Shown one piece after another: positions 1 through 39,710 of a stretch of DNA of 39,710 nt. A model generated the notes under the pieces. That model had not been told where the DNA came from. It was given only the letters and a program-made list of their open reading frames with translations, and did not search any database. The DNA lies in NCBI GenBank assembly GCA_012514535.1, contig JAAZAA010000141.1:1-39710 (forward strand), in the 5' to 3' direction. The stretch comes from Myxococcales bacterium (GTDB taxonomy: Bacteria; Myxococcota_A; Polyangia; Polyangiales; Polyangiaceae). Made by a program: the position numbers and the translations under genes. The stretch's first letter is position 1, and the number at the start of each line of letters is the position of its first letter.

Positions 1-7
1 GGCCCGA

Positions 8-499
8 TCAGGGCTCTTCCGCGCTGACGATGTCGTCCCGCTTGCGGATGGGCGCCAAGGGCGGCAGCTCGAGGGCCACGCGCCAGGCGTCGTCCTCACG
101 GACGCAGCGCACCCGATACTGCCCCTGCGCCGGATCGTCTCCGCGCACGGTGACCTCCGCCCAGTCGCCGTCGATGCGGCTCGTGTAGCTCCTCGGCGTG
201 AGCTGCAACGAAAACCAGGAGGGCGCGAGCATTTCGCCCGGCCGCACCGGGTGACCGGACGCCGCTGCGGCGCGGCGGGCCCGCTCTTCGAGGTTCTCCC
301 GCGCCGGCCCCCAGAGCAGCCCCACCACCGCCTCGCCCCGCGCCGGATCGCCGTGCACGCCCTGCATCGCCGCGATGAACCGCTGCACGACCTCCTCCGG
401 GCCCTGGACGACCTGCTTCTCCTCACAGCCCCCGAGCACGGCGAGGGCCCCGAGAAACACGACCACGCAGGCACGTCGAGCGAGGACCGAGGGACGCAT
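8..499 (-). CDS. Putative small lipoprotein, function unknown
   Basis: A 163-residue protein. The frame stays open upstream of 499, but the ATG at 499 is preferred because it is followed by an Arg-containing n-region, a hydrophobic core and the lipobox LGG-C around residue 24, so the protein is probably a lipid-anchored envelope protein. The mature part starts with an acidic stretch (EEKQVVQGPEEVVQRF) that resembles the start of small DUF4878/SnoaL-like folds: an amphipathic helix followed by strands such as RSYTSRIDGDWAEVTVRG and QYRVRCVREDDAWRVAL. That fold idea is only an impression. It is divergent from the methyltransferase gene with a 110-bp gap in which I see no clear promoter. No catalytic motif is visible. 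Confidence 0.7.
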   Translation of the reverse strand: MRPSVLARRACVVVFLGALAVLGGCEEKQVVQGPEEVVQRFIAAMQGVHGDPARGEAVVGLLWGPARENLEERARRAAAASGHPVRPGEMLAPSWFSLQLTPRSYTSRIDGDWAEVTVRGDDPAQGQYRVRCVREDDAWRVALELPPLAPIRKRDDIVSAEEP

Positions 500-609
500 C
501 GGCCGAAAGGTAGCGTCGTCACGGCGCTCGTCCACGCGCCGAGCCACCGCCCCCGGAGCCGACCCCTCTTTCTTGCCCACTCGCACCTACATCCACGCAC
601 AATGTCGCC

Positions 610-1680
610 GTGGCTGCCTCCTCCTGCCCCCGCCTCCTCTGGCCCACCCGCCCGGACGTCCACGCCCTGCCCCAGGGCCGCCTGCTCCCCAGTGAGGCGC
701 CCGGCGATCCCCGCTGTCGCACGCTCCAGGGGGACAACCTGCTGGGCCTCACGGCGCTGGCCGGCGAGCTCGAAGGGCGGGTGACCCTGGCTTACCTGGA
801 TCCGCCGTTCTTCACGGGGCGGGAGCACCACCGGGTCCACCGCTCCCGGGACCCGAAGACCGGCGAGGTGAACCGCGCCCTGGCACCCGCCTTCGACGAC
901 CGCTGGGACAGCCTCGGTGACTACCTGGCGGCCCTGGCGTCCCGCGTCGAGGCCGCGCGACGGCTGCTGGCGCCCCACGGCAGCCTGGTGCTGCACGTCG
1001 ACCCGAAGACGAGCCACTACGCGAAGGTGCTCTGCGACGAGATCTTCGGGCCCGAGTGCTTCGCGAGCGAGATCGTCTGGCGGTACCGGCGCTGGCCCTC
1101 GAAGACCCGGAACTTCCAGCGGATGCACGACGTGCTGCTCCGCTACGTGCGCGATCCCCAGGTCGAACCGCGCTTCAACCAGCTCTACGAGCCCCTGGCC
1201 CCGTCGACCCGGGCCACCTGGGGCGACCGCAAGCAGCGGGCGGTCACCGGCGCGAGCGGACGTCGCGTGCGCTCGAGCACCACGGAGGAGCCCTCCCTCG
1301 GCGCGCCCCTCGGGGACGTGTGGGAGCTCAGCATCGTCGCGCCCGTCGCCCGGGAGCGCACCGGCTACCCCACGCAGAAGCCGGAGTCCTTGCTGCAGCG
1401 GCTCATCGAGGCGTGCACGGATCCGGGCGACCTCGTGCTCGATCCGTACATGGGCAGCGGCACCACCCTGGCCGTCGCGCTGCGCCTCGGTCGGCAGGCG
1501 GTCGGGCTCGACATGGGCGAGGAGGCCCACCGGGTCACCCACGAGCGCCTCGCCGCCCAGGGGATCGTCCCGATCCAGCAGCGCGTGGAGCCCGCCCTCG
1601 CTGCCACCGGCAAGCGCCGGAGCGCCCGCGTCACCGCGCCCCCGCGAGAGCGCCGCACCATCAGCCGCCGCGTGGCGTGA
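610..1680 (+). CDS. Orphan site-specific DNA methyltransferase, beta-class N6-adenine type
   Basis: A 356-residue enzyme predicted to transfer a methyl group from SAM to DNA. Motif IV (DPPF, residues 64-67, in YLDPPFFTG) precedes motif I (DPYMGSGTT, 278-286). That order defines beta-class amino-methyltransferases, and DPP(F/Y) favours N6-adenine over N4-cytosine. The PTQKP motif (254-258), common upstream of motif I in this class, is intact. The middle region (about 155-240) should hold the target-recognition segment. A GTG at 610 is the only reasonable start seen near the beginning of the domain, and no good Shine-Dalgarno sequence precedes it. No restriction endonuclease or specificity subunit lies on either side within the window, so it appears solitary. 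Target sequence unknown. Confidence 0.88.
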   Translation: MAASSCPRLLWPTRPDVHALPQGRLLPSEAPGDPRCRTLQGDNLLGLTALAGELEGRVTLAYLDPPFFTGREHHRVHRSRDPKTGEVNRALAPAFDDRWDSLGDYLAALASRVEAARRLLAPHGSLVLHVDPKTSHYAKVLCDEIFGPECFASEIVWRYRRWPSKTRNFQRMHDVLLRYVRDPQVEPRFNQLYEPLAPSTRATWGDRKQRAVTGASGRRVRSSTTEEPSLGAPLGDVWELSIVAPVARERTGYPTQKPESLLQRLIEACTDPGDLVLDPYMGSGTTLAVALRLGRQAVGLDMGEEAHRVTHERLAAQGIVPIQQRVEPALAATGKRRSARVTAPPRERRTISRRVA

Positions 1681-1748
1681 CCGGTCCCCGCGGGCCCCGG
1701 GACGGCTCGCCCCTTGAACTCCTCCGCACCGTCTCGTACACGCCCCCC

Positions 1749-2666
1749 ATGGGCGGCCGACCACCGCAGCGCCTGCGAGCCCCCGGACTCGCCCTGGCTC
1801 TCCTGACCGTCGCCGCCAGCGCCCGGGGCGACGGCCCGCCCCCCGTGGTGGTGGGCCCCCTCTCCCTCTCCGCCGAGCAGCTCGCGGAGCGGCTCGGGGA
1901 GCTCTCCCCCTTGGAGCTCCGCGCCCACGGCGCCGGCCCCGCGGGGCGTCTCGCCTACGTGCAGCGGGTGATCGTGCCCGAGCTCCTGTTCCAGGCGGAG
2001 GCGGAGCGGCAGAAATTGGCCGAAGAGCCCCACGTCCGCGCCCGGCTCCGGGACGCCTCCTTTCAGGCCCTCGTGGAGCACGAGCGCGCGCAGCTCCCGC
2101 CGCCCACCGACGCGGAGATCGACGCCTACTACGACGCGCAGCGCCGGGACTTCGAGCGCCCCGAGCGCATCCTGCTCTGGCGCATCCTGGTGAGCTCCGA
2201 GGCCCAGGCCCGCGCGGTGATCGAAGCCGCCCGGGGCGCTGGAGGTCCGGAGCGCTGGCGCGCCCTCGCCCGGGAGCAGTCCCTGGACACCGCCACCAAG
2301 GAGCGGGGCGGCGACCTCGGCTTCGTGCACCCGGACGGCCACACGGACGTGCCGGAGCTCCGCGTCGACCCCGCCCTGTTCGAGGCGGCGCGGGGGCTCG
2401 AAGACGGGGAGCTGGTCCCGGAACCCATCGCCGAGGGGGACCACTTCGCCGTGGTGTGGCGGCGCGGCAGCCTCCAGCCGGTGCAGATCCCGAAGGATCG
2501 GGCGCGGCCGACCATCGTGCGCGCGATCCAGGAAAAGAAGCTGGGAGAGCGCATCGACGGGCTCGTGCGCGAGCTCGGGGCCAAGTACGTCACCGAGCGC
2601 CGCGACGAGCTCCTCGAGCACGTCGACGTGCCCCCGTTCCCCCAGAGCCGAGCCGCCGCGCCCTGA
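1749..2666 (+). CDS. Exported parvulin-type peptidyl-prolyl isomerase (SurA/PpiC-like)
   Basis: A 305-residue periplasmic foldase candidate. The ATG at 1749 gives an Arg-rich n-region and a hydrophobic stretch (LALALLTVAASARG, about residues 14-27) typical of a signal peptide; the frame is open upstream but that part reads as shadow sequence. Residues 38-120 resemble the helical chaperone arm of SurA/PrsA proteins. Residues 140-245 form the parvulin domain (ILLWRILVSSEAQA ... GGDLGF ... ALFEAARGLEDGELVPEPI). Only one PpiC domain is present, so it is shorter than Escherichia coli SurA. It begins 68 bp after the methyltransferase gene on the same strand and ends at a strong convergent hairpin. 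Its stop codon sits inside a short 11-bp repeat. Confidence 0.87.
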   Translation: MGGRPPQRLRAPGLALALLTVAASARGDGPPPVVVGPLSLSAEQLAERLGELSPLELRAHGAGPAGRLAYVQRVIVPELLFQAEAERQKLAEEPHVRARLRDASFQALVEHERAQLPPPTDAEIDAYYDAQRRDFERPERILLWRILVSSEAQARAVIEAARGAGGPERWRALAREQSLDTATKERGGDLGFVHPDGHTDVPELRVDPALFEAARGLEDGELVPEPIAEGDHFAVVWRRGSLQPVQIPKDRARPTIVRAIQEKKLGERIDGLVRELGAKYVTERRDELLEHVDVPPFPQSRAAAP

Positions 2667-2692
2667 ACCAGCCCTGAACTGGCCCTGGAGCA
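2660..2692. repeat. Three 11-bp tandem units spanning a stop codon
   Basis: Units GCCCTGAACCA, GCCCTGAACTG and GCCCTGGAGCA follow one another without gap. The first unit contains the TGA stop of the PPIase gene (2664-2666); the second repeats a TGA out of the coding context. This is one of several gene ends in the window where the stop codon lies within a reiterated module. Confidence 0.75.
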
Positions 2693-2700
2693 GCCGCACA

Positions 2701-2723
2701 CCTCCGCGAGCCCGTCGCGGAGG
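2701..2723. terminator. Bidirectional hairpin terminator between convergent genes
   Basis: A perfect 9-bp inverted repeat (CCTCCGCGA / TCGCGGAGG) with a 5-nt loop lies between the convergent PPIase gene and the small membrane-protein gene ending at 2729. There is no U-tract, as is common in very GC-rich genomes, so it may act as a transcript-end barrier rather than a classic intrinsic terminator. Confidence 0.65.
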
Positions 2724-2728
2724 CGCGC

Positions 2729-3152
2729 TCAGTCCATCTTCGGGAGCTCCCAGCCGAGCTGCTTGAGGATGGCTCGAAAGTTCGCCTCCTCCTCCCGGGC
2801 GCGGGACAGCAACACGAGGAAGCGCTTGTATTCCTTCTTGGTGGCCGCCTCCGCCGCGCGCTCGTAGGCCTCCAACACGAGGATGAGGTGCGGGTGCGCT
2901 TGCGCCACCTCCGACGGCACGTGCATGCCCCGGGCCACCTGGAGGCGCCCGTCGGCGAGCTTGTGCACCAGCCGAGCGAGCTCCACGTCGTGCAGGCGCT
3001 TGCGCAACACCTCCGACTCGCGCCGCGCCTCCGTCACGAGGAGCCCCGCGCTCGTCAGGTACGTGCCCGCCAGCGCCGGGATCGCGCAGAACAACGCCGC
3101 CCCGACGACGGCGGCGCCCAGCCTCAGCGCGTGACGGCGGGAGACCGTCGCC

Positions 3153-3175
<23 letters not shown>
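2729..3175 (-). CDS. Small membrane-anchored protein of unknown function, overlaps rnc
   Basis: A protein of 148 residues from ATG 3175 or 146 from ATG 3169. It has one hydrophobic segment (about residues 16-40, LGAAVVGAALFCAIPALAG) that could be an uncleaved anchor or signal peptide; no lipobox Cys is visible. The rest is highly charged and helical (RRESEVLRKRLHDVELARL; EAYERAAEAATKKEYKRF; SRAREEEANFRAIL), suggesting a helical bundle or coiled coil. The start overlaps the 3' end of rnc by about 20 bp in another frame (the GATGACGATG region), so translation is probably coupled to RNase III. I do not recognise the family. Confidence 0.7.
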
Positions 3176-3896
<721 letters not shown>

Positions 3897-4016
3897 CGGG
3901 GTGAGGAGACTAGCCCAGCGCTCCCGCCGCCGCACAGCGCTCCAGAGCGCCGCGAGCGCGACGCCCGCAGCGGCGCTCTCCGCTACGGCCCCGTGCCCGG
4001 CGCCCCTGCCCACCAA

Positions 4017-4042
4017 CCCGTACCTGGCGCCCGTACCTGGCG
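4017..4042. repeat. 13-bp tandem duplication in the rnc upstream gap
   Basis: CCCGTACCTGGCG occurs twice in direct succession in the 225-bp divergent gap between rnc (minus) and the zinc-ribbon gene (plus). The rest of the gap is GC-rich with several GGCGCC-type palindromic bits and no recognisable promoter. Confidence 0.6.
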
Positions 4043-4121
4043 CCCCACCGTGTCCGGCGGTCCGTACGCGGCGGCGCCGTGCCCCGGCGACCGCGAGCCC
4101 CTATCATGGGCCGCTCCTCCC

Positions 4122-4772
4122 ATGGCGCGCCTCCTCGCCTGTCCCTTTTGCCGAGAGCTCTTCGACGACCGCGAAGCGAGCCGCTGCCCCCAGTGCGACC
4201 TCCCCCTGGTGCCCATGGAGCGGCTCCCCCTCTCTGCGGAGGCCCTCGAGGAGCAAGGGGCCCCTGAGCTCCCTCCCGAATACCGTCCCCTCGGCACCTG
4301 GTTCCTCGGCCGTGGTCGGGGCGCCCTGCTGGCCCTCGCCGTCGCGGGAGCGGTGCTCTTCTTCATGCCCTGGGTCGAGCTGACCCGCGCCCACGAGGTG
4401 ACCCTCCGCGGTTACGACCTGGCCCGCGGCAACGCCCCCTGGCTCTGGGGCGGCGCCATCGGCTGGTTCTTGCTGATCCCGCTGCTCCTCTCCCGCCGCA
4501 CCATCGCGGATCTGCGCGGGGTGCGGGTGATCGCCGCGACCTTCTCCGCCATGACCCTCGGCGAGGCGGTGATGTTGCTCCTCCGCCCGCCCGCCGAGCA
4601 CGGCTACGTCAGCTACGGCCTGGAGTACACCTGGGGGCTCTACGGGAGCGCCCTCGTGAGCGCCGCCGCGATCGCCGTCGCGGTGCGCCTCGGAGGGCGC
4701 CTCGAGGATCTGCGGGATCTGCCCCCGGAGGACGTGGAGTCCAGCGGCCCCAAGAAGCGCGTGCTCCACTGA
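4122..4772 (+). CDS. Zinc-ribbon membrane protein, function unknown
   Basis: A 216-residue protein. The ATG at 4122 is followed directly by a treble-clef/zinc-ribbon signature, CPFC (residues 7-10) and CPQC (about 22-25), facing the cytoplasm. Four hydrophobic segments follow: LLALAVAGAVLFFMPWV (about 70-86), WLWGGAIGWFLLIPLLL (about 108-124), VIAATFSAMTLGEAVMLLL (about 136-154) and YGSALVSAAAIAVAVRL (about 171-187). The C-terminus is polar and charged. Zinc-ribbon plus small multi-span architecture is common among uncharacterised myxobacterial membrane proteins; no enzymatic motif is visible. It converges on the outer-membrane protein gene. Confidence 0.78.
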   Translation: MARLLACPFCRELFDDREASRCPQCDLPLVPMERLPLSAEALEEQGAPELPPEYRPLGTWFLGRGRGALLALAVAGAVLFFMPWVELTRAHEVTLRGYDLARGNAPWLWGGAIGWFLLIPLLLSRRTIADLRGVRVIAATFSAMTLGEAVMLLLRPPAEHGYVSYGLEYTWGLYGSALVSAAAIAVAVRLGGRLEDLRDLPPEDVESSGPKKRVLH

Positions 4773-4796
4773 CGCCGCCGCTCCCGCGCTGGCGTC
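4771..4796. terminator. Weak inverted repeat between convergent genes
   Basis: GACGCC and GGCGTC form a 6-bp stem separated by 14 nt at the 3' end of the zinc-ribbon gene, overlapping its stop codon region. It is the only dyad seen in the 44-bp convergent gap and could reduce read-through. No U-tract. Confidence 0.3.
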
Positions 4797-4816
4797 GTCG
4801 GAAACACACCCCTCCC

Positions 4817-5881
4817 TCAAAAGCGCAGCCCGGCGTCGAGGGCGAAGCCCCACTGCCGCGACTCGCCCCGCAGCGCGGCCCGCGTCGCCTCGCTGCTCTG
4901 GCCCTGATGGGGCTCCGTCAGATCGACCAGGATCTGCGCGGAGAAGCTCAACAGCTCGTACTGCACGCTCCCGCCGACGGAGACCCGCGGTCGCCGCACC
5001 CGCACGGAGCCGAACTGGACGTCGTGCGCGAAATCCGCCGGCGATCCCCCCGCGCAGCTCGGCCCCCCATCCCAGGGCTCACCGGGCGTCGCCGCGGGAT
5101 CCCCGGGCAGAGAGGCCCCTCGCTGCTCGCACTCCCGGACGGCGTCCGTCGCCGGGGTCAGGTCCACGATCCCCGAGTCGCCGAAGATCCACAGGTATTG
5201 CAGGCCCGCCCAGGGCGTCACCACCATCTCGTCCCGGAGGGGGATGGGTTTGGAGAGCTTCAAGTCCGCGGCCACCACCGTCAGCTGCATCTGGGCGGAG
5301 CCCGTGGTGGTCCGCACCCCGCCGCCGAGGGAGAGGTCGGGCACGTACCCGAGGGCGCCCTTCCGGAAGCCCTCGAGGAGGGCCCAGCGCCCGTCCACGC
5401 CGCCGCTGAGGAAGCTCGTCTGGGGCATGAAGCCGACCTGCCCGGAGAGCTCGATCCCTGCGCCGAACCCCTTCCGGAGGCGCAAGGAGTAGAGCTGCAG
5501 CATGCCCGCGGGGTCGTCGTTGCGGGAGGCGCCGTCCGCGCCACGGGTGCCCGCCCGCCAGTATTCGGCGTCCGCGTCGATGCTGGTGAAGGAGCCCTCC
5601 AGGGACACCTGGAAGCCCGCGATGCCCGTGGTGCGGGCGGGGTTCAGGGCCGTGGGAGCGAAGGCCGTGCCGAGCTGGTTCACCAGACGCGTGAAGGCGG
5701 CGCGATCCGGGCGACAGGGCCCGCCCGCGGGATCGATGGCGCCTCCGGCGGTGCGGCACTCGGGGTTCGCCACGAGGCGCTCGAGCGCCGGATCCATCGA
5801 CCCCGCGCTGGCGACAGCGGCCGTGAGCGTCGCCCAGCCGAAGGAGCACAGGGCGAACCAGGGAGCGAAGCGCGTGCCCAT
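4817..5881 (-). CDS. Putative outer-membrane beta-barrel protein
   Basis: A 354-residue protein with a signal peptide (hydrophobic stretch to about residue 26, ending VASAG). The mature protein shows alternating amphipathic strands (GIAGFQVSLEGSFTSID, MLQLYSLRLRKGFGAGIELSGQVGFMP, VRTTTGSAQMQLTVVAADLKL, VSVGGSVQYELLSFSAQILVDL) and ends in FALDAGLRF. A terminal Phe is the classic BAM insertion signal. Cysteines occur in two loop regions (CRTAGGAIDPAGGPC; CEQRG and PSC) and could pair extracellularly. Substrate unknown. It is divergent from trmL with an 88-bp gap. Confidence 0.75.
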   Translation of the reverse strand: MGTRFAPWFALCSFGWATLTAAVASAGSMDPALERLVANPECRTAGGAIDPAGGPCRPDRAAFTRLVNQLGTAFAPTALNPARTTGIAGFQVSLEGSFTSIDADAEYWRAGTRGADGASRNDDPAGMLQLYSLRLRKGFGAGIELSGQVGFMPQTSFLSGGVDGRWALLEGFRKGALGYVPDLSLGGGVRTTTGSAQMQLTVVAADLKLSKPIPLRDEMVVTPWAGLQYLWIFGDSGIVDLTPATDAVRECEQRGASLPGDPAATPGEPWDGGPSCAGGSPADFAHDVQFGSVRVRRPRVSVGGSVQYELLSFSAQILVDLTEPHQGQSSEATRAALRGESRQWGFALDAGLRF

Positions 5882-5969
5882 GAGTCGACGAACCGCCGGG
5901 CGAGGCTACGTGTCCCGCTGCGAGCGCGTCAAGAATCGCCAGGGGGCGGCGCCGGACGCGTCGGCTGCT

Positions 5970-6599
5970 ATGAGGCGCCCCGTGACGGACACGCCGCGCT
6001 CGAACGAAGCAGGCCCCCCAGCGCGAACCGATGCACCCGGCGAGGCGCGGATCCACACACGCTTGCGGGCGCCCGCTCGGCGAAACCCCTTCCACATCGC
6101 GCTGGTGGAGCCGGAGATCCCTCCCAACACCGGCAACATCGCCCGGCTCTGCGCCGCCACCTGCTGTCCGCTCCACCTGATCGGGCCCCTCGGGTTCCGC
6201 ATCGACGACAAGGCCGTACGTCGGGCGGGCCTCGACTACTGGCATCTGGTCACGGTCGAGCAGCACGCCACCCTCGAGGCCCTGGAGGCGCGCCGGGGAC
6301 CCGAGGCCCGCAGCTGGCTCTTCACGGGGAAGGCGTCCCGCAGCTACCTCGAAGTCGATTTCGCGCTGGGGGACCTCCTGGTGTTCGGCAAGGAGAGCGT
6401 GGGCTTGCCCGACGCTCTCCTCGAGGCGCACCCGGAGCGCTGCGTCGGCATCCCGACCCTGGGCGCCGTGCGCTCGCTCAACCTCGCCAACTCCGTCGCG
6501 ATCGTCCTGTTCGAGGCCCTGCGCCAGACGGGCTGCCTCGATCTCACCCAGCCCGGCCCCGGCGCCCTCTCCCCATCCGGCGACGACGCGCTCGCCTGA
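5970..6599 (+). CDS. trmL: tRNA (cytidine/uridine-34 2'-O)-methyltransferase, SPOUT family
   Basis: A 209-residue SAM-dependent enzyme of the TrmH/SpoU superfamily that methylates the wobble ribose of leucine tRNAs in characterised members. Diagnostic segments: VEPEIPPNTGNIARL (46-60), the RRAGLDYWHL block, the SAM-knot motifs LVFGKESVGLP and IPTLGAVRSLNLANSVAI. The catalytic core starts near residue 40; TrmL proteins are normally about 155-160 residues, so the first 40 residues (from ATG 5970) are an extension, or translation starts later, for example at an in-frame TTG in the sequence preceding RAPARRNPF. It is followed by a hairpin terminator. Confidence 0.9.
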   Translation: MRRPVTDTPRSNEAGPPARTDAPGEARIHTRLRAPARRNPFHIALVEPEIPPNTGNIARLCAATCCPLHLIGPLGFRIDDKAVRRAGLDYWHLVTVEQHATLEALEARRGPEARSWLFTGKASRSYLEVDFALGDLLVFGKESVGLPDALLEAHPERCVGIPTLGAVRSLNLANSVAIVLFEALRQTGCLDLTQPGPGALSPSGDDALA

Positions 6600-6601
6600 T
6601 C

Positions 6602-6618
6602 CCCAGCGGCGCGCTGGG
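6602..6618. terminator. Hairpin terminator between trmL and the kinase gene
   Basis: A perfect 7-bp stem CCCAGCG / CGCTGGG with a 3-nt loop lies immediately after the trmL stop, followed by a pyrimidine-rich TTCCCTCTT run. The convergent histidine kinase gene ends 8 bp further on, so the element could serve both transcripts. Confidence 0.55.
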
Positions 6619-6625
6619 TTCCCTC

Positions 6626-8041
6626 TTAGACACCGCTCCCTTCGCTCGCGGACGTCTTCGGCACGCTCGGCAACCAGACGACGAAGCGGGCGCCCCGCGC
6701 GTAGCTCGTGTCCAGCGAGACGTCGCCGCCGTGATTCCGCGCGATCTCCCGGGCGATGGTCAGCCCGAGCCCCGCGCCGGACGCGGCCTCCCCTTGATCC
6801 TTCGAGCCCCGGAAGAAGGGCTCGAAGATACTCCCGCGCTCCTCCGGCGGGACCCCGCGCCCTTCGTCTTCGACCGCGAGCCCCACACGCGCCCCCTCAC
6901 GGGTCACCCACAGATCGACCGCACCGCCCGCTCGGGTACGGGTCACGGCGTTGTCCACCAGGTTGCGCAGCGCCCGGGCCAGCTCGCTGGGAGATCCGGA
7001 CAGACAACGCTCCTCCGTCCCCTCCCCGAGGTGCAGCCGCACGCTCACGCCCCGGTCCGTCGCGGCCCCTTGCACGAGGTGCAGGGTGTCACGGGCGACC
7101 TCCGCCGGGGACACGAGCTCGTCGGGGCGGGCGCCCTCGGGCTTGGCCTGGGTCCGCGCCAGCACCAACAGCTCCTCCGCCACGGCGGCCAGCGCCTCGA
7201 CGTCTCCGAGGGCCTGCTCGATGGCGGTCCGATATTCTGCGGCGGAGCGCTCGCGACGCAGCGCCAGCTGCAGCTCCCCGCGGATCGTCGCGAGGGGAGA
7301 GCGGAGCTCGTGGGCCGCGTGCGACACGAAGGTGCGCTGGGACACGACCAGCGCGCCGAGCTGGTCGATCATGTGGTCGATGTCCGCCGCGAGCCGGCGC
7401 GTCTCCGTCGCCCCGCCCGTCGGCCCCACGCGCGCCGCCAAGTCGCCCTCCGCCACGGCGCGCGCCACCGACGCGACCGCCTGGACGTCCCGGGACATCC
7501 GCTTCGCGATCCAGCTGGCGACGACGCTGGCGAGCAGGGTGGCGGCCAGGAAGACGACGCTCGCGGCCCGGTTCAAGAACCGCCACTCGGAGTCGATGGT
7601 GGCCCGGGAGATCGCGTAGAGCAGCACCCGCCCCTCGGATCCCACCGGCAACACCACGCCGCGCATGTCCCGCTGCCCCTCCGAAAAATCGACGAACACC
7701 CCCTCCGCGGTGGGGACCCGGGCCTCCGGCCACTCGTCCAAGGGTGGGGGCGCCGGGTGGAACCCGGAGAACTCGAGCGCGCGGCCGTCCGCCCCGTAGA
7801 GCGCAACGAAGCGCGGCGTCGGCTCGGCCCGCTCCGGGGTCACCTCGAAGGCCTCCTCGACGGAGCTCAGGTGCTCGGAGCGCGCGCGCTCGACGAGGGA
7901 CTGGCCTCGGATCAGCAGGATCCGGTCCAGCTCGCGCCGCTCGGATCGATAGACGCTCAGCGAGACGGCGAAGAAGGACGTGGCCAGGGTCACGGCGGTG
8001 ATCGTCGTCACCGCCAGCGTGACTCGAGTCGCGAGCTTCAT
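6626..8041 (-). CDS. Membrane sensor histidine kinase of the efflux locus
   Basis: A 471-residue kinase. The ATG at 8041 overlaps the response-regulator stop (ATGA), indicating translational coupling. Order: TM1 (about 8-30), periplasmic sensor region (about 31-155), TM2 (about 158-178), HAMP (about 178-230), HisKA with the phosphorylated His in HAAHELRSPL (H244), and HATPase_c with the N box (NLVDNAV, N364), G1 box EDEGRGVP (391-398), F box IFEPFF and G2 box GAGLGLTIA (422-430). The periplasmic domain is short and shows no obvious metal-binding cluster of His/Cys/Met. Gene order next to an RND adaptor and pump matches CusS/CzcS-type metal-responsive systems; the ligand itself is inferred. 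Confidence 0.92.
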   Translation of the reverse strand: MKLATRVTLAVTTITAVTLATSFFAVSLSVYRSERRELDRILLIRGQSLVERARSEHLSSVEEAFEVTPERAEPTPRFVALYGADGRALEFSGFHPAPPPLDEWPEARVPTAEGVFVDFSEGQRDMRGVVLPVGSEGRVLLYAISRATIDSEWRFLNRAASVVFLAATLLASVVASWIAKRMSRDVQAVASVARAVAEGDLAARVGPTGGATETRRLAADIDHMIDQLGALVVSQRTFVSHAAHELRSPLATIRGELQLALRRERSAAEYRTAIEQALGDVEALAAVAEELLVLARTQAKPEGARPDELVSPAEVARDTLHLVQGAATDRGVSVRLHLGEGTEERCLSGSPSELARALRNLVDNAVTRTRAGGAVDLWVTREGARVGLAVEDEGRGVPPEERGSIFEPFFRGSKDQGEAASGAGLGLTIAREIARNHGGDVSLDTSYARGARFVVWLPSVPKTSASEGSGV

Positions 8042-8700
8042 GGCGCCTCGAGACGGTATCCTATACCTCTCACGGTCACGATCATCGAGCCGTGGGCGCC
8101 GAGCTTCTCCCGCAGGTTCCTGACGTGGACCTCGACCACGTTGGACTTCGTGTCGAAGCTCACCTCCCACACCTTCGAGAGCAGCTCCGTCCGGGACACC
8201 ACGCGCCCCGCCTGAGCGGCGAGGTACGCGATCAGGGAGAACTCACGGGGCGTCAGCGACACGCGCGCCCCCTCGAGGAGCACCCTGCGCTCCCGCCGAT
8301 CCACGACCAGCGGGCCCACGCGGACCGTCCCCTCGCCGCCCTTCCCGCGGCGCGCCAGCGCCCGGACCCGCGCGAGGAACTCACCGAGATCGAAGGGTTT
8401 CGTCAGATAATCGTCGGCGCCCGCGTCGAGGCCCGCGACCCGCTCCGGGACGTCTCCCCGCGCCGTGAGCATCAGGATGCCCACCTGGCTCCCCAGCGCC
8501 CGCAGCCTGCGACACACGGACAAACCGTCCAGCTCCGGGAGCATCCAATCCAAGACGATCAGGTCGTAGGCGATCTCCTGCGCTTGCTCGAGGGCGGTCG
8601 TCCCGTCCGTCACCACGTCGACGACGTAACCCTCTTCGGTCAGCGCGCGCGTCAGGAAGCTCGCGAGCTTTCTGTTGTCCTCGACGATCAGGATCTTCAT
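8038..8700 (-). CDS. OmpR/PhoB-family response regulator of the efflux locus
   Basis: A 220-residue transcription factor, starting at ATG 8700 (MKILIVEDN), which fits the family start exactly. The receiver domain has the acidic pair (E7, D8), phosphoacceptor D51 (VLDWMLPELDG), the Thr of LMLTARGD and K101 (LTKPF). The C-terminal winged helix (about 128-218) contains SLTPREFSLIAYLAAQAG and NVVEVHVRNLREKLG. Its stop overlaps the kinase start. It should bind tandem direct repeats spaced by one helical turn; such a repeat lies just upstream (8744-8760), so autoregulation and control of the divergent pump genes are likely. Confidence 0.94.
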   Translation of the reverse strand: MKILIVEDNRKLASFLTRALTEEGYVVDVVTDGTTALEQAQEIAYDLIVLDWMLPELDGLSVCRRLRALGSQVGILMLTARGDVPERVAGLDAGADDYLTKPFDLGEFLARVRALARRGKGGEGTVRVGPLVVDRRERRVLLEGARVSLTPREFSLIAYLAAQAGRVVSRTELLSKVWEVSFDTKSNVVEVHVRNLREKLGAHGSMIVTVRGIGYRLEAP

Positions 8701-8732
8701 TCTCGGCGGAAGCCTCTCCCCGGAAGAGCTCA

Positions 8733-8761
8733 CATGAAGGAATCTTCATCTTTCCTTCATG
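8733..8761. promoter_or_regulatory. Phased CTTCAT element, candidate regulator binding site
   Basis: CTTCAT occurs at 8744-8749 and 8755-8760 on the plus strand, 11 bp apart start to start, the spacing favoured by OmpR/PhoB dimers. The outer arms also form a perfect 10-bp inverted repeat: CATGAAGGAA (8733-8742) and TTCCTTCATG (8752-8761). The element is AT-rich in an otherwise very GC-rich window and lies in the divergent gap between the response-regulator gene and the adaptor gene. Confidence 0.6.
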
Positions 8762-8827
8762 AAACCGCAGCGTACCCTCCGTATCTTCGATGCGCACATG
8801 CCGCCACTTTCCGGAGACATGCGCGCG

Positions 8828-10060
8828 ATGCGGCGCGGACACAGCCACCTCGGTGCCCCTCGACGCAGAGGAGCCCGAGCGGCCCACCGATCCCGGCGCG
8901 CCGCGGCGGCGCTGCCCGCCCCCTCGGAGACGGCGCGCGCCTCCCCGATCGCGCTGCTCGCCTTCACGCTCCTGAGCGCCTGTTCGAACGTGAGCGAGGC
9001 CCGCCCGGAGCACCACCTCCCCGAGCCGCCCTATCGCATCAGCGCCGGCGCCCCCGACCGCCTGCACGTGCGTCCGGACCTGGCGGCGAAGTTGGAGACG
9101 ACCCCCGCGGGGAGCTCGGACGTCCAGGCGCGGCTCACGGGTTACGGCCGCCTGGGGTTCGCGGCGGACGCGGCCTACTCGGTCCGTCCCCCGTTCCCCT
9201 CCTACGTGGAGCGCGTCCTCGTGGGCGTCGGCGACCGGGTCACGGTGGGACAACCCCTCGCGGAGCTCCGCAGCAGCGATCTCGCCCGTTTGCGCGCCGA
9301 GCTGTCCCGCAACCAGGTCCAGGTGCGGGTCGCCCGCCAGGCCGTCGAGCGACTCGAGCCGCTGGTGCGCGACGGGACCGCCGCGGAGCGCGAGCTCGCC
9401 GAAGCCCAAGCGAGCCTGGAGGTCGCCGAGGCGGAGCTCGCGAGCGTGCGCCAGGCCCTGGCCGCGGTCGGATCCAGCGGCGGCGGTGGCGATCGTTATC
9501 TCTTGCGGGCGGCGGCCGAGGGCAGCGTGATGCGCCGGGGCGTGGCGCCCGGGGAGCGGGTGGGGCCCGACGGCGAGCCCGCCTTCCTCATCGGGGATCC
9601 GGAGCGCCTCGTCGTCCGCGCGGCGTTCCCCGAGCGCGACGCGCCGTGGCTCCGGGAAGGGGCCCCCTGCTCGTTCACCGTCCAGGCGCTCGGCGACGAA
9701 CCTCTGGCGGGCACCGTGCTCCGCGTGCTGAGCGCCGTGGATCCGCGGACCCGCTCCGTGGAGGCCCTGTGTCGCCCCGACGAGCACCACGACGCCCTCC
9801 GCGCCGAGATGCTCGCTCGGGTGGACGTGAGCGTGCACGGCGAAGATCGGATCCTCGTGCCCCGCGACGCCCTGTTGATGAAGCGCGATCGCTGGGTCGT
9901 GTTCGTGCGCGCGGATGAGCGCACCGTCGAGCGTCGCTTCGTCGTCCCCGGGCTCTCCCTCGGCGGTCACGTGCAGATCGCCGAAGGGATCGCCCCGGGG
10001 GAGCACGTGATCGTCCGCGGCGCCGTCCTCCTCGACGGTGAGCTCGACGTGCTGCTCTGA
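8828..10060 (+). CDS. RND efflux periplasmic adaptor subunit (membrane-fusion protein), lipoprotein
   Basis: A protein of about 410 residues. The open frame begins at ATG 8759, but that codon is inside the putative operator, so a later ATG (8828, or 8819) is preferred; a GGAGA at 8813-8817 is the nearest ribosome-binding site. After a long basic n-region a hydrophobic segment ends in a lipobox-like LLSAC (Cys about residue 52). The adaptor body follows: lipoyl half-motif (YVERVLVGVGDRVTVGQPLAEL), alpha-helical hairpin (about 150-230, coiled-coil: RLRAELSRNQVQVRVARQAVERL), second lipoyl half (RAAAEGSVMRRGVAPGERVG), beta-barrel and membrane-proximal domains (VRADERTVERRFVVPG ... GEHVIVRGAVLLDGEL). 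It should bridge the inner-membrane pump and the outer-membrane channel. Confidence 0.88.
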   Translation: MRRGHSHLGAPRRRGARAAHRSRRAAAALPAPSETARASPIALLAFTLLSACSNVSEARPEHHLPEPPYRISAGAPDRLHVRPDLAAKLETTPAGSSDVQARLTGYGRLGFAADAAYSVRPPFPSYVERVLVGVGDRVTVGQPLAELRSSDLARLRAELSRNQVQVRVARQAVERLEPLVRDGTAAERELAEAQASLEVAEAELASVRQALAAVGSSGGGGDRYLLRAAAEGSVMRRGVAPGERVGPDGEPAFLIGDPERLVVRAAFPERDAPWLREGAPCSFTVQALGDEPLAGTVLRVLSAVDPRTRSVEALCRPDEHHDALRAEMLARVDVSVHGEDRILVPRDALLMKRDRWVVFVRADERTVERRFVVPGLSLGGHVQIAEGIAPGEHVIVRGAVLLDGELDVLL

Positions 10061-10206
10061 GCCGCCGGGAGGGGGTGCTCCGCCCCGGCGTCGTCGCCGG
10101 GAGCCGAGCCGCGAGGTCCCCTCCCCCAACTAGCGAGCTCCCGGCTCCCTCCTCCGTCCGAAGGCCCCCGCGGGCGCCCTCGGCCCCCTCACCTCGCCCT
10201 CCCTCC

Positions 10207-13200
10207 ATGTTCGCAGCCCTGGCCCGCTTCTCGACCTATCATTGGAAGCTCATCCTGCTTCTGACGGCGGTCTTCTCCGCGGTCTCCTACTACGCGTTCC
10301 GCCAGCTGCCCGTGGAGGCCTACCCGGACGTCACCGATCCGATGGTGGAGGTCGTCGCGGTCTTCCCGGGGCAGTCCGCCGAAGAAACGGAGCGGCGAGT
10401 CAGCGCCGAGCTCGAGCGGGTCCTCGCGGGGACCCCTCACCTCAAGAACATCCGCTCGGTCTCCATCTTCGGTCTCTCCCTGGTGACCCTGCGCTTCTCG
10501 GACGCGTCGACGGACCGCGAGAACCGCATCCACGTCGCCGAACGACTCCGGGAGGCGACGCTGCCCGACGGGGTGGAGGCGCTGATCGGACCCCAGGCGA
10601 CGCCGGTCGGGCAGATCTATCGCTACACGCTCAGCGGGCCCCGCACGCTCCGGGAGCTCCGCTCGATCCAGGACTGGGTCGTGGAGCGGCGGCTGCGCTC
10701 CGTGCCCGGCGTCGCCGACGTCGTCACCTTCGGCGGCTTCGAGCGCCAGTACGCCTTGCGCATCGATCCGGTGCGCCTCGCCAACCTCGACGTCACGGTC
10801 GGTGAGGTCTTCCGCGCCGTCGAGGCCACCAGCCAGAACGCCGGAGGCGGCTACGTCGGCATCGGCAACCAGGAGTTCGTCGTGCGCGGCCTCGGCTCCC
10901 TGGAGGACCCCGCCGACATCGGTCGAGCCCTGGTCACGTCCCGCGACGGCATCCCGATCCGCGTCCGAGACGTCGCCGACGTCGTGGAGAGCTCCGTGCC
11001 GCGCCGGGGCTCCGTGGGGCGCAACCTCGAGGACGAGGTCGTGCAAGGGATCGTCCTCCTGCGCCGGGGCGAGAACCCCGATCTCGTGCTCGCGGCCCTC
11101 CAGGAGCGCGTCGACGAGCTCAACGGCGGCATCCTCCCCAGCGACGTGCGCCTCGTGCCCTTCTACGACCGGCGCGACCTCATGGCGGAGACGCTCTCCA
11201 CGGTCGGTCACAACCTGCTGCACGGGGCGATCCTCGTCGTCAGCATCGCGCTGTTGTTCCTGCGCTCGGCCTCCGCGGCGCTGATCATCGCCTGCGTCAT
11301 CCCCCTGGCGTTGCTCACCTCCTTCCTGGGGCTGCGCACCTTCGGGATGTCCGCCAACCTGATCTCCCTCGGCGCGATCGACTTCGGCATCCTGGTGGAG
11401 AACGCCGCGGTCGTGCTGGAGGTGACCCTCCACGGCATGGCGGTGATGCAAGCGACCGGCAAGGGGCCGCTGCCGCTCGCCCTGCGACGCCAGGCCATCG
11501 CGGACGCGTCGGCGAGCGTGGCGCGCCCCGTCGGCTTCGCCAAGCTCATCGTCATCGTCGGGCTGCTGCCGTTGTTCTTCTTGGAGCAGGTCGAGGGCCG
11601 CATCTTCGCGCCGATGGCGTACACCTACGTCTTCGCCCTGATCGGCGCGCGCGTCGCGGCCACGACGGTGGTCCCCGCCCTCGCCGCGGTCTTGCTGCGG
11701 CGCGAGGTGCCCTCGGAGGATCCCCGCTGGTTCCGGCGGCTCCTGGCCGCCTACGCCCGGGCCCTGTCCCGCGCGCGGCGCTTCCGCTGGTACGTCCTCG
11801 GCGCGGCCGTCGCCGGGGGCGGGCTCCTGGCTTCCTACGCTCGCCCCATCGGCACGGAGTTCCTGCCCCAGCTCAACGAGGGCGGCCTCTACATCACCGC
11901 CGTCTTCCCCTCGACGATCGCCCTCGACGAGGCGAGCCAGTACGTCCCCGACATCCGCCGCAAGATCCTCGCCCTCCCGGAGGCGCAGGAGGTCCTGTCC
12001 CAGCTGGGCCGCCCCGAGGACGCCACACAGATCGAAGGCCCCAACAACCTCGAGCTGTTCGTCAAGCTCGCCCCCCTGGACAGCTGGCGCCCCGGGTACC
12101 GGATCGCGGATCTGGAGCGGGAGCTCCGCGGATCCCTCCAGGAAATCCCAGGGGTCAGCTTCAACTTCTCGCAGCCGATCACGGACCGGGTCTTCGAGAC
12201 CATCTCCGGGATCATCGGGCAGGTGGTCGTCAAGGTCCGCGGAGACGACCTCGAGCAGCTCACCGACATCGCCGAACAGGTCAAGGACCGCCTGGGATCG
12301 GTGGAGGGGGTCACGGATCTCCTCCTCTACCAGGCGGGCAGCGTGCCCCAGATGGGCGTGCGGCTCGATCGAGAACGCCTGGCCGAGCGGGGGCTGAGCG
12401 TGGCGGAGGTCCAGGAGGTCATCGAGGTGGCGCTGGGAGGCAAGGTGGCGACGGAAGTGTGGGAAGGAGAGCGACGCTACGGAGTCGCGCTGCGTCTGCC
12501 GGACGCGGTGCGCCAGGATCCAGAGGCGTTGGGGAGGCTGGTCGTCGGAGACGCGGAGAACCGCGTCACCCTGGCGGAGGTCGCCGAGATCACCCCGACC
12601 CTCGGCCGCTCGGCGATCTGGCGCGAGAACCTCTCCCGCTTCGTGGCGGTGAAGTTCAACGTGCGCGACAGGGATCTGGGCTCCACCGTGGCCGCCGCCC
12701 GGGAGGCCGTCGCGGACATCGAGCTCCCGGAGGGGACGACCCTCGCCTTCGGCGGCGAGTTCGAGAACCAGCAGCGCGCCATGCAGCGCCTGGTCCTGGT
12801 GGTCCCGCTGACGCTGCTCGCCATGCTGGGCATCCTCTACTGGAACTTCGGCAGGTGGCTGCCGGCCCTCACGATCATGGCGTTCTTGCCCCTGGCGGTG
12901 GCCTGCGGCGTCGCCGGGCTGCGGGCCATGGGGGAGAACTTCTCCGTGTCCGCCGCGGTCGGCTGCATCACCCTGCTGGGCCAGGTGGTCCTCGCGGGAG
13001 TGCTGGTGTGTACGCGCATCGACCACGCGGCGAAGAGCGGCGCCGCGGATCCAGGGCTCGCCGGCGCCCTGCTCGCCCTCCGCTCCGTGCTGCTGACGGT
13101 CTGCCTGGCCGCGCTGGGGCTCGTGCCCGCGGCCCTGTCCCAGGGGATGGGCAGCGAATCGCAGCGCCCCTTCGCCATCGCGATCATCGCGGGGCTCTTG

Positions 13201-14676
13201 GCCACCGTGCCCGCCGTGCTCCTGCTCCTCCCGCTCTTCTATCGACCGCCCGCCGACCCCGGCGCGGGAGGTTCCGCGGAGGAGGCGCTCTCCCACGCGC
13301 CCGGCGACGCTCCATCGAAGACTCCCGCCGTGGGCCCCGCCGTCGCCGCCGCCCTGGCGCTCGCGCTCGTGCTCTCGCTCCCGGCTCCGGCGGGGGCCAC
13401 CGAGCAGTCGTCCCCCGCCCCTCCGGCGACTCCTGCCGCGAACCAGGGGGACCCTGGTGACCGCGGCGGCGCGGCCCCCCCGATGACCCTCGACCAGCTC
13501 TTCACCCGCTGGCTGCAGGGGAGCCGTGAGGTGGCCGCCTGGCGCGCGGAGCTCGGCGCGGCGCGCTTCGACGTCGTCACGGCCCGGACCCTCCCGAACC
13601 CCGAGCTCGAGGTCTCCGGCAGCCTGGTCCTCAGCGGCGCTCCGCCCGACGGGATGCGGAACTACGGCGCGTCCCTGAGCGTCCCTCTCCCGATCTTCGG
13701 CCAGGTGGGGGCACGCTCCGAAGCCGCCCAGCGCGCCCTCGACGTCGCTGAGACGCGCGTCGCCGTGCTCCTCTGGGAGCGCGCCGCGGAGATCCGCGAG
13801 GCCGCCATCGCCCGAGCATATGCGCACGCGCGCGTCGAGAACGCCGAGCGCACCCTCGAGGAGCTCGCCCGGGTGCAGCGGATCGTGGAGTCCCGCGGAG
13901 CCGGCGGCGTCGCACCCCGCTACGACGCCATGCGCGTGGCCCTCCTCCGGGAGACCCTGGAGGCGGACGCCGCCGCGGCGCGGGTCGAGCGAGAGACCGC
14001 GGAGGCCTCGCTGCTGGGGCTCGTGGGCGATCCTCTGCTGACCCAGGCCCCCGTCCACGTCGACGGGCTCTCCCAGGGGTCACGCTCGACGAGCGCTTCG
14101 ACGAGCTCGAAGGCCCTCGAGGATGAGCGAGGGCTCCTCCGGGTGGCCCTGGCGCGGCGCCCCGACCTCGAGCTGGCGCGCCGCAGCGCACGTGCGGCCC
14201 TGGCCCTCGCTCAGCAGCACCGCAAGGACGCCACCCCCACGCCGAGCCTCGTGATCGGCACCTGGCTCACCCACGCCGAGAGCAGCGTCAGCGTCCTCGG
14301 CGGCGTCTCCGTGCCGCTCCCCCTCTTCGATCGCAACCAGGGGGCCATCGGGCGCGCCGAAGGGGAGGCCCGCGCCCACCGCACCCTGCTCGAGGCCCTC
14401 GAGGCCCGCACCCGCGCCGAGGTCCAGGGGGCCGTCCGCGCTCTGCGCCTCGCGCGTCAGGCGGAGGCACGCTTCGAGGAGAGCGGTGTGCTGGTCACCA
14501 GCGACCTCCTCGAGCGCGCCTGGCGTGCCTACGAGGCGGGGACCTTCTCCATCGCCGAGGCCCTCGACGCCTACGACGCCGTCTGGAAGGCCCGGGCGGA
14601 GGCGCTGGAGCTTCGGAAGGTCGTCGCCGACGCGGAGACACGGCTCGCGCGCGCCATCGCCCTCGACCTCCGCTGA
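10207..14676 (+). CDS. Heavy-metal-type RND pump fused in frame to a TolC-family outer-membrane factor
   Basis: A single 1489-residue reading frame. Residues 1-1012 are a complete CusA/CzcA-type RND transporter: TM1 near the start, docking/porter loops, the HME-like segment GTEFLPQLNEGGLYI (549-563), and TM4 motif DFGILVENAAVVLE with acidic D392, E398, E405, matching the D402/D408/E415 proton-relay positions of CzcA with Glu replacing the second Asp. After TM12 comes a polar linker (1013-1040), then a hydrophobic stretch (about 1045-1059) ending PAPAGA-TEQ, a good signal-peptidase I site near 1064. Residues 1093-1489 are a full outer-membrane efflux protein (PNPELEVSG, LSVPLPIFG, PLPLFDRNQGAIG, long helical hairpins). 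No stop, frameshift or restart codon with a ribosome site is evident between them. It lies 146 bp after the adaptor gene. Metal specificity unknown. Confidence 0.9.
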   Translation: MFAALARFSTYHWKLILLLTAVFSAVSYYAFRQLPVEAYPDVTDPMVEVVAVFPGQSAEETERRVSAELERVLAGTPHLKNIRSVSIFGLSLVTLRFSDASTDRENRIHVAERLREATLPDGVEALIGPQATPVGQIYRYTLSGPRTLRELRSIQDWVVERRLRSVPGVADVVTFGGFERQYALRIDPVRLANLDVTVGEVFRAVEATSQNAGGGYVGIGNQEFVVRGLGSLEDPADIGRALVTSRDGIPIRVRDVADVVESSVPRRGSVGRNLEDEVVQGIVLLRRGENPDLVLAALQERVDELNGGILPSDVRLVPFYDRRDLMAETLSTVGHNLLHGAILVVSIALLFLRSASAALIIACVIPLALLTSFLGLRTFGMSANLISLGAIDFGILVENAAVVLEVTLHGMAVMQATGKGPLPLALRRQAIADASASVARPVGFAKLIVIVGLLPLFFLEQVEGRIFAPMAYTYVFALIGARVAATTVVPALAAVLLRREVPSEDPRWFRRLLAAYARALSRARRFRWYVLGAAVAGGGLLASYARPIGTEFLPQLNEGGLYITAVFPSTIALDEASQYVPDIRRKILALPEAQEVLSQLGRPEDATQIEGPNNLELFVKLAPLDSWRPGYRIADLERELRGSLQEIPGVSFNFSQPITDRVFETISGIIGQVVVKVRGDDLEQLTDIAEQVKDRLGSVEGVTDLLLYQAGSVPQMGVRLDRERLAERGLSVAEVQEVIEVALGGKVATEVWEGERRYGVALRLPDAVRQDPEALGRLVVGDAENRVTLAEVAEITPTLGRSAIWRENLSRFVAVKFNVRDRDLGSTVAAAREAVADIELPEGTTLAFGGEFENQQRAMQRLVLVVPLTLLAMLGILYWNFGRWLPALTIMAFLPLAVACGVAGLRAMGENFSVSAAVGCITLLGQVVLAGVLVCTRIDHAAKSGAADPGLAGALLALRSVLLTVCLAALGLVPAALSQGMGSESQRPFAIAIIAGLLATVPAVLLLLPLFYRPPADPGAGGSAEEALSHAPGDAPSKTPAVGPAVAAALALALVLSLPAPAGATEQSSPAPPATPAANQGDPGDRGGAAPPMTLDQLFTRWLQGSREVAAWRAELGAARFDVVTARTLPNPELEVSGSLVLSGAPPDGMRNYGASLSVPLPIFGQVGARSEAAQRALDVAETRVAVLLWERAAEIREAAIARAYAHARVENAERTLEELARVQRIVESRGAGGVAPRYDAMRVALLRETLEADAAAARVERETAEASLLGLVGDPLLTQAPVHVDGLSQGSRSTSASTSSKALEDERGLLRVALARRPDLELARRSARAALALAQQHRKDATPTPSLVIGTWLTHAESSVSVLGGVSVPLPLFDRNQGAIGRAEGEARAHRTLLEALEARTRAEVQGAVRALRLARQAEARFEESGVLVTSDLLERAWRAYEAGTFSIAEALDAYDAVWKARAEALELRKVVADAETRLARAIALDLR

Positions 14677-14707
14677 AGACGACGAAGGACCGCGCTCGTT
14701 CGCGGCG

Positions 14708-14766
14708 CGGCGACGCACGGCGACGCACGGCGGCGACGCACGGCGGCGACGCACGGCGGCGACGCG
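14708..14766. repeat. 10-bp and 13-bp GC tandem repeats after the pump gene
   Basis: Two CGGCGACGCA units (14708-14727) are followed by two perfect CGGCGGCGACGCA units and a third that ends in G (14728-14766). They fill most of the 106-bp convergent gap between the pump gene and trpS. Confidence 0.8.
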
Positions 14767-14782
14767 CCCTCCGCGACGTCCG

Positions 14783-15793
14783 TCAGAGCAGGCCCGCGGC
14801 GCGTTTGACGGCCTCGAGCTGAGGAACCGCCACCTCGCGGGCCCGCGCGGCGCCCGCCCGCAAGATCGCCTCGACGGCGCCGAGATCCTTCTCGAGCTCC
14901 GCCCGGCGGGCGCGCGCTTCGTCGAAGGTGGCGTGGAACAGCTCGAGGAGGCGCTTCTTGTAGACGCCGTAGCCCTGCCCGCCGCGCCGCCAGCTGGCGT
15001 CCAGCTCCGCGAACTCTTCCGGGGGAGCCATCACCTGAAGCAGCGCGTGCAGGGCGTTCCCCTCCACGGGCTTCGGCTCCTCCACCGCGGTGGAGTCCGT
15101 CTTGATCCCCATGATCGTCTTCTTGATGACCGAGTCGGGCGCGAAGAGATCGATGGTGTTCTTGTAGCTCTTGCTCATCTTCTGCCCATCGGTCCCCAGG
15201 ATCACCGCGGTGTCCTCCTGGATGCGCGCCTCCGGGACCTTCAGCACCCCTGGCTTGCCGTTCTCGGCCCCGTTGGGATCCGCAGGATCGTAGCCGGGGC
15301 AGTAGGTGGCGTTGAACTTGATGGCCCAGTCCCGCGCGAACTCCAGGTGCTGCTTCTGGTCCTTCCCCACAGGGACGACGTCCGCGGCGTAGAGCAAGAT
15401 GTCCGCCGCCATCAGCACCGGGTAGGCGAACAAGCCGAAGTCCGGCCGTACGCCGCGGCTGACCTTGTCCTTGTAGGAGTGGGCCCGCTCCAGGTGGCTC
15501 AAGGGCACGAGGCTGCCCAGGATCCAGAAGAGCTCGCTGTGCTCGGGGACGTCCGACTGGCGAAACAGCGCGGCGCGGTCGGGATCGAGGCCGAAGGCGA
15601 GGTAGGTCAGCGCGATGTCCCAGGTGAAGTCCCGGCGCAGGGCCGCGTCCTGGATGGTCGTCATCGAGTGCAGGTTCGCGATGAAGAAGAACGACTCTCC
15701 CTCCGCCTGCATCTCGACGAACTGACGGATCGCACCATAGTAGTTCCCCAGGTGCGGTCGCCCCGACGGCTGAACTCCCGACAGAATGCGCAT
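14783..15793 (-). CDS. trpS: Tryptophanyl-tRNA synthetase
   Basis: A 336-residue class Ic aminoacyl-tRNA synthetase that charges tRNA-Trp. ATG 15793 gives the canonical start MRILSGVQPSG. The HIGH-equivalent is PHLGN (13-17), and KMSKS is intact at 205-209. Other family blocks: FFFIANLHSMT, QSDVPEHSELFWIL, AYPVLMAADILLY and VPVGKDQKQHLE. Length is typical of bacterial TrpRS. It lies 69 bp downstream of the Ser/Thr kinase gene on the same strand and may share its transcript. Confidence 0.97.
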   Translation of the reverse strand: MRILSGVQPSGRPHLGNYYGAIRQFVEMQAEGESFFFIANLHSMTTIQDAALRRDFTWDIALTYLAFGLDPDRAALFRQSDVPEHSELFWILGSLVPLSHLERAHSYKDKVSRGVRPDFGLFAYPVLMAADILLYAADVVPVGKDQKQHLEFARDWAIKFNATYCPGYDPADPNGAENGKPGVLKVPEARIQEDTAVILGTDGQKMSKSYKNTIDLFAPDSVIKKTIMGIKTDSTAVEEPKPVEGNALHALLQVMAPPEEFAELDASWRRGGQGYGVYKKRLLELFHATFDEARARRAELEKDLGAVEAILRAGAARAREVAVPQLEAVKRAAGLL

Positions 15794-15862
15794 GACGCGG
15801 CCTGGGTTACGCCAGCGCCGTAGCCAGCGCAACTCGCCGGCGTCCGCTTCTCGGCGCGTGGA

Positions 15863-17941
15863 TCAGCGCACGAGCACGCGCGGTGGTTCGCTCGTGAAGT
15901 CCGCGTGCACGTGCCGACTGCCCCCCTCCTCGAGGCGGACCTGCGCGGAGATGGGCCCGTCCCAGGCGGGGCTCGTGAAGGTGGCCCGATAATCCCCCGC
16001 GGGGAGCTCCAGGGCGCCCACGGGGGTCGCGTGCCGCTGCCCGGCGATGGTGACTTCGGCGGCGGGCGCGGACGTGAGGGTGACCTTGCCGGGCGCCGGG
16101 CTCGGGGGGGACGCGACGAGGGAGGTCCCCTGCGCTGACGGGGCCGGGCTCGGAGCGGACGGAGCCGTGGGCGCGGTCGGCGATGAGGACGGCGCCGGCG
16201 GCGAGGTCAGCGGGGGGTGGGGGGGCTGGGGGGGCGCGCCGGCGAGGGGCGTCGAAGCCGCGGCGGGGCGCGCGGGAGCGCCGGGCGCCGGAGGTTCGAG
16301 CTGCGCTGGTGCGAGCTCTGCCTTCGCCAGGCTGGACGGCTCCGTCGTCGAGTCCGTCGTCGAGTTCGCGGGCGACGAGCCAGGGACGGCGTCCGCCGCA
16401 GGGGACGGGGAGGGCGCCCCCCGAGAAGCCTGGAGTGTCGGCTCCCCGGACGGCGAGCGCCCCTCGTCGCCGTCACCGCGACCAGCGAACGCGACGACGA
16501 GGGCGCCGCCCAAGAGCACCATTCCCAGGATCCAGGCTCCCCCGCGCGCCTTCGTGCCGCGCCCCACTCCGGCGCGAGGCGCGGCTCGCTCGGACGCCTC
16601 GACGGCCCCCGCCGGGCCCTGCGACCGCGCCCCGGGCGACAGCGGCTCTGGCTCCGCCGACTCCGCCCCCCGCGCCGACGACGGAGACGACCGCGACGCG
16701 GGCGACCGCAGCGACTCTGGCTCCGACGGCTCCGACGACGGCTCCGACGACAACGGGCGCGTCACCTGCTCCGACGACGATGACGCCCCACCTCCGTCCG
16801 ACACCGCCGCCAGCGGGCGCGCCCCGGGCGACAGCGCCCCCGCCTCCGACGACCCCAGCGACGACGGACTCGCCTCGCCCGACGACGACCCCAACGACGG
16901 CAACGAGCCCTCCTCCGATTCCGGCGGCAGCGGGCGCGTCACCTGCTCCGACGCCGGCGGCTCACTCCCTTCGATGGGGCGCGTCGCGAAGGTCCGCGTC
17001 GGAGATCCCGCGCCGGGCGGAGGCACGGATCCGGAGCCCCAGGACGGCCACCGCTCCACGTCGGGGCGAGAGCTCCGCCGCAGCGCGCGCACGCGGCCCC
17101 CCAGGGCACGCGCCACATCCCCCAGGTCCGTCCCCCGCAGCACGTCCCGGAGGGCCCTGCCGAGCTCGTCGATGCTCTGCAGGCGCCGGCTCGCCTCCGG
17201 CTCCACCGCCGCCAGGAGCACGGCGTCGAGGGGCGCGAGTGAAGGGTGCGAGCGCGACGGGGGCTCGGGGAGCACCTCCACCGCCCGGAGGCTCTCCCGC
17301 TCCGTGGCGCGCCGAAACGGCGGGTGCCCCGTGCAGGCCTCGATGATCATGGCGCCGAGGGCGAAGACGTCCGCCGCGGGCCCCAGGGGGGCGCCCCGGA
17401 CCTGCTCCGGGGGCATGTGCCCCGGCGATCCGAACACCTCGGAGCCGCCTCCCGAGGCCACCGGGCGAGCGATGCCGAAGTCGATGAGCCGCACCGCCCC
17501 CTCGTCGTCGATCAGGACGTTCCGCGGCGTCACGTCCCGGTGGATGATCCCCGCGCGCCGGTGGGCGTACCCGAGGGCGCGCGCCACCTCGATGCCCAGG
17601 TACGCGCCCGCCTCGAGCCCCAAGGCCCCGGAGGCCGCCAGGAGCTCCGCGAGCGTCACCCCGGGGCACAGCTCCATCGCGATGAAGTAGACGCCCTGCT
17701 CCACCCCCAGCTCGTACACGGGCACGATGTTGGGGTGGGTCAGCTCGACCGTCGTCTTCGCCTCTTGCACGAAGCGCTCCACGAACCGCGGATCGCTCGC
17801 GAGCTCCGGCCGGATCTGCTTCACCGCCAGGCGCTTCTCGAACCCGACTGCCCCACGGAGGGTGGCCACGAAGACCCGCGCCATACCCCCGGACGACAGC
17901 TCCCGTTCGAGCACGTACTTGCCGAAAATCTGGGGGAACAT
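15863..17941 (-). CDS. Hanks-type Ser/Thr protein kinase with Ser/Pro-rich linker, TM and C-terminal PEGA-like domain
   Basis: A 692-residue membrane kinase. Kinase domain 8-270: Gly-loop SSGGMARVF, ATP Lys K41 (LAVK), catalytic HRDVTPRN (134-141), Mg-binding DFG (154-156), and GSPGHMPPEQ as activation-loop/APE equivalent. HRDVTP replaces the more common HRDLKP: the catalytic-loop Lys is Thr, a variant seen in some myxobacterial kinases. Residues about 290-460 are Ser/Pro/Glu-rich low complexity with the motif SEQVTRPL twice. One TM (about AWILGMVLLGGALVVAF) is followed by a Pro/Ser/Ala stalk and a C-terminal beta domain (KVTLTSAPAAEVTIAG ... GALELPAGDYRATFTS) resembling PEGA. The start codon ATG lies within a CATG shared with the divergent kelch gene region. 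Confidence 0.92.
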   Translation of the reverse strand: MFPQIFGKYVLERELSSGGMARVFVATLRGAVGFEKRLAVKQIRPELASDPRFVERFVQEAKTTVELTHPNIVPVYELGVEQGVYFIAMELCPGVTLAELLAASGALGLEAGAYLGIEVARALGYAHRRAGIIHRDVTPRNVLIDDEGAVRLIDFGIARPVASGGGSEVFGSPGHMPPEQVRGAPLGPAADVFALGAMIIEACTGHPPFRRATERESLRAVEVLPEPPSRSHPSLAPLDAVLLAAVEPEASRRLQSIDELGRALRDVLRGTDLGDVARALGGRVRALRRSSRPDVERWPSWGSGSVPPPGAGSPTRTFATRPIEGSEPPASEQVTRPLPPESEEGSLPSLGSSSGEASPSSLGSSEAGALSPGARPLAAVSDGGGASSSSEQVTRPLSSEPSSEPSEPESLRSPASRSSPSSARGAESAEPEPLSPGARSQGPAGAVEASERAAPRAGVGRGTKARGGAWILGMVLLGGALVVAFAGRGDGDEGRSPSGEPTLQASRGAPSPSPAADAVPGSSPANSTTDSTTEPSSLAKAELAPAQLEPPAPGAPARPAAASTPLAGAPPQPPHPPLTSPPAPSSSPTAPTAPSAPSPAPSAQGTSLVASPPSPAPGKVTLTSAPAAEVTIAGQRHATPVGALELPAGDYRATFTSPAWDGPISAQVRLEEGGSRHVHADFTSEPPRVLVR

Positions 17942-17987
17942 GACGGAGCAGCCAGCGGCCGGCTATCGTAGCCTCGTGCTCCCCCGG

Positions 17988-20261
17988 ATGCTCCCCCCTC
18001 CACCACCCGGGCGAGATCGGGCCGAACCACGCCAGGCAGAGGGAGCCGGACGAGGCGGGGCCCAGCGCAGCCGGTCCTCGGGTTCATGTCCAGCACGAGC
18101 AGAGCGCGCGGCCGCGGCGCGGTGTTGGTCCGGAGGCTCGTGGCTCCTGCTGAGCGGTGTCCTCTTCGGGTGCGGGGACAGGGTCGTGGAGGTGCCCCGC
18201 ACGGTGACCCTCCACGGCCTGCCGAGCTGCCCCCTCCCGGAGCAGACCCCGTTGATCGACCTGGAAGCCCTCGGTGACTTCCCCGCGGGCGGGCGCTCCG
18301 GCGAGGCTCCCCGGTCCGCGGGGCAGCGCCTGCTCTTCCCCGCGGAGACCCGCTCCATCGTCGCGCGCACCGGAGACGGCGCCTTCCAGGGGCTGGCGGA
18401 GGTCGACCCCTCGGGAGACGTCGACGTCCTGCTCTGGCCCCTGACCCGCCCCTGCACCCTGGCAGCGGCCCCCCACTACCCCGCTGCGGGCGGCGGTCGC
18501 GCCATCGCTCACCACCCCCGAGAGAACGTCGTCCTGATCGCGGGGGGCGACGCGGGCCAGACCTCCGCCGTGGTGGGCGCCCTCACCTTCCGGACCGACA
18601 CCGGGGTCGCCGAGCCCGTCGACGCCGCCGCGCGCCACGTCCTCTTCGAGCCGCGGGCCCACGCCAGCGCCGCGCCCTTCGGCGACGATCTGATCGTCAC
18701 CGGGGGCGAGGATCCCCTGGTCCCGGTGGAGCGGAACCGCAGAGTCCTCGAGAACGCCGAGGTGTTCTCCGTGCAGGCTCACAAATTTCTCACGGAGCTC
18801 ATCGAGCTGCACACGCCCCGGACCCGCCACCGCTCCGTGCTCCTGCCCTCCGGGGAGGTGCTGTTGATCGGCGGTCACGACGGCGATGGCCAACCTTTGG
18901 CCCTGCTCGAGGCCGTCTCGCCCATGAGCCGGAGCTCGAGCCTCGGGGGCCTCGCCAACCTCGAGGTGGGGCGCATCGATCCCGAGGTGCTCTCCCTGGA
19001 GGGCGGCGGGTTCCTCGTGCTGGGCGGCTTCGACGCCGCGGGGGCTCCCCTTCCCGACGCCGAGTGGCTCTCCGCGGACGCCAGCGCGCACCTGGGGACG
19101 AGCCCGATCCCCGCCGCTGCCCACGTGACGGCGGCGCCCCTCCCCGGCGGAGGCGCCCTGGTCGTGCTCGGGTGCGTCGAGCCGGCGCCGCCTGGAGACG
19201 ACGACTGTGACGGATGCGGATGTGAGGCTTCCTCCGCAGCGCTGTGGCTGGAGCCCAACCTTTCAGTGTACCCCATCGAGGTCCCGCCCGTCCATCGGCC
19301 CTGGCTGATCCCCGCGGCGGACGGCGCGCCGCTGCTCATCGATGGCGGAGCGCTCATCGATGGGGGCGTGATCGGTGAGGGGAGCGGCGGTGAGGGGAGC
19401 GGCGGGGACCGGATCTGGCGCCGCTTCAACCCGTGGCGTGTCCGCTTCGAGCCAACCAACCTGCCTCCCCTGCCCCCCGTCAGGGAGAGCCCACGCGGGG
19501 CGGAAGCTCCTGGCGACGCGCCGGGCGACGCTCCTGGCGACGCTCCTGGCGACGACCTCACGGACGACGCTGCCGACGGATCCGGTGGTGTGATCCTCGA
19601 GCGCCCCCTCTCCCTCGATCCGGGGGCGTTCCTGTGGATCGAGGAGACGTCGCGCCCGCGAGTGCGTGGGCTCCGGACGGCGGTGCGCCACCGCTTCACC
19701 CGGGACCTCGCGCTGCTCACCCTCACCCACCCCGAAGACGCCGGCTGGCCCCTGCACCTGGCACCCGCGCGGCCTGGAGCCGCCGTCTACGGCGATCGGG
19801 CCCTCGAGCTCACGGAGGCCCCCGTCTGGCTGACGGACGTGGATTTCGCGGACGTCGATCTGGAGCTGCGTTGGGAGGGCTCGGTCCCCGTCGTGTACCT
19901 GAACCGGGAGCCCTTCGGTGACGCGGAGCGGCCCTGGCCCGGCGGGAGCGAGGGGGACCCGCTCCGGGTGGAGCGCAGGGGAGCGACCGTCACCCTCCTC
20001 CGCGGCGGCGAGCGCCTCCAGTACGCACTCGGCGCTCCGCTGGGTGATCTCGTGGGTGATCCCGTGGGTGATCTCGTGGGTGATCTCGTGGGCGATCTCG
20101 TGGGGGATCCCGTGGCCAATCCGCTGGGCTACCCGACGGGTTACCCAACTGCCCGTGTGTCCGTGGGCTTCGCCAGCGGGCCTGGGCGGGCCGCGGGCCC
20201 CACGATCTTGCGCGGCATCGAGGTCACGCGCGTGGTTCCGGGGAAGGACGGCCGTCCGTGA
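17988..20261 (+). CDS. Kelch-repeat lipoprotein with internal tandem-repeat linkers
   Basis: About 757 residues. In-frame starts at 17940 (ATG), 17976 (GTG) and 17988 (ATG) are possible; none has a strong ribosome site and all give a long basic n-region before the hydrophobic segment WLLLSGVLFGC, whose Cys is a likely lipidation site. The mature protein has at least five kelch-like strands (NVVLIAGGDAG, DLIVTGGEDPL, VLLIGGHDGDG, FLVLGGFDAAG, ALVVLGCVEP), predicting a beta-propeller. A Cys-rich loop (DDDCDGCGCE) follows. The C-terminal third is beta-rich (DVDFADVDLELRWEG) and may be a lectin-like sandwich. Low-complexity linkers (PGDA)n and (GDLV)n are encoded by DNA tandem repeats. Function unknown; a surface-binding role is inference. 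Confidence 0.75.
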   Translation: MLPPPPPGRDRAEPRQAEGAGRGGAQRSRSSGSCPARAERAAAARCWSGGSWLLLSGVLFGCGDRVVEVPRTVTLHGLPSCPLPEQTPLIDLEALGDFPAGGRSGEAPRSAGQRLLFPAETRSIVARTGDGAFQGLAEVDPSGDVDVLLWPLTRPCTLAAAPHYPAAGGGRAIAHHPRENVVLIAGGDAGQTSAVVGALTFRTDTGVAEPVDAAARHVLFEPRAHASAAPFGDDLIVTGGEDPLVPVERNRRVLENAEVFSVQAHKFLTELIELHTPRTRHRSVLLPSGEVLLIGGHDGDGQPLALLEAVSPMSRSSSLGGLANLEVGRIDPEVLSLEGGGFLVLGGFDAAGAPLPDAEWLSADASAHLGTSPIPAAAHVTAAPLPGGGALVVLGCVEPAPPGDDDCDGCGCEASSAALWLEPNLSVYPIEVPPVHRPWLIPAADGAPLLIDGGALIDGGVIGEGSGGEGSGGDRIWRRFNPWRVRFEPTNLPPLPPVRESPRGAEAPGDAPGDAPGDAPGDDLTDDAADGSGGVILERPLSLDPGAFLWIEETSRPRVRGLRTAVRHRFTRDLALLTLTHPEDAGWPLHLAPARPGAAVYGDRALELTEAPVWLTDVDFADVDLELRWEGSVPVVYLNREPFGDAERPWPGGSEGDPLRVERRGATVTLLRGGERLQYALGAPLGDLVGDPVGDLVGDLVGDLVGDPVANPLGYPTGYPTARVSVGFASGPGRAAGPTILRGIEVTRVVPGKDGRP
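19374..19403. repeat. 15-bp tandem duplication inside the kelch lipoprotein gene
   Basis: GGTGAGGGGAGCGGC occurs twice in succession, encoding a Gly/Ser/Glu linker. Just upstream an 18-bp unit around CTCATCGATGG is also duplicated (LIDGG twice). Confidence 0.75.
19509..19556. repeat. Four 12-bp in-frame repeats encoding PGDA/PGDD
   Basis: Units of the type CCTGGCGACGCT follow one another four times with minor third-position changes, encoding Pro-Gly-Asp-Ala repeats in a linker between the propeller and the C-terminal domain. The 12-bp unit keeps the frame when copy number changes. Confidence 0.85.
20042..20113. repeat. Six 12-bp in-frame repeats encoding GD(L/P)V
   Basis: GGGTGATCTCGT-type units are repeated six times, followed by decaying copies, near the 3' end of the kelch lipoprotein gene. 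They encode GDLVGDPVGDLV. Copies differ mainly by CTC/CCC (Leu/Pro) and one synonymous change. Confidence 0.88.
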
Positions 20262-20265
20262 GGAG
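20261..20265 (+). promoter_or_regulatory. Ribosome-binding site fixing the GTG start at 20272
   Basis: AGGAG lies 6 nt before the GTG at 20272 and begins at the last base of the kelch gene stop codon, suggesting coupled translation of the small membrane protein. Confidence 0.6.
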
Positions 20266-20271
20266 TGGGTC

Positions 20272-20496
20272 GTGACCTCCGCGTCTTCGCTCGCCGTGCT
20301 CCTCGGGGCAGCGGGGGCCTGGGCCCTGTGCTGCGTCCACGTCGTGCTGGCCTACGCCCGGAGCCCCCGCGCGTCCGCCTTCCGCGCCGAATGGAACAAC
20401 CGCTACTCCGCCGCGGGGCGCGCCCACCTGCGCTGGGCTCTCGTCTGGGGAGCCCTGGCCGCCCTGCTCGCCGTCATTTCTTTCGCCAGCGGCTGA
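20272..20496 (+). CDS. Small two-span membrane protein, function unknown
   Basis: 74 residues from a GTG start supported by AGGAG six bases upstream. Two hydrophobic segments (SLAVLLGAAGAWALCCVHVVLAY, about residues 5-27, and a second near the C-terminus, RWALVWGALAALLAVISF) flank a polar loop rich in Arg and Asn. It follows the kelch lipoprotein gene by 10 bp and its 3' end overlaps the convergent DnaJ-domain gene by 23 bp. No family recognised. Confidence 0.65.
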   Translation: MTSASSLAVLLGAAGAWALCCVHVVLAYARSPRASAFRAEWNNRYSAAGRAHLRWALVWGALAALLAVISFASG

Positions 20497-22171
20497 ACAG
20501 GCCCTGGTGCGCTCCCGACTCGGAGCGCCGCCGCATCTCGTAGACCCGCAGCTCGCGCTGCGCCTCCACGTGGCCCGGGGAGAGCTCCACGACGCGCCGG
20601 AACTCCCGCATGGCCATCGCCTCCTTGCCCGCCCGCTTCAAGAGCTGCCCGCGGTACCAGCGGATCCGGACGTTCTCCGGCTCGCGCTCCACGGCGCCGT
20701 CCATCAAGCGGATCAGCTCGGCGAAATCCTCCTTGCGCTGGCGCGCCTCGAGCCACGCGTAGAGGGCAGCGTACTCCGCCTGGCTCGGATCCCCCTCGTA
20801 GGCGGCCCGCGCCTCCTTCAGCGCCCCCACGTCGTCGCGCTTCTTCATGAGCACCTCCGCCCGCTGGAAGGCGGTGGCCGCCCGGAGCACCGCGAGCACC
20901 TGCTCTTGCTCTTCGGGGGCGTCCCCCTGGGTCAGCGCCTGCTCGTACTGGGCGCGCTGCTGAGGATCGCTGAGGACCTGGTGGGCCTCGCTCATGCGGG
21001 CGAAGACGCGCGTCACCCGCTCCCGCAGGTGCTCGAGCTCCGGGGCGAGGCGATCCGGGTGCCAGTTCTTGGCGAGCTTGAAGAAGCTCGCCCGGATCGA
21101 CGCCACGTCCGCGCGCCGATCCACCTCGAGCACTTCGTAGAAATCCGCCTTTTCGAGCTGCTCCCGCCGCTCCAGCTCCTTCTCGAAGGCCTGCACCTGC
21201 TCGGGAGTGCACGGCGGGCGCACGCTGCCGACCGGCGTGCCCGTGGGTGGAGTGGTCGACGGCACCTCGTCGCTGACGCCGCGTTGGCTCGGCGACCGCG
21301 ACAGGTTCGCCGACGAGGGCAGGCGACGGCGTGAGCTCGGGGACACGTGGCCCGGCTGAGAGGGGGTCAAGCGCCGGGGCGGCGGGACGCTCTGGGGGGA
21401 CTCGGGCGGCTCCCGGAGGCCGACGGGCTCGCGCAGCGGGACACCGAGATCCAACTGACGGGTGTGATGGAGGGCGTACAGGATGCAGCGCACGCGCTCC
21501 TCCGTCGCGACGCCGCTGCGCAACAACTCCGCGACGGGCTGGGGCTTGGCGCGGAGCACGTTGACGAGGGCCGCCTCGGACTTGTCCATGTGGTAGCGCA
21601 TGATGGGCGCCTCGAAGCGCATGCGCAGCCTCCGGTCGCCGAGCTCCTGCAGGGCGAGCGCCACCCGATCCGGGCGCGCCTTGTCCACGAGGGCGCGCCA
21701 GATCAGCGGCAAAGGCTTCACCCGCCACTCCGCGCTGGCTCCCCACGCGTCCAGGTAGTTCGCCTGATAGAGGCCGAAGGCGGTGCCGGGCGGCAAATCG
21801 CACAGGAACAGCACCTGACGCCGGAGCTGCTCCCGCAGCGCCACGTACAAGGACGTGTCGTCGACCTCCCCGCGGCGCACCAACCACTGCCCCAGGTGCT
21901 GTTTGGCCTCGCGGGTCTCCTCCAGGTAGCGCGCCCGCAGCTCCGCCGAGAGGATCCCGAGATCGTTGAGGACGTCCGCGAGGTAGACGGGGCTCTGGGC
22001 GAGGCGCGCCTTGGCGGGGGCACCTCGGACGATCAAGACGGCGCTCTTCGCGCCGCTCGGCTCCTGCAGGACCAAGGTGCCTGCCAGCTGCTCGTCCAGA
22101 AAGCGGACCAGCAGCTCTGGGAGGGGGCTCTGCGCCAGGGATCCTCGCAGCAGAACGGGGGGCGAAGGCAC
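20474..22171 (-). CDS. PATAN/DUF4388-like, J-domain and TPR protein
   Basis: 565 residues from a GTG start at 22171. N-terminus (about 5-150) begins LLRGSLAQSPLPELLVRFL, the look of a PATAN/DUF4388 domain found in myxobacterial gene-regulatory and motility proteins, followed by a helical region to about 245. A Ser/Pro linker (250-320) leads to a J domain (about 343-412: DFYEVLEVDRRADVASIR) with the essential HPD at 371-373, so it should stimulate an Hsp70 ATPase. TPR-like helices follow (AATAFQRAEVLMKKRDDVGAL, ALYAWLEARQRKEDF, VRIRWYRGQLLKRAGKEAMA). There is no Zn-finger or G/F region, so this is a class III J protein. It is divergent from the NtrX-like regulator with a 75-bp gap. Confidence 0.85.
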   Translation of the reverse strand: MPSPPVLLRGSLAQSPLPELLVRFLDEQLAGTLVLQEPSGAKSAVLIVRGAPAKARLAQSPVYLADVLNDLGILSAELRARYLEETREAKQHLGQWLVRRGEVDDTSLYVALREQLRRQVLFLCDLPPGTAFGLYQANYLDAWGASAEWRVKPLPLIWRALVDKARPDRVALALQELGDRRLRMRFEAPIMRYHMDKSEAALVNVLRAKPQPVAELLRSGVATEERVRCILYALHHTRQLDLGVPLREPVGLREPPESPQSVPPPRRLTPSQPGHVSPSSRRRLPSSANLSRSPSQRGVSDEVPSTTPPTGTPVGSVRPPCTPEQVQAFEKELERREQLEKADFYEVLEVDRRADVASIRASFFKLAKNWHPDRLAPELEHLRERVTRVFARMSEAHQVLSDPQQRAQYEQALTQGDAPEEQEQVLAVLRAATAFQRAEVLMKKRDDVGALKEARAAYEGDPSQAEYAALYAWLEARQRKEDFAELIRLMDGAVEREPENVRIRWYRGQLLKRAGKEAMAMREFRRVVELSPGHVEAQRELRVYEMRRRSESGAHQGLFSRWRKK

Positions 22172-22246
22172 CCTCGAAGGCTAGCAAAATTTCCAGCCTC
22201 CTGGCGCGTTTGCACCCATCCGGAACCATTCGCTACGGTGCATCCC

Positions 22247-23668
22247 ATGGCTCCCCCCCACACCAGCGCCCCCCACGCGAGCGCAGAGCGGACAGGTCCC
22301 CGGGCGCGGGTCCTCGTGGTGGACGACGAGCCCTCGATCCTCGCCACGCTCAAGAAAGCGCTCTCCCTCGAGGGCTACACCGTGGACGTGGCGGGCGGGC
22401 TCGCCATCGCTCGGGAGCGCCTCGCCAAGCAGAGCTATGACGCGGTGCTCCTCGACGTCGCCCTCCCCGATGGGCATGGAGTCGATCTCCTCGAGGAGAT
22501 GCGCCAGGACGGCAACGAGGTCGTCGCGGTCATGATGAGCGGGCACGCCTCCATCGACGTGGCCGTGCGCGCGACCCGCCTGGGGGCGCTCGACTTCTTG
22601 GAGAAGCCCCTCTCGACGGACAGGCTGCTGCTCGTCCTCGAGAACGCCCTGCGCCTGACGCGGGCGGAGCGGGAGGCGGAGCAGCTCCGGGCCGAGGCGG
22701 GGTATTTCGACGAGCTCCTCGGCTCCAGCGTGGTGATGCGACAGCTCCGGGAGCGGGTCACTCGAGCGGCGCGCACCCCGGCGAGCGTGCTCATCACCGG
22801 CGAGCGCGGGACGGGCAAGGAGCTCGTGGCGCGGGCGATCCACCGGGCGTCCCCCCGCGCGCGGGGCCCCCTCGAGAAGCTCAACTGCGCGGCCGTGCCC
22901 GCCAACCTGATCGAGAGCGAGCTGTTCGGGCACGAGGCGGGCGCCTTCACGGGGGCCACCAAGCAGCGCCGGGGGAAGTTCGAGCGCGCCAGCGGCGGCA
23001 CCCTCTTCCTGGACGAGGTCGGCGACATGCCCCTCGACATGCAAGCCAAGCTGCTGCGCGTGCTCCAGGAGGGGGAGATCGAGCGCGTGGGCGGGAACGA
23101 GACCCTGCGCATCGACGTGCGCGTCGTGGCGGCCACCAACAAAGATCTCATCGAAGCCTGCGCCGAGGGCACCTTTCGGCCGGACCTCTACGATCGCCTG
23201 AACGTGATCCCCGTCGAGCTGCCCCCGCTGCGCGCGCGGCGGGATGACATCGCCGAGCTCGCGGAGCACTTCCTCGCGCAAGCCGCCCGCAGGAACGACC
23301 GCCCCGGCGTGCGCTTCGACGCGGACGCCCTCCCCGCCCTCGCCGCCCACTCCTTCCCGGGCAACGTGCGAGAGCTGAAGAACCTCGTCGAGCGCCTCGT
23401 GATCCTGGGCCCCGACGACCTCATCCGCGCCACCGACGTCAACCAGGCCCTCGGCGGCAGCACCCCGATCCCACGCGGGCTCTATCGACCCGGCGTGCCC
23501 TTCCGGGTGCTGGTGGAGGAGGCAGAGCGGCGAATCCTCGAGGAGGCCCTCGCCGCCCACGGCGGGCAGATGTCCGCGACGGCCCGGGATCTCGGCCTCG
23601 AGCGGAGCCACCTGTACAAGAAGGCCAAGGCGCTGGGGCTCCGCAGGAGCGCCGAAGACGACGACTGA
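22247..23668 (+). CDS. NtrC/NtrX-family sigma-54-dependent response regulator
   Basis: 473 residues from ATG 22247. The receiver (20-135) has phosphoacceptor D70 (VLLDVALPDGHG) and K120 (FLEKPLS). The AAA+ domain (about 155-395) has Walker A GERGTGKE (185-192), the sigma-54-contacting loop GAFTGA (232-237), Walker B LFLDEVGDM, and the arginine-finger segment RPDLYDRLNVIPV. The C-terminal Fis-type HTH (about 430-465) contains ARDLGLERSHLYKKAKALG. The segment SGHASIDVAVRATRLGALDFLEKPLSTDRLL is closest in style to NtrX. No adjacent histidine kinase is present, so the cognate partner is elsewhere. Confidence 0.93.
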   Translation: MAPPHTSAPHASAERTGPRARVLVVDDEPSILATLKKALSLEGYTVDVAGGLAIARERLAKQSYDAVLLDVALPDGHGVDLLEEMRQDGNEVVAVMMSGHASIDVAVRATRLGALDFLEKPLSTDRLLLVLENALRLTRAEREAEQLRAEAGYFDELLGSSVVMRQLRERVTRAARTPASVLITGERGTGKELVARAIHRASPRARGPLEKLNCAAVPANLIESELFGHEAGAFTGATKQRRGKFERASGGTLFLDEVGDMPLDMQAKLLRVLQEGEIERVGGNETLRIDVRVVAATNKDLIEACAEGTFRPDLYDRLNVIPVELPPLRARRDDIAELAEHFLAQAARRNDRPGVRFDADALPALAAHSFPGNVRELKNLVERLVILGPDDLIRATDVNQALGGSTPIPRGLYRPGVPFRVLVEEAERRILEEALAAHGGQMSATARDLGLERSHLYKKAKALGLRRSAEDDD

Positions 23669-24004
23669 GCCCCGAGCGCGCTCGTCCCCTCCGTCGGACG
23701 TCCCCGGAGACGGCGCGCCGGAGACGCGCGGAGGCGCGCCCCGGAGACGCCCGGAGACGGCGCTTCAGCACGGCTCCGAGCGGCCCCGACGAGCGCGCAG
23801 AGCCCTCGCTGCTGGGCACACCCACGGCCGCGAAGGTCCCCACGGCCACGAAGGACCCAGGCCCCCACGGCATCACGGAGGACCGGCCCCCCGAGAATGA
23901 CAGGCGCTCCTTCCCCAGGAGGGACCGCAGACTGCCCCCCACAGAGCACCAAACCCGATGAAAACCGCATTTCCATGGCCCGTGGCCGGTGATAGCTTGC
24001 CGTC
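23669..24004. other. 336-bp intergenic region with CCGGAGACG repeats
   Basis: No supported gene. CCGGAGACG occurs four times (23704-23712, 23718-23726, 23741-23749, 23751-23759), separated by GC-rich spacers. Further on, CCCACGGCC(G/A)CGAAGG occurs as a near-perfect direct repeat (about 23820-23850). The last 60 bp before zapA are less GC-rich (GATGAAAACCGCATTTCC) and probably contain the zapA promoter, though I cannot assign -35/-10 boxes. Confidence 0.6.
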
Positions 24005-24364
24005 ATGAGCCGACCGGCGATCCAGCTCAAGGTCGCGGGACAGACGTATCGCGTCATCACGTCCGCCACCCAGGAGGATCTGCAGCGCCTGGCCGAGACC
24101 GTCGAGGACCGCATGCTCGCGTCGACGCCGCCCGGGCGTCAGCCGACGCAGCAGGCCCTGGTGTTGGCGGCGATCACGCTGGCTCATGAGCTCGAGGAGG
24201 AGCGCGCCCGCCGCCGGCGCGCGGAGGAACGACACCGGGAGATGTTGCAGAACCTCCTCGGGCGCATCGACGCCGTCCTCGACGAGGCAGAGGTCCCCGT
24301 CGAGGCCGCGGCGCGCGCGCCCCGGAGCGTGGACGAGGAGCTGGAGCTCCCCGACGGCCCCTGA
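24005..24364 (+). CDS. zapA: Cell division protein ZapA
   Basis: 119 residues. ZapA binds FtsZ and promotes protofilament bundling at the Z-ring. The N-terminal globular head (MSRPAIQLKVAGQTYRVITS ... EDLQRLAETVEDRM, residues 1-40) matches the family, followed by a long coiled coil (about 55-100, HELEEERARRRRAEERHREM) used for dimerisation and tetramerisation, and a short acidic tail. Length is near the family norm. It stands alone on the plus strand, convergent with the Cys-rich lipoprotein gene. No 6S RNA-like structure is apparent in the short 3' gap. Confidence 0.85.
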   Translation: MSRPAIQLKVAGQTYRVITSATQEDLQRLAETVEDRMLASTPPGRQPTQQALVLAAITLAHELEEERARRRRAEERHREMLQNLLGRIDAVLDEAEVPVEAAARAPRSVDEELELPDGP

Positions 24365-24369
24365 ATCAA

Positions 24370-24476
24370 CCGCTCACCGCGGTCGACCGCATTGCCGGCG
24401 CCTCACCGCGCCGCCGCTCACGGCGCCTCCCACGCTGCGCCGCACTGGTCAGCCGCAGGTCAGCCGCTCACTGCGG
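24370..24476. repeat. Degenerate CCGCTCAC(C/T/G)GCG repeats at a convergent gene junction
   Basis: CCGCTCACCGCGG (24370-24382), GCCTCACCGCGCC (24400-24412), CCGCTCACGGCGCC (24414-24427) and CCGCTCACTGCGG (24464-24476) recur in the gap after zapA. The last copy contains the stop codon of the minus-strand lipoprotein gene (24468-24470). On the minus strand the modules read as TGA followed by GCGG-type sequence. Confidence 0.6.
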
Positions 24477-25184
24477 CAGGCAACGATCCCGATCGGACGG
24501 GGGCACCATTGCCTGACAGACGCTGCAATCCGTCGGGCCATCCAGGCCCGCCGCGCAGACGTCCAGGGTCGCTCCCTGGGGCGGGAGGCAGTCGCCGGAG
24601 GCGGTCACCTCGCCCCCCACGACCACGCTGCACCCGTCGCACACGACGATGGGGAACACGAACTCCCCCGACTCCACGTCCTGGCCCCCGAGCGTCTCTC
24701 CGAACACGCGCACGCTGGACAGGTACTCGCCTGGATCCAGATCGAGCCCGGCGGGGATCATCATGACGACCGCGCCGAAATAGCCGGGGTTCGTCGAGGG
24801 CGATGGATCGACGGTGCCGCTGATGGTGGTCGTGTAGTGGGCAAGCTGCGCGCCCGTTTCGGCCTGCGTCAGCCGGACCTCCGCGCCCTGGAGCGCGATG
24901 CGGCTCGTCTCCGTGCGGACCTGATCGTTGTTTCCCTGAGCCACCAGCTGGTTGCCGAGCAGCAAGCCCGCCGAGTAGCCATCGACCATGAGCTTGTCCA
25001 TCAAGCCCGACCCGAGGCGCGGCTGCCCGGGATCGAAGATGTACCCGCTGCAGTCATCGGAGCGCGCCAGCACGCCCACCACGAAGAGGGTCGAGTGGTT
25101 GTCGGCGCAACCTGAAAAGCCGACCAGCCCCAGGGCAGCAGTGGCGGTCGTGGCCAGGAGGGTTCGGGGGACGAAGGAGCTCAT
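24468..25184 (-). CDS. Cys-rich lipoprotein, function unknown
   Basis: 238 residues from ATG 25184, preceded by GAGG at good spacing. Signal peptide with hydrophobic core and lipobox-like GFSGC (Cys about 26). The mature protein has eight or more further cysteines: one in DDCSGY and a C-terminal cluster (VVCDGCSVV, GDCLPP, LDVCAAG, TDCSVCQAM, DRCLPQ), which implies disulfide bonding outside the cytoplasm. The centre is beta-rich (AEVRLTQAETGAQL, TTISGTVDPS). This arrangement is typical of the many small Cys-rich lipoproteins of marine and soil myxobacteria; no known domain recognised. Confidence 0.72.
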   Translation of the reverse strand: MSSFVPRTLLATTATAALGLVGFSGCADNHSTLFVVGVLARSDDCSGYIFDPGQPRLGSGLMDKLMVDGYSAGLLLGNQLVAQGNNDQVRTETSRIALQGAEVRLTQAETGAQLAHYTTTISGTVDPSPSTNPGYFGAVVMMIPAGLDLDPGEYLSSVRVFGETLGGQDVESGEFVFPIVVCDGCSVVVGGEVTASGDCLPPQGATLDVCAAGLDGPTDCSVCQAMVPPSDRDRCLPQ

Positions 25185-25289
25185 AGGGACCTCAGCCTTG
25201 GGACGAGCACGGACGAAAAGTGTATCGGTGCCACACCAGGGGTGCCAACTTCCGGCTCCTCCCGAGCCCACGCTTCGCTAAGCCCACGA

Positions 25290-25361
25290 GGGTCCTGTCT
25301 GGGTCCTGTCTGGGTCCTGTCTGGGTCCTGTCTGGGTCCTGTCTGGGTCCTGTCTGGGTCC
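25290..25361. repeat. 11-bp minisatellite GGGTCCTGTCT, six full copies
   Basis: Six perfect copies run from 25290 to 25355 and a partial seventh (GGGTCC) follows. The array lies between the start of the Cys-rich lipoprotein gene and the end of aroKB, both on the minus strand, so it is downstream of aroKB and about 105 bp upstream of the lipoprotein start. Perfect copies imply recent expansion. Confidence 0.95.
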
Positions 25362-25374
25362 CGTCACCGGGACC
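25357..25374. terminator. Hairpin after aroKB
   Basis: GGTCCC and GGGACC form a perfect 6-bp stem around a 6-nt loop (GTCACC), about 40 bp after the aroKB stop. The left arm is the tail of the 11-bp repeat array. No U-tract; candidate transcript-end structure. Confidence 0.4.
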
Positions 25375-25412
25375 AGCCGCTCGCCGAGGCGCCGCCTCAC
25401 GGAACTTCGCGC

Positions 25413-27026
25413 TCAGGGATCCGCGACGCTTCGGGTGTGGGTCACCAGCTCGTCGAGTGAGAGCATGTGGGTGTCGACGGCTCCGACGTCGCGGGCCACC
25501 ACGAACCGCAGCGCCTTGCCGGCCCGCTTCTTGTCGTGACCGACGAGCCGCGCGGCATCATCGAGGGCGCCCTGGTCGAGGCGGTGGGGCAACGCGAGCT
25601 TCGCGAGCAGAGCCATGCAGCGCGCCTCCAGCTCCGCCGGGGTCTGCCCGAGGCGCCGACCGATGCGCAGGGCCGCCACGAGCCCCAAGCTCACCGCCTC
25701 GCCGTGGGTGAGCAACGTGAAGTCACCCGCCGCCTCGAGGCCGTGGCCCACCGTGTGCCCGAGGTTGAGGACCGCCCGCAGGCCGCCTTCGCGCTCGTCC
25801 CGGGCCACGACGTGCGCCTTGACCCTCACGCAGCGCTCCACCACCTCGCGCACGAGCTCGGGCTCGCGTCGGAGGATGCCTTCGCTCTCCCGCTCGAGGA
25901 GCTCGAACAGCGCCGGGTCGCCGATGAGCGCCGTCTTGACCACCTCCGCGAGCGCGCTGCCGTAGGCGCGCTGCTCCTCCGTGCGCAGGGTGGTCACGTC
26001 GCAGAGCACGCCGGCCGGCTGCCAGAAGGCGCCCACCGAGTTCTTCGCGCTGCGGAAATCCACGCCGGTCTTGCCGCCCACGGAGGCATCCACCATCGCG
26101 AGGAGCGTCGTGGGCGCGCCCACCCAGCGCACCCCGCGCATCCAGGTGGCCGCGGCGAACCCGGTCATGTCCGTCACCACGCCCCCTCCGAGGCCGACCA
26201 GCGCGCTGCCGCGATCGAGGTTGGCCTCGAAGGCGCGCGCGTAGATCTGCTCGAGCCCCCGCAGGTTCTTGTGCTGTTCGCCGGGCTCGAGCGCCACCTC
26301 GGCCACGGGGACGCCCAGGGTGTCCAGGGCCGCGCGGGCGCGCTCCCCGTAGAGCCCGCCCACCGTCGTGTCCGTGACGAGCAGGGCGCTGGAGCAACGA
26401 CCCACCAGCGGGGCCAGCCGGCTCCCGAGGCGATCGGCGCCGATCTCCACCACGTAGGAAGCCGCGCCCGCGGCCACCGCCACGGCGTCCCGCTCCCAGT
26501 GACCGAGCACCTCCTCCTGGATCCCGGAGACCTCCCGTCCCTCCGTGGACACCTGCCCGTGGCACTCGCGGTAGGCGATCTCCCTCGCCTCCAGGAGCTC
26601 GCGCACCCGCGCCTCCGCCGCCGCGCCCCGAGCCGACCCCAAGAGGGGCCGCGGCGCGCCGGAGTCCGCCTCGACGCGGCGCACGATCTCGGCGGGGCTG
26701 GCCGTGAGAGTCACGACCACCGCGGCCTCGATCGCCTCCAGGCGCACCTCCCGCTGGAGCAACGCGCCCCCCCCGAGGCTCACCACCGGGGCCTGGGAAA
26801 ACTCGTCCCGCCAGCGCTGGAGCAGCTGCGTGAGCTCCGCCCGCTCCCGAGCCCGGAAGGCGCTCTCTCCCTCGTCGGCGAAGAGGGCCGCGATGGTCTT
26901 GCCGGCGCGCTCTTCGACGCGCTGGTCCAGATCGACCCAAGGGCGGCCCGTGGCTTCCGCCACCCGCCGGGCGACGGTGGTCTTGCCCGTCGCCATGAAG
27001 CCCGTGAGGAGCAAGGGGCGCTGCAT
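25413..27026 (-). CDS. aroKB: Bifunctional shikimate kinase / 3-dehydroquinate synthase
   Basis: 537 residues combining two shikimate-pathway steps. N-terminal shikimate kinase (1 to about 170): Walker A GFMATGKT (9-16), shikimate-binding VDLDQRVE (D32/D34) and GGG (85-87). C-terminal 3-dehydroquinate synthase (about 185-537): NAD-binding LGGGVVTDMTGFAAATWMRG (279-298), GAPTTLLAMVDASVGGKTGVD, and zinc-ligand blocks NLGHTVGHGLE (421-431) and HGEAVSLG (441-448). Both halves look intact. The non-adjacent order of the reactions (step 5 enzyme plus step 2 enzyme) is a known fusion in some bacteria, mirroring the common aroK-aroB operon. Divergent from dapF. Confidence 0.95.
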   Translation of the reverse strand: MQRPLLLTGFMATGKTTVARRVAEATGRPWVDLDQRVEERAGKTIAALFADEGESAFRARERAELTQLLQRWRDEFSQAPVVSLGGGALLQREVRLEAIEAAVVVTLTASPAEIVRRVEADSGAPRPLLGSARGAAAEARVRELLEAREIAYRECHGQVSTEGREVSGIQEEVLGHWERDAVAVAAGAASYVVEIGADRLGSRLAPLVGRCSSALLVTDTTVGGLYGERARAALDTLGVPVAEVALEPGEQHKNLRGLEQIYARAFEANLDRGSALVGLGGGVVTDMTGFAAATWMRGVRWVGAPTTLLAMVDASVGGKTGVDFRSAKNSVGAFWQPAGVLCDVTTLRTEEQRAYGSALAEVVKTALIGDPALFELLERESEGILRREPELVREVVERCVRVKAHVVARDEREGGLRAVLNLGHTVGHGLEAAGDFTLLTHGEAVSLGLVAALRIGRRLGQTPAELEARCMALLAKLALPHRLDQGALDDAARLVGHDKKRAGKALRFVVARDVGAVDTHMLSLDELVTHTRSVADP

Positions 27027-27032
27027 GGGCGC

Positions 27033-27038
27033 CTTATA
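27033..27038 (-). promoter_or_regulatory. Candidate -10 box of aroKB (possible leaderless start)
   Basis: TATAAG on the minus strand ends 6 nt before the aroKB ATG (27026). If used as a -10 element, transcription would start at or next to the ATG, giving a leaderless mRNA. No convincing -35 is seen and no Shine-Dalgarno precedes the ATG. Confidence 0.35.
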
Positions 27039-27195
27039 GCGAAACCTCCGACCCTGCGCCCGCTCCAGCCCAGGGCGCGGACGGCTCCCCCTGGACCACC
27101 CCGAGCGAGGCGGCCCACGCCGACGCGGAGCGCAGGACGGACATGACGGGAACGAGGCCGCGGCCGGCGGGCTTTGCTAGGATGTGCCCCACCCC

Positions 27196-28032
27196 ATGCC
27201 ACGCGTCTCGTTCGACAAGTACCAGGGGCTCGGCAACGACTTCATCGTGCTGCGCCACGAGGACCCCGACTCCTTCCCCGTCGAGCGAGCCAAGGCGCTG
27301 TGCGACCGCCACTTCGGCGTCGGAGCCGACGGCGTCCTCCTGGTGAGCCCCCCGACGACGGCGGCGGCGCGGGCGCGCATGACCGTGCTCAACGCCGACG
27401 GATCGCGGCCCGAAATGTGCGGCAACGGGCTGCGCTGCGTCGCGCTCTTCCTCGCCCGCGAGGACGGCCCGGACGCCAGCGACTTCGTGGTGGACACGGA
27501 CGCGGGCCCCCGGAGCTGCCTCGTGGAGATGGAGGCGGAGCCAGCCGGAGGACGCGCGGCATCCGTCACCACCGGCATGGGGCGCGCGCAGCTCGACGGA
27601 GAGCTCGAGGTCCGGCACGGGGAGACCTCCGAGCGCTTCACCCGAGTCTCCATGGGCAACCCGCACGCGATCCGCTTCGGTCCGCCGGTGGATCTCGCGC
27701 GCATCGACGAGCTGGGGCCCTTCGTGTCGAGCCAGGTGCCCGGCGGGCTCAACGTCGAGTTCGCCACGCTCCAGGGGGCGGCGCGGATCGATCTGGTGGT
27801 CTGGGAGCGCGGCGTGGGGCGCACCTTGGCCTGCGGAACGGGAGCCGCGGCGACGGCGGTCGCCGCCGCCGTCGCCGGACACGCCCCCTTCGACGCGCCG
27901 ATCGCGGTGCATTTGCCGGGAGGGCCCCTCGAGATCCGGGTGAGCCGAGAGGATCTCGACGTGCAGCTCCGCGGCCCGGCGCGCTGGGTGTTCTCTGGCT
28001 GGCTCTCCCCGGAGGGCCCCGTCACCTCGTGA
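27196..28032 (+). CDS. dapF: Diaminopimelate epimerase
   Basis: 278 residues. Interconverts LL- and meso-diaminopimelate without cofactor, for lysine and peptidoglycan synthesis. The two catalytic cysteines are in MCGNGLRC (first Cys about residue 74) and ACGTGAAA (C-terminal half). Other family blocks: KYQGLGNDFIV at the start, FGVGADGVLLV, and SMGNPHAI. ATG 27196 is preferred; an in-frame GTG 12 bp upstream is possible. Its stop codon is within a short reiterated CGTGA module that also provides the start codon of the next gene. Confidence 0.96.
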   Translation: MPRVSFDKYQGLGNDFIVLRHEDPDSFPVERAKALCDRHFGVGADGVLLVSPPTTAAARARMTVLNADGSRPEMCGNGLRCVALFLAREDGPDASDFVVDTDAGPRSCLVEMEAEPAGGRAASVTTGMGRAQLDGELEVRHGETSERFTRVSMGNPHAIRFGPPVDLARIDELGPFVSSQVPGGLNVEFATLQGAARIDLVVWERGVGRTLACGTGAAATAVAAAVAGHAPFDAPIAVHLPGGPLEIRVSREDLDVQLRGPARWVFSGWLSPEGPVTS

Positions 28033-28120
28033 ACGCGCCCCCTCGTGAGTTCCGCTGCCGCGTGAGTTCAGCCGCCGCCAACGAGGCCACCGCCAACGAG
28101 GCCACCAACCGCCCGTGAGT
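28025..28120. repeat. Reiterated CGTGA modules and a 15-bp tandem duplication between dapF and the next gene
   Basis: CCTCGTGAAC (containing the dapF stop, TGA 28030-28032), CCTCGTGAGTTCCGC (28041-28055) and CGCGTGAGTTCAGCC (28059-28073) are spaced 16-17 bp apart. A perfect tandem duplication of GCCAACGAGGCCACC (28077-28091, 28092-28106) follows, then another CGTGAGT (28114-28120) whose GTG is the start of the downstream gene. Confidence 0.7.
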
Positions 28121-29923
28121 ATCCCTCCTCCCCCCACCCTCCACGTCGTCGCCGTCGTCCGCGACCGGGCGACCCACCAGCTGATCGAGCGTGTCATCGA
28201 GGGCTCCGGGGACGCGGTGACCTTCGCCCCCGATCTCGCGGAGGGCCTGGCCTGCTGCGCGTCGGAGGCGCCGGATCTGGTGCTCGTGGAGGTGGGCCTC
28301 GACGAAGGCGCGGGCCTGGCGGTGGTGCATCACATGCGGGCCCTGGCGCCGCGAGCCGCCGTCTACGCGCTGGCCACGCCGGCCCAGCTCGAGCTGGCCA
28401 CCCAGGCGGTCGCCCTGGGGAGCACGGGCGTCTTCATGCTCCCCCTCGCCGGAGACGAGCTGCTGAGCGCCCTCAGCGGCGTCCGCACCCGCATCGGTGA
28501 GCAGTGGCGCACGGACGAGCTCGAGCGCGAGGTCCAGGGGGCGCGGCTCGCCGGTGAGCTCCTCGACGCCCTGGACGCCATGGGTGAGTGCGTCGGGCGG
28601 CGCCAGGCGGCCCGAAGCGCCCTGGAGACCTTCGTCACCGCCACCCGCGCGCGGCGCGGCGCGGTGTTCCTGCGCCCCTCGGAGGCCTCCCGAGAGCTCA
28701 TGCTGACGGAGCAGATCGGCGAGTTCTCGGGCTTGCCCGGGTTCTGCGCGGAGATGGATCTGATGCGCTACGCCGCGGCCCAGGAGGGCATCGAGGTGGT
28801 GCGCCTCGCCAGCCGGACCAGCCAGCAGGGCGTGCTCCTCCTCGGAGACATCGGCGGCATCGGCTCCGCCCCCACGACGGGCTCCGGCCCCCCCCTCCCC
28901 GGAACGGCGCTCTCCGGACGAATGACGCTGGCCCGCTCGGGGCCCGTCCGCGCCGCCCTCGAGCGCGCAGCCGCCCACGCCGCGGCCCTGGTGGCCCTCG
29001 GCGCCGAGCGGGAGGCGGCCAGCCGTGGTACGATGAAAGATCCGGACTCGAGCGCCTACACGTTCGCCTACTTCGTGGACGTGGCGGGTCGGGAGATCGA
29101 CAAGGCGCGACGTCATGGCCGGCGCTTCGCGCTCGCCACCCTGACCATCGAGACGCCCGGCATCGAGAGCGCGGCGGACTCGGTCCAGCTCGCCGAGCAC
29201 GTGCTGGCGGCGGTGCGCGACACGGACGTCCTCGCCCGGGTCGACGATCGTGAATTCTACCTGCTGCTCCCGGAGACCGGCGGCATCGGCGCCCACGCCT
29301 GTCGCCGCCGGGTCATGCGTCACTTCCGCCAGGCGGCTCCCCAGGCGCAGCTGAGCATCGGGGTGTCGACCTATCCCCACGACGGCGGCGACCTGTCCGG
29401 GCTCATGCGGGTGGCGCGACACCGCGCCGACGCCTCCCGCGACTCCGTCGTGTCCCGCCTCGATCTCGCCTCCTCGAGCCTGACGGACGTCCTCGAGCGC
29501 CTGCTCGGCTACGTGATCGAGGGCACGAGCCACGGCGTGAGCCCGGAGCAGCCACGGATCCTCACGCTCCCCCGCGCGGACATCGTGCGCCTGGCGGCGG
29601 GCGCGGTGAACGAGGCGCGCCGGAGCGGCTCCGCCTGGGCGGTCACCACGGATCGACCGGGGCTGAACCTCTCCTCCGCCGTCCGTGTCGCCCTCGGGGC
29701 TCCCTCGGAGGAGGCGCGGCTGGACTGCGCCGACGCGAGCCTCGTCACGGAGGCGAGCGACATCGAGGCCTTCAGCCTCATCACGGAGCATGGGGCGTAC
29801 TCCTTGCTCGGTCGGCTGCGGGACGACGTCGTGCACGGCGTCCACACCGCCGACCCGCTGTTCTCGGACTTCTTGGTGGATCGCCTCAGCGACCTGGTCG
29901 GCACGAGGCTCTGGAGCTCATGA
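28115..29923 (+). CDS. Pseudo-receiver plus degenerate GGDEF signalling protein
   Basis: 602 residues from a GTG start. Residues 8-125 have a receiver fold, but the phosphoacceptor Asp is replaced by Glu (PDLVLVEVGL, E59) and the conserved Lys-Pro is LP (FMLPLAG). Residues about 140-300 are helical and GAF-like (ARSALETFVTATRARRGAVFL). Residues about 312-445 align in layout with a diguanylate cyclase (FVDVAGREIDKARRHGRRFALATL; LSIGVSTYP), yet the GGDEF signature reads DDREF (377-381) and the substrate-binding segment is lost, so it cannot be an ordinary cyclase. The last about 155 residues are unassigned. Its stop overlaps the next start (ATGA), so the two products are translationally coupled. 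Confidence 0.8.
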   Translation: MSIPPPPTLHVVAVVRDRATHQLIERVIEGSGDAVTFAPDLAEGLACCASEAPDLVLVEVGLDEGAGLAVVHHMRALAPRAAVYALATPAQLELATQAVALGSTGVFMLPLAGDELLSALSGVRTRIGEQWRTDELEREVQGARLAGELLDALDAMGECVGRRQAARSALETFVTATRARRGAVFLRPSEASRELMLTEQIGEFSGLPGFCAEMDLMRYAAAQEGIEVVRLASRTSQQGVLLLGDIGGIGSAPTTGSGPPLPGTALSGRMTLARSGPVRAALERAAAHAAALVALGAEREAASRGTMKDPDSSAYTFAYFVDVAGREIDKARRHGRRFALATLTIETPGIESAADSVQLAEHVLAAVRDTDVLARVDDREFYLLLPETGGIGAHACRRRVMRHFRQAAPQAQLSIGVSTYPHDGGDLSGLMRVARHRADASRDSVVSRLDLASSSLTDVLERLLGYVIEGTSHGVSPEQPRILTLPRADIVRLAAGAVNEARRSGSAWAVTTDRPGLNLSSAVRVALGAPSEEARLDCADASLVTEASDIEAFSLITEHGAYSLLGRLRDDVVHGVHTADPLFSDFLVDRLSDLVGTRLWSS

Positions 29924-31278
29924 CCCTCTCCGTGCTCATCGTCGACGCAGAGCTCGAGGTCCTCGGAGAGCTCGCCTCCGGCCTGCGGGGCCTCGGGCTC
30001 GAGGTCGCCATCGCCGACTCCCCTGCCCTGGCCCTGGAGCGCGCGCGGAGCCGACGCCCCGACGCCCTCGTCATCGAGCAGAGCTTCGCCCAGCACACGG
30101 ATCTGCTCGAGCGGCTCGCCGCCGACCGACACCTCACGACCATCCCACGCCTGCTGATGGCGGACGCTCCTTCCGACGAGACCCTGCTCGATCGGCGGGA
30201 CTGCGCCGCCCTGGCGCGGAGCCTCTACGAGCTACCGCGGGAGCGATCCGTGGCCGCCCGGGAGGGGGATTTTCGAGGGGATTTGACCCAGCTCGGCGTC
30301 GTGGACCTGCTGCAGCTCCTCAGCATGAACCGGCGCAGCGGTGCCTTGACCATCGCCACCGCGCGAGGCGCCGGGGAGGTCCGGCTGCGGGACGGGGAGA
30401 TCGTCGACGCCGTGTTCCGCCGGCAAGAGGGAGAGAAGGCGCTCTTCCGGCTCCTCGCGGAGCAGGAAGGCAGCTTCGCCTTCGCCAGCGGCAACGAAAC
30501 CGCACTGCGTCGGATCGAGGTGCCCACCAGCGCGCTCCTCCTCGAGGGCGTGCGGCAAATCGACGAGGTGCGGCAGCTGCGCGAGCAGCTCGGAGGCGCC
30601 GAGGCGGCCCTGACCACCCACGCGGATCTGCCGGGGGACGCCGCCCCCCTCGAGCAGGAAATCTTCGCGACCCTGGAGGCGCCCAAGTCCCTCGACGACC
30701 TCCTCGAGGAGCTCGGTGAGAGCGACCTGCGCATCCTCCAAGTGACCCACCGGCTCCTGGAGCGCGGCCACCTGCGTCGCCTCAGCGAGGGCGCCACCCG
30801 GGCGGAGCTCGCGGAGCCAGACCGACAGCACCTCCTCGCCGCTCTGCTCCGGCGGTTGAGCCGAGAGGGGTTCGGGGGCACCGCGCGGCTCGTGTTCGCG
30901 GGCGACGCGCGTCGTCTCGCTGCCTTGGCCCACGCGGCGGGGCGCCTCGCCGAGGCGGAGGTGCCCGCCCAGTCCTTGCCCCTGGCCCCCGTCCCTCACT
31001 CCTTCGCCACCCTGAAGCTGCCCGAGGGCGCCCGCCTGGAGCTGGTGGCGCTCCCCCTGCTCGAAGAGTTCGGGCCGCTGTGGGGGTTGTCCCTGCCCGG
31101 GAGCGCCGCCGTGGTCCAGCTCGACGGGCCAGGGTCGCCGCTGCTGGAGCACCTCACCGGGGTCCTCGGGATCCCCCTGCTGTGTGCGGCGTCCTTGCTC
31201 GGGGAAATGGACGAAGGGGACAGCCAGCAGGTGGCCGCCCTGATCCGCGGCGCCCTCGACCAGCTCGTGAGCGCCTGA
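29920..31278 (+). CDS. Pseudo-receiver plus PATAN/DUF4388 protein
   Basis: 452 residues. Residues 1-105 form a receiver-like domain whose phosphoacceptor Asp is again Glu (RPDALVIEQS, E53); the acidic pair is reduced and the conserved Lys is absent. Residues about 117-190 are a clear DUF4388/PATAN domain (FRGDLTQLGVVDLLQLLSMN ... VRLRDGEIVDAVF ... GSFAFASG). A helical region with winged-helix character (SLDDLLEELGESDLRILQVTHRLLERGHL, about 255-285) follows. The last 150 residues (ARLVFAGDARRL ... LELVALPLLEEFGPLWGL) have alternating strands and helices and may be a decayed small-GTPase-like fold; that is tentative. The start overlaps the previous stop by ATGA. Confidence 0.8.
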   Translation: MTLSVLIVDAELEVLGELASGLRGLGLEVAIADSPALALERARSRRPDALVIEQSFAQHTDLLERLAADRHLTTIPRLLMADAPSDETLLDRRDCAALARSLYELPRERSVAAREGDFRGDLTQLGVVDLLQLLSMNRRSGALTIATARGAGEVRLRDGEIVDAVFRRQEGEKALFRLLAEQEGSFAFASGNETALRRIEVPTSALLLEGVRQIDEVRQLREQLGGAEAALTTHADLPGDAAPLEQEIFATLEAPKSLDDLLEELGESDLRILQVTHRLLERGHLRRLSEGATRAELAEPDRQHLLAALLRRLSREGFGGTARLVFAGDARRLAALAHAAGRLAEAEVPAQSLPLAPVPHSFATLKLPEGARLELVALPLLEEFGPLWGLSLPGSAAVVQLDGPGSPLLEHLTGVLGIPLLCAASLLGEMDEGDSQQVAALIRGALDQLVSA

Positions 31279-31387
31279 GCCGCCGGGGCGGCGACGCGAG
31301 CCGCCGAAAACTCGCCCGCCCCGCGGACCCCATGGTAGCGGCCATGGTTCGGTACCCAGGTGGTCCCCCGCCGAGCGGCGGCAGGCC

Positions 31388-31393
31388 GGAGGA
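31388..31393 (+). promoter_or_regulatory. Strong ribosome-binding site favouring the GTG start at 31398
   Basis: GGAGGA lies 4 nt before the GTG at 31398, whereas the in-frame ATGs at 31332 and 31344 lack any Shine-Dalgarno. Confidence 0.5.
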
Positions 31394-31397
31394 ACGC

Positions 31398-32768
31398 GTG
31401 AAGGAAGAGCAGAGCACGCCAGGCTTCAGCTTTCAGCTGAGCGCGAGCGCACCCCCCGCCGAGGTCGTGAGCCAAGAACCTCGCCAGGAGGGGCTGGATC
31501 CCCTCGAGCCGAGCTGGTTCGCCCTGTCCGATCCGACCCTCGAGCTCGATCTCCCCACCCGCACCCCGGCTCCCGTGGCCTCCCTCGAACCCGCGCAGAC
31601 GCTCCCGGGCGACGCGGAGCCCGCGCAGACGCTCCCGGGCGACGCGGAGGCCGCGCAGACACTCCCGGGCGACGCGGAGCCCGCGCAGACGCCGCCGAGC
31701 GAGCAACGGGCCAGCAACGCCGACGGCGACGCGGAGCCCGCGCAGACGCCGCCGAGCGAGCAACGGGCCAGCAACGCCGACGGCGACGCGCGCCCCGGCG
31801 AGCGACCCCCGGCTCCGGCGATCAAACGCATTTCCTTCCCGCGGACGGCGACCACCGTCTTCTCCGACTCCGTCAGTCAGGCGCCCCGCGTCCGGCTCGA
31901 GTCCACCGACGACGAAACCGACGACGAGACCGACGACGACGCTCCCCTGGATCTCCCGCTCTCCGCCCCTGCCCCGAGCCGCGCCGCCCGCGCGACGAGC
32001 ACCTCGGAGCCGTGGCACCGGGTCCAGCGCTGGTCCTTGCAGGCCGCCCGCGGGACCGCTCGCCTCGCTCGCGCCGGAGGGCGCTGGGCGCTCGCCACCA
32101 CTCGAGCGACGAGCAAGCGCGCCGCGGAAGCCTGGGCCCGCCGCCAGGAGCGGAAGCCGAAGAGCTCGGAGCTCCCGGGGCCAGCGTCCGCGCGGCCGCC
32201 CGAAGCCACCCTCTCCGGGGAAGAGGTCGCGCCCATCGCCGAGGAGACCCCGCGCCCGCCGTCGGTCGTCGTCGAGCGGGTGCGCCCCGTGCTCCCGGCG
32301 CTGGCTGCCCTCGGCGCCGCGGGCGCCTGCTACGTCCTCGTGGCGAGCCTCGTCCCCACGCCGGGAAATACCGACGCGCCCGCCGAAGACGCCGCAGCGG
32401 CGGACGCCCCCGGGCTCGCGTCCCCTTCCTTGGCGAGCTCCGTTCCCAACGACATCACCGCCGCTCCCGCTCCTGCCGCCGACGTCGAGGCAGCCCAAAC
32501 GGAGCAGCTCCCGCTCCCCGAAGGGCTGAGCTGGCCCGGAAAAGGCCTGATCGAGGTGGTGACCGGGGGACGTGAGCTGATCTATGTCGATGGGGTGTTC
32601 ACGGGACGCGGACCTCTGCGCCTGATCCCCGTCGCACCCGGCAACCATGAAGTCGTCCTCCGCACCGAATCCAGCGAGCGCAAACACGTCGTCGACGTCG
32701 CCGTCGACCGGCGCACGCGGATCGCGCTCGGAGGCGGCGACGACGCGGCCCCGAAGCGGGATCGCTGA
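31398..32768 (+). CDS. Repeat-rich single-span protein with C-terminal PEGA-type domain
   Basis: 456 residues from GTG 31398 (alternatives ATG 31332 or 31344). The N-terminal cytoplasmic half is acidic and disordered, with a decapeptide repeat (EPAQTLPGDA-type, three times) and a 19-residue repeat (twice), then an acidic run (STDDETDDETDDDAPLD). A basic helical region (RGTARLARAGGRWALATTRA) precedes a TM segment (ALAALGAAGACYVLVASLV). The periplasmic part ends in a PEGA-like domain (GLIEVVTGGRELIYVDG ... GPLRLIPVAPGNHEVVLR). The architecture resembles the non-kinase half of myxobacterial PEGA kinases, so it may anchor a cytoplasmic complex to the envelope (inference). Its last 122 bp overlap the next gene. 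Confidence 0.72.
   Translation: MKEEQSTPGFSFQLSASAPPAEVVSQEPRQEGLDPLEPSWFALSDPTLELDLPTRTPAPVASLEPAQTLPGDAEPAQTLPGDAEAAQTLPGDAEPAQTPPSEQRASNADGDAEPAQTPPSEQRASNADGDARPGERPPAPAIKRISFPRTATTVFSDSVSQAPRVRLESTDDETDDETDDDAPLDLPLSAPAPSRAARATSTSEPWHRVQRWSLQAARGTARLARAGGRWALATTRATSKRAAEAWARRQERKPKSSELPGPASARPPEATLSGEEVAPIAEETPRPPSVVVERVRPVLPALAALGAAGACYVLVASLVPTPGNTDAPAEDAAAADAPGLASPSLASSVPNDITAAPAPAADVEAAQTEQLPLPEGLSWPGKGLIEVVTGGRELIYVDGVFTGRGPLRLIPVAPGNHEVVLRTESSERKHVVDVAVDRRTRIALGGGDDAAPKRDR
31591..31790. repeat. 30-bp x3 then 57-bp x2 in-frame repeats in the PEGA-type gene
   Basis: A 30-bp unit occupies 31591-31620, 31621-31650 and 31651-31680 with two base differences in all. A 57-bp unit starting with the same sequence follows at 31681-31737 and 31738-31790 (last bases diverged). 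Both lengths are multiples of three, so expansion or loss keeps the frame. Confidence 0.93.
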
Positions 32769-35091
32769 ACGGATCCGGTCCCGGGGGCTTCGCGGGACGG
32801 CGCTCGGCTTGCTCGGCGCGCTCTGCCTCGCGAGCCTGGGCCTCACGAGCCTGGCGGGATGCCAGTGTGAGGCGGAGCACGCCGAGAAGGAGCCCGGAGC
32901 CATCGCCCGGGGCGCCAAGGGGCCGCAAACGGAGCCCGAGCCCGCGCTGCAATCCCTGGCGCTGCTGGACGAGTCCGACGACTGCGTGCTCGGACACCGG
33001 GGCATCACCCTGGATCTCGGCTCCCGCGTGGCGGAGGCGCGCCGCGGGTTCTCGGTGGTGCGCGAGGACGACGTCGAGTGGGTGACCCGGCAGGGCGCGC
33101 GCTTCGGGCGCTTCACCACCAAGCGCGTCGCCTACGATTTCTGGATCGACCGCCCCTTCGCCTCCGTGGCCCTCAGCGCCAAGGTCCACGGCGCGGGCGC
33201 CCGCCACCTGGCCGCCTACATCGATGGTCAGCACGTCGGGATCATCCGCCTCACCGAGGACAAGACCCGCATCGCCCGCTTCCCCCTGAAGGAAATGGAG
33301 CTCACCAAGGGTCGTCATCGCCTGACCCTGGTCTTCCTCAACAAACCTCGTCGCGCCGCGAACCAGAGCGAGGGGGAAATCTCCTGGCTCAACCTCGCCG
33401 AGACCCACCCCAAGGACGCCACGGACACGCCGCCGACCCGACGAGACACCTTCGTCAGCGTCGCCCTGGACGGCAAACCCATGCGCGCGCTGGCGCTCCG
33501 GCAGCGGAGCAACGTCCACTGCCCCGTCTGGGTGCCCCCGAACGCCCAGCTGCGCCTCTCCCTGGGGCTCTGGGGCCCGGGCAAGGGTCAGGCCGAGGTC
33601 GTCGTCTCTCGAGACAACGAGGCCCCCGTCTCCCTCGGAGTCCACGATCTGAAGGCAGAGCACGGCTGGACCACCGTCGAAGAGTCCCTCGCGGAGTTCG
33701 CCGGGCAGCTGGTGCGCCTCGAGTTCCTCGTGCACGGGACCAGCGAGGGCGCCCGGGTGGCCTTCGGAGAGCCGCGCATCGAGCGGGATCCTGGCCCGTC
33801 GACGGAGGCGAATCCCTTCCTCCCCGCCCGGCGAGCGGTCCTCGTGGTGCTCTCCGGCCTCGGGCGGAAGCACGCGCCCCCCGCTTCTCGCGCCCACGGG
33901 CTCCCGGCCCTCGCCCGCTTCGCCCAGCGCGCCACGTACTTCTCCGGCTATCGCACCCCCAGCACCCTCGCGCCCGCGGTGATGGCGAGCTTGCTCACGG
34001 GGCAGGATCCCCGCCGGCACGGGCTGGAGCAGAGCACCGCTCGCCTCCCCGACTCCGTCCAGACGATCGCCCAGGCGGTGCGGGCCCGCAGCGGGCGCGC
34101 CGCTTTCTTCACCGCCGTCCCCACCAGCTTCCCCGCGTTCGGCTTCGATCGGGGCTGGGAGCGCTTCGAGGCCATCTCGCCCGTCGCGGACCGACCCGCG
34201 ACGGAGCCCCTGCCCCTCGCCCAGCGCTGGCTCGACGGCTACTCCCAGGAGACCACGCCACAGCTCGTCGTGATCCACCTGCGGGGAGCGCATCCCCCCT
34301 TCGACGTCCCCCTCGAGCGAGCCCGGGAGCTGCCCCCCTTGGAGTACGGTGGTGATCTGCACCCGCGCCGCGCCGCCATCCAGCTGGCGGCGGTCCGTAG
34401 TCGCCCCCGGCCCCAGCAGCGCAAGCTCGTCGACGAGGACTGGACGCGCCTCGAGGCTCTGCAGCGCGCCGCCCTCGAGAAGCAGGACGCCGCCGTCGCG
34501 CGCCTCTTCCGCTGGCTCCAGGACGAGGGCCTCTGGGACGACTCCCTCGTCGCGGTGCTCGGAGACGTGACCACGGACGAGGCACCCGAGGTCCCCTACG
34601 CGCCCCACCCGCCCCTCAGCGAGGCTCGGCTCCACGCGCCGCTGCTCGTGAAGTGGCCCGGCGGAGCCCTCGCCGCCCACGAGATCAGCCAGCCCGTCAC
34701 CACCGTCGACCTCAGCCGGACCGTGCTCGCGGCCCTCGGCGTGGAAGCTCCAGGACCCCTCGATGGCGTCGATCTGCGGGACATCGCCCGGGGTCGCGCG
34801 CAGCTGCCCCAGCGCGCGTTGTTCGCGACGGGGGAGAACTCCTTCGCCACCCGCGCGGGGGAGTGGCTCCTGCGGGGAGATTTCGGCTCGGTGCCCACCC
34901 TCTGCCGGCTCGGGCCCGATCCCGCCTGCGTGAACGACCTCCTCGACCAGAACCCCATCGCGGCGGCGTCCCTGTGGCACTGGACCTACCGCCGAGAGCG
35001 CGACGAGCGCGCTGGTGCCCCGCAGCGGGTCCAGATCGACCTCGAAGGGGACATCCGCGCCGCGCTCACCGTGTGGGGCTACCTCCCCTGA
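32647..35091 (+). CDS. Sulfatase-fold lipoprotein lacking catalytic residues (pseudo-sulfatase)
   Basis: 814 residues. The only ATG/GTG/TTG upstream of the signal sequence is ATG 32647, inside the previous gene, giving a 45-residue polar leader before the hydrophobic stretch and lipobox LAGC (Cys 72). Residues about 115-380 are beta-rich modules (AYIDGQHVGIIRLTEDKTRIARF). Residues about 396-760 have the alkaline-phosphatase/sulfatase layout: LVVLSGLGRKH (399-409), TPSTLAPAVMASLLTG (437-452), HLRGAHPPF (544-552), LWDDSLVAVLGD (629-640), PLLVKWPG and TTVDLSRTVLAALGV. The metal Asp of the first block is Ser, the formylglycine Cys/Ser position is Thr or Pro, and the SDHG block reads GDVTTD. So it is probably non-catalytic. 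Confidence 0.8.
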   Translation: MKSSSAPNPASANTSSTSPSTGARGSRSEAATTRPRSGIAERIRSRGLRGTALGLLGALCLASLGLTSLAGCQCEAEHAEKEPGAIARGAKGPQTEPEPALQSLALLDESDDCVLGHRGITLDLGSRVAEARRGFSVVREDDVEWVTRQGARFGRFTTKRVAYDFWIDRPFASVALSAKVHGAGARHLAAYIDGQHVGIIRLTEDKTRIARFPLKEMELTKGRHRLTLVFLNKPRRAANQSEGEISWLNLAETHPKDATDTPPTRRDTFVSVALDGKPMRALALRQRSNVHCPVWVPPNAQLRLSLGLWGPGKGQAEVVVSRDNEAPVSLGVHDLKAEHGWTTVEESLAEFAGQLVRLEFLVHGTSEGARVAFGEPRIERDPGPSTEANPFLPARRAVLVVLSGLGRKHAPPASRAHGLPALARFAQRATYFSGYRTPSTLAPAVMASLLTGQDPRRHGLEQSTARLPDSVQTIAQAVRARSGRAAFFTAVPTSFPAFGFDRGWERFEAISPVADRPATEPLPLAQRWLDGYSQETTPQLVVIHLRGAHPPFDVPLERARELPPLEYGGDLHPRRAAIQLAAVRSRPRPQQRKLVDEDWTRLEALQRAALEKQDAAVARLFRWLQDEGLWDDSLVAVLGDVTTDEAPEVPYAPHPPLSEARLHAPLLVKWPGGALAAHEISQPVTTVDLSRTVLAALGVEAPGPLDGVDLRDIARGRAQLPQRALFATGENSFATRAGEWLLRGDFGSVPTLCRLGPDPACVNDLLDQNPIAAASLWHWTYRRERDERAGAPQRVQIDLEGDIRAALTVWGYLP

Positions 35092-35119
35092 GCCCGCGCC
35101 GGGTGGTCCACCCCAGCGA

Positions 35120-35301
35120 GCGACTCACGAACAGCGACGTTCGACGAACGACTCCCGGGCGCGAGGAACCTTCACGAACGACTCACGCCACGCGGCTCCT
35201 CACAAACGGCTCACTGCGTGCGGCGACCGACGAACGGCCTGCGCGCCCAACGGCTCACCGCGCGCAGGGACGAACGGCCAGCGCCCGCCGAGCGACTCAC
35301 G
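35120..35301. repeat. Degenerate GTGAGTCG/AACGGCTCAC array filling a convergent gap
   Basis: On the plus strand, variants of AACGACTCACG and AACGGCTCAC(C/T)GCG recur at 35120-35129, 35147-35157, 35177-35187, 35205-35218, 35249-35263 and 35292-35301, with shorter AACGGCC copies at 35233 and 35273. The last copy contains the queE stop (35297-35299). Read on the minus strand, the queE end (CGTGAGTCGCTCG) is thus reiterated for about 180 bp after the gene. Confidence 0.7.
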
Positions 35302-36100
35302 TCCCGCGACGCCCGCCGAACAGCTCGATGTGCAGGCGCGACGTATAGCGGACGCCCCGCCGGAGCGCGGCGGCGGAGATCAGCGGCCCCCGGGCGCGCA
35401 GGGTCTCCCGATCCGTCGCCTCGGGCATGAACAGGACGCGCTCCCGCGGCCACCCCAGCGACTCGATCAGGGCGTCCGCCTCCTCGATGTCCGCCTCGCC
35501 CACCACCAGCTTCAGATCCGCCCGCCCCGTCTCCCGCAGGATCTCCAGGGCGCGGGGACGCAGGCGCCGCGACGCCGGCTCGCCGCTGTTCTCCAGCTTC
35601 GGCGACACGTTGAAGTGGTCCACGCGGCGCAGCAGGGCCTCCGTGGGCGGCACGGTGCCGTTCGTCTCCACCTCCACGAACAGGCGCGCGCGCCCCGCCT
35701 CCGCTCGCCGCCGATCCAGCTCCTCGAGCAGCCCCTCCAGCTCCCGCTGCTGCAGCAGGGGCTCCCCGCCCGTGATCACGACGTGCGCGACGCCAGCGTC
35801 GAGCAGCTCGTCGGCCACCTCGTCCAGAGGCCGCCGCCGCACCTCGCGCTCGAAGTCGAAGCGCTCGAAATCCCACGTGTAGGGCGTGTCACACCAGCGG
35901 CAGCTCAGGTTGCAGCGCGCCAGGCGCAAGAAAACGCTCGGCACCCCGACGTGGCGCCCCTCGCCCTGCACCGACCGAAAGATCTCACTCACCAAGAGCT
36001 CACACCGCCGCCGCGGCCGCTCTCCTCCACGGGTCTCCTGGCGCGGCTCGGCCTCCGCCCGGCCGCGCGGCTCACCCTTCCAGCGCGTGTGGTCCGACAC
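35297..36100 (-). CDS. queE: 7-carboxy-7-deazaguanine synthase
   Basis: 267 residues from GTG 36100, 5 bp after the kinase stop. Radical-SAM enzyme converting 6-carboxytetrahydropterin to 7-carboxy-7-deazaguanine in queuosine/7-deazaguanine synthesis. The [4Fe-4S] ligands are in CNLSCRWC (C63, C67, C70). Family blocks: SEIFRSVQGEGRHVG, VFLRLARCNLSCRWCDTPYTWD, VVITGGEPLLQ, VEVETNGTVPP, and NVSPKLENSGE. QueE proteins usually start at the SEIFxSVQGEG block, so the first 35 residues (charged, low complexity) may not be translated; TTG/GTG codons near 35998-35995 are alternatives. No other que genes are in the window. Confidence 0.92.
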   Translation of the reverse strand: MSDHTRWKGEPRGRAEAEPRQETRGGERPRRRCELLVSEIFRSVQGEGRHVGVPSVFLRLARCNLSCRWCDTPYTWDFERFDFEREVRRRPLDEVADELLDAGVAHVVITGGEPLLQQRELEGLLEELDRRRAEAGRARLFVEVETNGTVPPTEALLRRVDHFNVSPKLENSGEPASRRLRPRALEILRETGRADLKLVVGEADIEEADALIESLGWPRERVLFMPEATDRETLRARGPLISAAALRRGVRYTSRLHIELFGGRRGT

Positions 36101-36105
36101 CGCAG

Positions 36106-37650
36106 CTACAAGTCCGTCCGGATCACGCGCCCACCGGACGGCGCGGCTGCCTTGGGGGGAGAGGCATCCTGCGTGGGAGCCGTCGTCGGGGCCGGAGGCG
36201 CCGTGTGCCGTCGCGCGGCGCGAGCCGCCTCCGCCGCCTCGCGCTCCTGCTTCTCCTTCTCCGCCGCCAGGCGCTCCGCCTCGATGCGCTCCCGCTCCGC
36301 GGCGATCTTCAGGGCCTCGGCTTCGAGCCGCGCTCGCTCCGCCTTCGCTCGCTCGGCCTCGGCGCGCGCCTCCTCCGCCTCCCGGCGCAGCTCCTCGGCG
36401 CGCTGAGCCGCCGCGGTCTTCTCTTGCTCCGCTTGCTCGGCGCGGGCGCGCGCCTCCGCTTCGTCCTCACTGGCCACCGACAGGGCGTAGACTCCGCCTC
36501 CGGCGAGGGACAGGAGCCCCACGGCGGCCGCCGTGAGCAGAGCCCAGCGGCGCGGCGCCTTGGGGGCGGCGCGTCCGTAGTCGCCGCTCGCGCTCCAGGT
36601 GCTCTGGGTACGCTGGCGGGGCGTGGCCTTCCGCTCCGCCCCCGACGACGCGGACAGCGCGTCGGAGGAGCCCGGCTCGGGCACGAAGGTGCGCTCGAGC
36701 CGATCGTCCCGCACCAGCTCCGTCCCGTCGGGCCCGGTCATCCCCGCGCCCGAGGGCGTGTGCCGACCGAGCGTCGCCTCGGGGAGCGGGCCCACGCTCG
36801 CCAGCCAGTCCCGCAGCGCCTGCTGCAGCTCGGCCGCCGTCTGGAAGCGCTCCTTCGGCTCCCGGGCCATCGCCTTCTGGACGATGGCCGCCAGGGCGGG
36901 ATCCATGTCCGGGACCTTCTCCGTCAGGGGCACCGGGCTCTCGAGCACGATCTTGAAGAGCAGCTCGTTGAAGGTCTCCGCCCGAAACGGCACCTCTCCC
37001 GCGAGCGCCTCGTACAGGATCACCCCCACCGCATAGAGATCGACCCGATGGTCGACGTTGCGGTTCCCCTTCGCCTGCTCCGGGGACATGTAATAGGGGG
37101 TCCCCATCACCGCTCCCGTGCGAGTCATCGAGAACTCACCGTTGACGTCGCTGAACTTCGAGATCCCGAAATCCAGGATCTTGACGAAGTCCCGCTGCCC
37201 GGAGCGGTTCGAGACCAGGAAGATGTTGTCGGGCTTCAGGTCCCGATGGATGATGCCCGCCTGGTGGGCGGCGCTCAGGCCCTCCAGCAGCTGGAGCACG
37301 ATCCCCACGATGTGGTGCCCCTGCAGGCGCCCCCGCGCCTCGATGCGTTCGCTCAAGGACTCGCCCTCGAGGAACTCCATCACCATGTAGCGATCGCCAT
37401 CGGCCAGGTGGCCGAGATCCAGCACCTCCACGATGTGCTCGGATCCGATGCGCCCCGCTGCCTGCGCCTCGCGCTCGAAGCGCTGCACCGCGTCCTTCGA
37501 CCCAGCGACCTGGGAGTGCAGCACCTTGATGGCCACGCGGCGGTGGATCCGCGTGTTCTCGCCTTCGTACACGGCGCCCATCCCTCCTTCGCCGAGGAGA
37601 CGGACGATCCGGTACTTCTGGTCGACGACGTCGTCAGGAGTCAGCGCCAT
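36106..37650 (-). CDS. Hanks-type Ser/Thr protein kinase with TM and coiled-coil tail
   Basis: 514 residues. Kinase domain 13-275 with Gly-loop LGEGGMGAVYEG (19-30), ATP Lys K42 (VAIKVL), HRDLKPDN (135-142), DFG (160-162), activation-loop Thr/Ser in MTRTGAVMGTPYYMSPEQ. All catalytic residues are present. A linker (about 285-380) precedes one TM segment (ALLTAAAVGLLSLAGGGVYALSV). After that comes about 90 residues of almost uninterrupted Glu/Ala/Arg coiled coil on the periplasmic side and a Pro/Ala tail. The upstream frame remains open to 38529 but is non-coding shadow; ATG 37650 fits the family. queE follows 5 bp after its stop, so they form an operon. Confidence 0.95.
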   Translation of the reverse strand: MALTPDDVVDQKYRIVRLLGEGGMGAVYEGENTRIHRRVAIKVLHSQVAGSKDAVQRFEREAQAAGRIGSEHIVEVLDLGHLADGDRYMVMEFLEGESLSERIEARGRLQGHHIVGIVLQLLEGLSAAHQAGIIHRDLKPDNIFLVSNRSGQRDFVKILDFGISKFSDVNGEFSMTRTGAVMGTPYYMSPEQAKGNRNVDHRVDLYAVGVILYEALAGEVPFRAETFNELLFKIVLESPVPLTEKVPDMDPALAAIVQKAMAREPKERFQTAAELQQALRDWLASVGPLPEATLGRHTPSGAGMTGPDGTELVRDDRLERTFVPEPGSSDALSASSGAERKATPRQRTQSTWSASGDYGRAAPKAPRRWALLTAAAVGLLSLAGGGVYALSVASEDEAEARARAEQAEQEKTAAAQRAEELRREAEEARAEAERAKAERARLEAEALKIAAERERIEAERLAAEKEKQEREAAEAARAARRHTAPPAPTTAPTQDASPPKAAAPSGGRVIRTDL

Positions 37651-37671
37651 GAGGAAACCCTCGTGAGAATG

Positions 37672-37687
37672 CCCATGGTGCCATGGG
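37672..37687. promoter_or_regulatory. Perfect palindrome upstream of the kinase gene
   Basis: CCCATGG and CCATGGG form a perfect 7-bp inverted repeat around TG, 22 bp upstream of the kinase ATG, in the 282-bp divergent gap before rph. It could be an operator. Elsewhere in the gap a less GC-rich patch (about 37878-37922, with AAACGG repeated as CAAAAAACGGTTGG and CAAACGGTTTAGG) is the likeliest promoter zone for rph. Confidence 0.4.
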
Positions 37688-37932
37688 GCTCCCCCCGCTG
37701 CTACGGGAGAAATGCCCGCTTCGAGCAGGCCGCCAAGCCCCTGCGGAGTGCGCTGGCAGCGGAACCGGCCCGCGAGCGGCCCGGTGGTCATGACGTCGGG
37801 CACGGAGCCGAGGTCGACGCGGCGGATTTCCGCGCCGCTCCCCTGGAAGCGGACGCTTCGGCGGCGGCCACGCGGCCTCAAATCCCAAAAAACGGTTGGA
37901 TCCCCCCAGCCAAACGGTTTAGGTGCCCAGGC

Positions 37933-38778
37933 GTGAGCGAGCCGAGCACCGCCGACGACGGACGATCGAAGCCCAACCCCCCCGGGACCGCACCCGGCTC
38001 CGATCCGAGCGTGTCGGTCCACCTGCTGCGCAAACGGGACGGCCGGCCGCCGAACGTCCTGCGCCCCGTCACCATCCAGTGCGGCTTCCAGCGCCTGGCG
38101 GAGGGCTCCGTGCTGTACTCCGCGGGGGGAACGGTGGTCCTCGTCACCGCGTCCGTGGACGAGACGGTCCCCGAGTGGATGAAGGGCCGGGGCCGGGGTT
38201 GGGTGACCGCCGAATATCAAATGCACCCTCGGGCCAATCCCCGCCGCCGGGAGCGCCGGGATGGCCGCGAGCGCCCTCTGGGCGGCCGCACCCGCGAGAT
38301 CGAGCGGCTCATCGGGCGGGCCCTGCGCTCGGCGGTGGACCTCGACGCCCTGGGCGAGCGGTCGATCACCATCGACTGTGACGTCCTGGAGGCGGACGGT
38401 GGCACGCGGACGGCCGCGGTCACCGGGGGCTTCGTCGCCCTCGCCCTCGCCCTCGGCAAGCTCCGGACCGATGGCCGCCTGACCAAGGCCGTGCTGCGGG
38501 ACCAGGTGGCGGCGGTGAGCGTCGGCCACGTGGACGGCGCCCTGGCCCTCGACCTCTGCTACGCCGAGGACAGCACCGCTCGGGTCGATCTGAACCTGGT
38601 GGCCACCGCGGGCGGTGCGATCGTCGAGGTCCAGGGCACGGCGGAAGGAGAAGCCGTGCCCCGCGCCGAAATCGACGCCATGATCGACCTCGGCCTGGCG
38701 GGGATCGCGGAGCTGTGCCGCTTGCAGCGGACGGCGATCGAGACCGCCGGCGTGCCCTTCGACCCTCTGTTCCGATGA
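37933..38778 (+). CDS. rph: Ribonuclease PH
   Basis: 281 residues from GTG 37933; an in-frame GTG at 38011 would give 255 residues, closer to the usual length of about 240-260. A phosphate-dependent 3'-5' exoribonuclease that trims tRNA 3' ends. Family blocks: KRDGRPPNVLRPVTIQCGF, GTVVLVTASVDETVP, the RNA-binding RERRDGRERPLGGRTREIER segment, RSITIDCDVLEADGGTRTA, and the catalytic acidic pair in YAEDSTARVDLNLV. Its stop overlaps the next start (ATGA). Divergent from the Ser/Thr kinase gene. Confidence 0.95.
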   Translation: MSEPSTADDGRSKPNPPGTAPGSDPSVSVHLLRKRDGRPPNVLRPVTIQCGFQRLAEGSVLYSAGGTVVLVTASVDETVPEWMKGRGRGWVTAEYQMHPRANPRRRERRDGRERPLGGRTREIERLIGRALRSAVDLDALGERSITIDCDVLEADGGTRTAAVTGGFVALALALGKLRTDGRLTKAVLRDQVAAVSVGHVDGALALDLCYAEDSTARVDLNLVATAGGAIVEVQGTAEGEAVPRAEIDAMIDLGLAGIAELCRLQRTAIETAGVPFDPLFR

Positions 38779-39155
38779 CGCGACGCGTTTCCACGTTCCA
38801 GGCGCCCCAGCTGCAGAGCCCCCCAGGGACCGGCGGCCGAGTGGAGCTGCGCCTCCGCCCGTCCCCCGAAGCTGCGCCGGCAGACCACGCCGACGCAGCG
38901 AGCCCGGAAGCAGGCTCCGCGCCCGTCGCGATCTACGTCGCCCGCTGGGCGACGTCGGAGCGGACCTGGGACGGGGAGATCCAGGTCGACGCGGACGGAC
39001 GCGTCCAGATCCGCGCGGCGGATCCGCCCCCTCCGGCGTGGCTCACGGAGTTCAGCGCCCAGCTCCTGCGCACCACCGCCCGCAGCGTGCTCGGGGGCAG
39101 CGCCCCGTGGCCGCGCCGACTCACCCGCTGGCGCGCGGCCCCGACCACCTCATGA
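38775..39155 (+). CDS. Small hypothetical protein between rph and a SAM-hydrolase-type gene
   Basis: 126 residues; start and stop overlap the flanking genes by ATGA on both sides, so it is almost certainly translated with them. The N-terminal half is Pro/Ala-rich. The C-terminal half is more ordered: YVARWATSERTWDGEIQVDADGRVQIR looks like beta strands, followed by an amphipathic helix (AWLTEFSAQLLRTTARSVL) and a basic tail with WPRRLTRW. No signal peptide or TM. I do not recognise the family; an accessory role in RNA processing or SAM turnover would be guesswork from context only. Confidence 0.7.
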   Translation: MTRRVSTFQAPQLQSPPGTGGRVELRLRPSPEAAPADHADAASPEAGSAPVAIYVARWATSERTWDGEIQVDADGRVQIRAADPPPPAWLTEFSAQLLRTTARSVLGGSAPWPRRLTRWRAAPTTS

Positions 39156-39710
39156 CGAAACGCGCTCCCGACGAACGGCCCGTCGGCGGGCGCGCCGAGG
39201 CCGCTCAGGCCCCCCCTGGCGGGGTCGTGACCTTGCTCACGGATTTCGGGCGCCAGGACCCCTTCGTGGGGGTGATGCAAGGGGTGCTCCTCGCGGTGGC
39301 GCCCCGGGCGCGACTCATCGACCTCACCCACGAGGTTCCTCCTCAGGCGGTGGAGGTCGGGGCGTTCTGGCTCCAGCGCTGCTCCCGCTACTTCGCCGCC
39401 GGGACCGTGCACCTGGCCGTGGTCGATCCCGGCGTCGGCACGGCTCGCCGCGCCCTGGCGCTCGCCGCGCAGGGGCACTTCTTCGTGGGGCCGGACAACG
39501 GCCTCTTCACGGACGTCCTGCCCGCGGCCGACGCCGTGTACGCGATCGACGCGGACGCCATGCGACGGCGCGTGCTCGCCGAGCTCCCGGGCGCCGACCC
39601 GTCGAGCACGACCTTCCACGGGCGCGACGTGTTCGCTCCCGCGGCCGCGCTCCTGGCCAGCGGCGCAGGGCTCGACGCGGTGGGCGCCCCCCTCGCGGGT
39701 CCAGCGCCGA
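39152..39710 (+). CDS. SAM hydroxide adenosyltransferase (DUF62 family), partial
   Basis: Only the first 186 codons are in the window; no stop before the end. ATG 39152 overlaps the previous stop. The characterised members hydrolyse S-adenosylmethionine to adenosine and methionine using a hydroxide nucleophile and are related to fluorinase and chlorinase. Visible family blocks: TLLTDFGRQDPFVGVMQGV (about 28-46), VVDPGVGTARR (about 90-100), VGPDNGLFTDVLP (about 112-124) and FHGRDVFAPAAALLASG (about 155-171). The DPFVG and DPGVG motifs and GRDVFAPAA are intact. It lacks signs of halogenase-specific insertion, but the rest of the gene is needed. Confidence 0.9.
   Translation, partial: MTKRAPDERPVGGRAEAAQAPPGGVVTLLTDFGRQDPFVGVMQGVLLAVAPRARLIDLTHEVPPQAVEVGAFWLQRCSRYFAAGTVHLAVVDPGVGTARRALALAAQGHFFVGPDNGLFTDVLPAADAVYAIDADAMRRRVLAELPGADPSSTTFHGRDVFAPAAALLASGAGLDAVGAPLAGPAP

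Follow-up and report, generated by a model that had tools for sequence, protein, structure and literature searches.

A putative self-exporting pump-channel polyprotein in Myxococcota and the recurrent fusion of RND permeases with outer-membrane factors

In the window, the whole 39,710-nucleotide stretch of Myxococcales DNA analysed here, a single gene probably encodes a metal-efflux tripartite-pump polyprotein in which an RND permease runs on into an outer-membrane factor (OMF), and which would export this second half itself and be cut by signal peptidase I (SPase I). A polyprotein-like mode of production had been proposed in a preliminary description of the sequence and is supported by comparison among fused and unfused relatives; cleavage, in vivo topology, stoichiometry and metal substrate are what we infer. 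More generally, RND permeases and their channels may well have become signal peptidase-processed polyproteins repeatedly (at least four fusions, in Myxococcota and Bacteroidota), an arrangement that would deliver the outer-membrane partner co-translationally at 1:1.

The frame at 10207-14676 of the forward strand is free of stops from its ATG (10207) to its TGA (14674-14676) and encodes 1489 residues; its continuity from pump to channel and its coordinates had been correctly described. The ATG agrees with the starts of relatives (MFA... in L009, L160 and L164), with which a longer start at GTG 10075 is at odds. ACR_tran (PF00873) matches residues 10-1013 with 695.6 bits, and two stretches match OEP (PF02321), both over cut-off. 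The NCBIfam model TIGR00914 (CusA/CzcA) spans residues 1-1013 with 814.8 bits (cut-off 701.45), which places the permease among the HME-RND proteins; ZneA and CusA are its nearest solved chains and align nearly end to end. In the OMF half, homology begins at about residue 1094. Its AlphaFold model (mean pLDDT 86.3) matches TolC, SilC and CusC with TM-scores of about 0.65-0.70, as expected of a TolC-family member. The lipobox Cys that marks the mature N-terminus of the CusC/OprM lipoprotein type is absent from the window's OMF (AGA/TEQ, without Cys), and the predicted channel is thus of the TolC-like, unlipidated type.

Features of the fused gene and its surroundings are collected in Table 1. 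The adaptor gene that opens the operon scores 130.7 bits with TIGR01730 (cut-off 94.9). The divergent kinase-regulator pair comes nearest to heavy-metal models (CztSR/SilSR/CopSR), in both cases below the family cut-off. A short GC-rich tandem-like repeat (ggcgacgcacggc..., 14700-14765) follows the OMF stop and precedes the convergent trpS. Antisense to the fusion gene there is a 1289-aa open frame (10189-14058, reverse strand), probably an artefact of GC-rich DNA. No second RND-OMF fusion was found in this genome, where the other OEP matches sit in frames of 222-862 aa, too short to hold an RND permease too.

Table 1. Coordinates and basis of the features discussed in the text (window positions unless stated otherwise)
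Feature	Position	Strand	Basis or remark
Sensor histidine kinase, nearest CztS/SilS/CopS	6626..8170	-	179.4 bits, under family cut-off
Response regulator, divergent, nearest CztR/SilR/CopR	8038..8733	-	223.5 bits, under family cut-off
Periplasmic adaptor (MFP, CzcB/CusB type), first gene of the operon	8759..10060	+	PF16576, PF13437
RND permease half, residues 1-1012, HME-RND (CusA/CzcA)	10207..13242	+	PF00873, TIGR00914 over cut-off
Polar proline-rich linker past TM12, residues 1013-1041	13243..13329	+	Sequence reading
Internal signal peptide VGPAVAAALALALVLSLPAPAGA, residues 1042-1064, predicted SPase I cut after A1064	13330..13398	+	Hydropathy, (-3,-1) rule
In-frame GTG (residue 1042)	13330..13332	+	Sole candidate internal start from TM12 to h-core
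Flexible spacer, residues 1065-1093, N-terminus of predicted mature channel	13399..13485	+	Low pLDDT
OMF half, residues 1094-1489, and stop	13486..14676	+	PF02321 (two), TolC/CusC-fold AlphaFold model
trpS, convergent	14783-15832	-	
RND stop of L144 / L145	5541 / 5694 of reverse complement		

The search for relatives used the C-terminal half as query. The closest, L009 from another Myxococcales metagenome-assembled genome, is fused at the same in-frame junction and is identical to the window protein at 68% of RND positions and at 56% of OMF positions over the part available, its contig ending within the OMF. The preliminary description had called for a homology search for this junction; besides the equivalent fusion in L009, it returned further fusions in L159, L160 and L164, the last two in one-contig genomes. 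Fusions thus occur in at least 4 of the 108 genomes searched of the window's GTDB family (window, L159, L160, L164), a lower bound since it draws on matches with E <= 1e-30, of which only a part was read. Most of the Myxococcota relatives read have separate RND and OMF genes, the RND stop usually overlapping the OMF start (ATGA or GTGA); these, like the Methylococcaceae, keep the order MFP-RND-OMF, with an overlap of usually 4 nt. In L131, for instance, an unfused member of the same family with an RND 60% identical, the permease ends ...LLLLPLFYRPFTGVQSRPSP* and the OMF starts MKRLPLSALVALVLALAPSGPSWA/QPA at the overlap. Two further unfused relatives, L144 and L145 (RND 60-61% identical), have a GTGA overlap in place of ATGA. 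Among matches on Bacteroidota plasmids, those of Spirosoma (L089), Parabacteroides (L090) and Emticicia (L091), plus that of Persicobacter (L092), are unfused.

The case for a processed product lies at the junction, where an internal signal peptide had been proposed from the sequence of the window. Its h-core (AVAAALALALVL, residues 1045-1056) has a mean Kyte-Doolittle hydropathy of 2.87 and is followed by the cleavage motif PAPAGA/TEQ, in which A-G-A satisfies the (-3,-1) rule and predicts a cut after residue 1064. The n-region is weak, with one Lys and several acids upstream, and the linker is long. Charged n-regions are clear in L009 (GRTRR, h-core, then ARA/S), in L160 (KGRRW; TKGRRWPAALVAGAAALLLGVPSAQA then Q, with a predicted cut before Q) and in most Bacteroidota fusions. 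Signal peptides were judged throughout by the (-3,-1) rule together with hydropathy. By these measures a signal-peptide-like segment marks the junction in each of the 19 fusions examined (window, L009, L159, L160, L164 and 14 proteins from Bacteroidota plasmids) and is found in none of 32 unfused RND tails (L014, flagged, proved to be a tail cut before TM12), a result that bears out the proposal. The layout is shared by the 19: TM12, a short and usually basic tail (about 9-34 residues), a 12-residue core with a mean hydropathy of 2.48-3.12, and a small-residue cleavage motif. Shuffled junction sequences equal the h-core score in 4% of cases. All 14 Bacteroidota fusions carry [AS]Q 3-8 residues past the h-core; as the chance of this is 32% per shuffled junction, the motif is supportive as a set only. 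It agrees with what would be expected under the Q-rule for SPase I substrates of Bacteroidetes (PMC5837995). The OMFs of unfused relatives start with ordinary signal peptides, mostly from overlapping starts.

The channel could instead be translated separately from GTG 13330 (MGPAVAAALALALVLSLPAPAGA), the open frame then recording merely the loss of the RND stop. We hold such internal initiation to be unlikely. An in-frame GTG does stand just ahead of the window's h-core, overlapping starts initiate the OMF in unfused relatives, and the in-frame ATG of L159 yields a good signal peptide. However, GTG 13330 lies 3' of the sole nearby Lys, no Shine-Dalgarno-like sequence was seen upstream of it and, with no stop at the junction, coupled re-initiation is lost. 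The only in-frame start ahead of the h-core in L009 is also a GTG; as it falls 3' to the charged n-region, this region is present only in the fused product, and use of the GTG would drop RTRR. Six of the 19 fusions (L094, L100, L106, L107, L160 and L164) have no ATG, GTG or TTG from TM12 to the h-core: their channel must come from read-through of the pump, and their sequences exclude ordinary internal initiation. Another six (L159, L105, L109, L093, L097 and L099) have an in-frame ATG, TTG or GTG upstream of the last basic residue, which makes internal initiation possible there. L159, an RND-OMF fusion of the same family (G230:C171:1-5520, 2772-4214), has its in-frame ATG 22 residues past TM12 and could possibly yield both fused and internally initiated products.

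Read-through without cleavage, in which the junction helix would persist as TM13 and the OMF would work tethered to the RND permease, is improbable. In hydrophobicity the h-core would suit a membrane helix, and a 37-residue stretch separates it from the OMF in the window; but the path from the h-core to the first OMF helix measures only about 12-15 residues (at most ~50 A extended) in L009 and L093. The N-terminal helix H1 of an OMF belongs to the equatorial domain, half-way along an alpha-barrel that reaches 100 A down from the outer membrane (PMC8277102). Since 12-15 residues cannot span from there to the inner membrane, SPase I cleavage (or separate initiation) would be needed. A (-3,-1)-type motif or [AS]Q is, moreover, kept at every junction, which argues against a tether.

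A stop-free junction is weak evidence when taken alone, because the window DNA is GC-rich, with many long spurious ORFs, and the probability of meeting no stop over 81 codons is 0.46 at its composition. OMF-containing open frames of 680-1540 aa in five other genomes (G024, G207, G235, G237 and G158) turned out on reading to be separate genes; open-frame length was therefore given no weight as evidence of fusion. What takes the fusion beyond chance is its occurrence in L009 at 68% RND identity, the single-contig fusions and the contrast between 19/19 and 0/32 junctions. An assembly or sequencing error, by which an indel joined two separate overlapping genes, is very improbable: the genome is in 442 contigs, stops are scarce in GC-rich DNA and in most close relatives two genes lie in different frames, overlapping by 4 nt, but L009 is fused in the same place, L160 and L164 are fused in single-contig genomes, and window positions 13200-13457 lack stops in all three frames and contain no ATG, so that an ATGA-type boundary could not be recovered through any single indel. 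Separate ORFs in homologues had been named beforehand as a sign of such an error; many relatives are indeed split, but each of these has a stop and a start of its own, missing from the window, and the fusion is shared by independent genomes.

Taken as a self-exporting polyprotein, the product would be made as follows. RND permeases have 12 TMs, with both termini in the cytoplasm. The permease would be synthesised first, leaving the chain cytoplasmic after TM12; going by this topology, the linker (residues 1013-1041) is presumably on the cytoplasmic side. The junction signal peptide would then re-engage the Sec translocon and bring the OMF half to the periplasm, SPase I would cut after AGA (residue 1064), and the released channel would trimerise in the outer membrane, the RND permease retaining a short cytoplasmic tail, with the used signal left as one more membrane helix. 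Because the RND permease and the OMF each form trimers (PMC8277102), the polyprotein would give the right ratio: one RND per OMF from the fusion, trimer matched to trimer, with the adaptor supplied by its separate upstream gene.

Judging by the RND trees, which reject grouping the fused proteins together, fusion had several independent origins, spread over at least two bacterial phyla. The fused label requires 2 changes on the tree that includes the Bacteroidota set and 4 after the addition of more Myxococcota. In AU tests, a single clade of window, L009 and Bacteroidota fusions is rejected (p-AU 0.0097), as is one of window, L009, L160 and L164 (p-AU 4e-5). The window's fused RND therefore does not descend in common with the Bacteroidota fusion family, and the trees force separate origins for the Bacteroidota fusions, window plus L009, L160 plus L164, and L159. 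One ancestral fusion followed by repeated fission is possible, but it would require several regenerations of overlapping start/stop pairs. The ancestral state is likely to have been an MFP-RND-OMF operon with a 4-nt overlap. A frame change at an ATGA-like overlap would turn the two genes into one and leave the OMF signal peptide in place; each fusion would go back to an RND gene and an OMF gene side by side, usually overlapping, and would have kept that signal peptide. The window's OMF half groups with the OMFs of L142/L161/L162 (46-50% identity), the RNDs of which are only ~40% identical, and the OMFs beside the window's RND sisters belong to another clade. The fusion thus appears to have joined an OMF of another lineage, by a partner swap.

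Should cleavage hold true, one chain would serve two membranes by means of an internal signal peptide, pump and channel would be made in equal numbers at a fixed stoichiometry, and the fusions would illustrate a route from overlapping genes to bacterial polyproteins. They also offer a natural system in which to ask if co-translational export of an outer-membrane protein is possible when it follows a 12-TM protein. For annotation they are a warning, as proteins named only 'RND transporter' in many genomes include the missing outer-membrane channel.

Fusions of outer-membrane pore proteins with other domains are stated to be rare (PMC4827864); a word search of that article returned no mention of RND. 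In a partial literature search, we found no description of a signal peptide at an RND-OMF junction or of repeated origins. Already known is the RND-OMF fusion as a Bacteroidota annotation; the retained signal peptide, the recurrent origins and the Myxococcota members are new. The preliminary description had mentioned such fusions in Bacteroidetes, rightly: they are annotated there as 'CusA/CzcA family heavy metal efflux RND transporter'. These proteins (~1440-1480 aa) resemble the window's in having ACR_tran followed by two OEP repeats (Pfam-tested in four) and a signal-like junction, but their RND identity to it is only about 30-37%, and their adaptor gene lies downstream instead of upstream. 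The MFP-RND-OMF operons of Methylococcaceae and Myxococcota share the window's gene order and RND clade, but have a stop codon and a separate start. With CusCBA, ZneCBA and CzcCBA the window shares its closest structures, its RND being nearest to ZneA and CusA and its OMF having the TolC/CusC/SilC fold; unlike in the window, RND and OMF are separate genes in these systems. The nearest parallel in mechanism is FbcH of Bradyrhizobium japonicum, a cytochrome b/c1 polyprotein with internal signal cleavage, in which a polytopic inner-membrane protein is likewise followed by an exported partner with an internally cut signal peptide. Cytochrome c1 stays in the inner membrane, whereas the second product of the window's gene would reach the outer membrane.
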